Source: Alkalihalobacillus sp. AL-G
GTDB taxonomy: Bacteria; Bacillota; Bacilli; Bacillales; Fictibacillaceae
Reading direction: 5' to 3'
NCBI RefSeq assembly: GCF_030643805.1
Contig: NZ_CP094656.1
Location: 310,001-374,000 of the forward strand
Length of the DNA stretch: 64,000 bases
The translations under genes were made by a program, and so were the position numbers. The notes under the pieces are model-generated. The model had not been told where the DNA came from and ran no database searches. It saw only the letters and a program-made list of their open reading frames with translations. Position 1 is the stretch's first letter. Each line of letters begins with the position of its first letter. Below are positions 1 to 64,000 of the stretch, piece by piece.

Positions 1-708
1 GATGTATTCCAAAATACAAACCTCGAATATATTGAAAAACTATTGAATCACGCTTCGCTCGAAAACGAAACCATTTCACCTGATTTACGTGATTTTTTTG
101 AACGGATCATACAAGTTGGTTGGCCATTGAACTATCTGACGAAGGGGCTCCAAGCGTTTCGTCGAGTGGCAATTAAAACGGTGCTGGATAAAAACTATGA
201 CATGGAAAAGGCCATTAACGTATACGATTTAATCGATCGTTCGGTAGATGGACTATTGAATGAGATTGTTAAATTCTCAAATCAGACATGGAGAAACACC
301 ATTTCCGTTCAGAAAACGGCGCTGTTAGAGCTTTCCGCACCTTTAATTCCAGTGTTCGAACAGATAACTGTAATGCCATTGATTGGAACGATTGATACAG
401 AACGGGCAAAATTGATTATGGAAAATTTGCTTGAAGGTGTAATCAATCATCGTTCCCAAGTGGTATTGATAGATATAACAGGTGTTCCTGTCGTGGACAC
501 GATGGTGGCACACCATATTATTCAGGCTGCTGAGGCCGTCCGTCTTATCGGATCGAAGTGTATTCTCGTAGGTATAAGACCTGAAATTGCTCAGACAATC
601 GTAAATCTAGGTATTGATCTTAGTGATTTTCCGACGAGGAGTACTCTTCTTAAAGGAATTGAGTCTGCACTCGAGTTGACGAATAAAAAAATTGAATCGT
701 TATCTTAG
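1..708 (+). CDS. rsbR: RsbR, stressosome scaffold protein (5' end outside window)
   Basis: The reading frame is open to the left edge of the window, so the start lies upstream; a TTG at 43 is not a convincing start. About 235 codons are visible, against roughly 270 for the family. The N-terminal part is the variable non-haem globin-like sensor domain. The C-terminal half is a STAS domain with the VVDTMVA motif, whose Thr is the site phosphorylated by RsbT in known RsbR proteins. RsbR and RsbS build the stressosome that holds RsbT until stress. It is followed after 11 nt by rsbS, and the order rsbR-S-T-U-V-W-sigB-X is that of Bacillus subtilis. The identity is secure; which RsbR paralogue it is cannot be told beyond its position in the operon. 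Confidence 0.93.
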
Positions 709-719
709 GAGGGGTTTGG

Positions 720-1076
720 GTGAGAATACCAATATTAAAGTTTCATGATTATTTACTCATTTCGATTCAAATGGAACTAGATGACAAAACTGCTCTTCAG
801 TTTCAGGAAGATCTTTTAAATAAAATCCATGATACAGATGCAAAGGGTGTTGTCATAGACCTGACTTCTGTAGAAATGGTGGATTCGTTCATTGCAAAAG
901 TGCTGGGTGACGTAGTGAAGATGTCAAATCTTATGGGGGCGAAAGTCGTACTAACCGGAATACAACCGCCAGTTGCCATCACCTTGATTGACCTGGGTAT
1001 CAATATGAGAAATGTTCCTACATCATTAGATTTAGAACAAGGACTAGATAAACTCCGACTGGAATTGGAGGGATGA
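720..1076 (+). CDS. rsbS: RsbS, stressosome STAS-domain antagonist of RsbT
   Basis: This 118-residue protein is a single STAS domain and starts with GTG behind the strong ribosome-binding site AGGAGGGG at 707-714. It is the stressosome partner of RsbR and holds the switch kinase RsbT. The Ser of the [10 protein letters not shown] motif (residue 56) matches the serine phosphorylated by RsbT in the family. Its last four bases overlap the rsbT start (ATGA), which indicates translational coupling. Confidence 0.95.
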
Positions 1077-1480
1077 GTATGACCGTCCAATCCTGTATTG
1101 ATGTGAGAAATGAATGGGACATAGTCAGTGCCCGTCAACTGGGCAGGGACTTAGCAAAAGAACTGGGGTTTTCCAGCGTCGATCAAGCAAGAATTACGAC
1201 AGCAATCTCAGAGCTTGCACGAAACATTTACTTATATGCTGGAAACGGTAAAGTCTGTATCAAGCCAGTGGAGGAAGGAACGCGAAAGGGACTGCACATT
1301 GTAGCGAGTGATACAGGTCCTGGCATACAGGATATCCGAAAAGTAATGCAAGACGGATATACGACATCCGGCGGACTTGGAGCAGGTTTACCAGGGGTTA
1401 AGCGTTTGATGGACGAGTTCACGATCAACTCTACAGTTGAAACCGGAACTGAGATCCTCATTACGAAATGGCTCCGCTAG
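1073..1480 (+). CDS. rsbT: RsbT, serine/threonine switch kinase
   Basis: The 135-residue product is a GHKL (Bergerat-fold) kinase. The ATP-site motifs are visible: an N-box ([11 protein letters not shown]), DTGPGI, and GGLGAGLPG with its glycine-rich lid. RsbT phosphorylates RsbR and RsbS; when released from the stressosome it binds and activates the phosphatase RsbU. The start overlaps the rsbS stop by 4 nt, and its end lies 11 nt before rsbU. Length and motifs are normal for the family. Confidence 0.95.
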
Positions 1481-1491
1481 GAGGAGGAAAC

Positions 1492-2505
1492 ATGGTGGGG
1501 GATAGAGATATTCTGATAGAACGCTACCAACAGTTCTTATCTTCATATTTAAGCGGGAAGACAGAACAAGCGTTATATAAAGCACAACAATTCAGTCGGA
1601 AGATGCTTGAACAAAGCATTTCACCTGAAGAAGTGATTAACATGCATTCTACCGTTTTAGAAACGATTAATGGGGACATCCCTGAGGAAATACGCGATTC
1701 GTTCGATTTTTTGATTGAAGTGATGATGGGTTATGGAATGGCGTATCGTGAACACCAGATTTTAAGAGACAAACAAATGGCGCTTGAATCTGAGATCGAA
1801 GTGGCTGCGAGTATGCAACAAACATTGCTACAAGGCGACATTCCAGAAACCGATAAATTGGATATAGGGGTTATCAGTAAAGCAGCAAAGCAAATGAGCG
1901 GGGATTACTACCATTTTGTCCAGAACAGCCCACAGTCAATCGGTGTGGCTGTCGCTGACATTATCGGGAAAGGGGTTCCCGCTGCTCTTTGTATGTCCAT
2001 GATTAAATATGCGATGGACAGTTTGCCGGAAAAACAGAACCACCCAAGCATGGTGTTGGAAAATTTAAACCGGGTAGTAGAACAGAATGTCGATCCAACC
2101 ATGTTCATTACAATGTTCTACGGCCATTACAACACGGATGTTCATCGCTTTCATTATGCCGGGGCGGGACATGAACCGGGTTTTTATTACGATGCTAAGA
2201 ACGATAACTTTGAAGAATTCACTGCCAAAGGTCTTGTTCTCGGTGTTGCAAAAGCAACAAAGTATCAATCGTACGAAAAAGATATCGAGTCGGGAGATAT
2301 GATTCTCTTGCTTTCAGATGGTGTTACAGAATGTAGGACGAGCAAAGGGTTTATATCCCGCGAAGAAATCGTAACGTTGATCCGTTCTTACATGCACTTG
2401 AGTGCCCAGGGAATCGTTGAAAATGTCTATTCGGATCTGGAACAGCTACAGGATTTTGAATTACGGGATGACTTTACTTTGATAATTTTACGAAGAGTGG
2501 TTTAA
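1492..2505 (+). CDS. rsbU: RsbU, PP2C-type phosphatase of the environmental stress branch
   Basis: I place the start at ATG 1492, just behind GGAGGAGG at 1480-1487; an in-frame ATG at 1468 lies inside rsbT and lacks a ribosome-binding site. The 337-residue protein has an N-terminal alpha-helical RsbT-binding region (about residues 1-110) and a C-terminal PPM/SpoIIE-type phosphatase domain, with the metal-binding motifs GDYYHF, VADIIGKG and SDGVTE. It dephosphorylates RsbV-P, which frees sigma-B from RsbW. Its stop codon forms part of the -35 box of the internal sigma-B promoter. Confidence 0.94.
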   Translation: MVGDRDILIERYQQFLSSYLSGKTEQALYKAQQFSRKMLEQSISPEEVINMHSTVLETINGDIPEEIRDSFDFLIEVMMGYGMAYREHQILRDKQMALESEIEVAASMQQTLLQGDIPETDKLDIGVISKAAKQMSGDYYHFVQNSPQSIGVAVADIIGKGVPAALCMSMIKYAMDSLPEKQNHPSMVLENLNRVVEQNVDPTMFITMFYGHYNTDVHRFHYAGAGHEPGFYYDAKNDNFEEFTAKGLVLGVAKATKYQSYEKDIESGDMILLLSDGVTECRTSKGFISREEIVTLIRSYMHLSAQGIVENVYSDLEQLQDFELRDDFTLIILRRVV

Positions 2506-2525
2506 TGAATCCCAATTGGTGGTAT
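2500..2525 (+). promoter_or_regulatory. Sigma-B promoter ahead of rsbV
   Basis: GTTTAA (2500-2505), a 14-nt spacer and TGGTAT (2520-2525) match the sigma-B consensus GTTTAA-N12-14-GGGWAW with one mismatch. The position between rsbU and rsbV is the one used for autoinduction of rsbVW-sigB-rsbX in Bacillus subtilis. The -35 box includes the TAA stop codon of rsbU. Confidence 0.82.
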
Positions 2526-2566
2526 CCATATAATTATATGTCTATATCTTCAAGGGGGAAAGGATA

Positions 2567-2899
2567 ATGAACCTGCAAATCCAGAAAGAAACAGAAGGAA
2601 ATAAGGAGACTCTTTTACTAAAGGGTGAAGTTGATGCCTATACAGTACCGAAGCTGAAGGATATGCTCTTGAGCTTAGCCGAACAAGAAGGGCAAGAGAT
2701 CGTTGTTGATCTCAGGGGTGTTCAATACATGGATAGTACTGGGCTTGGGGTATTCGTCGGAGCGTTGAAGTCCTCTCAACAACATAGAAGCTCACTGAAA
2801 TTAACAGGGATGACAGATCGTGTACAACGATTGTTCCAAATTACAGGTCTTACCGACGTGATGAATATTGAGCAGTGCACGGAGGGGGAGGCAAGATGA
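2567..2899 (+). CDS. rsbV: RsbV, anti-anti-sigma factor
   Basis: This 110-residue STAS protein carries the phosphorylation-site motif YMDSTGLGVF, with Ser57 as the RsbW target by family knowledge. Unphosphorylated RsbV binds RsbW and so frees sigma-B. The ATG follows a GGGGGAAAGG ribosome-binding site. It is the first gene after the internal sigma-B promoter and overlaps rsbW by 4 nt, which would keep RsbV and RsbW in step. Confidence 0.95.
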   Translation: MNLQIQKETEGNKETLLLKGEVDAYTVPKLKDMLLSLAEQEGQEIVVDLRGVQYMDSTGLGVFVGALKSSQQHRSSLKLTGMTDRVQRLFQITGLTDVMNIEQCTEGEAR

Positions 2900-3369
2900 A
2901 CGATTATATCGAAATGACAATTCCAGCAAAAGCGGACTATGTTGGTGTCGCTCGATTAACAGTTTCTGGCATTGCCAACCGTATGGGGTACACGTTTGAT
3001 GAAATTGAGGATATTAAGATTGCTGTATCTGAAGCGATAACCAATGCAGTAAATCATGCATACGGGGAGGAAGTCGAAGGATATATCCAGCTAACGTATG
3101 GAATCTTCGATGATAAGTTAGAAATCACCGTCAGAGATACGGGCAAAAGCTTTAACGTTGAAGAAGCAACAAAAGCAATGGGACCTGTAAATAACAAAGC
3201 GATTGATCAGATAAGTGAAGGAGGGTTGGGGCTTTTCTTAATTGAATCGTTAATGGATCAAGTTCAAATTAACGAAAAAGCAGGGGTGGTAGTCGTGATG
3301 ACGAAGTACCTTAACAGAGATGGGGTGGATGAAATTGTCGACCAATACAAGCCAGCCCGCTCACAATAA
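2896..3369 (+). CDS. rsbW: RsbW, anti-sigma-B factor and kinase
   Basis: I choose ATG 2896, which overlaps the rsbV stop as ATGA and follows GGAGGGGGAGG; an upstream in-frame ATG at 2875 lies within rsbV. The 157-residue product is a GHKL kinase with the N-box EAITNAVNHAYG, a DTGKSF motif and GGLGLFLIESLMD. It binds sigma-B and phosphorylates RsbV. Its 3' end overlaps the start of sigB by about 35 nt, an overlap also typical of Bacillus. Confidence 0.95.
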   Translation: MNDYIEMTIPAKADYVGVARLTVSGIANRMGYTFDEIEDIKIAVSEAITNAVNHAYGEEVEGYIQLTYGIFDDKLEITVRDTGKSFNVEEATKAMGPVNNKAIDQISEGGLGLFLIESLMDQVQINEKAGVVVVMTKYLNRDGVDEIVDQYKPARSQ

Positions 3370-4126
3370 GGACCATATCTACGAACTGTTAAATCAATTA
3401 CGTGAAGACCCGCAAAACCAGGAAATTCAAACGATTCTGGTCGAGCATTACAGGGACCTGGTCCACTCACTTGCACGGAAATTCTCTAAAGGTAGAAGCA
3501 TTCACGATGATCTTGTACAGGTCGGGATGATTGGTTTATTGGCGGCGTTTCGTCGGTTTGATCCCGAGTTTGGTAGAAGTTTTGAATCCTTTGCGGTTCC
3601 AACTATAATTGGTGAGATCAAACGGTTTATACGAGACAAAACGTGGAGTGTTCATGTTCCACGACGAATCAAGGAACTTAGCCCTAAAATAAAACGAGCA
3701 GTTGAAGAGCTTACAAACGAACTTCAACGGTCTCCGCGCGTTGAAGAAATCGCAAATTATTTGGATGCTTCTGAGGAAGAAGTGCTGGAAACGATGGAGA
3801 TGGGAAAAAGCTACCAGGCCCTTTCAGTCGATAGCTCGATTGAAGCAGATTCGGAAGGAAGCACTGTTACGCTTCTTGATCTCGTCGGAAGTCCTGAAGA
3901 TGGCTATGAACAAGCCGACCAGCGTATGTTACTTGAGAAGGCATTCAAGGTATTAACAGAACGCGAACAGGAAATTCTTAAATGTACGTATTTTGAAAAT
4001 TTAAGTCAAAAAGAAACAGGCACACGATTGGATATATCTCAAATGCATGTATCTCGATTACAGAGAAGAGCACTTGAAAAGCTAAGGGATGCAATACGTG
4101 TCAGTCCTTCGGAGGCATTAAAATGA
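3335..4126 (+). CDS. sigB: RNA polymerase sigma factor SigB
   Basis: This is the general stress sigma factor of the sigma-70 group 3 type. Region 2 is marked by DLVQVGMIGLLAAFRRFDP, the stretch GEIKRFIRDKTWSVHVPRR follows, and the C-terminal helix-turn-helix of region 4 contains SQMHVSRLQRRALEKLR. The start is uncertain. TTG 3335 sits 6 nt behind GGGGTGG and gives 263 residues, close to the 262 of Bacillus subtilis. In-frame ATGs at 3320 and 3329 would add two to five residues but are badly spaced from any ribosome-binding site. The gene overlaps rsbW upstream and rsbX downstream. Confidence 0.94.
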   Translation: MSTNTSQPAHNKDHIYELLNQLREDPQNQEIQTILVEHYRDLVHSLARKFSKGRSIHDDLVQVGMIGLLAAFRRFDPEFGRSFESFAVPTIIGEIKRFIRDKTWSVHVPRRIKELSPKIKRAVEELTNELQRSPRVEEIANYLDASEEEVLETMEMGKSYQALSVDSSIEADSEGSTVTLLDLVGSPEDGYEQADQRMLLEKAFKVLTEREQEILKCTYFENLSQKETGTRLDISQMHVSRLQRRALEKLRDAIRVSPSEALK

Positions 4127-4725
4127 TTGAAGAGCACGTTCATGAACATAGTGACATCAGCGCGTTTCAACGATCGAAAAAAGCTGGACAATGTAACGGC
4201 GACAGTTACTATGTTAAGGAGACAAGCGATTATTTTATTTGTGTGGTAGCGGATGGCCTTGGAAGTGGTCAGGCTGCACGTGAGGCATCCTTAAAAGCTG
4301 TAAAAGTTGTCGAAAAACACCATGATCTTGATGTAGAGTCGTTAATGTCGTTGTGTAACCAAGCACTTTTCCAAACAAGAGGAGCAGTCATTACCTTATT
4401 TAAGTTTTACTTTAAGGAGCAAAAGCTTGAATACTGCGGTATCGGTAACATCCGGCTAATGATCAGTGCTCCGAATGGGACAATACTGAACCCGTTATCG
4501 AAAACAGGCTTTTTATCAGGAAGACCTTCGAAATTCTCCGCTAAACAAATCAATTATCAGAAAGACTCGATGTTTATTGTCCATTCAGATGGCATTGATT
4601 TATCATCTGTAGATAAACGCATCGTTTTAAAAGCGAAAGATCCTCGTATAGCAGCTCGGTATCTTCAACAAAAAGGGCTTCCGAATGTCGATGACTTAAC
4701 ATGTGTAATCGGTAAAATAAATTGA
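4123..4725 (+). CDS. rsbX: RsbX, PP2C-like phosphatase resetting the stressosome
   Basis: The 200-residue protein is a small PP2C-type phosphatase with the metal-site motifs GDSYYV, VADGLGSGQAA and HSDGID. RsbX removes phosphate from RsbS (and RsbR), so that RsbT is recaptured after stress. It overlaps the sigB stop by 4 nt and is the last gene of the operon; a stem and T-run follow at once. Since it lies downstream of the sigma-B promoter, it forms the negative feedback arm. Confidence 0.93.
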   Translation: MIEEHVHEHSDISAFQRSKKAGQCNGDSYYVKETSDYFICVVADGLGSGQAAREASLKAVKVVEKHHDLDVESLMSLCNQALFQTRGAVITLFKFYFKEQKLEYCGIGNIRLMISAPNGTILNPLSKTGFLSGRPSKFSAKQINYQKDSMFIVHSDGIDLSSVDKRIVLKAKDPRIAARYLQQKGLPNVDDLTCVIGKIN

Positions 4726-4821
4726 GGGGTTTAACTCAGAAGAAGTCTGGCGTGTTTTGCTAGACGGAAAGCATGCATGGCTGCCTTGATGCGGCCAGCT
4801 ATTGAGTTGCCTCTCTTTTTT
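4724..4821 (+). terminator. Branched terminator-like RNA after rsbX
   Basis: An outer stem pairs GAGGGG (4724-4729) with CCTCTC (4810-4815), continued by AACTCA (4733-4738) with TGAGTT (4803-4808), and is followed by six Ts at 4816-4821. The roughly 60 nt inside hold two more hairpins: GTCTGGC/GCTAGAC (4745-4751 with 4759-4765, 7 bp with one G-U) and GCTGCC/GGCCAGC (4780-4785 with 4793-4799, one bulge). The whole thus folds as a three-way junction on a T-tract, which is unusual for a simple terminator. Termination of the rsb-sigB operon is the likely role; a regulatory RNA is possible. Confidence 0.6.
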
Positions 4822-4977
4822 GTGTGTTGAAAAGCGACCTGCATAGCATGTGCTTTTCTGATAATAAATTGAGGGTCGGTTTCTGACATGAGCACAATAC
4901 CATGAAATTGATGTAGAATCTGTTGTGAATTTGATACACTATATAACGTATGAACGTCCATTTGAGGAGGAACGATT

Positions 4978-7134
4978 TTGGAAGCTAATAAAGACCTTAT
5001 TACACATGTAGCAAATGAAACGAAGTTATCGATAAAGAACGTCAAAAACATCATCAACCTTTTAGAAGAAGGGAATACGGTACCATTTATTGCGCGCTAC
5101 AGAAAAGAATTGACTGGCGCAGCAGATGAGGTGCAAATTCGAGATGTCTCAGAAGCATGGGAATATAAACAAAACTTAGAGCAACGTAAAAGTGAAGTTT
5201 TACGATTAATAGAAGAACAAGATAAGCTGACAGAAGAGCTTCAGACAGAAATACATAATGCAACAAAGCTACAGCAAGTAGAAGATTTGTACCGACCATA
5301 TAAGCAGAAAAGAAGAACGAGAGCGACTGTTGCCAAAGAAAAGGGACTCGAGCCACTTGCGGAAACGATCCTACAGCAAGACCGTTCTGCAAATCTCATT
5401 TTAGAAGCGGAATCGTTTTTGTCGGAAGAAAAAGAGGTACTCACTGCAGAGGATGCTCTTCAGGGAGCGGAGGATATCATTGCCGAGTCGGTTTCGGATG
5501 ATTCGGACAACCGCTCATGGATACGGACGATTTCTTATCAGGAAGGAATTATTGAAACAGCAGTAAAAAAAGAAGACGACACGGGCAGCAAGACGTATGA
5601 AATGTATTATGAATACCAAGAGCCAGTACGAAAGATCGTGCCCCATCGAATTCTTGCGGTTAACCGTGGGGAGAAGGAGGGTGTCTTAAGAGTATCGATT
5701 TCAGCACCTGCAGATAAGATCATCCGTCGCTTAATTGAAAAATATGTAAAAGGCACCTCACCTGCGAAAGAATATGTTGAACGAGCCATTATTGATGCAT
5801 ACAAGCGGTTGATTGCACCTTCAATTGAGCGGGACATCCGAAATGAGCTCACCGAACGGGCGGACGCACAGGCAATCCGGATTTTCTCTGAGAACTTGCG
5901 TCACTTGCTATTGCAGCCACCACTTAAGGGGAAAATTGCACTTGGAATAGACCCAGGCTATCGAACGGGGTGTAAGCTAGCGGTTGTGGATGATACGGGA
6001 AAGGTTTTAGACATAAATGTTATATATCCGACACCACCTCGGTCTGATATTGAAAAGTCCAAAGCGGTTTTAGAAGAAATGATCAATCAGCACAATGTCG
6101 AGGTCATTGCGATTGGAAATGGAACAGGCTCTAGAGAAACGGAACAGTTCACCAGTGATCTCATTAAAGATTTGGACCGGCCCCTTGCATACTTGATCGT
6201 AAATGAAGCAGGGGCAAGTGTCTATTCGGCTTCCGATATTGCAAGACAGGAGTTTCCTCAATTCCAAGTCGAAGAACGGAGTGCAGTTTCCATTGCAAGA
6301 CGACTTCAGGATCCATTAGCGGAGTTAGTGAAAATTGACCCGAAATCGATCGGTGTAGGGCAATACCAACATGATGTTTCCCAAAAGAACTTAAACAATT
6401 CACTAACGTTTGTGGTCGAAACAGTGGTTAATCAAGTTGGTGTAAATGTAAACACAGCCTCATCTTCCTTATTGCAATACGTTGCCGGGTTATCGAAAAC
6501 AGTTGCGAACAATATCGTAAACAAGAGGGATGAGGAAGGAAAATTCATAGATCGAGGACAGCTGAAAAAAATACCTCGACTCGGTGCCAAGACCTATGAA
6601 CAATGTATTGGATTTTTACGTATTATCGAAGGGAAGAACCCGTTAGACCAAACACCGATTCACCCAGAGAGTTACAACGACACACGTCGATTACTTGATC
6701 TGCTGCAAGTAACAGAACAGGATATTGGTTCTGAAGAGATGAAGAGGAAACTCAGCGCCATCAATGTATCGGAATACGCAGAAAAACTCGGGATCGGTGA
6801 ATTGACCCTAAAGGATATTATCGATTCCCTTGCAAAACCATCAAGGGATCCTCGTGATGAAGTAACGAAACCTCTATTGAAAACAGATGTATTAAAGATG
6901 GAGGATTTGAAGGAAGGTATGGAGCTCGAAGGAACGGTTCGAAATGTAGTCGATTTCGGAGCATTTGTCGATATCGGTGTAAAACAAGACGGATTGGTTC
7001 ATATCTCGAAGCTGAGCAACAACTATGTAAAGCATCCGATGGATGTCATCCATGTCGGTGAAGTCGTCAAAGTGTGGGTAGAGCAAGTCAACCTTCAGAA
7101 ACAACGAATTGCATTGACGATGGTTCAAAGGTAA
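4978..7134 (+). CDS. tex: Tex-family RNA-binding transcription accessory protein
   Basis: The 718-residue protein has the usual Tex length and architecture: an N-terminal helix-turn-helix region, a YqgF/RNase H-like fold starting near residue 323 (GIDPGYRTGCKLAVVD), helix-hairpin-helix repeats around residues 490-560 (LSKTVANNIV, IPRLGAKTYEQCIGFL), and a C-terminal S1 domain at about residues 640-715 (EGTVRNVVDFGAFVDIG). It starts with TTG behind GAGGAGG at 4964-4970. It is the homologue of YdcI of Bacillus subtilis, which lies at the same place after rsbX. Tex proteins bind nucleic acid and act in transcription; the exact task in Bacillus is not well fixed. Confidence 0.93.
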   Translation: MEANKDLITHVANETKLSIKNVKNIINLLEEGNTVPFIARYRKELTGAADEVQIRDVSEAWEYKQNLEQRKSEVLRLIEEQDKLTEELQTEIHNATKLQQVEDLYRPYKQKRRTRATVAKEKGLEPLAETILQQDRSANLILEAESFLSEEKEVLTAEDALQGAEDIIAESVSDDSDNRSWIRTISYQEGIIETAVKKEDDTGSKTYEMYYEYQEPVRKIVPHRILAVNRGEKEGVLRVSISAPADKIIRRLIEKYVKGTSPAKEYVERAIIDAYKRLIAPSIERDIRNELTERADAQAIRIFSENLRHLLLQPPLKGKIALGIDPGYRTGCKLAVVDDTGKVLDINVIYPTPPRSDIEKSKAVLEEMINQHNVEVIAIGNGTGSRETEQFTSDLIKDLDRPLAYLIVNEAGASVYSASDIARQEFPQFQVEERSAVSIARRLQDPLAELVKIDPKSIGVGQYQHDVSQKNLNNSLTFVVETVVNQVGVNVNTASSSLLQYVAGLSKTVANNIVNKRDEEGKFIDRGQLKKIPRLGAKTYEQCIGFLRIIEGKNPLDQTPIHPESYNDTRRLLDLLQVTEQDIGSEEMKRKLSAINVSEYAEKLGIGELTLKDIIDSLAKPSRDPRDEVTKPLLKTDVLKMEDLKEGMELEGTVRNVVDFGAFVDIGVKQDGLVHISKLSNNYVKHPMDVIHVGEVVKVWVEQVNLQKQRIALTMVQR

Positions 7135-7162
7135 GGGAAACTGACGTATAAACGGCAAAAAG

Positions 7163-7187
7163 CACTGCTTTAAGGGCAGTGTTTTTT
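7163..7187 (+). terminator. Terminator after tex, probably bidirectional
   Basis: CACTGC (7163-7168) pairs with GCAGTG (7176-7181) and is followed by a T-run; a run of As precedes the stem, so it can act on both strands. It overlaps the 3' end of cmpA on the minus strand. Confidence 0.75.
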
Positions 7188-7283
7188 TCTGTAAAAAAAC
7201 CAACATTGGTTTAGAAGTTTAATCTGGTAACGGTCTTTGTTTAAGTATGCGGTCCGTAGTTGCTTTTTAAACCAGTAAGGCAT
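7170..7283 (-). CDS. cmpA: CmpA, cortex morphogenetic small protein (37 aa)
   Basis: This short minus-strand gene encodes 37 residues, beginning MPYWFKKQLRTAYL and ending NQCWFFYRKKHCP. It matches my recollection of Bacillus subtilis CmpA closely, including the KDxYQI stretch and the C-terminal YRKKHC. The ATG at 7283 has a strong GGGGAGGGG ribosome-binding site. In Bacillus subtilis CmpA is made in the mother cell under sigma-E and takes part, with ClpXP, in quality control of spore envelope assembly via SpoIVA. It lies convergent to tex and divergent from the SprT-like gene. A possible sigma-E -10 element (CATAAACT on the minus strand, near 7325-7332) is only suggestive. Its presence implies a sporulating organism. 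Confidence 0.9.
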   Translation of the reverse strand: MPYWFKKQLRTAYLNKDRYQIKLLNQCWFFYRKKHCP

Positions 7284-7456
7284 ATGAGCCCCTCCCCACT
7301 TTCCTTAATGGTAGTTATTAGTTTATGTAGTATAGCTTGCACATGTTCATTTCAAGCTCTTTTCTTTTCATAAAAAGGAGAACATGCGAAAATTACTTAA
7401 AGAAGTATTTGAAATCCGCCGTTTTGAAAACCCTATAAGAGGGGATGAGGAAAATG

Positions 7457-7906
7457 ATGAAGCAAACAGAGCTGCAACAATTAGTAGAAGAAATATCCGC
7501 GACTTATTTCAATCGTCCATTTTTGCATGTTGCCCGTTTTAATAAGCGATTGAAAACAACTGGCGGACGTTATTTATTAGAAAGCCATGATATAGAAATT
7601 AACCCTAAGCAACTTGAAGTACACGGTATGGATGATTTGATCGGTATCATAAAGCATGAACTGTGTCATTATCACCTTCATTTATTGAATAGAGGATATA
7701 AGCACCGGGATCGTGATTTTAAACAACTGCTGAATGAAGTCGGAGGTACACGCTTTTGTCAAACACTCCCTGGACAACGGCGAACAGAATCAGTAAAATA
7801 CATTTACACATGCAAAGGCTGTAACCAGCGTTATACGAGAAAAAGGAAAGTCGATACTCGCCGGTTTGTTTGTGGAAAATGCAGCGGAAAATTAATTCTG
7901 AAATAG
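7457..7906 (+). CDS. SprT-like zinc metalloprotein (YdcK family)
   Basis: The product has 149 residues from ATG 7457; in-frame ATGs at 7445 and 7454 are alternatives, but only 7457 is well spaced from the GATGAGG ribosome-binding site. It carries the HExxH-type zinc motif in [14 protein letters not shown] and a C-terminal zinc ribbon with two CxxC pairs ([14 protein letters not shown]). The SprT/Spartan family includes DNA-protein crosslink proteases, but the role of the Bacillus member is not established. It sits between cmpA and the tRNA cluster, as in Bacillus subtilis. Confidence 0.9.
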
Positions 7907-8018
7907 ATATTGACTATGAAAATTGGTTGTGTTACTTTAATTAAGTCGCTACAGAGACAGGCGTTACATCCTTTTGTAGCAGACGGTTTAAAGTGACAAT
8001 ACAAAGCGAAAAAAGTTA

Positions 8019-8047
8019 TTGACTTTAACCGAAAGATATTGTACAAT
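8019..8047 (+). promoter_or_regulatory. Sigma-A promoter of the tRNA cluster
   Basis: TTGACT (8019-8024), 17 nt and TACAAT (8042-8047) form a near-consensus sigma-A promoter 33 nt before tRNA-Asn. It probably drives the whole tRNA array. Confidence 0.88.
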
Positions 8048-8080
8048 ATTTATTGTCGCTAAAAAACACATACGTACTAT

Positions 8081-8155
8081 TCCGCAGTAGCTCAGTGGTA
8101 GAGCTATCGGCTGTTAACCGATCGGTCGTAGGTTCGAGTCCTACCTGCGGAGCCA
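8081..8155 (+). tRNA. tRNA-Asn (GTT)
   Basis: The cloverleaf has acceptor TCCGCAG/CTGCGGA, anticodon GTT in CTGTTAACC, and an encoded CCA. It is the first tRNA of the cluster. Confidence 0.96.
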
Positions 8156-8156
8156 T

Positions 8157-8247
8157 GGAGAAGTACCCAAGTGGCTGAAGGGGCGCCCCTGCTAAGGGTG
8201 TAGGTCGTGTAAGCGGCGCGAGGGTTCAAATCCCTCCTTCTCCGCCA
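8157..8247 (+). tRNA. tRNA-Ser (GCT)
   Basis: This is a 91-nt class II tRNA with a long variable arm, acceptor GGAGAAG/CTTCTCC, anticodon GCT and an encoded CCA. It begins one base after tRNA-Asn. Confidence 0.96.
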
Positions 8248-8257
8248 TCTAAAATAT

Positions 8258-8332
8258 GGCCCCTTGGTCAAGTGGTTAAGACACCGCCCTTTCACGGCGG
8301 TAACACGGGTTCGAATCCCGTAGGGGTCACCA
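8258..8332 (+). tRNA. tRNA-Glu (TTC)
   Basis: The acceptor stem is GGCCCCT/AGGGGTC with one G-U pair, the anticodon is TTC (CCTTTCACG), and CCA is encoded. Confidence 0.96.
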
Positions 8333-8388
8333 TTAACGTTCTATAATATTAGTTGATGAATTTGATGCAAACTTATCATTTATCAAAC

Positions 8389-8464
8389 GGACCCGTGGTG
8401 TAGGGGTTAACATGCCTGCCTGTCACGCAGGAGATCGCCGGTTCAAATCCGGTCGGGTCCGCCA
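8389..8464 (+). tRNA. tRNA-Asp (GTC), first copy
   Basis: The acceptor stem is GGACCCG/CGGGTCC, the anticodon is GTC and CCA is encoded. An apparently identical copy lies at 18603-18678. Confidence 0.96.
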
Positions 8465-8498
8465 TTATTCAATTTAAGATTCAACACCTTTTCATTAA

Positions 8499-8573
8499 TG
8501 GGCTATAGCCAAGCGGTAAGGCAACGGACTTTGACTCCGTCATGCGTTGGTTCGAATCCAGCTAGCCCAGCCA
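8499..8573 (+). tRNA. tRNA-Gln (TTG)
   Basis: The acceptor stem is TGGGCTA/TAGCCCA, the anticodon is TTG (ACTTTGACT), and CCA is encoded. Confidence 0.96.
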
Positions 8574-8590
8574 TCTTTTTTATTTATTTT

Positions 8591-8717
8591 TGCTCAGTTG
8601 GTAGAGCAACGAACAAAACTTCATGAATAAGCTGTGAGTTGTCCCGACGCAGCACACTACGATAGCATTAGCTTGTAGAGGAAGGGACATAAAGGTGAGT
8701 AATCACCATATTAGCAA
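8591..8717 (+). repeat. Partial tRNA D-arm copy plus ~110-nt insert before tRNA-Lys
   Basis: GCTCAGTTGGTAGAGCA at 8592-8608 repeats exactly the D-arm of the intact tRNA-Lys (8727-8743), but no cloverleaf follows. The 109 nt between contain GTCCC (8642-8646) that can pair with GGGAC, and the motif TAGAGGAAGGGACA. The same motif occurs in the insert between a partial and an intact tRNA-fMet at 18107-18272. It looks like a tRNA remnant with an inserted element; no function is known to me. Confidence 0.6.
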
Positions 8718-8793
8718 GAGCCATTAGCTCAGTTGGTAGAGCATCTGACTTTTAATCAGAGGGTCGAAGGTTCGAGTCCTTCATGGCTCACCA
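8718..8793 (+). tRNA. tRNA-Lys (TTT)
   Basis: The acceptor stem is GAGCCAT/ATGGCTC, the anticodon is TTT, and CCA is encoded. A truncated copy of its D-arm lies about 135 nt upstream. Confidence 0.96.
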
Positions 8794-8801
8794 TTTTTTT
8801 C

Positions 8802-8887
8802 GCGGGTGTGGCGGAATTGGCAGACGCGCTAGACTTAGGATCTAGTGTCCTTGTGACGTGGGGGTTCAAGTCCCTTCACCCGCACCA
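8802..8887 (+). tRNA. tRNA-Leu (TAG)
   Basis: This class II tRNA has acceptor GCGGGTG/CACCCGC, a long variable arm, loop CTTAGGA with anticodon TAG, and an encoded CCA. Confidence 0.95.
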
Positions 8888-8962
8888 CATTTAAACTCTG
8901 GTATCAACAAACTACGAGGTTACAATAGGGTAGTTGCTTTCTTATGCTTTAAAGCCAATTTA

Positions 8963-9048
8963 GCGGTCGTGGCGGAATGGCAGACGCGCTAGCTTGAGGG
9001 GCTAGTGGGTGTATACCCGTGGAGGTTCGAGTCCTCTCGACCGCACCA
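8963..9048 (+). tRNA. tRNA-Leu (GAG)
   Basis: This class II tRNA has acceptor GCGGTCG/CGACCGC, anticodon loop TTGAGGG (anticodon GAG), and an encoded CCA. By wobble it reads CUU and CUC codons; the downstream leucine T-box has specifier CTT. Confidence 0.95.
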
Positions 9049-9072
9049 TAAAATTTGATTTCTATAAAATAT

Positions 9073-9149
9073 GCGCCCTTAGCTCAGCTGGATAGAGTGT
9101 TTGACTACGAATCAAAAGGTCGGGAGTTCGAATCTCTCAGGGCGCGCCA
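9073..9149 (+). tRNA. tRNA-Arg (ACG)
   Basis: The acceptor stem is GCGCCCT/AGGGCGC, the anticodon is ACG (ACTACGAAT), read as ICG after deamination, and CCA is encoded. Confidence 0.95.
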
Positions 9150-9154
9150 TATTA

Positions 9155-9231
9155 CGGGAAGTGGCTCAGCTTGGTAGAGCACCTGGTTTGGGACCAGGGG
9201 GTCGCAGGTTCAAATCCTGTCTTCCCGACCA
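9155..9231 (+). tRNA. tRNA-Pro (TGG)
   Basis: The acceptor stem is CGGGAAG/CTTCCCG, the anticodon is TGG (GTTTGGGAC), and CCA is encoded. Confidence 0.95.
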
Positions 9232-9239
9232 TCTTTTTT

Positions 9240-9313
9240 GCGGGTGTAGTTTAGTGGTAAAACAAGAGCCTTCCAAGCTCTGGTCGTGAGTTCGATTCTC
9301 ATCACCCGCTCCA
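9240..9313 (+). tRNA. tRNA-Gly (TCC)
   Basis: The acceptor stem is GCGGGTG/CACCCGC, the anticodon is TCC (CCTTCCAAG), and CCA is encoded. Confidence 0.95.
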
Positions 9314-9323
9314 TTATATTTAT

Positions 9324-9400
<77 letters not shown>

Positions 9401-9473
9401 TAAATAATTCCCTTTTATTAGAGATTACTTCTCTTTCTGATCTCCACAAAGCAAAACATCAACAAAATAATCG

Positions 9474-9502
9474 TTGACATGATGTTGGGTGGATGATATA
9501 CT
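9474..9502 (+). promoter_or_regulatory. rRNA operon promoter
   Basis: TTGACA (9474-9479), 17 nt and TATACT (9497-9502) form a near-perfect sigma-A promoter about 258 nt before 16S rRNA. Confidence 0.9.
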
Positions 9503-9538
9503 AGAGGGGTCGCTTCAAAAAGAGGACGATTATTAACA

Positions 9539-9570
9539 GCTCTTTGAAAACTGAACAAAAGCCAAGCGTG
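9539..9570 (+). other. boxA-like antitermination site and 16S processing stem, 5' strand
   Basis: GCTCTTTGAAAACTGAAC resembles the boxA element of Bacillus rRNA leaders. Bases 9542-9570 are complementary, with a few mismatches, to 11333-11361 beyond the 16S 3' end; together they form the long stem expected to be cut by RNase III. Confidence 0.7.
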
Positions 9571-9596
9571 AAACGGACCTACATGGATTTATGGTT

Positions 9597-9635
9597 CTTC
9601 GGTTAAGAACGTCACGTCCTGTGACAACACCGAAG
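9597..9635 (+). repeat. GTCCT-loop hairpin repeat, copy in the 16S leader
   Basis: The outer stem is CTTCGGT/ACCGAAG (9597-9603 with 9629-9635), the inner stem is GTCAC/GTGAC (9611-9615 with 9621-9625), and the apical loop is GTCCT. The same plan recurs at 14532-14574 and, on the other strand, at 33002-33042 and 38324-38362. Confidence 0.75.
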
Positions 9636-9759
9636 TTAGCATAAGTAAAAACTGCGTTGATTTTTCATCGCAGACACGAAAATGGTTACATTTTTGTGTT
9701 GACATCCATGTGCGTCACAATTTTTATTATTTAAACTATGAGCAAGTCAAACTTCAACT

Positions 9760-14458
<4,699 letters not shown>

Positions 14459-14531
14459 TCAAAAAATCGATGTTTGAGTCAAGAATGGACGTTATCTAGT
14501 TTTGAAGGAATGTGGTTTCCTAAACAAAGGA

Positions 14532-14574
14532 ACTTCGACTAAAGACCACCACGTCCTGTGGTGAACATCGAAGT
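14532..14574 (+). repeat. GTCCT-loop hairpin repeat in the 23S-5S spacer
   Basis: The outer stem is ACTTCGA/TCGAAGT (14532-14538 with 14568-14574), the inner stem is CACCAC/GTGGTG (14547-14552 with 14558-14563), and the apical loop is GTCCT. The inner stem differs from the leader copy at both strands in a compensated way, which supports a selected RNA fold. Confidence 0.75.
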
Positions 14575-14595
14575 CAACACATCCTGTATAAGTAG

Positions 14596-14711
<116 letters not shown>

Positions 14712-14715
14712 GCAA

Positions 14716-14752
14716 AAAGGTGAAACGAGTATCAATCGTTTCATCTTTTTTT
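14716..14752 (+). terminator. rRNA operon terminator
   Basis: AAAGGTGAAACGA (14716-14728) pairs with TCGTTTCATCTTT (14735-14747), one G-U pair, and is followed by a T-run. Confidence 0.88.
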
Positions 14753-14964
14753 GTATTGGAATGAAAAGGTTCGGATAATAAATGAAGAGTTTCGATCACA
14801 AATCATCCTTTCCGATAATAAACGTATATTTCGGATAACAATGTATCATAAAGCAGCTTACCACAACGTGAATAATCCTTAGGTAAGGACGAAACGAGGT
14901 AATCGCGTTTCTGCAGAATCAATTTTGTGAGGAAAATGGGTTCAAAGTAGGCTAAATGTACAAG

Positions 14965-15032
14965 TCCTGTGAGAGTAGGACGTCGCCGGACATAAAAAGG
15001 TGAAACGGACAGTAATCGTTTCGTCTTTTTTA
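14965..15032 (+). pseudogene. Decayed copy of the 5S 3' end plus rrn terminator
   Basis: From CCTGTGAGAGTAGGACGTCG at 14966 the sequence repeats the last ~25 nt of the 5S gene, then the same AAAAAGGTGAAACG / CGTTTCGTCTTTTT terminator with a few changes. The rest of 5S is missing. The ~210 nt between the two copies (14753-14964) hold only TTCGGATAATAAA-like short repeats (14772, 14813, 14831). This is most simply the scar of a lost second rRNA operon or 5S gene. Confidence 0.75.
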
Positions 15033-15188
15033 TTTGATTAAAAAAAATACGGATAAACAAACTCCCACTTTGGATGTAGAGGGAACAAGGTACCAATACC
15101 CAGAATGTATGATAGTGCTTGATACCTTGAATATTATTGGAATTCAATCCAAAAACTAAGTGTCAAGAATTAAGAAGGAGCAGATTAA

Positions 15189-15713
15189 ATGAATATATTG
15201 CTCTTTATAGTTTATGGACTTATAGGTTTGAAATTTGGTAAGTGGAAAAATTTTAACGTATTTTATCCAACCCTTCTCTTTTTTATCATTGGGGATCTTT
15301 TATACCAATTCCTATTATTTGAACATACTATGTGGATGTTTCATCCAGTTGGATTGATTGATAAATGGTTCCACCTAAATCATACGTTGATTGTACTTGG
15401 GAAAATGATGATTCAATACCCGGTAACCATTGCCATTTTTCTTGCGCAAATGCCTTCAGATAATACAAACAAATTGCTTTGGGTCGGTCTATGGTCAGGA
15501 ATTTATGCTGTTTTTGAAGGAGTTGCACAATTATCAGGTATTTTAACTTATCATCGTGGTTGGCATTATGGGTGGGATTTAATATTTAATGTCATTATTT
15601 TTTCAATGTTGTTATTACATCATAAAAAACCCCTAATTGCGTGGTTTCTTTGTATCCCAATAATATTAGGATTGTGGTGGATATTTGATGTACCATTTTC
15701 CGTGTTAAAATAA
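15189..15713 (+). CDS. Membrane protein, CBO0543-like, first of three
   Basis: The 174-residue protein is almost wholly hydrophobic, with five or six predicted membrane segments, and starts behind AAGGAG at 15175-15180. It resembles the CBO0543-type family of uncharacterised Firmicutes membrane proteins. Near the C-terminus it has the phrase LTYHRGWHYGWDLIF, which recurs in related form in the next two products (HKNWQLWWSYA, YKNWTLLFSIP), so the three look like diverged tandem paralogues. No catalytic residues are evident and I do not infer a function. Confidence 0.75.
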   Translation: MNILLFIVYGLIGLKFGKWKNFNVFYPTLLFFIIGDLLYQFLLFEHTMWMFHPVGLIDKWFHLNHTLIVLGKMMIQYPVTIAIFLAQMPSDNTNKLLWVGLWSGIYAVFEGVAQLSGILTYHRGWHYGWDLIFNVIIFSMLLLHHKKPLIAWFLCIPIILGLWWIFDVPFSVLK

Positions 15714-15768
15714 AGCGTTAAAGTATTTAAATAAAACTTTTGTATTAAAAAGTTTGGAGCGTATAAAA

Positions 15769-16257
15769 ATGGTATTGACTACAACGGTTATCATTAACGG
15801 TTTGTTATTCTATTACATTTTATTTGTTCACCAAAGATACATCCGTAAACTAGAAATTTTAGCATACTGGTGTTTGGCAAGTATCTTATTTCAAAACATT
15901 TCAGCAATTTTGTATTTGACTTTTCACATGTTCATTTTATCAGAAGTAAAAAGTTATAACTGGGCGGATGCACTGAATAGATCCGTTCTATGTCCTTTAT
16001 TAGTTGTATGGTTTCTTAATCTATATACAAGAACCTCAAAAACAAAAATAAAATTAATCCTAATAATCGTCTTTCTAAATATTCTTTGTGGAGTTGAATG
16101 GGTAAGTGATTGGATAGGATTATTCGAACATAAAAATTGGCAATTATGGTGGTCATATGCCATTAAATTATCCGTTCTTTTACTATTAATCGGGTTTATG
16201 AAATTGAACAGACGTATTTTTTACAGAGAGGGCAGATCAAATGAATTCTACATTTGA
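15769..16257 (+). CDS. Membrane protein, second of three related genes
   Basis: From ATG 15769 (GGAG at 15756-15759; an in-frame TTG at 15754 is less likely) it encodes 162 residues with about five membrane segments. It shares the W-and-Y-rich phrase near the C-terminus (EHKNWQLWWSYAIK) with its two neighbours and ends in a basic tail. It overlaps the next gene by 17 nt, so the two are probably translated together. The function is unknown. Confidence 0.72.
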   Translation: MVLTTTVIINGLLFYYILFVHQRYIRKLEILAYWCLASILFQNISAILYLTFHMFILSEVKSYNWADALNRSVLCPLLVVWFLNLYTRTSKTKIKLILIIVFLNILCGVEWVSDWIGLFEHKNWQLWWSYAIKLSVLLLLIGFMKLNRRIFYREGRSNEFYI

Positions 16258-16723
16258 TTGGAATGAATGGTTCTTTATACTTTCTAGCCTTGTTTGTTTA
16301 CTCATTTTCGTAATGCTTCCAAAAAGATTCAATTCTTTGGTAACGTTTTCATTGTGGATATTTGTTATTGTTTTTATTGAAACAATTGATTACTTTATGG
16401 CAGTAAAGCCTTACGATCTATATGACTTTTTAGATGGACCAGGATATCAACCGACTCTTGCTGTAGCACATATTGCTATATTTCCACCCTGTGCCTATTT
16501 CTTAATCTATTTTTATGATAAATGGAAGCTTCACGGTTTCAAGTTAGCACTGTACATTTTAGGGTGGACGATCATATCGATTACATATGAATGGATATGT
16601 GTTTTAAACAATGTTTTAACATATAAGAATTGGACATTGCTTTTTTCAATTCCTACATACCCAGTTGCTTGTTTAATTGTGATCACAGTATTCCACTTTA
16701 TAAAAAGAAACATCAATCAATAG
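16241..16723 (+). CDS. Membrane protein, third of three related genes
   Basis: The 160-residue hydrophobic protein has about five membrane segments and the C-terminal phrase LTYKNWTLLFSIPTYP shared with the two preceding genes. It starts inside the end of the second gene, behind GAGAGGG. The base composition is AT-rich compared with the housekeeping genes further on, which may mean a transferred or fast-evolving trio. The function is unknown. Confidence 0.74.
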   Translation: MNSTFDWNEWFFILSSLVCLLIFVMLPKRFNSLVTFSLWIFVIVFIETIDYFMAVKPYDLYDFLDGPGYQPTLAVAHIAIFPPCAYFLIYFYDKWKLHGFKLALYILGWTIISITYEWICVLNNVLTYKNWTLLFSIPTYPVACLIVITVFHFIKRNINQ

Positions 16724-16801
16724 CTACAACCGAAATATCCTTCAGCTTCAATTTTTCCTATTTCATGTTATAGTTGTGAAAAAGCAAGTGGAGGGTGCAG
16801 G

Positions 16802-17935
16802 ATGAGTACATTTCGATTTGATTCTAAAACGGTCCATTTTCACAAAAGAATAACATCTGAATCAGTAAGTAAAGCACAGCCTATTTACCAAACCTCTGCA
16901 TTTAAATTTAGAAACCTTGATGAGCTAGAGGGATTCTTTCAAGGTGTTAAGCCTTATATGTATTCGAGAGTAAGCAATCCCAACACCGATGACTTAGGAA
17001 CTGGTGTGGCACAGCTTGAGGGTGCACCTGCCGGTATAGCTACATCATCAGGAATCTCTGCAATTTTAGCGGGTATTCTATCTGTTACGGAACAAGGGTC
17101 ACATATTGTAGCTTGTGAGGATTTGTATGGAGGTACGTATCAGCTTCTTGCCAATGAACTCCCTTCGTTTGGAATTGAGGTAACATTTGTATCCTTTGAA
17201 GATAAGGTGAGTATTCAATCGGCTATTCAACCAAATACTGTTTTACTGTATACTGAATCAATCACGAACCCATTGCTCCGGGTCGAGGATATCGAACAAC
17301 TAGTTCGAATCGGTAAAAAGCATAACGTACATACGATGGTCGATAATACATTTGCGTCCCCTTATTTACTTCAGCCTTATTTAAATGGAGTTTCTCTAGT
17401 CGTGCACAGTGCGACCAAATATATCGGTGGGCACTCGGATGTTACTGCAGGGGTCGTGGCTGGAGATGAAGCTCTCATTGAAAAAGCAAAATCGAAGGTC
17501 GTCAACTTGGGGAGTAACCTAAGTCCTTTTGAAGCCTGGCTTGCATGTAGGGGAATGAAGACATTAAGTGTCCGTATGGAGCGACATGTTAAAAATGCTG
17601 AACTTCTTGCTGGCTTCTTGAGTGGATGCGATGGTATCGGGCAGGTCTATTATCCGAAAAATGCTTCAGAAAAAGGCAATGGAGCGATTGTAACCGTCTC
17701 ATTGGATGAAGGGATCGATGCAAACGAGTTTTGTGAGAAGCTTGATTGGATCGGGGTGGTCCCAACATTAGCAGGAGTAGAAACTACGGTATCTTATCCA
17801 TTAGGAACGTCCCACCGGGCATTACCACCTTCAGAACAAAAGAAGCTCGGCATTCATAAAAATTTAATTCGAATTTCTGTTGGAATAGAAGATTTTGAGG
17901 ATATCAGAGAAGCGTTTGCAAATGCATTAAAGTAA
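16802..17935 (+). CDS. Trans-sulfuration family PLP enzyme (cystathionine synthase/lyase or methionine gamma-lyase type)
   Basis: The 377-residue protein belongs to the Cys/Met-metabolism PLP family. Visible are the YSRVSNPNTDDL start region, the SSGISAI phosphate-binding stretch, DNTFASPYL, and SATKYIGGHSD with the PLP-binding lysine. Members interconvert cysteine, cystathionine and methionine. The exact reaction cannot be settled from sequence: cystathionine gamma-synthase (MetI), cystathionine lyase and methionine gamma-lyase are all possible. It stands alone, with ribosome-binding site GGAGGGTG, so the neighbours do not help. No S-box or T-box is visible in the short upstream gap. Confidence 0.85.
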   Translation: MSTFRFDSKTVHFHKRITSESVSKAQPIYQTSAFKFRNLDELEGFFQGVKPYMYSRVSNPNTDDLGTGVAQLEGAPAGIATSSGISAILAGILSVTEQGSHIVACEDLYGGTYQLLANELPSFGIEVTFVSFEDKVSIQSAIQPNTVLLYTESITNPLLRVEDIEQLVRIGKKHNVHTMVDNTFASPYLLQPYLNGVSLVVHSATKYIGGHSDVTAGVVAGDEALIEKAKSKVVNLGSNLSPFEAWLACRGMKTLSVRMERHVKNAELLAGFLSGCDGIGQVYYPKNASEKGNGAIVTVSLDEGIDANEFCEKLDWIGVVPTLAGVETTVSYPLGTSHRALPPSEQKKLGIHKNLIRISVGIEDFEDIREAFANALK

Positions 17936-18106
17936 AGGTTTGTTGGAAAATCGGGGAGATCCACAAGTTCGTGGCACTCCCTAATTAATGAATTATAGCA
18001 ACCTAATACAAATACTGAAGATAACACTTGCATAAGATATGCACCTATGATATATTAGTAATTGTCCGATTCAAAAGTATAAGGAATCGGAAACATAAAT
18101 AATACC

Positions 18107-18272
18107 GTCGCGGGGTGGAGCACGTAGGAATAAACTACGGAGCATAAACTTCAGCGTACAGATTGAGAAGCGTCTTGCATAGCATTCTGAAATCTGGACG
18201 ACAGTCCTTTGTTAGAGGAAGGGACAGTCAAAAAACTACGGAGGAATAACATCGTCCGTATCATATTATCGT
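18107..18272 (+). repeat. Partial tRNA-fMet 5' copy plus ~150-nt insert before intact tRNA-fMet
   Basis: GTCGCGGGGTGGAGCA at 18107-18122 recurs at 18271-18286, where it is the 5' part of the intact tRNA-fMet. The insert contains the direct repeat AAACTACGGAG (about 18133 and 18234), a hairpin GTCCTTT/AAGGGAC, and the motif TAGAGGAAGGGACA shared with the insert before tRNA-Lys at 8609-8717. It appears to be a small structured element that left a duplicated tRNA 5' end, or a decayed tRNA. No coding capacity is seen. Confidence 0.6.
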
Positions 18273-18349
<77 letters not shown>

Positions 18350-18387
18350 ATTAAAAATTCATTGAACTACGTCGATTAACATCCAGG

Positions 18388-18583
18388 CTCAATGAATATC
18401 AGGAGTACCTGATAGGGTGCAACCGATTTAAGTCCATTGCACCACTATAAATAGTTGTCAAAGCTCAATGAACATCAGTAGTACCCGGTAGAGTGCAACC
18501 AACTTAAAACTTTCAACGCCGAATATACATCGAAGTTAGTTTTAGATCGTAGTACCCGAAAGGGTGCAACCAATTTTAACCTT
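18388..18583 (+). repeat. Three degenerate repeats with tRNA-like 3' ends
   Basis: The string GTACCtGAtAGGGTGCAACC and variants occurs three times, starting near 18403, 18482 and 18552 (about 70-79 nt apart, one tRNA length). Two copies are preceded by GCTCAATGAAyATCAG. The shared GCAACCAAtTtaA resembles the 3' end of the adjacent tRNA-fMet and its downstream bases. They may be remnants of tandem tRNA genes; no intact cloverleaf can be folded. Confidence 0.5.
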
Positions 18584-18602
18584 AAATTAATTACATATAT
18601 AT

Positions 18603-18678
18603 GGACCCGTGGTGTAGGGGTTAACATGCCTGCCTGTCACGCAGGAGATCGCCGGTTCAAATCCGGTCGGGTCCGCCA
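18603..18678 (+). tRNA. tRNA-Asp (GTC), second copy
   Basis: The sequence appears identical to the tRNA-Asp at 8389-8464, including the encoded CCA. A terminator follows within 5 nt. Confidence 0.95.
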
Positions 18679-18682
18679 TTAA

Positions 18683-18709
18683 CATGAAACAACGGTTTCG
18701 TGTTTTTTT
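18683..18709 (+). terminator. Terminator after tRNA-Asp
   Basis: CATGAAAC (18683-18690) pairs with GTTTCGTG (18695-18702), one G-U, followed by seven Ts. Confidence 0.8.
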
Positions 18710-18744
18710 ATTTGAGGAAAGTATAACTTGTCACATGAACAATA

Positions 18745-18829
18745 GTCGACGTAAAGGAAAAGTTCAAGTCCCAACATAAGCATAACTAAGGTTCAACCTG
18801 CTTTAAGACTTTGCATTGCCAAGTTTTTA
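18745..18829 (+). repeat. Dispersed intergenic repeat (CCAAGTTTT family), copy 1
   Basis: The stretch shares long blocks (AAAGTTCAAGTCCC, AACTAAGGTTCA, CCAAGTTTT) with 39126-39215 upstream of rex, and its second half also with 31506-31560 upstream of thiL. It is a non-coding dispersed repeat. Confidence 0.7.
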
Positions 18830-18864
18830 TATTTTTACAAAATAATAATAAATTCGCTACCCTT

Positions 18865-18892
18865 CCACAGTATTCGCTACTGTGGTTTTTTT
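18865..18892 (+). terminator. Strong hairpin terminator
   Basis: CCACAGTA (18865-18872) and TACTGTGG (18878-18885) form a perfect 8-bp stem with loop TTCGC, followed by seven Ts. No gene ends directly before it, so it may insulate the ilv operon from tRNA transcription. Between it and 19110 I see nothing else definite. Confidence 0.75.
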
Positions 18893-19110
18893 ATTTACCC
18901 CGACATATGATATGGCCTAAAAAAATTGTTGTGTATTTTTCAATTTTCCTTAAAATTACATATCGTTCTTAGAAAGAACACCTTCTTCGGTTATTATTCA
19001 AATCTTATTAAAAAAAATTGAATCACCAAAAGGGTTGATGTACTGATAGTGTAAGCGTTACCAAATTAACAGATTAGTCCCAATTGTCAAAAAACTAGTC
19101 AAAAAGCTAG

Positions 19111-19139
19111 TTGACCAATTAAAAAAACGGGTGTAATAT
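19111..19139 (+). promoter_or_regulatory. Sigma-A promoter of the ilv-leu operon
   Basis: TTGACC (19111-19116), 17 nt and TAATAT (19134-19139) give a strong promoter with a start near 19146. An inverted repeat AACTAG/CTAGTT lies over and upstream of the -35 box. Confidence 0.85.
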
Positions 19140-19151
19140 TGTCCTCAATTA

Positions 19152-19166
19152 AATTTTCTGACAACT
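19152..19166 (+). promoter_or_regulatory. CodY-box-like operator
   Basis: AATTTTCTGACAACT matches the CodY motif AATTTTCWGAAAATT at 13 of 15 positions and lies about +6 to +20 from the predicted start. CodY represses ilv-leu genes in Bacillus subtilis when branched-chain amino acids and GTP are high. The same bases also form the left arm of a stem with TCAGAAATTTTTTT (19178-19192), which could terminate. Confidence 0.65.
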
Positions 19167-19234
19167 AACGAGTAACCATCAGAAATTTTTTTTATCAATC
19201 GAGTTACAAAACAATAATGAAAGGAGCGATCAAC

Positions 19235-20137
19235 ATGAGCGAACAATGGATTTACTTGAACGGCCGCTATGTAAGCAAAGAAAACGCGGTCGTATCTGTG
19301 TATGATCACGGATTTTTATACGGAGATGGGGTGTTCGAAGGCATTAGAATGTATGATGGTAATGTTTTTCGCCTTAATGAGCATGTTGATCGCCTTTATG
19401 ATTCGGCAAAATCAGTCATGCTTAGCATCCCCCATACGAAAGAAGAATTGACTGATATCATCGCAGAATGTTTAAGAAAAAATGGTTTGCAAAACGCCTA
19501 TATTCGCGTAGTCGTATCGAGAGGGGTTGGAAACTTAGGATTGGATCCATTCACTTGCCATGAACCGCAAGTCATCGTCATTGCGGAACAATTGGCGCTG
19601 TTTCCGAAAAGCCTTTATGAAACAGGAATTGAAATCGTTACGGTTGCAAGCCGGAGGAATCGGGCAGATGTATTGCCTCCAAAGGTAAAATCATTGAATT
19701 ACTTGAACAACATACTTGTAAAAATCGAAGCGAACCTTGCTGGAGTGAGTGAAGCGTTAATGCTTAATGACCAGGGTTATGTAGCAGAAGGCTCTGCAGA
19801 CAATATCTTCATCGTAAAAGGGAGCGTTATCAAAACACCGCCGGGTTATGTGGGAGCACTAGAAGGAATTACTAGAAACTCAATCATGGAAATTTCGCAG
19901 CAATTAGGGTTTGAAATGCGTGAAGAAGTATTTACAAGACATGACGTCTACACTGCTGATGAGGTATTCCTTACAGGTACAGCTGCAGAGGTCATCGCTG
20001 TTGTAAAGGTAGACGGTAGAGAGATTGGGGATGGAAAACCCGGGTCAACTACGAATCAGCTTTTAGAAGCATTCCGGAAGACCGTCACAACAAATGGGCA
20101 TAAAGTTTATACACATAACAACATTCAAGCAGGATAA
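19235..20137 (+). CDS. ilvE: Branched-chain amino acid aminotransferase
   Basis: The protein has 300 residues from ATG 19235, behind AAAGGAG; an in-frame ATG at 19217 precedes that site and is rejected. It is a fold-type IV PLP aminotransferase of the IlvE/D-amino-acid transaminase group, with [26 protein letters not shown], the PLP lysine in [12 protein letters not shown], and [10 protein letters not shown]. It makes Val, Leu and Ile from their keto acids. As first gene of an ilv-leu operon the biosynthetic role is well supported. Confidence 0.92.
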
Positions 20138-20157
20138 CCGCAGTTGGAGGAGATACG

Positions 20158-21825
20158 ATGCGTAGTGACATGATCAAGAAAGGTATTGACCGTGCTCCCC
20201 ATAGAAGCTTATTACGTGCGACGGGAGTCAAAACAAGAGATTTGGAAAAACCGTTTATCGGGGTTTGCAATTCCTATATCGACATCATTCCAGGACATAT
20301 GCATTTAAATAAATATGCAGAGGTCGTGAAAGAGGCGATACGGGAAGCAGGCGGCATTCCGTTCGAATTTAACACGATAGGTGTAGATGACGGAATAGCG
20401 ATGGGACATATTGGTATGAGGTATTCACTACCGAGCAGGGAGCTCATTGCAGATTCTGCAGAAACCGTTATCAATGCCCATTGGTTCGATGGCGTCTTCT
20501 TCATCCCGAACTGTGACAAAATCACACCTGGGATGCTGATGGCAGCCGCCAGGACAAATGTACCTTCTGTATTCGTTTCGGGAGGCCCGATGGAAGGCGG
20601 GACGTCAAAAGCAGGCAAACCACTATCCCTAGTTTCTGTATTCGAAGGAGTTGGCGCTCACCAATCCGGACAGATGACACAGGAAGAATTGTTGGATATC
20701 GAACAGAATGCTTGTCCGACCTGTGGATCGTGTTCCGGAATGTTCACGGCTAACTCAATGAACTCCCTTATGGAAATGCTAGGGTTGGCCTTACCTGGTA
20801 ACGGGACGATTGTGGCAACTTCGGAAGAACGACATCAATTGATCCGGGAAGCTGCACACAACCTCGTCCAGTTGATCAAGAATGGTATTAAACCAAGAGA
20901 CATCATTACAAAAGAAGCGATTGACGATGCATTTGCACTCGATATGGCGATGGGAGGATCGACGAATACTGTCCTCCATACACTGGCCATAGCGAATGAA
21001 GCGGAAATCGATTACGACCTGAACCGAATCAATGAAATCGCCAAAAGAGTTCCATATTTAGCGAAAATAAGTCCTGCTTCTGATTATACGATGGATGACG
21101 TTCATCATGCAGGCGGCATCAGTGCCATTATCAAAGAACTATGCGAAGTTGATGGGGCGGTTCATAAGGACCGCATCACCATTTCAGGAAAATCGATCTA
21201 TGAAACGGTTAAGCCTTATGACATTAAAAATGATGAAGTTATACGTAAACAGGATAATCCATACAGCAAGGTTGGCGGGTTATCAATCTTGAACGGAAAC
21301 CTGGCTCCTGATGGAGGCGTAATTAAAGTAGGTGCGGTTGACCCATCGATTAAAACATTCATGGGCAAAGCGATCGCCTTTGACTCTCAAGAAGAAGCCC
21401 AAAAAGGAATTGATGATGGAACGGTAAAAGAAGGAGATGTTGTTGTCATTCGTTATGAAGGTCCAAAAGGCGGACCGGGTATGCCGGAAATGTTAGCTCC
21501 GACAGCAGCGATTGCGGGTCGTGGATTAGACACGAAGGTAGCGCTCATAACAGATGGTCGGTTTTCTGGTGCATCCCGAGGCATCTCAATTGGTCATATT
21601 TCACCTGAAGCTGCAGAGGGTGGGCCAATCGCCCTTATTGAAAATGGTGATCCGATTTTCATCGACCTTATAAACCGTACAATCAATGTACTTTTAGAGG
21701 AAAAAGAACTAGCAAAGCGTAAGGAAAACTTTATTCAGCCCCCACCGAAAATCAAAAGGGGCTACTTAGCTCGATACTCGAAGCTAGTTACATCAGCGAG
21801 CACCGGAGGAATCATGAAAGTTTAA
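20158..21825 (+). CDS. ilvD: Dihydroxy-acid dehydratase
   Basis: The 555-residue product has family length and the iron-sulfur cluster cysteines in [12 protein letters not shown] and [17 protein letters not shown], plus the C-terminal [10 protein letters not shown] motif. It dehydrates 2,3-dihydroxy-isovalerate and -methylvalerate to the 2-keto acids. The start ATG follows TTGGAGGAG, 20 nt after ilvE. In Bacillus subtilis ilvD is a separate gene; here it precedes the T-box and thus escapes leucine-tRNA attenuation while sharing the upstream promoter. Confidence 0.95.
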
Positions 21826-21843
21826 TAAAACAACGCGTTGACG

Positions 21844-22217
21844 AGGTAAAAGTGATTGGATTTCGTATTTACAGAGAGCCGGTAAAGCTGGGAGCCGGTA
21901 ATACGCCTGATCGCGACATCCCCTCTGAGTGTCGTTCTGAATCTTTTAGTAGGAGCGATCGAGTGATTTTTATTACTCGTTATCAAAAAACGACTGGGCC
22001 TAAGCAAGGAGTCAGGCAGCTCCGACGGATGATAATGGTGAACCATTCCAATTGTTGTGGAATGTTAAGTCCTAAGGAGCGGCTGATACCTCAGGACCAG
22101 TTCATGAGGCAGCATCTGTGAAGATGCTGCAAACTAAGGTGGTACCATGAAGAGGAAGAAAGCCTTTTCATCCTTACGAAGCACAAACTGTGTCGTAGTG
22201 GATGGAAAGGCTTTTTT
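21844..22217 (+). promoter_or_regulatory. Leucine T-box riboswitch with terminator
   Basis: The leader shows the T-box landmarks in order: the stem I distal region ACAGAGAGCCGGTAAAGCTG, CCTCTGAGT, the specifier loop TCTGAATCTTTTAGTAGG, the T-box sequence AACTAAGGTGGTACCATGA (22132-22150), and a terminator AAAGCCTTTTCATCC / GGATGGAAAGGCTTTTTT ending at 22217. Following the GAA-N-codon rule of specifier loops, the specifier is CTT (21943-21945), a leucine codon. Uncharged tRNA-Leu should open transcription of ilvB to ilvA. No promoter is evident between ilvD and this leader, so it attenuates readthrough from ilvE-ilvD. Confidence 0.92.
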
Positions 22218-22251
22218 ATATGGACAATACGATTCTTGGGAGGAGATTGGA

Positions 22252-23958
22252 ATGACAGTTAAAGTAAAGGCAGAACCCGAGTCAAGGCTAAGCGGCGCCC
22301 AAACTCTGATTCATGCCTTGAAGCAAGAAAAAGTAGAAGTCATTTTCGGTTATCCTGGCGGGGCGGTTTTACCGATCTATGATGCGTTATATCAAAACCC
22401 GATCAAACATGTACTTGCTAGACATGAACAAGGAGCCATCCACGCTGCAGAAGGGTATGCAAGGGTTTCCGGTAATCCGGGTGTCGTCATAGCAACTTCA
22501 GGACCCGGAGCGACCAATCTGGTTACAGGGATTACAGATGCGATGATGGATTCACTTCCCCTCGTTATTTTTACAGGGCAGGTCGCATCAGGAGTCATTG
22601 GTACAGATGCTTTTCAAGAGGCGGACGTAATGGGGATCACGATGCCGATTACAAAACACAACTACCAAGTACGTGATTTACAAGATATCCCTAGAATTGT
22701 GAAGGAAGCTTTTCATATTGCAACGACTGGTCGACCAGGGCCAGTACTCGTCGATATCCCTAAGGATATATCAGCTTCGAGTGCTCCGGTGACGTTTGAT
22801 GAATCCTTTCATCTTCCCGGTTTTCAGCCAACCGAAAATCCAAATATACTTCAAATAAAAAAGCTGAATGAAGCGATCGGATCAGCAAAAAAACCAGTTA
22901 TTTTAGCAGGTGCAGGTGTATTACATGCAAAAGCATCCGAACAGTTGCGGGAAGTCGCGGAAGTTAAGAAAATACCGGTCGTTCATACACTGCTTGGGTT
23001 AGGTGGCTTTCCTGCAGATCATCCATTGTTTCTTGGAATGGGTGGGATGCATGGAGGTTATGCGGCAAACATGAGTTTATATGAATGTGATTTGCTCATA
23101 AATATTGGAGCACGGTTCGATGACAGATTGACTGGAAATTTAAAAACGTTCGCTCCAAATGCAAAAGTGGCGCATATCGACATCGACCCTGCTGAAATCG
23201 GTAAGAACGTCCGAACGCAAATTCCGATTACGGCGGATGCAAAGGCTGCTCTTCGGAAGCTTTTAGAAGAAAAAGGTGCAAGTTCAGAATGTGAAGAATG
23301 GCTCGCTCATCTCCGCAAATACAAAGAAAAGTATCCTTATTGGCATAACGATGTGAAGGGTTCAATTTCCCCTCAGGAATTGATTGAAATGATTCATTTG
23401 ATGACAGAAGGGGATTCGATCATCACGACGGACGTTGGTCAGCATCAAATGTGGGCAGCTCAATATTACACCTTCAATGAACCGCATAAGTGGGTTACAT
23501 CAGGCGGGCTGGGAACGATGGGATTCGGGTTCCCAGCAGCAATCGGAGCTCAATTAGCACGGCCGGAGACCAGGGTTATCAGCGTTGTTGGTGACGGTGG
23601 ATTCCAAATGACATCCCAGGAGCTGATCCTCTTGAACGAAATGGACCTTCCGATCAAGATCGTCATCGTCAACAACGGTTCACTTGGGATGGTAAGGCAA
23701 TGGCAAGAGACGTTTTATGAAAAGCGCTACTCCCAATCGCTTCTTACTAATCAACCTGATTTTGTGAAACTTGCGGAATCTTATGGTGTAAAAGGCTATA
23801 AGGTTTCTTCACCTAAAGAGGCGAAGAGCGTTTTATCCCAAGTTCTGAATGATAGCGACCCAGTACTTATCGATTGCCGGGTATGCCAGACCGAAAATGT
23901 TTTTCCGATGGTCGCGCCTGGGGCAGGACTTCACGAGATGATCGGGGTGACACCATGA
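22252..23958 (+). CDS. ilvB: Acetolactate synthase, large subunit
   Basis: I choose ATG 22252 behind GGGAGGAGA; the frame is open back to ATG 22147, but that part is the T-box terminator. The 568-residue ThDP enzyme has the N-terminal catalytic Glu in [15 protein letters not shown] and [17 protein letters not shown], the FAD-binding middle domain, and the ThDP motif [12 protein letters not shown]...[12 protein letters not shown]. It condenses pyruvate with pyruvate or 2-oxobutyrate. The stop overlaps ilvH by 4 nt, which fits a 1:1 complex with the regulatory subunit. Confidence 0.95.
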
Positions 23959-24479
23959 AAAAGAGGATTGTAACTGCAACAGTATTCAACCACACTGGTG
24001 TCCTCAATCGAGTGACAGGCCTTTTTACGAAACGGCAATTCAATATTGAAAGTATCACTGTTGGGCACACAGAGACAGAAGGTGTATCCAAAATGACCTT
24101 TGTCGTTTCTGAAGAGGATGATCAGCAAATCGAACAGTTGATCAAACAGCTGAACAAACAAATTGATGTCCTGAAAGTATCGGATATTACAGGTCAAGCA
24201 ATCGTCGCAAGAGAGCTTGCCCTTATCAAGGTACTAAGCAACGGCCAAACCCGAGCTGAAATCAACGGTATCGTAGAGCCCTTCCGTGCAACGATCATCG
24301 ATATATGCAGAGATAGTGTCACCGTCCAAGTAACCGGGGATGCCGAAAAAATCGAGGCGATGATCGATCTATTGAAGCCTTATGGAATCAAAGAGATTAC
24401 TCGAACAGGTTTGACCGCATTCGCAAGAGGATCCCAAAAGTCAGTTACTGATTTTAAGAAATACTCGCTATTAACATAA
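23955..24479 (+). CDS. ilvH: Acetolactate synthase, regulatory small subunit
   Basis: From ATG 23955, overlapping the ilvB stop as ATGA, it encodes 174 residues. The N-terminal ACT domain ([28 protein letters not shown]) binds valine in the family and carries feedback inhibition; the C-terminal ALS_ss_C domain includes LALIKVLSN and GLTAFARG. It activates and controls IlvB. Confidence 0.94.
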
Positions 24480-24522
24480 CAGTGAGGTAGTTCAAGAAGT
24501 CCAGAGTCTTTTTGAACCTTAA

Positions 24523-27100
<2,578 letters not shown>

Positions 27101-27144
27101 CTTACTGACGAGACCAATCAATCATGAAAAATGGAGGGGTTATG

Positions 27145-28257
27145 ATGAAAAGGAAAGTGGCAGTACTACCTGGAGATGGAATCGGGCAAGAAGTTATGAA
27201 TGGAGCCCTCGCTGTCTTAAAAGCCGTCGGTGACCAATTTGGACATCAATTTGAAGTCATTCAAGGGGATATTGGTGGTGTTGCCATAGATTCTCATGGC
27301 ACTCCTCTTCCTAAGCAAACACTGGAACTTTGTAAAGAATGTGATGCCGTATTATTAGGAGCCGTGGGCGGACCGAAGTGGAAGGATGTTCCCGTTCAAC
27401 TCCGTCCGGAAAAAGGGTTGCTTGGCATTAGGAAAGAACTAGGGTTATTTGCGAATCTACGCCCTATCTCAACGTTCAAAAGCTTACTAGATGCGTCACC
27501 TCTTAAAAGGAATGTCGTTCAAGGTGTCGATTTCGTCATTGTACGAGAGCTTACGGGAGGCCTTTACTTCGGAAAACCAAGTGAAAGAAGGGGAGAAAAT
27601 AAAGAAGTTGCCGTCGATACCCTTCATTATGAAAGAAGTGAAATTGAAAAGGTCGTTCATAAGGCATTTCAATTAGCATCAAATCGAAGAAAAAAGCTGA
27701 CATCCGTCGATAAAGCGAATGTGTTGGAATCAAGCAGGCTTTGGAGGGAGGTCGTCGATGAAATTTCCGGCGATTATCCAGATGTAGAGGTCGAGCACCT
27801 GTTAGTCGATGCAGCCGCCATGAAAATCGTTTATCAGCCGACGCAGTTTGATGTGATTGTTACCGAGAATATGTTCGGTGACATCTTAAGTGATGAAGCT
27901 TCCATGCTGACCGGCTCACTCGGAATGCTGCCTTCTGCTAGTTTACGAGAGGATCACTTTGGATTATACGAACCTGTACACGGTTCGGCTCCTGACATTG
28001 CCGGTGAGGATAAAGCGAATCCAATGGCGATGATGTTATCGGTCGCAATGATGCTGAAGCACTCTTTCGGTTTAAAGGAAGAAGCTGAAATGGTGGAAAA
28101 AGCGGTTCAAGAAGTACTTGATACGGGCTACCGTACAGATGACCTAAAAGAACTTGGAAGCGGAACGATTGTTGGGACGGAAGCAATGAGCCAGCTCGTG
28201 GTCGAGCAAATCGAACCAAATCACGCCATGTCATCAATCTTGTCAACCTATTTGTAA
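27145..28257 (+). CDS. leuB: 3-isopropylmalate dehydrogenase
   Basis: ATG 27145 is well spaced from TGGAGGGG and gives MKRKVAVLPGDGIG as in homologues; in-frame ATGs at 27124 and 27142 lie further up. The 370-residue product has the isocitrate/isopropylmalate dehydrogenase motifs GAVGGPKW, VRELTGGLYFG, and NMFGDILSDEASMLTGSLG. It oxidises and decarboxylates 3-isopropylmalate with NAD. Confidence 0.95.
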   Translation: MKRKVAVLPGDGIGQEVMNGALAVLKAVGDQFGHQFEVIQGDIGGVAIDSHGTPLPKQTLELCKECDAVLLGAVGGPKWKDVPVQLRPEKGLLGIRKELGLFANLRPISTFKSLLDASPLKRNVVQGVDFVIVRELTGGLYFGKPSERRGENKEVAVDTLHYERSEIEKVVHKAFQLASNRRKKLTSVDKANVLESSRLWREVVDEISGDYPDVEVEHLLVDAAAMKIVYQPTQFDVIVTENMFGDILSDEASMLTGSLGMLPSASLREDHFGLYEPVHGSAPDIAGEDKANPMAMMLSVAMMLKHSFGLKEEAEMVEKAVQEVLDTGYRTDDLKELGSGTIVGTEAMSQLVVEQIEPNHAMSSILSTYL

Positions 28258-28343
28258 GTGTCCTTGATGGTGGTTCCTGGATCAAAGGGGTTGTTTTCCG
28301 ATCCGGGTATCGCCAATTATCAAAATAAGTGAGGGAAGTTAAC

Positions 28344-29756
28344 TTGAGGCCAAAGAATATTGTTGAAAAGTTGTGGGATGATCATGTTGTTTACAAGGAA
28401 AACGGAAAACCGGACTTGTTATATATCGATCTTCATCTTGTTCACGAAGTCACTTCGCCACAAGCGTTTGAAGGGCTAAGATTGAAAGATCGAATTGTCA
28501 GGAGACCTGATCTTACCTTTGCGACGATGGACCATAATGTTCCTACTGATAATCGAGAACTCATTGAGGATCAGGTAGCGAAGACGCAGATGACGAAGCT
28601 GCAGGAAAATTGTGAGGAGTTTGAGATAGAGCTTGCAGATATCCATCACCCTGATCAAGGGATCGTCCACGTCATTGGGCCAGAACTCGGACTTACCCAG
28701 CCTGGAAAAACAATCGTATGCGGAGATAGCCATACTTCTACACACGGGGCATTCGGGGCACTGGCATTCGGCATCGGGACAAGTGAGGTTGAGCACGTAC
28801 TAGCTACTCAAACGCTTTGGCAATCAAAACCGAAAACATTACAAATCAACGTCAGAGGGACACTTGGATTCGGTGTTACCGCAAAAGACCTCATCCTAGC
28901 AATCATAGCTAAATTCGGAGTCGGTGCAGGTGCAGGATATGTGATCGAATTCACTGGAGAAGCGATTCGGAAGCTATCGATGGAAGAACGCATGACGGTT
29001 TGCAACATGTCGATTGAGGCAGGTGCTCGTGCAGGAATCATAAGTCCTGATGAAGTGACTTTCGAATACTTGAAAGGTAAACGTCATGTGCCGGATGGTG
29101 AGGGTTTTCAGAAAGCTGTTTCGAAATGGAAACAATTCATATCCGATGAAGGAGCGGCTTATGACTTGACTCTTAACATGGATGGTTCAGAAGTAGAACC
29201 ACAAGTGACGTGGGGGACGAATCCTTCCATGGGAATCAGCATCAGTGATCAGGTTCCCTCACCGGAACAATTTGAAAAAAAGTCAGAACAAGAAGCTGTT
29301 CAAAGGGCTTTGACCTATATGGGTCTTGAAGCAGGAATGAAAATAGCTGATGTTCCGATTGATTATGTATTTATCGGGTCTTGTACAAATTCACGGTTAA
29401 GTGATCTGAGAGCAGCTGCCGAGGTTGTGAAAGGGAAAAAAGTCCATCACAATGTAACAGCTCTTGTCGTTCCTGGGTCCAAGTCGGTCAAGACCAAAGC
29501 TGAGAAAGAAGGGCTGCATCAGATTTTTGAAAAAGCAGGCTTCCAATGGAGAGAATCAGGCTGCAGCATGTGTCTGGCAATGAATAATGACATCGTCCCG
29601 CCAGGAAAACGTTGTGCCTCTACCTCCAATCGGAATTTTGAAGGCAGGCAAGGGAACGGAGCTAGAACCCATCTAGTGAGCCCCATAATGGCAGCAGCTG
29701 CAGCGGTTACAGGTAGCTTTACCGATGTCCGTAAAATCATGCCTGTCTATCATTAA
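28344..29756 (+). CDS. leuC: 3-isopropylmalate dehydratase, large subunit
   Basis: The start is TTG 28344 behind GAGGGAAG, giving [14 protein letters not shown]; an in-frame GTG at 28329 overlaps that site. The 470-residue protein is an aconitase-family iron-sulfur enzyme with [33 protein letters not shown] and [10 protein letters not shown] carrying the cluster cysteines. With LeuD it isomerises 2- to 3-isopropylmalate. A second, different aconitase-family pair is encoded at 47735-49478. Confidence 0.95.
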
Positions 29757-29773
29757 AGGAAGGAGGAGGAATC

Positions 29774-30355
29774 ATGCCAGAAACCTGTCAATTTAGTGGA
29801 TTGGTCTTTCCGTTGGACCGCGATAATGTAGATACGGATCAAATCATCCCGAAACAATTCTTGAAAAAAATCGACCGTCAGGGATTTGGGAAATTCCTTT
29901 TTTATCATTGGAGATTCAATGATGATGGTACGATCAAGGAAGACTTCCTTCTTAATGATAAAAAATACGAAGGGGCCTCTGTATTAGTCGGCGGAAAAAA
30001 CTTCGGCTGCGGATCTTCCAGGGAGCATGCCCCATGGTCATTGCTTGATTTCGGCTTCCGAGTCGTCATCGCACCGAGCTTTGCTGATATTTTTTATAAC
30101 AATTGCTTGAAGAACGGCATTCTTCCAATCAGATTGGAACATTCGGATATTGAAGCCTTGCAGGAAAAAGCGGCACGTTCACACTACAAGCTTTCGGTGA
30201 ATTTAGAAGAGCAGTTTGTGAGTGATGAAGAAGGGTTCTATTCGAAATTTATATTTGATCCTTATTGGAAACAGATGCTTATGAATGGGTGGGATGAAAT
30301 TTCAATAACCCTGGCCCACGAAGACGAGATCAAACAATATGAATCATTACGATAG
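29774..30355 (+). CDS. leuD: 3-isopropylmalate dehydratase, small subunit
   Basis: The 193-residue swivelling subunit has the FPLDRDNVDTDQIIPKQFL start and the conserved GGKNFGCGSSREHAPW loop. The ATG follows AAGGAAGGAGGAGGAATC, 17 nt after leuC. Confidence 0.95.
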   Translation: MPETCQFSGLVFPLDRDNVDTDQIIPKQFLKKIDRQGFGKFLFYHWRFNDDGTIKEDFLLNDKKYEGASVLVGGKNFGCGSSREHAPWSLLDFGFRVVIAPSFADIFYNNCLKNGILPIRLEHSDIEALQEKAARSHYKLSVNLEEQFVSDEEGFYSKFIFDPYWKQMLMNGWDEISITLAHEDEIKQYESLR

Positions 30356-30357
30356 GA

Positions 30358-31362
30358 GTGAGGAGCGTTGGGAATTGCTTAACTGGAAAAGACATTGTCT
30401 TAGCAGCAGAAAATCTGATGCATACCGTCCATAGAACACCTTTGAAACAATCATCGACATTAAATCGCATCACAGGAATGCAGGTGTTCTTGAAAATGGA
30501 AAACCTTCAAAGAACCGGTTCCTTTAAATTACGTGGCGCCTTAAACAAAATTTGTTCTCTTAGTGATGATGAGACATCACAAGGGATTATCTGTGCATCA
30601 GCCGGCAATCATGCTCAAGGTGTTGCATTAGCTGCGTCCGAAAGGGGGATTCGCGCGAGAATCTTCATGCCTGAGAGGACCCCTCTGGCTAAGATTGAGG
30701 CTACTCGAACTTATGGAGCTGAAATCATCCTTACTGGAGAAACCTATCAAGAGGCTTTTTTGGCAGCACAGGAGGATATGGTTTCTACGGGATCCATCTT
30801 CGTCCATGCCTTTGATGATATAAAGGTGATTGCCGGTCAGGGTACGATCGCACTTGAAATGATACAGCAATACCACGACTTAGAGGCAATCGTTGTCCCG
30901 GTTGGAGGCGGGGGGCTGATTTCCGGCATTGCCCTCGCTGTCAAAGCCTTCAACCCGAGTGTTAAGGTTATCGGTGTCCAGGCGAAGGGTGCTCCTGCCA
31001 CATTCAATCTTTTCACAGGAAAAAATACTAGTGGATTGAACCGTGTTCACAGCATTGCTGATGGAATTCTTGTAAAAAAACCTGGGAAGCTCACGTATCC
31101 GATCATTGAGAAATTTGTAGACGATATGGTTACCGTAAATGATGAGGAGATTGCATATGCAATCCTGTTCATGCTTCAAAGGGAAAAGACACTGATAGAA
31201 GGTGCAGGGGCAGCAGCGGTTGCTTCAATACTTTTTAAAAAGGTCCAGTTTCATAGCATGAAGGTGGGATGTATCGTCAGCGGAGGCAATGTCGACGTCA
31301 ACCAGCTCCCGCTTTATAATAAATTGACTAATCGAGTGAAATCAGTCGATCGGGTCGTATAA
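30358..31362 (+). CDS. ilvA: Threonine dehydratase without C-terminal regulatory domain
   Basis: The 334-residue protein is a fold-type II PLP enzyme, with the PLP lysine in SFKLRGALNKI, CASAGNHAQGVALAA, and the phosphate-binding VGGGGLISGIA. It deaminates threonine to 2-oxobutyrate for isoleucine. It lacks the ACT-like C-terminal domain of the 420-residue IlvA of Bacillus subtilis, so isoleucine feedback at this step may be missing or act elsewhere. The GTG start (30358) lies 2 nt after leuD with only a weak ribosome-binding site, which suggests translational coupling. It could also be named a TdcB-type serine/threonine dehydratase; the operon supports the anabolic role. Confidence 0.88.
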   Translation: MRSVGNCLTGKDIVLAAENLMHTVHRTPLKQSSTLNRITGMQVFLKMENLQRTGSFKLRGALNKICSLSDDETSQGIICASAGNHAQGVALAASERGIRARIFMPERTPLAKIEATRTYGAEIILTGETYQEAFLAAQEDMVSTGSIFVHAFDDIKVIAGQGTIALEMIQQYHDLEAIVVPVGGGGLISGIALAVKAFNPSVKVIGVQAKGAPATFNLFTGKNTSGLNRVHSIADGILVKKPGKLTYPIIEKFVDDMVTVNDEEIAYAILFMLQREKTLIEGAGAAAVASILFKKVQFHSMKVGCIVSGGNVDVNQLPLYNKLTNRVKSVDRVV

Positions 31363-31370
31363 AAAATGAA

Positions 31371-31412
31371 GGAGGACTGAGAAGAGGAATTTCCTCTTCA
31401 TCAGTCCTTTTT
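31371..31412 (+). terminator. Terminator of the ilv-leu operon
   Basis: AGGACTGA (31373-31380) and TCAGTCCT (31401-31408), with an inner GAAGAGGAA/TTCCTCTTC stem, form a long hairpin followed by Ts. Confidence 0.85.
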
Positions 31413-31505
31413 GGCGCTTGGATTTTTGAACGACTAAACTGAATTCATGCATCCTCATTTATTTTATTTTTTACACGTTAAGAAGTATAAAAATCCTTTT
31501 TATAG

Positions 31506-31560
31506 TATAAGTGCAAATAAGGTTCACCTTCGCTAAAACTGCCTTTGCCAAGTTTTCTTT
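31506..31560 (+). repeat. Dispersed intergenic repeat (CCAAGTTTT family), partial copy
   Basis: This segment (AAGGTTCACC, CGCTAAAACTG, GCCAAGTTTTCTTTA) matches the second half of the copies at 18745-18829 and 39126-39215. It lies before thiL. Apart from it and an AT-rich stretch, the 281-nt gap between ilvA and thiL holds nothing clear. Confidence 0.65.
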
Positions 31561-31643
31561 AGATTCCATTATGATTTTCAACAAAAATGAGATAAACTAT
31601 CACCATAAGAAAGCTTATCCAAGGTAGTGAAAGGAGCTTGTCC

Positions 31644-32636
31644 ATGAAAGACGAGTTCGATTTTATAGACAGCATTACACCTAAGAAAAGTTTTCAGCCG
31701 ACCCTTATTAGAGGAATTGGAGACGATGCAGCACTCATCCGATCGGAAGCCGGCCAAAATGATATACTTTGTGTGGATACGATGGTTGAATCGATTCACT
31801 TTAACCGGAAAACGATGAATCCCTATCAAATTGGTTACAAAGCGCTTGCGGTAAACGTCAGTGATATCGCCGCGATGGGTGGAGCACCAACCTTTTACCT
31901 TGTGTCTATTGCCATTCCTTCTAGCTGGAGTGAGGAAGAGCTTCAGGAAATCTATAAAGGTATGGACGGGCTTGCACAACAGCATGAAATGGACCTTATC
32001 GGCGGGGATACGGTTTCCACCAAAGGTCCACTCGTCATATCGGTTACCGTTCATGGCCGAGTTCAAAGTGATCGACAGCTGTTACGAGAAAATGCTCGTC
32101 CCGGAGATATCGTTTTTGTCACAGGTCCGCTCGGTTTGTCAGCAGCAGGCTTACATCTTTTACTTGAAAATGATCAGTTCGAAGCTACTCGACAAAAAGA
32201 ACTTCTGAAAGCACACCAAATGCCTGATCCACAGGTAAAAGCAGGCTTGCTTCTCGCAGAAAGTGGATTTAGAATTGCATTAAATGACATTAGTGACGGG
32301 ATCGCAAGTGAAGCATGGGAAATTGCAGATGCAAGTCAAGTACATATCACGCTTGATTACGATCAAGTTCCGAAGCACCCAGAATTAAAGCATTTTTCAG
32401 CACAACAGACTGAGGAATGGATTCTGTATGGGGGAGAGGATTTTCAACTCGTCGGAACAGTTTCTGAGTCGAACTGGCTCCCGTTGAAAAGGTTGTTTGA
32501 TCAACATCAAAAGCCACTATACAACATTGGAACGGTTGAAACAGGTGAGGCCGGGGTTTCTCTTTTTAAAAATGGGGATAGTCTGCGTCTTAGTAAAAAA
32601 GGGTACAATCATTTTAAAGGTAATTCAAAAAGTTAA
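31644..32636 (+). CDS. thiL: Thiamine-monophosphate kinase
   Basis: From ATG 31644 (AAAGGAG at 31630-31636) it encodes 330 residues of the PurM/ThiL ATP-binding fold. Motifs are GIGDDAALI, VDTMVESIHF, NVSDIAAMGGAPTF, GGDTVSTKGPLVISVTVHG and the C-terminal YGGEDFQLVGTV. It phosphorylates thiamine monophosphate to the active pyrophosphate. It is followed, after a repeat-filled gap, by tsaE, as thiL (ydiA) is in Bacillus subtilis. Confidence 0.94.
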   Translation: MKDEFDFIDSITPKKSFQPTLIRGIGDDAALIRSEAGQNDILCVDTMVESIHFNRKTMNPYQIGYKALAVNVSDIAAMGGAPTFYLVSIAIPSSWSEEELQEIYKGMDGLAQQHEMDLIGGDTVSTKGPLVISVTVHGRVQSDRQLLRENARPGDIVFVTGPLGLSAAGLHLLLENDQFEATRQKELLKAHQMPDPQVKAGLLLAESGFRIALNDISDGIASEAWEIADASQVHITLDYDQVPKHPELKHFSAQQTEEWILYGGEDFQLVGTVSESNWLPLKRLFDQHQKPLYNIGTVETGEAGVSLFKNGDSLRLSKKGYNHFKGNSKS

Positions 32637-32644
32637 CCAAGGGC

Positions 32645-32935
32645 ACATGTACCTGCGTCTACTAGAATACTCTTGGTTGTAAGCTTCCTCGGTACAACTC
32701 GTAGCATTTGTGCAGGTACCGCTCGTTGATAAGCGGCGAATTTCTGTGTTCCTTGAAAAAGAAGTTCACTTTTCCTTCGTGCGAGGTACCGCTTCCGTAG
32801 GTTATTCTTGTACTCGGTTTTTCCGGTCCTCATGTATTACAAGGTGGTATAAGATATTATCGAGGAAAAATCATTGTGCACCTGCGTCTGCAAGATTATG
32901 CGACCGAAGAAAGCTTCCTCGGTGCAAGGCAGCAA
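32645..32935 (+). repeat. Hairpin repeats between thiL and tsaE
   Basis: Two copies share CCTGCGTCT followed by AGCTTCCTCGGT. In the first (about 32647-32695) the ends are TGTACC and GGTACA; in the second (about 32877-32926) TGCACC and GGTGCA, so the closing stem changes on both sides together. Between them AGGTACCGCT occurs twice (32714 and 32784). The region is non-coding; the paired changes point to a conserved RNA or DNA hairpin. The rest of the 478-nt gap up to 33114 holds the GTCCT-loop repeat and a weak promoter. Confidence 0.6.
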
Positions 32936-33001
32936 TGATGTGTTTTAAGTTAGTAGCCTTCCTCAAAACTGTCGTGCCTAGGGCTCACACGACGTGAGTC
33001 A

Positions 33002-33042
33002 GTTCGATGTTGTTTCAGGATGTGTAACGTATTTAGTCGAAC
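33002..33042 (-). repeat. GTCCT-loop hairpin repeat, degenerate copy
   Basis: GTTCGA...TCGAAC encloses a body related on the minus strand to the rrn-flank hairpins (TCGACTAAATACGTTACACATCCT). It is preceded at 32982-33000 by GGCTCACACGACGTGAGTC, a small palindrome also found twice before 38324. Confidence 0.65.
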
Positions 33043-33073
33043 TTCTTATAAGAAACTCTAATTCGTCCACTTT

Positions 33074-33102
33074 TTGAACAAAATTTTATACAGGACTAAA
33101 AC
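33074..33102 (+). promoter_or_regulatory. Candidate promoter of tsaE-tsaB-rimI-tsaD
   Basis: TTGAAC (33074-33079), 17 nt and TAAAAC (33097-33102) lie 12 nt before the tsaE start; the -10 box is only fair. Confidence 0.4.
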
Positions 33103-33114
33103 AGGTGATGCACC

Positions 33115-33570
33115 GTGGAAAACTATCAATTTTATACGAATGATGCTAAAAAGACAGAGCAATTCGCAGCTATGTTGGCAGAGTTTTTACAAGCTGGAGA
33201 TGTGATTACCCTTGAAGGGGACCTCGGTGCTGGTAAAACGACATTTACGAAGGGTCTTGCGAAAGGCTTACAGATCAACCGTGTCGTTAAAAGCCCAACC
33301 TTTACAATTATCCGCGAATATAAGGGACGTCTGCCCTTATACCATATGGACGTGTATCGATTGCAAGAGAGTGGTGAAGATCTCGGCTTTGACGAATACT
33401 TCGATGGAGAAGGTGTCACCGTCGTTGAATGGGCTCACATCATTGAGGATTTTTTACCGTCAGATCGACTCGAAATTACGATTCATCGTCGAGGAGAAGA
33501 GGAACGGGAACTGACTCTTGAACCAAAAGGAGAACGGTTCAAAAAGATTTGTAAGGAGCTTAACATATGA
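33115..33570 (+). CDS. tsaE: tRNA threonylcarbamoyladenosine biosynthesis ATPase TsaE
   Basis: The 151-residue P-loop ATPase has Walker A GDLGAGKTTFTKGLA and the SPTFTIIREYKG and YHMDVYRL motifs of the YjeE/TsaE family. It works with TsaB and TsaD to make t6A37 on ANN-decoding tRNAs. The GTG start follows CAGGTGATG. It overlaps tsaB by 4 nt, and three of the pathway genes are together here. Confidence 0.94.
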   Translation: MENYQFYTNDAKKTEQFAAMLAEFLQAGDVITLEGDLGAGKTTFTKGLAKGLQINRVVKSPTFTIIREYKGRLPLYHMDVYRLQESGEDLGFDEYFDGEGVTVVEWAHIIEDFLPSDRLEITIHRRGEEERELTLEPKGERFKKICKELNI

Positions 33571-34259
33571 AAGCATTAGCGTTAGATACGTCCAATCTCG
33601 TCATGGGAGTTTCCGTTATTGTGGACGGGCGAATCGTAGGAGAACTGACGACGAATATGAAAAAGAACCACTCCGTCCGCTTAATGCCTGCGATCGAAGA
33701 ACTTTTAAAAGAGGTAGATATTGAGCCAAAAGAGCTGGATCGTATCATTGTGGCAAAAGGGCCAGGGTCTTATACGGGAGTGCGGATTGGCGTCACTGTT
33801 GCCAAAACACTTGCCTGGTCACTCAATATCCCCATTACGGGTGTATCGAGCCTAGAGGTTTTGGCACGGAACGGGAAGTATTTCGACGGGCTCGTTTGTC
33901 CTCTTTTCGATGGGAGGCGTGGTCAAATTTATACAGGACTTTACGGAAATGTTGGCAATACGTTTCAACTCGTTCAAGAAGAGCGTATCATCCAACTAAC
34001 AGATTGGTTAACGATGTTGCGTGAAGATTCTAAACAAGTTCTTTTTCTCGGAAACGATTTAGACATACACCGTAACACGATTGAAGAGGAATTAGAGGAA
34101 CGAGCCGTTTTCGGACAGGTGGCAGACCATAATCCAAGAGCGTCTGAATTAGCATCACTTGGCCTGGCTCGAGAGGGAGAAGATCCTCATACATTTACAC
34201 CAAGCTATTTGCGGCTAGCGGAAGCAGAAGCGAAGTGGCTCGAGAACCAGAAGAAGTAG
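33567..34259 (+). CDS. tsaB: t6A synthesis scaffold protein TsaB
   Basis: The 230-residue protein is the YeaZ-type ASKHA fold paralogue of TsaD (LALDTSNLVMGVSV, KGPGSYTGVRIGVTVAKTLAW). It lacks the metal-binding site of TsaD and serves as dimer partner in the t6A complex. The start overlaps tsaE as ATGA. Confidence 0.94.
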   Translation: MKALALDTSNLVMGVSVIVDGRIVGELTTNMKKNHSVRLMPAIEELLKEVDIEPKELDRIIVAKGPGSYTGVRIGVTVAKTLAWSLNIPITGVSSLEVLARNGKYFDGLVCPLFDGRRGQIYTGLYGNVGNTFQLVQEERIIQLTDWLTMLREDSKQVLFLGNDLDIHRNTIEEELEERAVFGQVADHNPRASELASLGLAREGEDPHTFTPSYLRLAEAEAKWLENQKK

Positions 34260-34268
34260 GTGCCCATC

Positions 34269-34718
34269 ATGGTAGAAAACATAACCTTTCGGGTGATGAC
34301 CCTAGAAGATTTGGAAGCTATTTTGAAAATTGAACATACGTCCTTCCCGAATCCATGGAGCCGTACTGCTTTTTATAATGAGGTTGTGAACAATCAGTTT
34401 GCCACTTATCTCTTATTGGAAATTGATGGACAGGTTATCGGATATTGTGGAATCTGGATCATTATTGACGAGGCGCACATAACGAATATCGCGATTCTTC
34501 CGGAATATCGCGGGAAAAATTATGGAGAGGCGTTGTTTCGAAAAGCGATTGACGAAGCACGTAGGCATGGTGCGAAGACAATGACGCTGGAAGTCCGGCT
34601 TAGCAATCGTGTGGCACAGAACATGTACCGGAAATTCGGTTTTGAGAACGGTGGAATTCGGAAAAATTATTATACAGATAACGGGGAAGATGCGTTAGTA
34701 ATGTGGGTGAATTTATAA
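34269..34718 (+). CDS. rimI: Ribosomal protein bS18 N-acetyltransferase RimI
   Basis: From ATG 34269 (GTG 34260 is the alternative) it encodes 149 residues of the GNAT fold, with the acetyl-CoA-binding stretch AILPEYRGKNYGEALFRKAI and the C-terminal YRKFGFENGGIRKNYYTDNGEDALVM typical of RimI, shown here only as family landmarks. It sits between tsaB and tsaD as in many Bacilli, and its stop directly abuts the tsaD ATG. Confidence 0.91.
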   Translation: MVENITFRVMTLEDLEAILKIEHTSFPNPWSRTAFYNEVVNNQFATYLLLEIDGQVIGYCGIWIIIDEAHITNIAILPEYRGKNYGEALFRKAIDEARRHGAKTMTLEVRLSNRVAQNMYRKFGFENGGIRKNYYTDNGEDALVMWVNL

Positions 34719-35738
34719 ATGGAACAATCAGATGAACTGATACTTGGAATTGAAACGAGCTGTGATGAAACGGCTGCGGCCATTGTGAAAAATGGAACGG
34801 AGCTTATTGCGAATGTCGTTTCCTCACAAATCGAGAGTCATAAACGATTCGGCGGTGTCGTACCTGAGATTGCGTCGCGCCATCATGTCGAACAGATCAC
34901 GATCGTCATCGAGGAAGCATTACGTCAGGGGAACGTTTGCTTTGAAGACCTTTCAGCGATTGCAGTCACTGAAGGACCTGGACTTGTCGGAGCGCTTTTG
35001 ATCGGTGTAAATGCTGCGAAGGCGATTGCACTTGCTCATAACCTTCCGCTCGTTGCGGTGCATCATATTGCGGGACACATTTATGCGAACCGGCTTGAGG
35101 AACCGATGGAGTTTCCACTATTAGCGTTGGTCGTTTCAGGAGGACATACTGAGCTGATTTTGATGAACGAGCACGGGTCCTTTGAAATCATCGGTGAAAC
35201 TCGAGATGATGCGGCAGGTGAGGCGTATGATAAAGTGGCGCGAACACTGAACCTTCCTTATCCCGGTGGACCGCATATCGATAAAATGGCTGCTGAAGGG
35301 GAGCCGACGATCGATCTACCGCGGGCATGGTTGGAGGCGGATTCTTATGATTTCAGCTTCAGCGGGCTGAAGTCAGCAGTCATCAATACGTTGCACAATA
35401 AGAAGCAGCGTGGTGAAGAAATCAACCCGAATGACCTAGCCGCAAGCTTTCAGGAAAGTGTAATCGATGTGTTGGTTGAAAAAACATACCGGGCGGCAGA
35501 AGCGTATGGAGTGAAGCAGGTGGTTGTTGCAGGTGGAGTAGCTGCAAATAAAGGCCTACGCGGGCGACTTCAAGAAAAGTTCGACGGATCGGGCATCCCC
35601 TTATTGATTCCACCGCTCTGGTTGTGTACCGACAACGCGGCAATGATTGCGGCAGCCGGATCGATTGAGTATCAAAAAGGAAAGCGTGCGACTATGAAAC
35701 TGAATGGAAATCCAGGACTTGATTTAGAAGATTTTTAA
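34719..35738 (+). CDS. tsaD: tRNA N6-adenosine threonylcarbamoyltransferase TsaD
   Basis: The 339-residue Kae1/TsaD protein has [14 protein letters not shown], the metal-binding histidines of [28 protein letters not shown] and [10 protein letters not shown]. It transfers threonylcarbamoyl to A37. It directly follows rimI and ends before a clear terminator; a DnaA-box cluster lies beyond, as at this locus (gcp) in Bacillus subtilis by my recollection. Confidence 0.95.
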
Positions 35739-35740
35739 TT

Positions 35741-35782
35741 AAAAAGACTGCCTCTGCCGTAAACGGGAAGGCAGTCTTTTCT
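35741..35782 (+). terminator. Terminator after tsaD
   Basis: AAAAGACTGCCT (35742-35753) pairs perfectly with AGGCAGTCTTTT (35769-35780), ending in Ts. Confidence 0.88.
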
Positions 35783-35998
35783 TCTGTATCATATGAAATA
35801 GTGTTTTTTGTATAGGTGTATTCCAAAAAGTAATACCAAAATTCTTTTCATAATGTCTCCTAGTAATCAAACTCTTAATTTCCAATTATAGCAAGTACTT
35901 CTTTTAACGGTTTTCTAAACTGCATATATCGGTTGAACTGCCTAAAGAGTTTAGGGCTTTTGTACGAAAAGTTATTCTATGGTTAATGTGGAAAAAAG

Positions 35999-36171
35999 TA
36001 ATCCACAGCCTGTGAACAATGTGGATAATGTATTAAGAACATGAAAAAATAACATCTTTCATTGTGGACATAAAAATGTGGATAAAGTAGGATGTTTTTG
36101 TGGATAGTGTGGATAAATAGTACTAAAAACGATAAAAACACCGTCGAATCTGTGCATAACCCTGTGGATAC
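35999..36171 (+). promoter_or_regulatory. Cluster of DnaA boxes between tsaD and ydiF
   Basis: Three perfect DnaA boxes in the form TGTGGATAA (36020, 36077, 36108) and at least five near matches (TAATCCACA 35999, TGTGGACAT 36063, TGTGGATAG 36099, TGTGCATAA 36151, TGTGGATAC 36163) lie within 173 bp, nearly all in one orientation. There is no AT-rich unwinding region with dnaA/dnaN nearby, so this is not the main origin. It matches the idea of a DnaA-titrating box cluster. The gap 35783-35998 is AT-rich without other features. Confidence 0.85.
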
Positions 36172-36241
36172 TGTGTATATGTTGAAAATTTAAAAAAGGA
36201 ATGACGCTGTAAAGATCAGCCTGTCATTCCTTGTACCCTTT

Positions 36242-38170
36242 TTATAAAATTTGTAATCGTTCCCATTCTTCAAGTAATGATTCTAGTCCTTGTTGAGCGG
36301 TTTGAAGCTGTCCGTTGATCTCTTGTGTCTTTTCATAATCCTGAAAAACCTCAGGATCGGCGAGATCTTGTTCATACAACTCTATTTGTTGCTCGTGTTG
36401 TTCGATTCGTGTTTCAAGCTCGTCGATACGCCGGAGTCGTTTCCGCTCGTCCTTTTTCGCTTGCTTATCGACCTGAAACTGTTCCTTCGTGTCGCTGACT
36501 TTTTCCGCATCGATCGTAACACTGTTTTCTTCACGCTCAAGACGTTCGAGTTCTGCAATTTCCGCCTTCTTTTCAAGGAAGTAATCGTAGTCACCTAGAT
36601 AGTTCTCAAGACCTTCTTGCGTTAAATCTACGACACGTGTGGCAATCCGATTAATGAAATAGCGGTCATGTGAAATGAAGAGAATCGTGCCGGGATAATC
36701 AATCAACGCATTTTCCAACACTTCTTTGCTGTCGAGATCCAAGTGGTTCGTCGGTTCATCAAGTATCAAGACATTTGCCTTTTGCAGCATCAGCTTCGCA
36801 AGAGCCAATCTCGCTTTTTGTCCACCGCTCAATTCATTGACACCCTTCAAAACGTCATCACCGCTAAAAAGGAAGTTCCCGAGAACGGTGCGAATCTCTT
36901 TTTCGGTATGTGTCGGGTATTCATCCCATAATTCCTGTAAAACCGTTTTGTGACTGTTCAGGTTGGCTTGCTCCTGATCGTAGTAGCCGATTTGAATGTT
37001 TGAACCAAATTGGATGCTGCCGGCGAATTTTCGCTTCGAATCAATGATCGTTTTGATCAGCGTCGATTTACCAATCCCATTTGGCCCGACGAGTGCAATG
37101 CTTTCTTCACGTTGGATGTGCAAGTTTATATGTTCAGCTAGGGGCTCGTCATAACCGATGCTAAGGTCATCTAGCTTCAGAACGTCATTTCCAGTTTGTC
37201 GCTCAATTTTAAAACCGAACTGTGCGGATTTTTCAGCTGAATCCGGCCGGTCGAGTACTTCCATCCGTTCAAGCTGGCGTCGACGGCTTTGTGCACGTTT
37301 TGTTGTTGAAGCACGAGCGATGTTACGCTGGACAAAATCCTGCAGCTTGTTGATTTCTGCCTGCTGCTTTTCGAATTCCTTAAGCTCCTGTTCGTACTGC
37401 TCAGCCTTTTGTTTTAAATAGTGGCTGTAGTTTCCGAGGTACTTTTTACTTTTTTGCCTCGAAATTTCGTAGACTTGGGTTGAAACCTTGTCTAAAAAGT
37501 AGCGGTCATGAGAGACGATCAGCAAGGCACCTGGATACGATTGCAAATAGCCCTCAAGCCAATTCAATGTCTCGATGTCGAGATGGTTCGTCGGTTCATC
37601 GAGAATAAGCAGATCGGGACGTGTTAGCAACAGCTTCACAAGTGCGAGCCTCGTTTTTTGTCCGCCGCTTAAAGATGAAACCGGCTTCTCATAATCCTCC
37701 TCGTAAAACCGGAACCCATGAAGGACTGAGCGGATGTCGTTTTCATATTGATAACCGCCTCGCTGCTGGAACGTTTGCTGGAGCTCATCATATTCAGCTA
37801 GCACTTTTTCATAGAGAACAGGGTCGTTCAGTACCGACTCTTGTCCCATCTTCTTTTCAAGCTGCCGAATCTGGTCCTCCATCTGCTGAAGGTCGTTATA
37901 CACCTTCAGCATCTCTTCCCAAATCGTAAGCTCAGACTCTAATCCAGAGTTCTGTGCTAAGTAGCCGATTTCAATTTCTTTCGGCTTCATTATTGATCCA
38001 GAATCATGGGATAGCTGCCCGCTGATGATTTTCAATAGAGTAGATTTACCTGCACCGTTACGCCCGACTAATGCGATTCGGTCCCGGGATTGTACTTCAA
38101 GTTTAATATTCGATAAAATAAGGTCAGCACCAAAATATTTGGTGACCTCTTGGACTTGTAAAACGATCAT
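36242..38170 (-). CDS. ydiF: ABC-F family ATPase (YdiF-like)
   Basis: From ATG 38170 (ribosome-binding site GAGGTG) it encodes 642 residues with two ABC domains: Walker A GRNGAGKSTLLK and GPNGIGKSTLIK, signatures LSGGQKTRLALVK and LSGGQKARLALAK, and two copies of LILDEPTNHLD. An interdomain linker of charged helices and a C-terminal coiled coil (from about residue 560) are typical of ABC-F proteins. There are no membrane segments. ABC-F proteins act on the ribosome E site; the particular task of YdiF is not established here. It is convergent to tsaD. Confidence 0.93.
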   Translation of the reverse strand: MIVLQVQEVTKYFGADLILSNIKLEVQSRDRIALVGRNGAGKSTLLKIISGQLSHDSGSIMKPKEIEIGYLAQNSGLESELTIWEEMLKVYNDLQQMEDQIRQLEKKMGQESVLNDPVLYEKVLAEYDELQQTFQQRGGYQYENDIRSVLHGFRFYEEDYEKPVSSLSGGQKTRLALVKLLLTRPDLLILDEPTNHLDIETLNWLEGYLQSYPGALLIVSHDRYFLDKVSTQVYEISRQKSKKYLGNYSHYLKQKAEQYEQELKEFEKQQAEINKLQDFVQRNIARASTTKRAQSRRRQLERMEVLDRPDSAEKSAQFGFKIERQTGNDVLKLDDLSIGYDEPLAEHINLHIQREESIALVGPNGIGKSTLIKTIIDSKRKFAGSIQFGSNIQIGYYDQEQANLNSHKTVLQELWDEYPTHTEKEIRTVLGNFLFSGDDVLKGVNELSGGQKARLALAKLMLQKANVLILDEPTNHLDLDSKEVLENALIDYPGTILFISHDRYFINRIATRVVDLTQEGLENYLGDYDYFLEKKAEIAELERLEREENSVTIDAEKVSDTKEQFQVDKQAKKDERKRLRRIDELETRIEQHEQQIELYEQDLADPEVFQDYEKTQEINGQLQTAQQGLESLLEEWERLQIL

Positions 38171-38262
38171 GATAAAACACCTCATTTGCACATGGATGTC
38201 AACTCAAAGAGGACCTTTTCGAGTCTGCGATGAGAATCCATAGTTGCATTACTTATGCTGAC

Positions 38263-38362
38263 TTCGACGTTAGGCTCACACGATGTGAGTCCGTTCAACT
38301 TTAGGCTCACACGACGTGAGTCAGTTCGACGTTGTTATAGGACGTAACGTATTTAGTCGAAC
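38263..38362 (-). repeat. GTCCT-loop hairpin repeat with two companion palindromes
   Basis: The outer stem GTTCGAC/GTCGAAC (38324-38330 with 38356-38362) encloses GTTAT-AGGAC-GTAAC, so the apical loop on the minus strand is GTCCT, as in the rrn copies. GGCTCACACGAyGTGAGTC occurs just before it twice (about 38273 and 38304). The remaining spacer to moaC has a TATAGT -10 candidate at 38566-38571 without a well-placed -35. Confidence 0.7.
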
Positions 38363-38592
38363 ATCCTTTACTGATTTAACATTCTAAGTCGAACAGTCGA
38401 AGATTCCTTTTTTGGTTAAGTTCAAAGAGCTCGCTGTAATTCGCAGACGCTTTGAACACATATAATCAGTGTAGCGTATGAGGAAAAGGTCAGGCAACTA
38501 TTCAATTTTCAAAGTTTTGTTATAAATTTGCAGGTTGGACACCTTTCTTTTTTAAAAAAATGGTGTATAGTCTCAGTTAGGCAGGTGATTCT

Positions 38593-39072
38593 ATGGGCGA
38601 ATTCACACATTTCAATGAGCAGGGCAGGGCAAAAATGGTCGATATTTCAGACAAGGAAGCTACCGTCCGAACCGCACGTGTACAAAGCCGTGTTATCGTG
38701 ACAAAAGAAATCTATGAAGCGATTCAAGGCGGGAACGTGCAAAAAGGAGATGTATTATCTGTTGCCCAGGTTGCCGGAATCATGGCGGCCAAAAAAACCC
38801 CTGATATCGTCCCGATGTGTCATCCATTGCCGCTGAAAGCCATCGATATCTCATTTGATTGGAATATCGGTGAATCCTACGAGTTACTGATTGAAGCCTT
38901 TGTGAAAACGAAGGGGAATACGGGTGTTGAAATGGAAGCGTTGACGGCAGCATCAGCCGTTGCTCTTACCGTTTACGATATGTGCAAGGCTATCGATAAG
39001 GGGATGGTCCTTGGTCCTACTTATCTTTTAGAAAAACAAGGTGGAAGAAGCGGTGATTACCGCAAAGTGTAG
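38593..39072 (+). CDS. moaC: Cyclic pyranopterin monophosphate synthase MoaC
   Basis: The 159-residue protein carries the MoaC motifs [35 protein letters not shown] and [16 protein letters not shown]-like text (here [18 protein letters not shown]). It makes cPMP for molybdenum cofactor. The ATG follows CAGGTG. It lies between ydiF and rex, the Bacillus order, away from other moa genes. Confidence 0.94.
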
Positions 39073-39125
39073 TATTTGACCACCGCATGTTCTACGTAAG
39101 GGAAGCATGACTTTTCAACAGGAGT

Positions 39126-39215
39126 ATCGACGTCGTAGAAAAGTTCAAGTCCCTAGTATTAAGTGTAACTAAGGCTCACCCTGCGCTAGAGCTTGGTTTT
39201 ACCAAGTTTTCTTTA
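39126..39215 (+). repeat. Dispersed intergenic repeat (CCAAGTTTT family), copy upstream of rex
   Basis: Blocks AAAAGTTCAAGTCCC, GTAACTAAGGCTCACC and CCAAGTTTTCTTTAAA match the copies at 18745-18829 and 31506-31560. In all, the CCAAGTTTT part can pair with a nearby AGCTTGG or similar stretch. Confidence 0.7.
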
Positions 39216-39236
39216 AAAATGCATTGGAGGGATTCT

Positions 39237-39878
39237 ATGAGCGTTGAAGAGCATAAAATTCCGCAAGCGACAGCAAAACGTTTGCCACTCTATTACCGGT
39301 TTTTAAAAAATCTTTCCGCGTCAGGAAAGCAGCGCGTTTCTTCATCAGAATTAAGTGAGGCGGTCAAAGTTGACTCCGCCACGATTCGAAGAGACTTCTC
39401 CTATTTTGGAGCATTAGGGAAAAAGGGTTATGGCTATAATGTAAACTACTTGCTTACCTTTTTCAGAAAGACGCTCGATCAGGATGAAGTCACACGGGTC
39501 ATGCTGATTGGTGTCGGGAATCTCGGAACGGCACTGCTCAATTATAATTTTCTTAAAGGTGATAATACGAGAATCGAAATGGCGTTTGATGTCGATGATA
39601 GCAAAGTAGGAACAACGATCAGCGGAGTCCCCGTCTATCATCTCGACAGCATGAAAAAGCATGCAGCCAAGGACGTATCAGCTGCGATTTTGACGGTACC
39701 TGCCCCACATGCTCAGGTGGTTGCGGACCAGCTTGTTGAAATTGGGATCAAAGGGATTCTGAATTTCACTCCTGCGCGACTGACTGTGCCAGAGCATATT
39801 CGGGTCCATCACATCGATCTCGCCGTTGAACTGCAATCGCTGATTTACTTTTTAAAACATTATCCGCTTGAATCATAA
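39237..39878 (+). CDS. rex: Redox-sensing transcriptional repressor Rex
   Basis: From ATG 39237 (TTGGAGGG) it encodes 213 residues: an N-terminal winged helix ([24 protein letters not shown] region), a Rossmann NAD(H)-binding domain ([15 protein letters not shown]), and the C-terminal domain-swap helix (SLIYFLKHY). Rex represses fermentation and respiration genes when NADH is low. It precedes tatA by 28 nt. Confidence 0.95.
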
Positions 39879-39906
39879 AAACAAACACCTAAGGAGGTGA
39901 CCACCT

Positions 39907-40098
39907 ATGGGATTAGGTGCAGGAAGTATTATTTTAATCGCAATCGTTGCATTGTTGCTGTTCGGTCCGAAAAAGCTGCCTGAGCTTGGAAAAGCTGCGG
40001 GTAAAACGTTGCGCGAATTCAAAAACGCAACGAATGGACTTGTAGACGACGATGATGATGACAAAGAGAAGAAGAACAAGAAGACGGAACAGCAGTAG
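39907..40098 (+). CDS. tatA: Sec-independent translocase protein TatA
   Basis: The 63-residue protein has one N-terminal membrane helix, the hinge FGPKKLPELG, an amphipathic helix, and a very acidic-then-basic tail (DDDDDDKEKKNKK). TatA oligomers form the Tat pore with TatC next door. The ribosome-binding site TAAGGAGGTGACC is complementary to nearly the whole anti-Shine-Dalgarno sequence, fitting the high copy number TatA needs. Confidence 0.94.
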   Translation: MGLGAGSIILIAIVALLLFGPKKLPELGKAAGKTLREFKNATNGLVDDDDDDKEKKNKKTEQQ

Positions 40099-40115
40099 AT
40101 AGGAAGGTTTTTAGT

Positions 40116-40874
40116 ATGACGGACAAACAGATGTCACTGCAATACCATATAGAAGAATTACGGAAACGAATCCTGATCGTCATACTAGTATTTCTCGTAG
40201 CATTCATATCAGGTTTTTTCCTAGCGATGCCGTTGATTCAGTTTTTACAAGAAACACCGGAAGCAGCCGGGCTGGAACTGAATGTTTTTAATATCACCGA
40301 TCCGATCAACGTCTTTTTGGACTTTGCCTTTCTGATCGGATTATTACTTACCTCTCCAGTCGCTTTATATCAATTGTGGGGATTCGTGAGCCCAGGGTTA
40401 TTGGAGCGGGAACGGAAAGCTACTTTGGCGTATATCCCGATGACATTTATTTTGTTTATCGTCGGTATCGCATTTTCGTATTATATTGTGTTTCCGTTTG
40501 TGATTGATTTTATGAACGGACTGGCTGAAGTGCTTGGGGTCGAAGAGGAATACGGAATCAACGAATATTTTCAATTTTTATTTCGGATGACCTTACCATT
40601 TGGGATTTTGTTTCAATTTCCGATTGTTGTCATGTTTTTGACGCGATTAGGGATTTTGACACCAGACCTGCTTGGGCAGATCCGTAAATACTCGTATTTT
40701 GTTTTGATCGTCATCGCAGGCTTGATCACACCACCAGAAATCATTTCACATTTGATGGTGACCGTACCGTTGATTATCCTGTATGAAATGAGTATTTTGA
40801 TTTCGCGTGTTGCGTACCGGAAGACGTTAAAGGCAGCAGAAGAAGCGGAAGCAGATGAAGAAACTGAACAATAA
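40116..40874 (+). CDS. tatC: Sec-independent translocase protein TatC
   Basis: The 252-residue protein has six membrane segments, the N-terminal HIEELRKRIL motif, and the conserved FVSPGLLERERK loop. It binds twin-arginine signal peptides. Together with tatA it makes a two-component TatAC system of the Bacillus (TatAyCy) type. No Tat substrate gene is adjacent. Confidence 0.95.
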   Translation: MTDKQMSLQYHIEELRKRILIVILVFLVAFISGFFLAMPLIQFLQETPEAAGLELNVFNITDPINVFLDFAFLIGLLLTSPVALYQLWGFVSPGLLERERKATLAYIPMTFILFIVGIAFSYYIVFPFVIDFMNGLAEVLGVEEEYGINEYFQFLFRMTLPFGILFQFPIVVMFLTRLGILTPDLLGQIRKYSYFVLIVIAGLITPPEIISHLMVTVPLIILYEMSILISRVAYRKTLKAAEEAEADEETEQ

Positions 40875-40876
40875 AG

Positions 40877-40904
40877 AGAGCTTGGCGAAGCGCCAAGCTT
40901 TTTT
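40877..40904 (+). terminator. Terminator after tatC
   Basis: AGCTTGGCG (40879-40887) and CGCCAAGCT (40891-40899) with loop AAG are followed by six Ts. Confidence 0.9.
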
Positions 40905-40959
40905 CGTTTTTACACAAATTGCAGCTCACGGGCACGAAAGACTAACCTTATCCACTCAA

Positions 40960-41260
40960 GTTACACTACGAAAGGACGATGGACTTTATCGACCGTAGAA
41001 AAGGATTTTATTATGCCTGAAAAAACCGAATTAACACAGCGGAGGAACTGTCATTCAAGAAAAAAACCGATCGTACACGATATTGTGGCACGATTCCACA
41101 GCGTACTTACGACGTTCTTCGGGTGTATGCGTACTATTGTACGCATACAAATTTCGCACCTCGGTTTAAGCCGCGGAAAGTGCCTTCCAAATGGAGGATT
41201 TACGTTCGTAAATCGACCAAATTGTATTAAAAAAATGGACGGATCAAAGTGGATCTGACC
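40960..41260 (+). other. Hairpin-rich non-coding region between tatC and ydiK
   Basis: The 436-nt convergent gap carries unusual palindromes: TGTATGCGTAC/GTACGCATACA (11 bp, loop TATT, 41124-41149), GATTTACG/CGTAAATC (8 bp, loop TT, 41197-41214) and TGTGG/CCACA with CGATTC between (near 41084-41100). An 81-codon frame at 41013-41258 runs through these and has no recognisable relatives, so I do not call it a gene. Confidence 0.5.
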
Positions 41261-41292
41261 GCTTTAACCCTGATTTGAAAACCTTCAATCTA

Positions 41293-41329
41293 CAACAAAG
41301 ACCTGAGCGGACATCCGTCCATGCTCAGG
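41293..41329 (-). terminator. Terminator of the ydiL-ydiK pair
   Basis: CCTGAGC (41302-41308) pairs with GCTCAGG (41323-41329), with an inner GGAC/GTCC stem; on the minus strand it is followed by TCTTTGTTGT. Confidence 0.6.
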
Positions 41330-41340
41330 CCTGCTAGTTA

Positions 41341-41541
41341 CTACTTCTTTATATTACGTATTTTTTTTCGTAACTCGATCATCCGGAAGGCATTGAAAAA
41401 GTCGTACGCAGCAAGAGCCATATTAATAAGCGGCCAAAATGACCAAATCCCATCCTCTTGAGCGTAGTATATGGCTAAATAAGTAAAGATAATTCCAAGA
41501 ACGAAATAGGCATAAATCCAAAATGTAGGTGAAAATCTCAT
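41341..41541 (-). CDS. ydiK: YdiK-like small membrane protein
   Basis: The 66-residue protein has two hydrophobic helices (about residues 6-26 and 32-50) and a basic C-terminus. Length and position after ydiL match YdiK of Bacillus subtilis (DUF4305-type), whose function is unknown. It starts 2 nt after the ydiL stop, so the two are cotranscribed. Confidence 0.82.
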   Translation of the reverse strand: MRFSPTFWIYAYFVLGIIFTYLAIYYAQEDGIWSFWPLINMALAAYDFFNAFRMIELRKKIRNIKK

Positions 41542-41543
41542 AA

Positions 41544-42251
41544 CTAGCCTCCAAATAAGAACTGAATGCTTTGTAGTTGTTTTTCTAATTCAGCAATTTT
41601 ATCCCGAAAGACGACTTGTGCAAGCATCACAAATGAATTTATTGATACGTGAGCGATGATCGGAACGATAAGCCGTTTCGTTTTTACATATAAAAAACTA
41701 AGTGTAAATCCCAATGCTGCGTAGATAAGAATATGGCTGAAATCCCTGTGTACAACCGCAAAAACCAGGGAACTAATTAATGCTGCGATGATAAAATTCG
41801 TACGTTTATAGAGTGTACCAAAGATGACTTTACGAAACACGATTTCTTCAAGGATTGGTCCAATAACTGAGACTACTAAAATAAGCAGTGGAAAGGACAG
41901 TGTCAAATCTACGATCATTTTCGTATTCTTTGAGCCTGGTTCAATACCAAATACATTCATTTCGATGCTCGCTGCAACAACTTGAGCAATAAATACAATT
42001 GGAATTCCAGCAAGTGCCCAACCGATTGTTTGGCTCATGCTTGAGCGTTCATCCCGATAAAGGGGGGTACGAAACTCCGGAATCAGAAGTACCATGATGA
42101 TTATGAATCCGATTGAAAAACTGACCACGTTCCAAATCCCGGGTATTTTTTCCATTGGAATTCCGAGTGACAGTAATAAAGGAACACCGATTAATCCTGA
42201 AAGCAGCATCAATATATATGTGATTAAAATCCACGCATTTCGTTTTTTCAA
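41544..42251 (-). CDS. ydiL: CPBP family intramembrane metalloprotease (YdiL-like)
   Basis: I place the start at TTG 42251, behind GAGGAGAATACC, giving MKKRNAWILITYILM as in homologues and 235 residues; the longer frame from 42314 lacks such a site. It has seven or so membrane segments and the CPBP/Rce1 motifs EEIVFRKVIFG, FAVVHRDFSH and HVSIN, whose Glu and His residues bind the metal. Members cleave or process prenylated or bacteriocin-related peptides; the substrate here is unknown. In Bacillus subtilis it lies next to groES as here. Confidence 0.88.
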   Translation of the reverse strand: MKKRNAWILITYILMLLSGLIGVPLLLSLGIPMEKIPGIWNVVSFSIGFIIIMVLLIPEFRTPLYRDERSSMSQTIGWALAGIPIVFIAQVVAASIEMNVFGIEPGSKNTKMIVDLTLSFPLLILVVSVIGPILEEIVFRKVIFGTLYKRTNFIIAALISSLVFAVVHRDFSHILIYAALGFTLSFLYVKTKRLIVPIIAHVSINSFVMLAQVVFRDKIAELEKQLQSIQFLFGG

Positions 42252-42507
42252 GGTATTCTCCTCTTTCACCAGAAGATTCGTTGGAAAAGCCAACTCAATG
42301 CCCCATTTTACCATACTCTGATTCGAATTACTTGATTCATGATTTTCAACTTTTCTAGGATAAATAGAAGTGAATTCAGCCTGTTAAAGATTGTTTGTAT
42401 ACGGCGTATTCTGTTTTAAAAAAAGGACGTAATTAGTCGAAGGGAGCAGGGAATTGTCGAACGTTATACAGGGTGAATTTCCTCGCAAAAAAATTTGAGT
42501 ATATCAC

Positions 42508-42536
42508 TTGCAAAAGGAGTTCAGATTGATTAATAT
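42508..42536 (+). promoter_or_regulatory. Sigma-A promoter of groESL
   Basis: TTGCAA (42508-42513), 17 nt and TAATAT (42531-42536) predict a start near 42543, just before the CIRCE operator. Confidence 0.82.
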
Positions 42537-42547
42537 TAAAAATGGAA

Positions 42548-42574
42548 TTAGCACTCACTATAATCGAGTGCTAA
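42548..42574 (+). promoter_or_regulatory. CIRCE operator (HrcA binding site)
   Basis: TTAGCACTC, 9 nt and GAGTGCTAA form a perfect CIRCE element. HrcA bound here represses groESL until heat shock occupies GroEL. Confidence 0.97.
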
Positions 42575-42609
42575 TAAATAAACTACAATCCTTGAGGAGG
42601 GTGTTTCAC

Positions 42610-42894
42610 TTGTTAAAGCCGTTAGGTGATCGTATTATCATTGAGCTTGTTGAAAGCGAAGAAAAAACCGCAAGCGGTATCGTACTTCCAGACTCTGCGA
42701 AGGAAAAGCCGCAAGAAGGTAAAGTTGTTGCAGTCGGTACTGGCCGAGTTACAGACAATGGAGAAAAAATTGCGCTTGAGGTTTCAGAAGGTGACTCTGT
42801 AATCTTCTCAAAATACGCAGGTACTGAAGTGAAATATCAAGGTGCAGAATACTTAATTTTACGCGAAACAGATGTGCTCGCTGTTATTGGTTAA
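42610..42894 (+). CDS. groES: Co-chaperonin GroES
   Basis: The start is TTG 42610 behind GAGGAGGGTG, giving [15 protein letters not shown] and 94 residues, the family length; the longer frame to 42508 crosses the CIRCE element. The mobile loop [21 protein letters not shown] is present (cited as a landmark). It forms the heptameric lid for GroEL. Confidence 0.96.
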
Positions 42895-42932
42895 TTGAAA
42901 AACAAACAGGGAAAGGAAATCCCTACATATAA

Positions 42933-44597
<1,665 letters not shown>

Positions 44598-44640
44598 TAG
44601 CCCTCACCCAGAAAAATAGTAATACTATTTTTCACCCGAC

Positions 44641-44677
44641 AAGGCTATTCCCTAAGTTTAGGGGGTAGTCTTTTTTT
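44641..44677 (+). terminator. Terminator of groESL
   Basis: AAGGCTATTCCCTA pairs over about 14 bp (some G-U) with TAGGGGGTAGTCTT, followed by a T-run. A smaller AAAATAGT/ACTATTTT hairpin lies just upstream (44611-44631). Confidence 0.85.
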
Positions 44678-44763
44678 CTTGTTGTTACATTTGTGTATCG
44701 GTTGGCGATATGGCTTGTAATTCATGTCGAAAACCCTCATATTTAATAGAAAGGAGGCCCGAT

Positions 44764-45504
44764 ATGCGACGCGATATACAACCCAATGAACGAGCATTCA
44801 CTACAAAGGAAGTTGCCGAAGAACTGGAAATAGCCACCCCTACGGTCCGTAAGTATGGGCAAATCTTAGAGCGGAACGGATATGAATTTTTGAAAGATGG
44901 CGATCGGCGTATATTTGTTCAAAGTGATATCGGAGCACTTATAGCGCTACGCGATACAGACAAGCCCCTTGACGATACAGCTAAAGGCGCAGTATATCAA
45001 CAAAGGGAAAGATTAAAAGATTCCAATGAAACTGACATAGCGCTACCCGATACATATGAAAATGTGCCCCACGACCCCAATCAATTAAAAGATGCTTTAA
45101 AATATGTCGTTCAGGAACTGGCAGCTACACGTGAAATGAATGTCCAACTGACAAACGATATGTCACAGCTTAAAACAACGGTATCGAGACTTCAGCAAGA
45201 TCACCATGCGATAAGTTCCAGTATTGGAAATACCGCACAAAAAACGAATGTTAAAATTGAAAACTTCACCAAACAACAAAAGGATTTTTACGAAACCTTG
45301 TTAGAGCAAGAGAAAAACCATTATGAAGACTTGCTACAACAAGAAAAGCAAAAAAGCGAACTGTTACAAAAAGATATAAAAAGCATGAGAGAAGAGCAGG
45401 TTAAAGAATGGCGTTCCCAAAATGATTTCAACAAACGTTTAGAAGAAGCGATCCAAAAACCGAAAGAAAAACGAGGTGGGCTTTTCTCTTTATTCCGTAA
45501 ATAA
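44764..45504 (+). CDS. RacA-like MerR-type DNA-binding protein with long coiled coil
   Basis: From ATG 44764 (AAGGAGG at 44751-44757; the frame upstream to 44710 crosses a binding palindrome) it encodes 246 residues. Residues about 10-65 form a MerR-type winged helix-turn-helix (AFTTKEVAEELEIATPTVRKY). Residues about 115-235 are charged, heptad-like coiled coil rich in Gln, Glu and Lys. The C-terminus KRGGLFSLFRK is a short basic amphipathic tail that could touch membrane. The layout resembles RacA, the chromosome-anchoring protein of sporulating Bacillus, and DUF3967-type plasmid proteins. Copies of the palindrome TATCGCyxGGCGATA lie before, within and after the gene, presumably its binding sites. 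The function is inferred, not known. Confidence 0.75.
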   Translation: MRRDIQPNERAFTTKEVAEELEIATPTVRKYGQILERNGYEFLKDGDRRIFVQSDIGALIALRDTDKPLDDTAKGAVYQQRERLKDSNETDIALPDTYENVPHDPNQLKDALKYVVQELAATREMNVQLTNDMSQLKTTVSRLQQDHHAISSSIGNTAQKTNVKIENFTKQQKDFYETLLEQEKNHYEDLLQQEKQKSELLQKDIKSMREEQVKEWRSQNDFNKRLEEAIQKPKEKRGGLFSLFRK

Positions 45505-45936
45505 AGGCGATATGGACAAGCAATATACCCTGAAATAATGTTTTTAAAACAGAAATGCACACTGATGAGCTGGTCAGCAAAGATTTGGTCGGTTCTTTTT
45601 TGTGCCGTATCGCCCGGCGATATGTATGAATGAGGATAACATTCAAAATCAGGTGAAGAAAAGCGTATAAAGAGAATATGGAATGGATGTGAGTCTTGGC
45701 AGACAACAGGGTGCTTATATCGCTAGGCGATACAAAAGGGTACTGTGATACATGGACTTACAAGGGCAGCAATATGATTCAACTAAAAGGTCCTTAACAG
45801 ATGTTCATATCGCCCGGCGATATGACGAAATTTCATGCTGGCGCTACGCACTATTTTTCAAATTTCAACAATTTCCCGAGAAATATCTACAAATTCTGCT
45901 GCATAATTCGATTCGGACGAGAGCGAATGTTTCCCA

Positions 45937-45965
45937 AAGACATTCAGTTCGTGTATCGCTATAAT
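45937..45965 (+). promoter_or_regulatory. Promoter of the M20 peptidase gene, overlapped by a palindrome half site
   Basis: AAGACA (45937-45942), 17 nt and a perfect TATAAT (45960-45965). The half site TATCGC (45954-45959) directly abuts the -10 box, so the neighbouring DNA-binding protein may affect it. Confidence 0.55.
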
Positions 45966-46014
45966 AATATCAAATTAAGCATGGTCCAATATAAACTTCT
46001 TTGGAGGGTTCAAT

Positions 46015-47370
46015 ATGAAAGATGACATTCAAGTACATAAAGATCGTTTTATTAAAGAACTTCAGGAGTTTTTAAAGATTCCGAGTATCTCTTCATTATC
46101 TGAACATAAAGAAAATGTTCAAGCTGGGGCGGAATGGGTAGCCGATTCGTTAAAGAAATCCGGCATGGACAACGTAGAAATCATCCCGACAGAACGGCAT
46201 CCGATTGTTTATGGGGACTGGTTACATGCGGAAGGGAAACCGACTGTCCTAATTTATGGTCATTACGATGTCCAGCCTGCAGATCCTTTTGAACTATGGG
46301 AAACACCACCATTTGAACCAGTGATTAGAGACAATAAGATTTACGCGAGAGGGGCAACCGATGATAAGGGTCAGTTGTTCATCCATATCAAAGCGTTAGA
46401 ACTGTTGATGAGTGAAAATGGCACATTACCAGTCAACGTCAAATTCTGTATTGAAGGGGAAGAAGAAATCGCCAGCCCGAACCTGCCGCCATTTATTGAG
46501 GAAAATAAGGACATGCTAGCGGCGGACGCGGTCGTCATTTCAGATACATCCTTTATTGAAGAAGGGCAACCTGCTATTTGTACATCTTTACGAGGCGCAC
46601 TCGCGATGGAAGTGAAAGTGGAAACAGCGAATACCGACTTGCATTCCGGCACATACGGTGGCGGTGTACCAAATGCCGTCCATGTTTTAGTCGACGTTCT
46701 CTCCTCGTTACACGATGAAGATGGAAGAGTTGCAGTGGAAGGCTTTTATGAAGGGGTACCACCCGTTACAGACAAACTGAAGCAAGAAATAGCCGAAATT
46801 CCATTTAACGAAGACAAAATGAAGAAAGAGCTTGGTATGACCGCTTTATATGGTGAAAAAGGGTATACGTTCAACGAACAAACAGGTATCCGGCCAACGC
46901 TCGAAATCAACGGTATCGGTGGAGGGTTTGCAGCAGAAGGGTTTAAAACGATTGTTCCTAGTGAGGCGAATGGCAAAATCAGCTGTCGTCTAGTAGGAGA
47001 CCAGGACCCGAATCATGTGTATCGTCTGATTGAAAAACATATTCAAACGATCACGCCAGATTACGCATCAGTGGAGATGAATCAGTTTGTTCAAGCAAAG
47101 GCTGTTGCTCTCAATTCACAGGATCCAATGATTCAAGTAGCTGCCAAAGCCTACGAAAAAGTGTACGGAGTCCGTCCGCTCTTCCCAAAAGAAGGTGGTT
47201 CGATTCCGATCGTGGAGGTTTTCGCAAGAGTGCTCGAGTCGCCAGTTGTATTGATGGGCTTTGGCTTACCTTCAGAAAATCTGCATGCCCCTAATGAACA
47301 TTTTCACTTGGAGAACTTTACAAAGGGCATCGAAACTGTTTGTGAATATTTACAATCATTATCCAACTAA
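46015..47370 (+). CDS. M20 family dipeptidase / metallopeptidase
   Basis: The 451-residue protein is an M20A-type di-zinc peptidase. Metal and catalytic motifs are visible: YGHYDVQPADP (His and Asp), RGATDDKGQLF, EGEEEIASPN (catalytic Glu and ligand Glu), DTSF, and the C-terminal SENLHAPNEHF (ligand His). There is no signal peptide, so it is cytosolic. Cleavage of dipeptides or N-acyl amino acids is likely; the substrate is not defined. The ribosome-binding site is TTGGAGGG. Confidence 0.88.
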   Translation: MKDDIQVHKDRFIKELQEFLKIPSISSLSEHKENVQAGAEWVADSLKKSGMDNVEIIPTERHPIVYGDWLHAEGKPTVLIYGHYDVQPADPFELWETPPFEPVIRDNKIYARGATDDKGQLFIHIKALELLMSENGTLPVNVKFCIEGEEEIASPNLPPFIEENKDMLAADAVVISDTSFIEEGQPAICTSLRGALAMEVKVETANTDLHSGTYGGGVPNAVHVLVDVLSSLHDEDGRVAVEGFYEGVPPVTDKLKQEIAEIPFNEDKMKKELGMTALYGEKGYTFNEQTGIRPTLEINGIGGGFAAEGFKTIVPSEANGKISCRLVGDQDPNHVYRLIEKHIQTITPDYASVEMNQFVQAKAVALNSQDPMIQVAAKAYEKVYGVRPLFPKEGGSIPIVEVFARVLESPVVLMGFGLPSENLHAPNEHFHLENFTKGIETVCEYLQSLSN

Positions 47371-47552
47371 AATTTAGACCATTTACATTCAGGGTCCTAA
47401 TGTTTAACGGCTTATCGATTCATCCGGTAAATCTTCCAGGATAAGTACGTGCAAAGATTGACCAGCATGCGTAAGGGATCAATAAGATTGCAGCCCAGGC
47501 GGAATACCAAAAAGTCACATTTCAATAACATTTAATTTGAAATTCCGAAATT

Positions 47553-47607
47553 GAGGATGTTTCCGAAAGTCTCGCTGACTTTTTGTGAAGCATCCTCTTT
47601 CATTTTT
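47553..47607 (+). terminator. Nested hairpin, probable terminator downstream of the M20 gene
   Basis: GAGGATG (47553-47559) pairs with CATCCTC (47591-47597), enclosing AAAGTC/GACTTT; a T-rich tract follows. It lies about 180 nt after the gene. The rest of 47371-47700 shows nothing definite. Confidence 0.6.
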
Positions 47608-47700
47608 GCCGGCGGCCTGATACGTCCATTGTATTACTACACTTTTTGGAAGCCCTTTTTGAATATAGTTTGTCATATCCCCCCAAGAAAAGTTACCTAC

Positions 47701-47733
47701 AAAGTAAAACCCAACTTTCAAGAAGAAAGTTGA
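47701..47733 (-). terminator. Terminator of the aconitase-family pair
   Basis: CAACTTTC (47712-47719) and GAAAGTTG (47725-47732) form a stem; on the minus strand GGGTTTTACTTT follows. Confidence 0.78.
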
Positions 47734-47734
47734 G

Positions 47735-48232
47735 TTAATTAACGCGATAGGTTTTATACTTTTTAAGGTAATTGACTAATCCGCCTTCGTTCAATATGTT
47801 CACCATCACATCAGGTATTTGAGTACCTTGATGCACTTCATCAGTTGAAAGGTTACTAACAATTCCTTCTGTTAAATCTACCTCGATATGATGGCCGGTT
47901 TCTATATTGTGGTCTTTTAATTCAATGACAGGCAATCCGATGTTGATTGCATTGCGAAAGAAAATACGGGCAAATGATTTTGCTACTACAGCGGAAACAC
48001 CAGCTGTTTTTAAGGCAAGTGGGGCTTGCTCACGAGATGAACCGCAGCCGAAGTTGTCTCCACCTGCGACAATATCCCCTTGTTTTACCCGGTTTCGGAA
48101 GTCTGGATCTAAATCCTCTAAGACATGATCGGCTAAATCGTCTAGATTAAGTGTTTTCGTATACTTCCCTGGTATGATTCTGTCCGTATCAATGTTATCC
48201 CCATATGAGTGCGTCATTCCTCTAAGCTTCAT
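47735..48232 (-). CDS. Aconitase-family hydratase, small subunit (LeuD-like, second pair)
   Basis: From ATG 48232 it encodes 165 residues, overlapping the large-subunit stop by 11 nt. It has YGDNIDTDRIIPGKY and GGDNFGCGSSREQAPLALK, the swivelling-domain loop of LeuD/HacB/DmdB-type subunits. It is shorter than the operon's LeuD (193) and of the archaeal or DmdB length class. Given the island around it, hydration of a branched unsaturated dicarboxylate (for example citraconate to citramalate, or dimethylmaleate) fits better than leucine synthesis. The substrate is inferred. Confidence 0.85.
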   Translation of the reverse strand: MKLRGMTHSYGDNIDTDRIIPGKYTKTLNLDDLADHVLEDLDPDFRNRVKQGDIVAGGDNFGCGSSREQAPLALKTAGVSAVVAKSFARIFFRNAINIGLPVIELKDHNIETGHHIEVDLTEGIVSNLSTDEVHQGTQIPDVMVNILNEGGLVNYLKKYKTYRVN

Positions 48233-49478
48233 TGGACAATACCCCCTCGGTAATCGAATTCGGATCGGTAATTTTCCCATATAAAGCAGATGAAGCAACA
48301 GTAGCCGGTGATCCTAAGTAAATATTAGAGTTCTTATTCCCCATCCGACCTTGGAAGTTTCGGTTTGTTGATGAGATGATGTTTTCATTGTTCCCAGGTA
48401 TTCCTTGATGTGTTCCAACACATGGGCCACATCCTGAATTCAAGAAAGTCGCCCCTGCAGACATTAGTATTTCCGCCGTTCCATCCTTCACCGCATCTAA
48501 ATAAACTTTCTTTGAGGCTGGAGCAATTAACAATCGTACATCCGTGTGTATCGTTTTACCTTTTAATATGTTTGCTGCCACGTGTAAATCTTCTAACCGA
48601 CCGTTTGTGCAACTTCCGAGAAACGCTTGCTGTATTGGAGTACCTAGCGCTTCTGAAATGGATCTGATGTTATCGGGAGAATGTGGAAGGGCTATTTTTG
48701 CGTCAATTTCAGAAACATCAAAGATAAATTCATTTTCATACACTGCGTCCGTATCTGGTTCGATATGTTCAAATTCGTACGGAAGTTCAAGTCCTTTTGT
48801 ATGGACGAACCCTGCTTTTGCCCCCATTTCTATAGCCATATTTGCAACGGTCATACGACTATCCAGGCTTAAATTCTCAAGTGCGTCACCGGTAAACTCT
48901 AACGCTTTATACGTTCCGCCTTCAATTCCGATTTTACCGACAATATGTAAGATGAGATCTTTTGCAGAAACGTTAGGTTTCAATTCGCCTTTTAGTACGA
49001 TTTTGATGGTTTCCGGAACCTTTATCCACGTTTGCCCGGTAAGCATCACTCCTGCCAAATCTGTTGAGCCGACTCCTGTCGCAAAAGCCCCAATAGCCCC
49101 ATATGTACATGAATGAGAATCAGCTCCTAGAAATAGTTGACCAGGTTTGACGTGCTCATTTTCAATCATTAATTGATGGCAAATCCCTTCACCTACATCA
49201 TAAAGCTTGATGCCTTGTTCCTTTGCAAATACTCTCATAAAATCATGAAGGTTGGCGATTGTTTCATTTGGGGGAGGGGAGGCATGGTCGATCACAAATG
49301 TGACATTACTAGCATCCCAAACCTTATCTTTTCCCATTTCTTTAAACGCTTTAATCGTCAAAGGAGCAGTTGTATCGGTTGCCATGACTCCATCAACATT
49401 GACAATTGCGATTTCATTACGAAACATTTGTTTGTCTGCATGTTGTGAAATGATTTTTTCAACGATGGTTTGACCCAT
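48222..49478 (-). CDS. Aconitase-family hydratase, large subunit (LeuC2/DmdA-like)
   Basis: The 418-residue iron-sulfur protein has GADSHSCTYGAIGAFATGVG, FLGSCTNGRLEDL and NSGCGPCVGTHQG with the cluster cysteines. The length is that of the LeuC2, HacA and 2,3-dimethylmalate dehydratase (DmdA) group, not of the 470-residue leucine enzyme at 28344. The ATG follows GAAAGGAG. It is transcribed away from the IclR regulator from a strong promoter with a palindrome just inside the transcript. Confidence 0.88.
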   Translation of the reverse strand: MGQTIVEKIISQHADKQMFRNEIAIVNVDGVMATDTTAPLTIKAFKEMGKDKVWDASNVTFVIDHASPPPNETIANLHDFMRVFAKEQGIKLYDVGEGICHQLMIENEHVKPGQLFLGADSHSCTYGAIGAFATGVGSTDLAGVMLTGQTWIKVPETIKIVLKGELKPNVSAKDLILHIVGKIGIEGGTYKALEFTGDALENLSLDSRMTVANMAIEMGAKAGFVHTKGLELPYEFEHIEPDTDAVYENEFIFDVSEIDAKIALPHSPDNIRSISEALGTPIQQAFLGSCTNGRLEDLHVAANILKGKTIHTDVRLLIAPASKKVYLDAVKDGTAEILMSAGATFLNSGCGPCVGTHQGIPGNNENIISSTNRNFQGRMGNKNSNIYLGSPATVASSALYGKITDPNSITEGVLSNEA

Positions 49479-49523
49479 TAAAAAAGACTCCTTTCTTTAG
49501 ATGAAATGTCACTTAGTTAAAAA

Positions 49524-49534
49524 CCACTAGGTGG
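49524..49534. promoter_or_regulatory. Candidate operator CCACTAGGTGG
   Basis: A perfect inverted repeat with 4-bp arms lies about +5 to +15 of the predicted minus-strand transcript. A similar palindrome, CCATTATATGG, lies at 49716-49726 before the IclR gene. They are candidates for IclR-type binding. Confidence 0.4.
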
Positions 49535-49545
49535 AATTGTGATTC

Positions 49546-49574
49546 ATTGTACGGTATAACGTGATAATAGTCAA
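49546..49574 (-). promoter_or_regulatory. Promoter of the aconitase-family pair
   Basis: On the minus strand TTGACT (49574-49569), 17 nt and TACAAT (49551-49546) form a near-consensus sigma-A promoter. Confidence 0.85.
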
Positions 49575-49610
49575 TCTATTTTAATAGTTTAGAAAATTTC
49601 AAATAATGCG

Positions 49611-49639
49611 TTGACATAGGGTTATTTTTATCTTAGTCT
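49611..49639 (+). promoter_or_regulatory. Candidate promoter of the IclR gene and downstream operon
   Basis: TTGACA (49611-49616), 17 nt and TAGTCT (49634-49639); the -35 box is perfect, the -10 weak, as for a regulated promoter. Confidence 0.5.
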
Positions 49640-49715
49640 ATACATATGTTCAACCCATCTAGTGAAACAACAAACCACCAATCGGAACATAAATACATAA
49701 AACCGAATTGTTGTT

Positions 49716-49726
49716 CCATTATATGG
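49716..49726. promoter_or_regulatory. Candidate operator CCATTATATGG
   Basis: This inverted repeat lies about 30 nt upstream of the IclR start and shares its plan (CCA...TGG, 11 bp) with 49524-49534 on the other side of the divergent promoters. Confidence 0.35.
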
Positions 49727-49754
49727 TTTTCCATAAGTGTTAGGAGGAAGTTTT

Positions 49755-50525
49755 ATGAGTGAAGTTGTCAGGGCAGTTGATCGTGCCTTAGAGATTTTAA
49801 ATTGTTTCTCATCAAAAAAGTCCCAGTTGTCCATCGGAGAAATTTGCGGGATCACAGGTCTTACAAAGTCTACCTCATTTCGATTACTCGCTTCATTGGA
49901 GCATAAAGGGTTCATTGAAAAAGATGAGAAGAGCCATCAATACAAGCTTGGTGTTAAATTATTGGAGCTAGGCAATGTCGTGCAGGAGTCATTTAATTTA
50001 AGAGACAGCGCCTTGCCGGTCATGAAGGATTTAGCAGAGAAAACAGGCGAAACGGTCAATGTTAACATCATCCAGGGCCATAACAGGGTTTGCATTGAAA
50101 AGATTGACGGAAAGCATGCCTTAAGAAAGGTTTCAGAGGTAGGATTGCTTTTGCCGCTATATAGAGGGGCCTCAGGTAAATTGCTTTTGGCATTCTGCGA
50201 ACCAGATCAGATCATTGAGATATTGAACATCGCCAAAGATCACCAGACACCACATGATTACATCAACAATCTAAAGATCGAATTATTTACGATAAGAGAA
50301 AAAGGCTATTCAACGAGTGTAAATGAAAGACTTGATGGAACCGCCTCCGTATCAGCACCGATTCGTGATCATACTGGGAACGTCATTGCCGGGATTACGA
50401 TCTCGGGCCCATCGATCAGGTTTACGGATGAAAAGATCGCTCAATTTATAGAAGATGTTATAGGTGCTGGGAAATCCATTTCTTCAAGGTTAGGGTATGT
50501 TGTGCAGGAACCAATCAAAACGTAG
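49755..50525 (+). CDS. IclR family transcriptional regulator
   Basis: From ATG 49755 (AGGAGGAAG) it encodes 256 residues. An N-terminal winged helix-turn-helix (IGEICGITGLTKSTSFRLLASLEHKG) is followed by the IclR effector-binding domain (PLYRGASGKLLLAF, GYSTSVNERLDGTASVSAPI, GNVIAGITISGP). It lies divergent from the hydratase pair and heads the transport and catabolic genes, so it most likely senses a pathway acid. IclR members can repress or activate. Confidence 0.92.
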   Translation: MSEVVRAVDRALEILNCFSSKKSQLSIGEICGITGLTKSTSFRLLASLEHKGFIEKDEKSHQYKLGVKLLELGNVVQESFNLRDSALPVMKDLAEKTGETVNVNIIQGHNRVCIEKIDGKHALRKVSEVGLLLPLYRGASGKLLLAFCEPDQIIEILNIAKDHQTPHDYINNLKIELFTIREKGYSTSVNERLDGTASVSAPIRDHTGNVIAGITISGPSIRFTDEKIAQFIEDVIGAGKSISSRLGYVVQEPIKT

Positions 50526-50649
50526 AAAGGTTCTTACTGATTGTTTTGGAAGCGATTACATCTATGCAATTACATCATTTTGTCCTACGAATAGTAGTCC
50601 ATCCATTAGTTGATTTTGAATAAAAACTATTAAACTAGGAGGAATAAAA

Positions 50650-51621
50650 ATGAGAAAAGGTATATTGGTAAGCTTCATTGGCGTGTTACTCTTGTCATTT
50701 GTATTATCAGGCTGCTCTTCAGCTGAAAGCGGCAGCAGCGAGGGGGAATTTTTAAGGGTTGGAACAGCAAGTATGGGAGGGAATTTTTTCCCGCTTGGTG
50801 CGGCGATTGCTCAAATGGTCAATGATGAAATGGACGGGTATAATGCGAGTGCTCAAGCTACAGGAGGATCATCCGAAAATGCCAACTTTTTAGGTTCCGG
50901 TGATCTTGAATTTGCTTTAATTCAATCGAGTCCTCTAAAAAATGCTTATCAAGGGAAAGAGAAATTTGATGGACGAGCTGTCGAGTCTCTTAGAGGTGTG
51001 ACCGCGATCTATTTTAATTCTTTTCATATTTTAGTAAGAAAAGACGCCGGAGTCGAAACCATAGAAGACTTAAAAGGAAAGAAAATTGCAGTAGGTCCAG
51101 TTGGCGGAGGGATCCAGGTCAATACCAATAAATTGCTAGGTGTATATGGAATAAGTCCAGAAGATTACGAAGCGGTTCATGGGACAAGGCAAGATGCTAC
51201 GGAAGGACTTAAAACAGGTCGAGTGGATGCACATATTTATGCAACGGGAATTGGAAGTTCACAAGTGACTGACTTGATTAACACAGGAGAAGTCAAGTTA
51301 ATATCTATGGATCAAGCCACGATTGAAAAAATGGTAGAGGAGAATCCTGACTTTGGGGAAGGAACCATTCCTGCAGGTACATATGAAGGTCAGGATGAAC
51401 CCGTTGAAACAATCAGAGGGTCTTCTCTTTTAGTTACGACAGAAGATATGTCAGAAGACTTAGTCTATGAACTTACGAAAAAAATATTTGAAAATATAGA
51501 AACCTTACAAGGACACCATAAATACTTCAAACAAACAAAAGTTGAGGATGCGACAAAAGGAATGTCAGTTCCATTGCATCCTGGTGCGAAAAAGTACTTT
51601 GAAGAAGTCGGTACACAATAA
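50650..51621 (+). CDS. TAXI-type TRAP transporter solute-binding lipoprotein
   Basis: The 323-residue protein has a lipoprotein signal ending in the lipobox LSGC (Cys22). The mature part begins RVGTASMGGNFFPLGAAIAQMVND, the classic TAXI (TRAP-associated extracytoplasmic immunogenic) fold. It binds an organic acid outside the membrane and hands it to the 4TM/12TM permease two genes on. The ATG follows AGGAGGAATAAAA. A hairpin AGGAAACC/GGTTTCCT (51645-51668) right after the gene may protect its mRNA, as often seen for abundant binding proteins. Confidence 0.92.
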   Translation: MRKGILVSFIGVLLLSFVLSGCSSAESGSSEGEFLRVGTASMGGNFFPLGAAIAQMVNDEMDGYNASAQATGGSSENANFLGSGDLEFALIQSSPLKNAYQGKEKFDGRAVESLRGVTAIYFNSFHILVRKDAGVETIEDLKGKKIAVGPVGGGIQVNTNKLLGVYGISPEDYEAVHGTRQDATEGLKTGRVDAHIYATGIGSSQVTDLINTGEVKLISMDQATIEKMVEENPDFGEGTIPAGTYEGQDEPVETIRGSSLLVTTEDMSEDLVYELTKKIFENIETLQGHHKYFKQTKVEDATKGMSVPLHPGAKKYFEEVGTQ

Positions 51622-51644
51622 AGAAATAGGGTTCAATAGAGTAT

Positions 51645-51668
51645 AGGAAACCATTGATTTGGTTTCCT
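51645..51668 (+). other. Intercistronic hairpin after the binding-protein gene
   Basis: AGGAAACC and GGTTTCCT form a perfect 8-bp stem with no T-run. mRNA stabilisation or partial termination is likely. Confidence 0.5.
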
Positions 51669-51717
51669 ATTATATTAAGGCAAGTATTCAAATAATTTAT
51701 TCCTGGAGGGGAACTAA

Positions 51718-53385
51718 ATGTTTGAGAGAAGCAAATTAGAAACGGATGTATTGGTAATCGGTGGTGGATCTGCAGGGTTAATTGCAGCTTTAGAAGCAGA
51801 AAAGCAAGGTGTAGATGTCACCGTTGTCTGTAAACAGAAGGCAGGAAAAAGTGGAAATACGATAGTATCCGGTTCAGCTTTTTCAGTCGTTGTACCTGAA
51901 GAGGGGAATCCGGATTCTGAAGAGGTCTATTATCAAGATTTAATCCGATCTGGTAAAGGAATCAACCAACGAGATTTAACTAGATTACTAGCTAAAGAGT
52001 CTGGCAAAACGATTCAATGGCTAGAAGACTACGGAATGGAGTTCTTTTTACAAGAGAATAAATATGTGAAAAGAAAACCACCAGGACATTCCCACCCAAG
52101 GTCAGTGCCGACAATCTGGGACGGCTACTCTTATATGACAAGAGGACTATCGTTTATGAAGCCCCTTCTTAATAGTGTGAAAGAAAAAAATATACAATTA
52201 ATTGAGCAAACCATGGTTGTTCGGTTGATACGAAAACGAGGCAAAATCGTCGGGGCAGTTGCGATAGATGTGAAAAAGGGTAATATCATCGAAATCTCTT
52301 CGAAATCGGTTATTTTAGCAAACGGGGGAGCAGGGAATATCTTCTCCCAAAATAACAATACGGTAGGGATTACGGGTGATTCCTACGCATTGGCATTTGA
52401 TGTCGGTGCGGTTTTGAAGGATATGGAATTTGTGCAATTTTATCCAACGATGATGATCAAACCCGTCAAAATGCCAGCCTCTAATCCATTGTTCGGGGAC
52501 GGAGCTGTTTTGCGGAATAAGCACGGTGAATTATTTGTTCATAACTATGTCGAAGGCGGAGACAAAGAGGCGACTCGAGATAAGATGGCTCAAGCGATAT
52601 TCCAAGAAGTCCAAAAAGGAAATGGCATTGAGGGCGGGGTTTATTTTGATTGTAGCGGGATTCCAAAAGACGTACTCGAATCGAAATACTCTCATTTTTG
52701 TAACCAACTAAGGAAAAAAGATGTCGATCCATCTAAAGATTATGTCATTGTATCGCCTACTACACACTATTTCCTTGGCGGTGTAAAAATAAATGAAAAA
52801 TGTGAAAGCAATGTGCCTGGATTGTACGCAGCAGGGGAAGCAGCGACTGGCGCACATGGAGCGAATCGTCTATCAGGTAGTTCAATTGCAGATACTGTCG
52901 TGTTTGGGATGATTGCCGGGGACTCTGCGGCTAAACACTCTTTAAACAGTAAGCGGGAAGATGTTGATTGGGATCAAGAAATTTCGTCCTTATTTGTACA
53001 AAATGATGATGGTGGACTTGATATTGCAAAAGCAAAAGAAATAGTTCGAAACGTGATGTGGGAGAGTGCGTCCGTTGTAAGGGATGAGAGTACTATACGT
53101 TCAGGCTTGCAAACGCTAGATGACATTCAAAGGTCATTAAAAAGCGCTCCGGTTACGAGTGCGAAACAGACACTTTCCTTTTTCGAGCTTTCTAATATGG
53201 TAGCGGTAGGGCAATTGGTACTTCAAGGTGCGATTAAACGTGAAGAAAGCAGAGGTTCACACTGGAGAAAGGACTTTCCATTTGAAACAGAGGACTTTCT
53301 CGGTAACTTCGAATATTTTAAGAATCAGGAACTTGCAGATATTCATTTTGTTGCATTAGAACATAAGCGTTCCCATAGTGTCTGA
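51718..53385 (+). CDS. FAD-dependent dicarboxylate dehydrogenase/reductase (SdhA/FrdA-like)
   Basis: The 555-residue flavoprotein begins with a Rossmann FAD motif (VLVIGGGSAGLIAALEAE). The substrate-site residues of the succinate dehydrogenase/fumarate reductase family are kept: Arg287 in TRDKM, His350 in HYFLGGVKI and Arg384 in GANRLSGSS. It therefore probably acts on a succinate-like acid, adding or removing a C=C bond. There is no signal peptide and no iron-sulfur or membrane partner gene, so the electron acceptor is unknown. It lies between the two genes of a TAXI transporter, which ties its substrate to the imported acid. Tricarballylate-dehydrogenase-like or methylsuccinate-oxidising activity are possibilities. 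Confidence 0.85.
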   Translation: MFERSKLETDVLVIGGGSAGLIAALEAEKQGVDVTVVCKQKAGKSGNTIVSGSAFSVVVPEEGNPDSEEVYYQDLIRSGKGINQRDLTRLLAKESGKTIQWLEDYGMEFFLQENKYVKRKPPGHSHPRSVPTIWDGYSYMTRGLSFMKPLLNSVKEKNIQLIEQTMVVRLIRKRGKIVGAVAIDVKKGNIIEISSKSVILANGGAGNIFSQNNNTVGITGDSYALAFDVGAVLKDMEFVQFYPTMMIKPVKMPASNPLFGDGAVLRNKHGELFVHNYVEGGDKEATRDKMAQAIFQEVQKGNGIEGGVYFDCSGIPKDVLESKYSHFCNQLRKKDVDPSKDYVIVSPTTHYFLGGVKINEKCESNVPGLYAAGEAATGAHGANRLSGSSIADTVVFGMIAGDSAAKHSLNSKREDVDWDQEISSLFVQNDDGGLDIAKAKEIVRNVMWESASVVRDESTIRSGLQTLDDIQRSLKSAPVTSAKQTLSFFELSNMVAVGQLVLQGAIKREESRGSHWRKDFPFETEDFLGNFEYFKNQELADIHFVALEHKRSHSV

Positions 53386-53413
53386 TGGTGAAAAGTATAG
53401 GGAGGTGTAAGTC

Positions 53414-55351
53414 TTGGAAAAGCAAAAAAAGAAAGAGGACGAAAGCAACAAGAAAAAAAGAAGGCAATTTACGGGTAAGTGGAAGCTGTCATTAACGATT
53501 ATCACGATTTTATTATCTGGATTTCAATTATATACAGCTGCTTTTGGCACAATGTCACCGATCATACAACGGAGTATCCACCTTTCTTTCATATTGTTTT
53601 TAGTATTTATGTTGTTCCCAGCAACAAAAAAATCGGCAAGCAATCGTTTAACGATCGTTGATGGGTTATTAATGTTGCTTTCAACTGCATCAACTCTTTA
53701 CATTACATTCCGCTTTCCTAGTTTGGTAGCCTCTGGGGGACTACATAACAATGTGGATATTGTAGTCGGAGCAATCAATATACTACTCGTTATTGAAGCA
53801 GCAAGAAGAGCGATTGGCAAAGCACTTCCGATTTTGGCAATTGTTTTTATTGTTTTTGCTTTTATCGGTCGGATGATACCTGGGCCTCTAAAGCATAGCG
53901 GGTTTGATGCTGAACGGGTGATCCAGCACCTTTACTTAACGACAGAAGGTATATACGGTCAAATTTTAGGTGTTTCTTCCACTTATATTTATTTGTTTAT
54001 TCTATTTGGAGCCTTTTTATCAGTAACGGGAATGTCAAAGCTGTTTAATGATATCGCGTTAGCTCTAGCCGGTCATACAAAAGGCGGTCCCGCAAAGGTT
54101 TCGGTAATTTCAAGTGCTTTTATGGGATCAATCAGCGGCAGTACATCCGCAAATGTTGTGACAACCGGTAGCTTTACCATTCCACTAATGAAAAAGATCG
54201 GCTTTAGACCACACTTTGCTGGTGGAGTCGAGGCATCCGCATCTGCCGGGGGGCAAATCATGCCTCCAGTAATGGGAGCGGCAGCCTTTATCATGTCAGA
54301 CGCTTTAGGCATTCCGTTTGTTCATATCTTAGGTTATGCCCTCATCCCGGCCATCTTATATTTTGCGGGTATCTTAATCACCGTTCATTTGAGAGCAACA
54401 AAGCTAGGAATGGAAGGGTTAAGCAAAGACGAATTACCGAGCGTATGGGGTGTATTAAAAGATTATGGGCACCTGTTAGCCCCAATTATCGGGTTGATCT
54501 ACATGTTAATTGAAGGGTATAACGCCATGTATGCGGGTGTATGGGGAATTTTACTTGCGATTATCTTCAGTTCGTTTAGAAAACATACACGGATTAATGT
54601 AAAAGACCTCATCAAAGCAATGGTGGATGGAGCGTTAAATGCAATTCCTGTAGCGAGTGCTTGTGCGATTATCGGAATCATCATCGGTGTAACATCCTTA
54701 ACGGGAGCCATTTTAGCAGCCGGTGCAGCGATTTTGGATTTAAGTGGCGGCTTTCTAATCACGACATTATTGCTAACGATGGTCATTTGTATTCTAATTG
54801 GCATGGAATTGCCGACAACGGCAAACTATATTTTAACTAGTGCCATTGCAGCGCCTGCCATTATTCTGTTAGGAATTGAACCGATCTACGCTCACTTCTT
54901 TGTCTTTTACTTCGGGATCCTTTCAACTGTAACTCCTCCGGTTGCGATAGGAGCGTATGCAGCAGCAGGCCTAGCCGGTAGTGACCCTATTAAAACAGGA
55001 GTGACAGCTCTTAGGTTGGCTATCGTTGGGTTTATCATTCCTTATATGTTTATCTATTCACCTGACTTAATGATCAGTCCAGAGTCTACGTTCATGAGTG
55101 TTGCGCCTGTGTTTGTAACGGCTTTAATCGGAGTGTTCGCTGTTAGTGCTTCGCTGGAAAGATATTTGTTGACACATATAGCTATCTACGAACAGGTACT
55201 ATTGGGTATTTCAGCTTTTCTATTGATCAGTACCTTTTCCGTCTATACCGAAATCGCTGGTATAGTGGTTTTCCTATTAGTCTTATTAAATAGTTGGAGA
55301 AAAATAAATAGTGTTCAAAGCGTGACCGAACAAAAAGCGGTAAATGGTTAA
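53414..55351 (+). CDS. TRAP transporter fused permease (TAXI family, 4TM/12TM)
   Basis: The 645-residue membrane protein joins the small (DctQ-like) and large (DctM-like) TRAP subunits, as TAXI systems do. The large part has AFMGSISGSTSANVVTTGSF, GGVEASASAGGQIMPPVMGA and GMELPTTANYILTS. The N-terminus is very basic. TTG start behind GGGAGGTG. With the lipoprotein at 50650 it forms a sodium-driven uptake system for an organic acid. Two of the pathway enzymes follow. Confidence 0.92.
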   Translation: MEKQKKKEDESNKKKRRQFTGKWKLSLTIITILLSGFQLYTAAFGTMSPIIQRSIHLSFILFLVFMLFPATKKSASNRLTIVDGLLMLLSTASTLYITFRFPSLVASGGLHNNVDIVVGAINILLVIEAARRAIGKALPILAIVFIVFAFIGRMIPGPLKHSGFDAERVIQHLYLTTEGIYGQILGVSSTYIYLFILFGAFLSVTGMSKLFNDIALALAGHTKGGPAKVSVISSAFMGSISGSTSANVVTTGSFTIPLMKKIGFRPHFAGGVEASASAGGQIMPPVMGAAAFIMSDALGIPFVHILGYALIPAILYFAGILITVHLRATKLGMEGLSKDELPSVWGVLKDYGHLLAPIIGLIYMLIEGYNAMYAGVWGILLAIIFSSFRKHTRINVKDLIKAMVDGALNAIPVASACAIIGIIIGVTSLTGAILAAGAAILDLSGGFLITTLLLTMVICILIGMELPTTANYILTSAIAAPAIILLGIEPIYAHFFVFYFGILSTVTPPVAIGAYAAAGLAGSDPIKTGVTALRLAIVGFIIPYMFIYSPDLMISPESTFMSVAPVFVTALIGVFAVSASLERYLLTHIAIYEQVLLGISAFLLISTFSVYTEIAGIVVFLLVLLNSWRKINSVQSVTEQKAVNG

Positions 55352-55422
55352 CTTTGTATGATGAGTTAAAAAAGAGAGGTTATCCAAAGGGCCCGATGAT
55401 GCCCGTGATATAAGCGGTTGGA

Positions 55423-56622
55423 ATGAAGGTGAAAAGGACGTTGAAACAACTTAAACGTTCAATAAAAGGAAACATAATTACACTTACCTCGTTGTTATTT
55501 ATGCTTGGAATTATTGGAACACGGCCTTTAGTCTCACTGTATTCTTATGAATTAAATGCGAGTCCGCTTCAAATCGGAATTATCATTGCGTTGTTTCCAT
55601 TACTTCCACTTGTGCTAGCAATAAGGCTAGGTAAGATGGTTGATAAATTTGGTTACCGGATACCTTTGATTTTCAGTACGTTATTTGGGTCAGTTGCGAT
55701 AATGATTCCGATGTTCATGCCGAATCTAATAGGAGTTTATCTCTCTCAAATCATCGCCGGGATTACGCAAACGATTTTTGCTGTATCCGCACAGTCGTTT
55801 ATCGGTAGCTTTACAGATGAATCTGAAAGTGATCGACAGCTGATGCGGTTCAGTATTGGTGTTGCGATCGGGAGTTTTTTGGGCCCGCTGTTAAGCGGAA
55901 TCATTTCAGACGAATGGGGATACCCAGCAGCATTTGGCATTTCAGGATGTATTGCGATTCTAGGTGGGGTTGTGGCTTTATTGCTGGCTGAAAATAAGGA
56001 ACATTCAGCATCTGGTGTACGTAGTGCGTCAGGATTACAATCTTCTTTTTCATTATTAAAAATATCAAACATCAAAAAAGCGATCTTAATCAGTGTCTTA
56101 GTCTTACTTGGAAAAGATATCTTCATTGCTTATTTTCCGTTGTTGGCACTGGAATATGGGTTTTCAAGCACAGTCATCGGCATCGTAATTTCAATCAATG
56201 CGGCAGCTGGCATTTTGATCCGGTGGTCCATGCCTTATTTAATTCGGAGATTCACACGGAATATTGTCGTGATTGGGTCGATTGTGTGCTCCGGTTTGTG
56301 CTTTATAGCTATCTCGTTTTTTGGTAATAGTGTCATTCTCATTATCCTATCATTTTTACTAGGAATGGGATTGGGAATCGGTCAACCATTGTCAATATCA
56401 ACAACGATGCATGCTTTACCGAGAAATCGGATTGGGGAAGGACTGGGTTTGCGTTTAACAGCTAATCGTTTTACCCAACTATCTGGACCAGTTATTTTGG
56501 GGATGATCGCAGAATTCACCAATATTTCAACTATATTTTTGATTATTGGCATCTTTATTTTAACAGGTGCAACAAAAACAAAGATAAGCAGTAAAGAATC
56601 TCATCAGGCATCAACAACATAA
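55423..56622 (+). CDS. MFS transporter
   Basis: The 399-residue protein has twelve predicted membrane segments and the MFS loop motif GKMVDKFGYRIPLIF after helix 2. The start is uncertain: ATG 55423, GTG 55429 and TTG 55441 (behind AAGGTGAAAAGG) are in frame. It may export a by-product or import a related acid; the context does not say which. A second carrier next to a TRAP system is unusual. Confidence 0.85.
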   Translation: MKVKRTLKQLKRSIKGNIITLTSLLFMLGIIGTRPLVSLYSYELNASPLQIGIIIALFPLLPLVLAIRLGKMVDKFGYRIPLIFSTLFGSVAIMIPMFMPNLIGVYLSQIIAGITQTIFAVSAQSFIGSFTDESESDRQLMRFSIGVAIGSFLGPLLSGIISDEWGYPAAFGISGCIAILGGVVALLLAENKEHSASGVRSASGLQSSFSLLKISNIKKAILISVLVLLGKDIFIAYFPLLALEYGFSSTVIGIVISINAAAGILIRWSMPYLIRRFTRNIVVIGSIVCSGLCFIAISFFGNSVILIILSFLLGMGLGIGQPLSISTTMHALPRNRIGEGLGLRLTANRFTQLSGPVILGMIAEFTNISTIFLIIGIFILTGATKTKISSKESHQASTT

Positions 56623-56644
56623 ATGGAGAGGATGACGTAAAACT

Positions 56645-57847
56645 ATGAGTCAAAGGGGACCATTAAAAGGAGTAAGAGTATTAGACTTATCAACTGTAAT
56701 TGCCGCTCCTTTTGGGGCAACATTGCTCGGCGATTTTGGTGCTGAAGTCATTAAAATCGAGCTGCCGGGGAAAGGCGATCCTTTAAGGAATTTAGGACCT
56801 TTTCATGGGGAAGAACCTCTGCGGTGGCCAGGGTTGGCGAGGAATAAAAAATCGTTAACCCTCGATCTCCATAAGGAAGAGGGAAAGAATATATTAAAGA
56901 AGTTAGCTCAAAAGACAGATGTTATTATAGAAAATTTCAGGGCAGGGACGTTAGAAAAATGGGGCTTAGGCTATGATGATTTGAAAAAAGAAAACCCTGA
57001 TTTGATCATGATCAGAGTGACAGGCTTTGGGCAAACAGGCCCCAATTCACATAAAGCCGGATTCGGTACGCCTGCAACAGCATATAGTGGGTTTACTTAT
57101 TTACATGGCTATCCTGACCGTCCGCCAATCAGCCCATCTTTTTCATTAACCGATTATATAACAGGAATCTATGTCGCATTTGCCACGACAACAGCACTAT
57201 ATTACCGGGATGCAACGGATGGCGGAGAGGGACAGTCTGTAGACGTCAGCTTGTATGAGGGCGTTTTTAGAATGATGGAATTTTTAGTTGCCGAATACGA
57301 TCAAAATGATGTTGTAAAGGAGCGTTCACCAGGACTGAGTGGACATTCTGCACCGGCTGGGACTTTCCAAACTAAAGATGATCATTGGGTAGTTTTGGTT
57401 ACAAGCTCTGATCGTACCTTTGAACGCTTGGCTAAAGCGATGGGAAGAGAGGACATGTTAGAGGATGAAAACTTCTATACGAATTCAGTCCGGTTACAGA
57501 ACTTTAATTTAACGAATGGTATTGTGGCAGATTGGGTAAAAACGATGACTCGGGCTGAGCTTCAAGAGCTGTTGGACGAACATGGCGTACCGGTGAGTCC
57601 AATTCAAAGTATAAAAGATATTTTCGAAGATCCGCATTATAAGGAAAGAGAAAATATTATTGAAGTCAGTCATCCACGGTTAGGTAAAGTGAAAATGCCA
57701 GGAGTTGTTCCGAAATTCTCTCAAACACCAGGATCTGTGGAACACTCTGGTCCAGATTTAGGGGAACATAATGAAGAAATCCTAGGTTCCTTATTGGAGT
57801 ATAGCCGAGAGGAAATAGAATCCCTGAAAGAAAATAAAGTGATATAA
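56645..57847 (+). CDS. CaiB/BaiF family (class III) CoA-transferase
   Basis: The 400-residue protein has the family landmarks VLDLSTVIAAPFGATLLGDFG, IIENFRAGTLEKWGLGYDDL and the catalytic aspartate in SLTDYITG (Asp170). Such enzymes move CoA between carboxylic acids, for example succinyl-CoA to citramalate, itaconate or hydroxymethylglutarate. Between a hydratase pair and an HMG-CoA-lyase-like gene, activation of a hydroxylated branched dicarboxylate is the natural reading. The acceptor is inferred only. Confidence 0.9.
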   Translation: MSQRGPLKGVRVLDLSTVIAAPFGATLLGDFGAEVIKIELPGKGDPLRNLGPFHGEEPLRWPGLARNKKSLTLDLHKEEGKNILKKLAQKTDVIIENFRAGTLEKWGLGYDDLKKENPDLIMIRVTGFGQTGPNSHKAGFGTPATAYSGFTYLHGYPDRPPISPSFSLTDYITGIYVAFATTTALYYRDATDGGEGQSVDVSLYEGVFRMMEFLVAEYDQNDVVKERSPGLSGHSAPAGTFQTKDDHWVVLVTSSDRTFERLAKAMGREDMLEDENFYTNSVRLQNFNLTNGIVADWVKTMTRAELQELLDEHGVPVSPIQSIKDIFEDPHYKERENIIEVSHPRLGKVKMPGVVPKFSQTPGSVEHSGPDLGEHNEEILGSLLEYSREEIESLKENKVI

Positions 57848-57965
57848 AAACGAAAGCCGGTTAGAGCTGTTGCAGAATCATAACGGGAGCTAAAGTTCTT
57901 TTTTAGACACCCCAGAGGAAATAGAGGCCGTTGATGAAATAAGGTGATTCAAAGGGGGAGTTTGG

Positions 57966-58904
57966 ATGCAAATGCCGGGAGAAGTAACGATTACAGAAGT
58001 TTGTCCAAGGGATGGATTTCAGAGTTTGCCAAATTCGATTGATAGCATTGATAAAATAAAAATTATAAACGACATAATTGATTGTGGATACAAACAAATC
58101 GAGGTCACATCTTTTGTCCACCCTAAGGCAATTCCGCAGTTAAGGGATGCTGAGGAAGTGGTTACGCAAATTTCGAGGAAAAATAATGTGAAGTTGAGAG
58201 CTTTGGTTCCGAACTTGAGAGGACTGGAGCGGGCGATTAACGCTGGTGTGGATAAGGTGAAGTTAATGCTGTCAGCAACTGATTCCCACAGCCTAAGTAA
58301 TGCAAACTGTAAAACAGTAGAAGCTATGGACGGATTTGTGCCATTGGTGGAGAGAGCTGAAGATAGTCAAGTTGCTGTTTCAGGTTCAATCTCTGTGGCG
58401 TTTGGTTGTCCATATGAAGGTCTCGTACCAGTAGACCGGTTATTGATGATTTGCGAGAAATATCTGGAGCTTGGGATCAATGACCTCTCTTTGGCTGATA
58501 CGACAGGTATGGGCAATCCATTTCAAGTTCAAAAAGTAATCGGAGCGCTGAGAAGAGAATTCCCAGAAATGCGGTTTTCCATGCACCTGCATAATACGAG
58601 AGGCATGGCTTTTGCGAATGCAGTAGCAGGGCTAGAAGTTGGAGTGACCGATTTTGATAGTTCAGTAGCAGGACTTGGGGGTTGTCCATACGCACCTAAT
58701 GCAAGTGGAAACATCGCCTCTGAGGACCTCATCCATGGATTTGAGGAAATGGGCATTAAAACTGGGATCGACCTAGACAAGGTCATCTCAGTAGCAAGAT
58801 CACTAGAGCAGCAGCACAAACCATACACAAACAGCTTCCTATTGAAAGCTGGAAAAAACTCCGACTTACACATTAAGCCAAAAGGACAGGAGAAACTAGG
58901 GTAA
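57966..58904 (+). CDS. HMG-CoA lyase-like enzyme
   Basis: The 312-residue TIM-barrel protein has TEVCPRDGFQSLP, the metal-binding HLHNTRGMAFANA, and the catalytic-cysteine signature GLGGCPYAPNASGN (Gly to Asn compared with the usual GGCPYAPGASGN). HMG-CoA lyase splits a 3-hydroxy-3-methyl acyl-CoA to acetyl-CoA and a keto acid. Citramalyl-CoA has the same retro-Claisen geometry and would give acetyl-CoA and pyruvate. The ribosome-binding site is AAAGGGGGAG. It is the last gene before a terminator. Confidence 0.88.
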   Translation: MQMPGEVTITEVCPRDGFQSLPNSIDSIDKIKIINDIIDCGYKQIEVTSFVHPKAIPQLRDAEEVVTQISRKNNVKLRALVPNLRGLERAINAGVDKVKLMLSATDSHSLSNANCKTVEAMDGFVPLVERAEDSQVAVSGSISVAFGCPYEGLVPVDRLLMICEKYLELGINDLSLADTTGMGNPFQVQKVIGALRREFPEMRFSMHLHNTRGMAFANAVAGLEVGVTDFDSSVAGLGGCPYAPNASGNIASEDLIHGFEEMGIKTGIDLDKVISVARSLEQQHKPYTNSFLLKAGKNSDLHIKPKGQEKLG

Positions 58905-58939
58905 TGCTAACATTTTACTAACATAAAGGATATTATTGT

Positions 58940-58975
58940 AGGCTTCTCATTAATTTTTTTGAGAAGCCTCTTTTT
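58940..58975 (+). terminator. Terminator of the catabolic operon
   Basis: AGGCTTCTCA (58940-58949) pairs with TGAGAAGCCT (58960-58969), followed by Ts. Confidence 0.88.
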
Positions 58976-59073
58976 CATCTTTTTTGTCCTAGCCTTTCCT
59001 CAATGATATTGAAGGCTATGGGTTAAAGCAGTTAGCATTGTATATTTAAATAAATCTATCTCAAACAATTTAT

Positions 59074-59084
59074 TTGCCTTACAA
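59074..59084. promoter_or_regulatory. GntR-type operator, upstream copy
   Basis: TTGCCTTACAA lies in the context CAATTTATTTGCCTTACAA, repeated with one change 59 bp downstream. It fits the FadR-subfamily plan TNGTNNNACNA. Confidence 0.55.
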
Positions 59085-59115
59085 AAAAATAATTTAATTT
59101 TTTGAATTTTCCTAA

Positions 59116-59144
59116 TTGACAATACAATTTATTTGTCTTACAAT
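59116..59144 (+). promoter_or_regulatory. Promoter of the GntR operon
   Basis: TTGACA (59116-59121), 17 nt and TACAAT (59139-59144) form a consensus-grade sigma-A promoter overlapped by an operator. Confidence 0.85.
59133..59143. promoter_or_regulatory. GntR-type operator over the -10 box
   Basis: TTGTCTTACAA is an inverted repeat (TTGT-N3-ACAA) covering most of the -10 element; binding there would block RNA polymerase. It is the second of two copies. Confidence 0.65.
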
Positions 59145-59182
59145 TTAAATTATTCAAGAGGTAGTAAAAGGAGAGAATCAAA

Positions 59183-59899
59183 TTGCAAAAGGCAGATGGT
59201 CAACTTGATATAAAATCTGTAAAACGCGATACATTATCTAATCAGGTAATCGATCAAATTATACACTTACTTATTAGTGGTCAACTCAATCCAGGAGATA
59301 AGCTTCCAACAGAAATGGATTTGCTAGATAGGTTTAAGGTAAGTAGACCAGTATTACGAGAAGCTATAAGCTCCTTAGAAACTATTGGAATAGTTCGCAG
59401 AAAAACTAGGGAAGGAACATATTTTACAAATAAGATTTGGAGTAAGCCATTTGAAATTATGCTGTCATTATCTGCAGGGAATATTCAATCGATTGCTGAA
59501 ACACGAATGTCTCAAGAGTTGGGCCTCGTCGCATTAGCGGCAGAGAAAATTACTGATAACGATTTAATGAGGTTACGAGAGAATATTGAGTTGATGGAAA
59601 GGCAAGAGGGAGATTACAGAGAAATCGATAAAGAGTTCCATCGGATCATTGCTTTTAGTGCCAGTAATTCAATTACCGAAGGAATCATCGATCCATTACT
59701 CAATATGTTTGACAAGATGTTTTCGATAATTCCTAGTGCGGATAAAGATAAAAACATAACTGTAGAACAACATAAACAAATTTATCATGCCCTAGAAAAA
59801 AGAGATCCGATAGAATCCTATCAATGTATGTACCGACATCTAGATCATGTTAGAAAAAGACTCTTTGCAAGAGTTCATGCTGAAAATAAGAACAATTGA
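59183..59899 (+). CDS. GntR family regulator (FadR/FCD subfamily)
   Basis: The 238-residue protein starts with TTG behind AAAGGAG. The N-terminal GntR winged helix (VIDQIIHLLISGQLNPGDKLP, LLDRFKVSRPVLREAISSLE) is joined to an all-helical FCD domain (about residues 95-230) with the metal-ligand-like residues of EIDKEFHRIIA and HKQIYHALEKRD. It most likely represses its own operon through the two TTGyCTTACAA sites and responds to a sugar acid. Bacillus subtilis has the GntR gene ycbG near its glucarate genes. Confidence 0.9.
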   Translation: MQKADGQLDIKSVKRDTLSNQVIDQIIHLLISGQLNPGDKLPTEMDLLDRFKVSRPVLREAISSLETIGIVRRKTREGTYFTNKIWSKPFEIMLSLSAGNIQSIAETRMSQELGLVALAAEKITDNDLMRLRENIELMERQEGDYREIDKEFHRIIAFSASNSITEGIIDPLLNMFDKMFSIIPSADKDKNITVEQHKQIYHALEKRDPIESYQCMYRHLDHVRKRLFARVHAENKNN

Positions 59900-59920
59900 A
59901 ATTTGAAAGGATGAAATTGA

Positions 59921-60850
59921 ATGTCGAATCAAAGAAAAGCTCCTACAGGTATCTTAGGATTCCCAATTGTTCCATTTAATGAAAACGGGAACATTGATGA
60001 AAAAGGCTTAACAAAAAATATTGAATTTTTATTAGAAAACGGCTTAGAGTCAATTTTTATCGCTTGCGGTTCTGGTGAGTATCATGCAATTAGTACAAAA
60101 GAATATGAAACAATGGTTGAAATTGCAGTTTCTGTAGTAGATGGCAAGGTCCCCGTTTATACAGGTGTAGGCGGAAATTCAGCTGAGGCAATAGAGAAAG
60201 CACAAATTTCAGAAAGGCTTGGAGCTGATGGATATTTAATCTTACCTCCATATCTGATTGAAGGAGAGCAAGAAGGTCTTTATGAATACTATAAATCCAT
60301 TATTAAAAGCTCCGATCTAAATGCAATTTTATACCAAAGAGCAAATGCAGTCTTGCAGTTACATACTTTGAAGAAGCTTGTTGAATTCCCACAAGTAGTC
60401 GGGGTCAAAGATGGGGTAGGTAATGTTGATTTAAACATTGAACTAACTCAAATGATTGGAAATCGCGTAGGATGGCTAAATGGCATGCCTATGGCTGAAG
60501 TAACAATGCCAGCATACATACCATTAGGCTTTAATTCTTATTCCTCTGCAATATCAAACTATATCCCTCATATTTCTAGAAAGTTCTATAATGCATTATT
60601 AAATGATGACAAACAATTAGTAAATGATATTTACGAAGATGTAATTTTACCTATTAATCGTATTCGCAAGAAGAGAAAAGGGTACGCGGTTTCCTTAATT
60701 AAAGCAGGTATGAAAATTGTAGGGCTTCCTGTCTCTACAGATGTTAGACCACCAATTGTTCCAGTCGAACAGGATCACTATAAGGAGCTGGAAGGAATCC
60801 TGAAAAAGGCTATTGAAAAATATCCTGCTGAAAATAAAGTTTCACTTTAA
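59921..60850 (+). CDS. kdgD: 5-dehydro-4-deoxyglucarate dehydratase
   Basis: The 309-residue protein is a DapA-family TIM barrel with GILGFPIVPFNENGNID, the GSGEY turn, ILYQRANAV and the Schiff-base lysine in GVKDGVGN. The GFPxxPF start and GSGEY favour the 5-keto-4-deoxyglucarate dehydratase group (YcbC of Bacillus subtilis). It dehydrates and decarboxylates the acid to 2-oxoglutarate semialdehyde, the substrate of the next gene product. No glucarate dehydratase lies in the window. Confidence 0.87.
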   Translation: MSNQRKAPTGILGFPIVPFNENGNIDEKGLTKNIEFLLENGLESIFIACGSGEYHAISTKEYETMVEIAVSVVDGKVPVYTGVGGNSAEAIEKAQISERLGADGYLILPPYLIEGEQEGLYEYYKSIIKSSDLNAILYQRANAVLQLHTLKKLVEFPQVVGVKDGVGNVDLNIELTQMIGNRVGWLNGMPMAEVTMPAYIPLGFNSYSSAISNYIPHISRKFYNALLNDDKQLVNDIYEDVILPINRIRKKRKGYAVSLIKAGMKIVGLPVSTDVRPPIVPVEQDHYKELEGILKKAIEKYPAENKVSL

Positions 60851-60903
60851 TAAAGAATAGTAGAAATACACGCATGAAATTTGTGGAAATCGGAGGGTGA
60901 ATA

Positions 60904-62367
60904 ATGACAGTACAAACAGAAAAAAAGCATTACTTGAACTTTATTAATGATGAATGGGTACCATCTAGCACAAGAGCAGTTATTGAAAATACCAATCCTG
61001 CAAATAATGAAGATGTGATTGGATATGTACAAAAGTCAACAAAAGAAGATTTAGATAATGCAGTAGCTACAGCTAAAGCAGCACAAAAATCATGGAAAAA
61101 ATTGCCTGGCGATGCAAGAGGGAAGTTTTTATATAAAGCAGCAGATATCCTTGAAAGCCGTATTGATGAAATTGCAGAAACAATGACAAGAGAAATGGGA
61201 AAAACACTTCCAGAAGCAAAAGGGGAGACTGCTCGTGGAGTAGCGATCCTTCGATATTATGCTGGTGAAGGGATGCGTAAAGTTGGAGATGTGATTCCTT
61301 CAACAGATAAGGATGCTCTAATGTTTACTTCTCGTGCTCCATTAGGTGTTGTTGGAGTTATTACTCCTTGGAACTTCCCAGTAGCAATTCCAATTTGGAA
61401 AGCTGCACCTGCATTAATCTATGGAAATACAGTTGTTCTTAAACCTGCAACAGAAACAGCAGTGACATGCGCAAAAGTTTATGAGTGCTTTGCAGAAGCA
61501 GGATTTCCTCCAGGTGTTGTAAATATGATTACAGGTCCGGGTTCCGTTATTGGACAAGGCTTAGCTGAACATCCTGATGTAAACGGCATCACATTTACAG
61601 GTTCAAATAGTGTAGGAAAACAAATAGGGCAAACAGTACTTGCACGGGGTGGAAAATATCAACTTGAAATGGGTGGTAAAAATCCAGTCATTGTAAGTTC
61701 AGATGCTGATCTTGACCTTGCTGTAGAAGCGACAATTAGCGGTGGACTGCGTTCAACTGGGCAAAAGTGTACAGCAACTAGTCGTGTCATTATCCAAAGT
61801 GAAGTTTATGAAGAGTTTAAAGAGAAACTTCTCGAGAAAGTTAAGGAAATTACCATTGGAAATGGCTTAGAGGAAGGTATTTGGATGGGTCCAAGTGCCA
61901 GTGAAAATCAATTGAATACGGTACTCTCTTATATTCAAAAGGGTCTAGATGAAGGTGCATCGCTAATTTTAGGTGGTGAAAGACTTTCAGGTGACGAATT
62001 TGACAATGGGTATTTTATCCAGCCGACATTATTTGAAAATGTAACTTCTGATATGACAATTGCACAAGAAGAAATTTTTGGACCTGTGCTCGCTCTAATG
62101 AAAGTAGAATCTATGGAAGAAGCATTGGAGCTAGCTAATGATGTGGAGTTTGGCTTAAGTGCGTCAATCTTTACTACTAACATACAAAAAATGCTATCTT
62201 TCATTAATGAAATGGATGCCGGCCTTGTTCGAATTAATGCCGAGAGTGCTGGTGTTGAACTGCAAGCTCCATTTGGTGGCATGAAACAATCTAGTTCACA
62301 TTCCCGTGAACAAGGTCAAGCTGCAATCGAGTTTTTCACATCTATTAAAACAGTTTTTGTTAAATAG
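60904..62367 (+). CDS. Aldehyde dehydrogenase, 2-oxoglutarate-semialdehyde type
   Basis: The 487-residue NAD(P)-dependent aldehyde dehydrogenase has the oxyanion Asn in [13 protein letters not shown], the general-base Glu in [11 protein letters not shown], and the nucleophilic Cys in [11 protein letters not shown]. Next to kdgD it should oxidise 2-oxoglutarate semialdehyde to 2-oxoglutarate, like YcbD of Bacillus subtilis. The ATG follows CGGAGGGTG. Confidence 0.88.
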
Positions 62368-62379
62368 AGAACTCTTTAA

Positions 62380-62410
62380 AATAGATGGGAGTTTTTTTCT
62401 CCCATCTATT
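62380..62410 (+). other. Perfect 12-bp hairpin after the aldehyde dehydrogenase gene
   Basis: AATAGATGGGAG and CTCCCATCTATT enclose a loop of seven Ts; no T-run follows the stem, so it is not a standard terminator. It may lower or stabilise transcription between the enzyme and transporter genes. Confidence 0.5.
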
Positions 62411-62533
62411 GTTAGATAAGTAAAGAGAGAAATCAAAAATCCTGTTATAAGTTAAAATATCTGAATATTTTGTATTTAATGCGATCATAAAGGTCAGTTA
62501 TCGCAACTATCAAACTGCTAATCGTTTATTTTT

Positions 62534-62547
62534 TGAAAGCGCTTATA
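62534..62547 (+). promoter_or_regulatory. cre site (CcpA binding)
   Basis: TGAAAGCGCTTATA matches the cre consensus TGWAANCGNTNWCA at all but one position. It lies about 75 nt before the transporter gene, suggesting glucose repression of uptake. Confidence 0.7.
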
Positions 62548-62620
62548 TTGGTAACCACGGGTCTTCGACTCGCTTATGAATAATAGTAGGTTGCAAAAAA
62601 AAAATTGAGGGGTGTAAAGT

Positions 62621-63667
62621 ATGAAGAAATTGTTGCCTTTTTTAATGGTAATAATGCTGGCAGTTGTTCTGGCTGCGTGTAATCAAAGTGCTAATTCAAG
62701 TGACGACTCTTCAGAAGCTGAGATTCCGGATAGAATTCGTGTTGTTATTGGTTCTTCATCAACAGGCGGGGATACATACCAAAACTCAAGTGCAGCAAGT
62801 AGATATTTAGAAAAGGTTTTAGGTACTAATATGAAAGTAGATGCGGTTGGAGCGGTAAAAGCATTTACAGCACTAGACAAGGCAGACACTGATGGAAGTA
62901 CGATTATGTTTTTCCATGACATGGCTTATTTAGGTGTTGAATATGGAAGTATTAGTGAAAAATATGCTTTAGAAAATTGGAAGGTTGGTCCAGTTGTTTC
63001 AACAAACCCTGGTAATGCATTTTTAACAAGTGCAGATGCACCATATAACACAATGGCTGAATCGGCAGAATGGTTAAAAAATAATCCGGATGAAACAGTC
63101 ACAGTTGCTATTGAAGCTGGTGGTGTATCAGAAATTTCTTTTGATGGTTATTATTTATGGGTAAAAGAGAAATATGGAACAGAAGTTTCCGATCGAATCA
63201 AAGTTTATCCAACAGGATCTCAAGAAGATAAAAACCAAGCATTATGGGATGGAAATGCTGATATTATCAACGGATCAATTGGAGGTAATTTCGAATATAC
63301 AAAAGATGACGTAGATTCTAAAATCAAGATGAAGTTTTTAGGCATTACAGCAGGGAAAAGAGTTGAAGGATATGAAATTCCTACATTTGCTGAACAAGGA
63401 ATTAAAGTAAACGGTAAAGATTTTGTTTTTGATAAGCAATTCTTCATTCTATTACCGAAGGATATTGATCCGAAATTTGCTAAGGCTTTGGATGAAGCGG
63501 TTGCACAAGTAGTAGAAAACCCAGATTATATAAAGGATTTAGCAAAAAATGCATATATCCCTAGTTATACTCCAGCTGAAGAAGCCGATGATTATTTACT
63601 AGAGAAGAGATCCACTTTCCAAAACATTATTAATAATGCACCAACTGTAGATGAGCTTACCGATTAA
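62621..63667 (+). CDS. Tripartite tricarboxylate transporter (TctC-like) binding lipoprotein
   Basis: The 348-residue protein has a lipoprotein signal with lipobox LAAC (Cys20), a Ser/Asp-rich linker and a TctC-type ligand-binding fold (RIRVVIGSSSTGGDTYQNSS). With TctB and TctA it imports organic acids. Its place after kdgD and the dehydrogenase suggests uptake of glucarate, galactarate or a relative. The ribosome-binding site is GAGGGGTG. Confidence 0.85.
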   Translation: MKKLLPFLMVIMLAVVLAACNQSANSSDDSSEAEIPDRIRVVIGSSSTGGDTYQNSSAASRYLEKVLGTNMKVDAVGAVKAFTALDKADTDGSTIMFFHDMAYLGVEYGSISEKYALENWKVGPVVSTNPGNAFLTSADAPYNTMAESAEWLKNNPDETVTVAIEAGGVSEISFDGYYLWVKEKYGTEVSDRIKVYPTGSQEDKNQALWDGNADIINGSIGGNFEYTKDDVDSKIKMKFLGITAGKRVEGYEIPTFAEQGIKVNGKDFVFDKQFFILLPKDIDPKFAKALDEAVAQVVENPDYIKDLAKNAYIPSYTPAEEADDYLLEKRSTFQNIINNAPTVDELTD

Positions 63668-63688
63668 TTAAATAATGTAATTTTATGG

Positions 63689-63717
63689 GGTTGTCTGTAT
63701 ATATACGACAGACAGCC
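63689..63717 (+). other. Intercistronic hairpin after the TctC-like gene
   Basis: GGTTGTCTGT pairs with ACAGACAGCC over 10 bp (one G-U). No T-run follows; it may stabilise the binding-protein mRNA, like the hairpin at 51645. Confidence 0.5.
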
Positions 63718-63763
63718 TCGTATTATCTGAAAATAGAAGAAAGATTTTAGGAGGAAGGTGAAG

Positions 63764-64000
63764 TTGTTGAGTGATTTCCTTACCCTTGAATATAAATTTA
63801 GTGAATCCCATACAGTATTCCCGAAAATAATTTTATCTGTACTCATTATCTTATTAATTCTTATCATGTTAAGTAATGTTATCCACAGAGCAAAGGCTGG
63901 AAAATTAAAAGAATTCAACTTTAAATTCTTTATTGACAATTATGATAAATATAAATTTTATGGAACAATTGCTTTACTTTTAGGATATGGATTTATTTTG
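63764..64000 (+). CDS. TctB-like small transporter subunit (3' end outside window)
   Basis: The frame runs off the right edge; 79 codons are visible. The likely start is TTG 63764, 9 nt behind AGGAGG (63749-63754); GTG 63758 and TTG 63767 are alternatives. The N-terminal part has one clear membrane helix (IILSVLIILLILIML), a basic stretch, and the beginning of a second helix, in keeping with TctB/DUF1468 proteins. The position right after a TctC-like gene is the main reason for the call. Confidence 0.72.
   Translation, partial: MLSDFLTLEYKFSESHTVFPKIILSVLIILLILIMLSNVIHRAKAGKLKEFNFKFFIDNYDKYKFYGTIALLLGYGFIL

Follow-up and report, generated by a model that had tools for sequence, protein, structure and literature searches.

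Few single proteins are known to tether DNA to the membrane, among them RacA, RocS and Par of plasmid pSK1; PMC11500499 treats the mechanism of motor-free DNA segregation as open and assigns RocS a C-terminal amphipathic membrane helix. We analyzed a 64,000-nucleotide stretch of the chromosome of Alkalihalobacillus sp. AL-G (hereafter the window), in which the gene of a predicted coiled-coil protein lies amid repeated copies of one palindrome. RacA of Bacillus subtilis has many sites spread over the origin region; in the window genome the strong sites, with all three exact ones among them, lie solely at the binder's own gene, and the protein has a basic hydrophobic tail of its own. RocS of Streptococcus pneumoniae is likewise chromosomal and combines a DNA-binding domain with a coiled coil, and the C-terminus of the window protein may be comparable to its amphipathic helix; the window protein has no DUF536 match, and the sharp palindrome with an array at the gene is a feature of the window system. 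The staphylococcal pSK1 Par is a plasmid system, whereas the window locus is chromosomal, has no DUF536 match and carries palindromes inside and after the gene as well. KfrA of IncP/IncU plasmids, as described in the openings of abstracts, can also be set beside the window protein, with its DNA-binding head, long coil and autoregulation. In the open literature on RacA, RocS and pSK1, to which the search was confined, the locus appears in no title or opening of an abstract among the matches listed.

The features of the locus are as follows (window coordinates; palindromes carry no strand).
44696-44710, no strand: upstream palindrome, 1 mismatch, TATCGGTTGGCGATA
44715-44743, + strand: putative promoter TTGTAA-17-CATATT, 4 bp past the upstream palindrome, read by eye
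44764-45504, + strand: open reading frame of the 246-residue protein, start preceded by AAAGGAGG
44942-44956, no strand: palindrome inside the gene, 1 mismatch, codons 60-64 (IALRD)
45038-45052, no strand: second, weaker palindrome inside the gene, 2 mismatches (IALPDT)
45199-45213, no strand: two-mismatch match inside the gene, position +435, no conservation
45567-45595, + strand: terminator-like stem 3' of the gene (3 stems in the region vs 1.2 expected in shuffles)
45608-45622, no strand: downstream palindrome, exact
45718-45732, no strand: downstream palindrome, exact
45808-45822, no strand: downstream palindrome, exact

The mechanical reading frame begins farther upstream, at 44710, and would give 264 residues. 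An earlier reading of the DNA, made from the sequence only, had proposed a real gene for a 246-residue protein, and this holds: Met1 and Arg2 of the frame starting at 44764 are invariant in all 82 aligned sequences. The gene is present as a single copy in the window genome, between groEL on one side and an M20-peptidase-like gene on the other (names assigned by eye). Its product is predicted to comprise a winged helix-turn-helix (approximately residues 10–66), a helix (69–88), a long helix (105–231), and a basic, hydrophobic C-terminus, KEKRGGLFSLFRK. The basic hydrophobic end is conserved in the relatives, where the hydrophobic moment of the last 11 residues ranges from 0.23 to 0.81 with a mean of 0.56 (0.36 in the window protein). 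A structure search with the N-terminal domain placed RacA–DNA at the top, tied with other MerR-type proteins, which agrees with the RacA-like plan assumed by the sequence-only reading; the fold is MerR-like, with a predicted DNA-binding winged helix such as RacA has. Searches by sequence gave nothing above the cut-offs of Pfam and NCBIfam, the MerR family PF00376 reaching 12.7 bits against a cut-off of 28.2. Pfam listed 19 matches at E ≤ 1, and neither DUF536 nor PF13152 (DUF3967) is one of them. Nothing scored below 0.5 in the PDB sequence search, and no RacA chain was found at E ≤ 1 with the single sequence or at E ≤ 10 with a profile. There were no phage relatives at E ≤ 0.01, no Foldseek match to viral structures at ≤ 0.001, and no Rfam family at the locus.

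Palindromes were sought with the pattern TATCGC-NNN-GCGATA, over which mismatches were counted, and the reversed pattern served as the control. The window holds eight palindromes with at most two mismatches, where 1.69 (sd 1.21) would be expected, and seven of them are packed into 1.13 kb at the gene (starting at 44696, 44942, 45038, 45199, 45608, 45718, and 45808). Three sites are exact, those at 45608, 45718 and 45808, and the sequence-only reading also had three with perfect arms; its figure of at least eight related sites in 1.3 kb comes down to seven, a difference that half sites would account for. The match at 45199 is probably due to chance, because no relative has a site listed at +435. 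A half site, TATCGC at 45954–45959, indeed touches TATAAT at 45960–45965 ahead of the next gene, as had been noticed; this lone 6-mer is of no evidential weight and adds nothing, and an operator of the next gene as the whole account of the sites, which rests on it, was dropped. Counted over the 4.16-Mb genome, as the sequence-only reading had suggested, strong sites do not show the even spread that this reading had named as speaking against it: all three exact sites, and five of the six that deviate at no more than one position, fall at the gene locus, whereas at two mismatches the count falls to the background level (69 vs 65 for the reversed control). A dispersal of strong sites across the genome is thereby ruled out.

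The protein is found in 8/8 genomes of the genus, 32/34 of the family and 95/397 of the order (E below 1e-50). In GTDB genomes, 110 places encode a relative, and the best 80 of these 110, with 67–93% identity across genera, were kept for the locus comparisons. Exact sites accompany the protein closely. Within the family, 31 of the 32 genomes that encode it have exact sites, and the two that lack it have none; at the level of the order, two or more exact sites are present in 43/95 genomes with the protein vs 0/302 without, and at least one in 58/95 vs 15/302. The 15 protein-less genomes carry one exact site each, which we regard as background because the reversed pattern yields 31 hits in the same 302 genomes. 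This co-occurrence over 397 genomes backs the earlier idea of a separate pair of site and binder. One genome shows the gene broken across two frames (G069:C1:1147274-1147988), so that the protein can evidently be lost. In the best 80 of the 110 loci, sites recur approximately 69 bp ahead of the gene, within it at +178, and for the most part 700–1800 bp past its start; for L016-L023, whose gene starts at 1501, the positions from this comparison did not enter the counts. A control with permuted arms was used, with inside-gene places left out, since the site within the gene is only one mismatch away from the reversed pattern.

Sequence variation in the recognition helix was compared among 120 proteins. 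Proteins of the K30 type have a site around the gene in 101 of 109 cases, whereas the 11 of the R30 type are without any, inside-gene places left out. This pattern fits recognition of the palindrome by the helix, but does not prove it, because the tree holds no more than one to three such changes, too few to count. No other exact palindrome common to at least three loci was found at 14 loci of the R30 or T26 type.

The site inside the gene at +178 has at most one mismatch in 36 and at most two in 76 of the 81 living genes. Codons 58–63 show the most biased synonymous usage of all six-codon windows in the gene; Arg63 is written CGC in 79/82 sequences and has the strongest codon bias among 210 codons. 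The DNA itself, besides the protein, is therefore conserved at this place. The second inside-gene site (+274 in the window) retains at most two mismatches in only 11/81 living genes.

Of 81 loci, that of the window among them, 57 have a palindrome with no more than one mismatch ahead of the gene, and in 26 of these 57 it starts 69 bp before the ATG. It is followed, mostly by 4 bp, by a promoter of the form TTGNAW-16..18-YATAWT in 39/57 loci, compared with 1/1140 in shuffles; a stricter consensus scan of the window locus did not list the promoter at 44715–44743. The gene is likely autoregulated through this palindrome, because the latter sits just before the conserved promoter in those 39 loci. 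The same arrangement suits a MerR-type transcription factor whose operator is the palindrome before the −35 box, the remaining sites being operators of neighboring genes or decoys that set the level of free protein. A further exact palindrome, which 13/18 genomes of the presumed Fictibacillus group have between spoVT and what looks by eye like a flippase gene, also speaks for such a role: in 9 of these 13, a TATAAT stands 14 bp beyond its end. In contrast, the exact sites of the window genome are not scattered over promoters, and sites also lie within the gene, as well as at dead copies that leave nothing to regulate. We know of no usual MerR regulator that has a basic hydrophobic tail. A purely regulatory account is a real rival that we consider rather unlikely; regulation may also hold alongside anchoring.

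Decayed copies of the gene were found in 32/73 loci, in a search covering 3 kb after and 2 kb before the gene. Downstream remnants were located by protein likeness alone, and 42 had a start that could be estimated; the place of the upstream site fell within the available stretch for 39 of them, spread over 25 loci. At this place, 35/39 remnants carry a palindrome that deviates at one position at most, and 25 an exact one, against 8/700 control windows, no site being counted twice; since remnants are common to related species, the independent events are fewer than the rows counted. At the inside-gene place, at most two mismatches were found in 18/42 remnants; that site decays along with the gene, a form with at most one mismatch surviving in just 1/42. 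When 18 remnants were compared with a living gene whose own site is intact, the identity was 0.97 in the arms, 0.68 and 0.72 in the flanks and 0.67 in the coding part; these 18 were picked for an intact site, whereas the 35/39 were not. Seven Peribacillus-type loci have a living gene without an upstream site, yet 14/14 of their dead copies retain theirs. A regulator would have no gene to control at such copies, although a decoy role would account for their sites. The retention of sites at dead copies is the strongest sign in these comparisons that the array itself is under selection, and it supports the centromere-like array that the sequence-only reading had supposed. In the window, the downstream sites have no recognizable gene copy around them, save for 21 bp around 45718, which resemble the inside-gene site at 19/21 positions (E 1.8e-4).

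The distance to dnaA was taken by hand in 27 more complete genomes, the contig bearing dnaA being assumed to be a circular chromosome, including in assemblies of 2–5 contigs. The gene lies 255–554 kb after dnaA in 15/27 genomes (one of the R30 type), 322–447 kb before it in 6/27, and elsewhere or unplaced in 6/27; the value for the window genome is 354 kb after dnaA. These positions on the two arms, together with the tied first rank of RacA in the structure search, would suit a RacA analogue acting in sporulation, with DivIVA as the link between the cell pole and the origin side. We consider this very doubtful: the window genome lacks a many-site zone around the origin, and the tail suggests direct contact with the membrane.

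Neighboring genes differ in most of the best 80 of 110 loci, and some genomes hold several copies of the gene. Such variety, with the dead copies in 32/73 loci and the 292 plasmid records that hold a relative of the Priestia protein described below, would also be expected of a domesticated or selfish plasmid-derived module without host function, which spreads by tandem duplication and relocation and whose sites are kept by the protein or by recombination acting there. However, the gene is retained throughout the genus and nearly throughout the family, its product stays 67–93% identical across genera among the best 80 of 110 relatives, and it is often inherited in place, because 14 of the 27 genomes have it 7–84 kb before guaA. 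We regard the selfish module as improbable.

Palindromes were also observed away from the gene. The Fictibacillus spoVT site lies 68–69 kb away from dnaA wherever the distance could be measured (three genomes). Around these sites (L123-L135; G009, G010, G012, G013, G016-G024), the left flank is 34% and the right flank 60% identical, the arms being identical since the loci were selected for an exact match. Four genomes (G166, G108, G094, G050) hold 15–22 sites each with at most one mismatch, vs 4–7 for the reversed control. Irregular clusters lie there on contigs lacking the gene (L201-L204 in G166/G108, L190-L191 in G094/G050), but the assemblies are fragmented, and some clusters could be near the gene. 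In one case (L190 near 2835), a cluster palindrome is embedded in a perfect inverted repeat of 37 bp. Four genomes from a single group (G043, G201, G151, G371; L197-L200) have an exact site 71–126 kb downstream of the gene, at varying points, near genes that seem linked by eye (a small membrane protein, a symporter, and a CBS-type protein).

The closest plasmid relatives are encoded by five Priestia megaterium plasmids of 101–133 kb (rep_cluster_385), where they are annotated as MerR family or hypothetical; we know of no function for them. In four of these plasmids (L211, L214, L215, L217), the gene lies approximately 1.1 kb before a presumed replication gene, whose annotation reads replication protein in three plasmids and DUF2959 protein in the other one. 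A 74-bp repeat surrounds it, with 6.4–11.5 copies before and 2.3–2.7 after. The downstream units bear TGTCGCCCTGCGATA or close forms, and in two plasmids also TATCGCCCTGCGATA; the upstream units bear weaker forms with two mismatches. Across 100 of the 103.4 kb of one Priestia plasmid, all five matches to TRTCGCNNNGCGAYA at up to one mismatch lie at the locus of the relative. The feature table of that stretch, which is incomplete, names no ParA, ParM or TubZ. A "plasmid stabilization protein" after the Priestia replication gene (L218 37612-38397) matched no Pfam family at 0.01. The Priestia protein shares with the window protein approximately 30% identity, nearly the same palindrome, arrays before and after the gene, a similar tail, and an inside-gene site at an aligned place (+268, VSPPDI, opposite +274, IALPDT, in the window), but it is shorter (176 residues), and its repeats are regular 74-bp tandem units. 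Older studies of Bacillus megaterium plasmid replicons may already describe these repeats; in the open literature on the Priestia plasmid arrays, the locus appears in no title or opening of an abstract among the matches listed.

Among the other plasmid relatives, one (L216, 2087-3884) has 4.3 copies of a 409-bp repeat before the gene and parM nearby, and another (L220, 6980-8684) directly precedes a ParM/StbA gene. In a tandem-repeat scan of 16 plasmid loci, long arrays were found in five (the four Priestia plasmids and L216), short repeats only in four, and no tandem repeats within 1.5 kb in seven. DUF3967 plasmid proteins (PF13152), of which no mention was found in the open literature searched, share the MerR-like head, the coil and a basic tail bearing aromatic residues (L210), but the loci examined have no long array and the window protein has no PF13152 match. 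The window locus has the layout of a single-protein plasmid partition locus, a gene for a predicted binder with adjoining repeated putative sites, and the link to plasmid partition that the sequence-only reading had thought possible gains support from the similar Priestia locus.

With slightly better than even confidence, we favor the view that the gene encodes a coiled-coil protein that binds DNA at a centromere-like array of its own on the chromosome, most likely as an anchor. The protein would be a DNA-binding dimer or oligomer, whose winged helix would read TATCGC-NNN-GCGATA, whose coiled coil would drive multimerization, and whose basic hydrophobic C-terminus may lie within the membrane. 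Together, the upstream, inside-gene and downstream sites would make up a small centromere-like array where the protein clusters, so that this part of the chromosome, on the origin side, is tethered to the membrane, and the site ahead of the −35 box would let the protein control its own gene. The locus would be chromosomal kin of single-protein plasmid partition loci, it and its protein probably sharing an ancestor with the Priestia locus. Array growth in many lineages may have proceeded by duplication of site and gene together, after which the extra genes died and the sites stayed.

Sites that outlive their genes are an unusual kind of evidence for a function of a chromosomal array in its own right. 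The system is widespread on chromosomes, its site is sharp and can be counted, and the array of its plasmid counterpart is regular; the number of sites, the position of the array and the tail can therefore each be altered and tested in harmless Bacillaceae. Tentatively, and at less than even confidence, many Bacillaceae may possess a second motor-free system of chromosome anchoring or segregation, consisting of one protein and a small centromere with one of its sites in the protein's own gene. Such a system would be derived from a plasmid partition locus or co-descended with it, and its centromere would enlarge itself through the sites of its dead copies.
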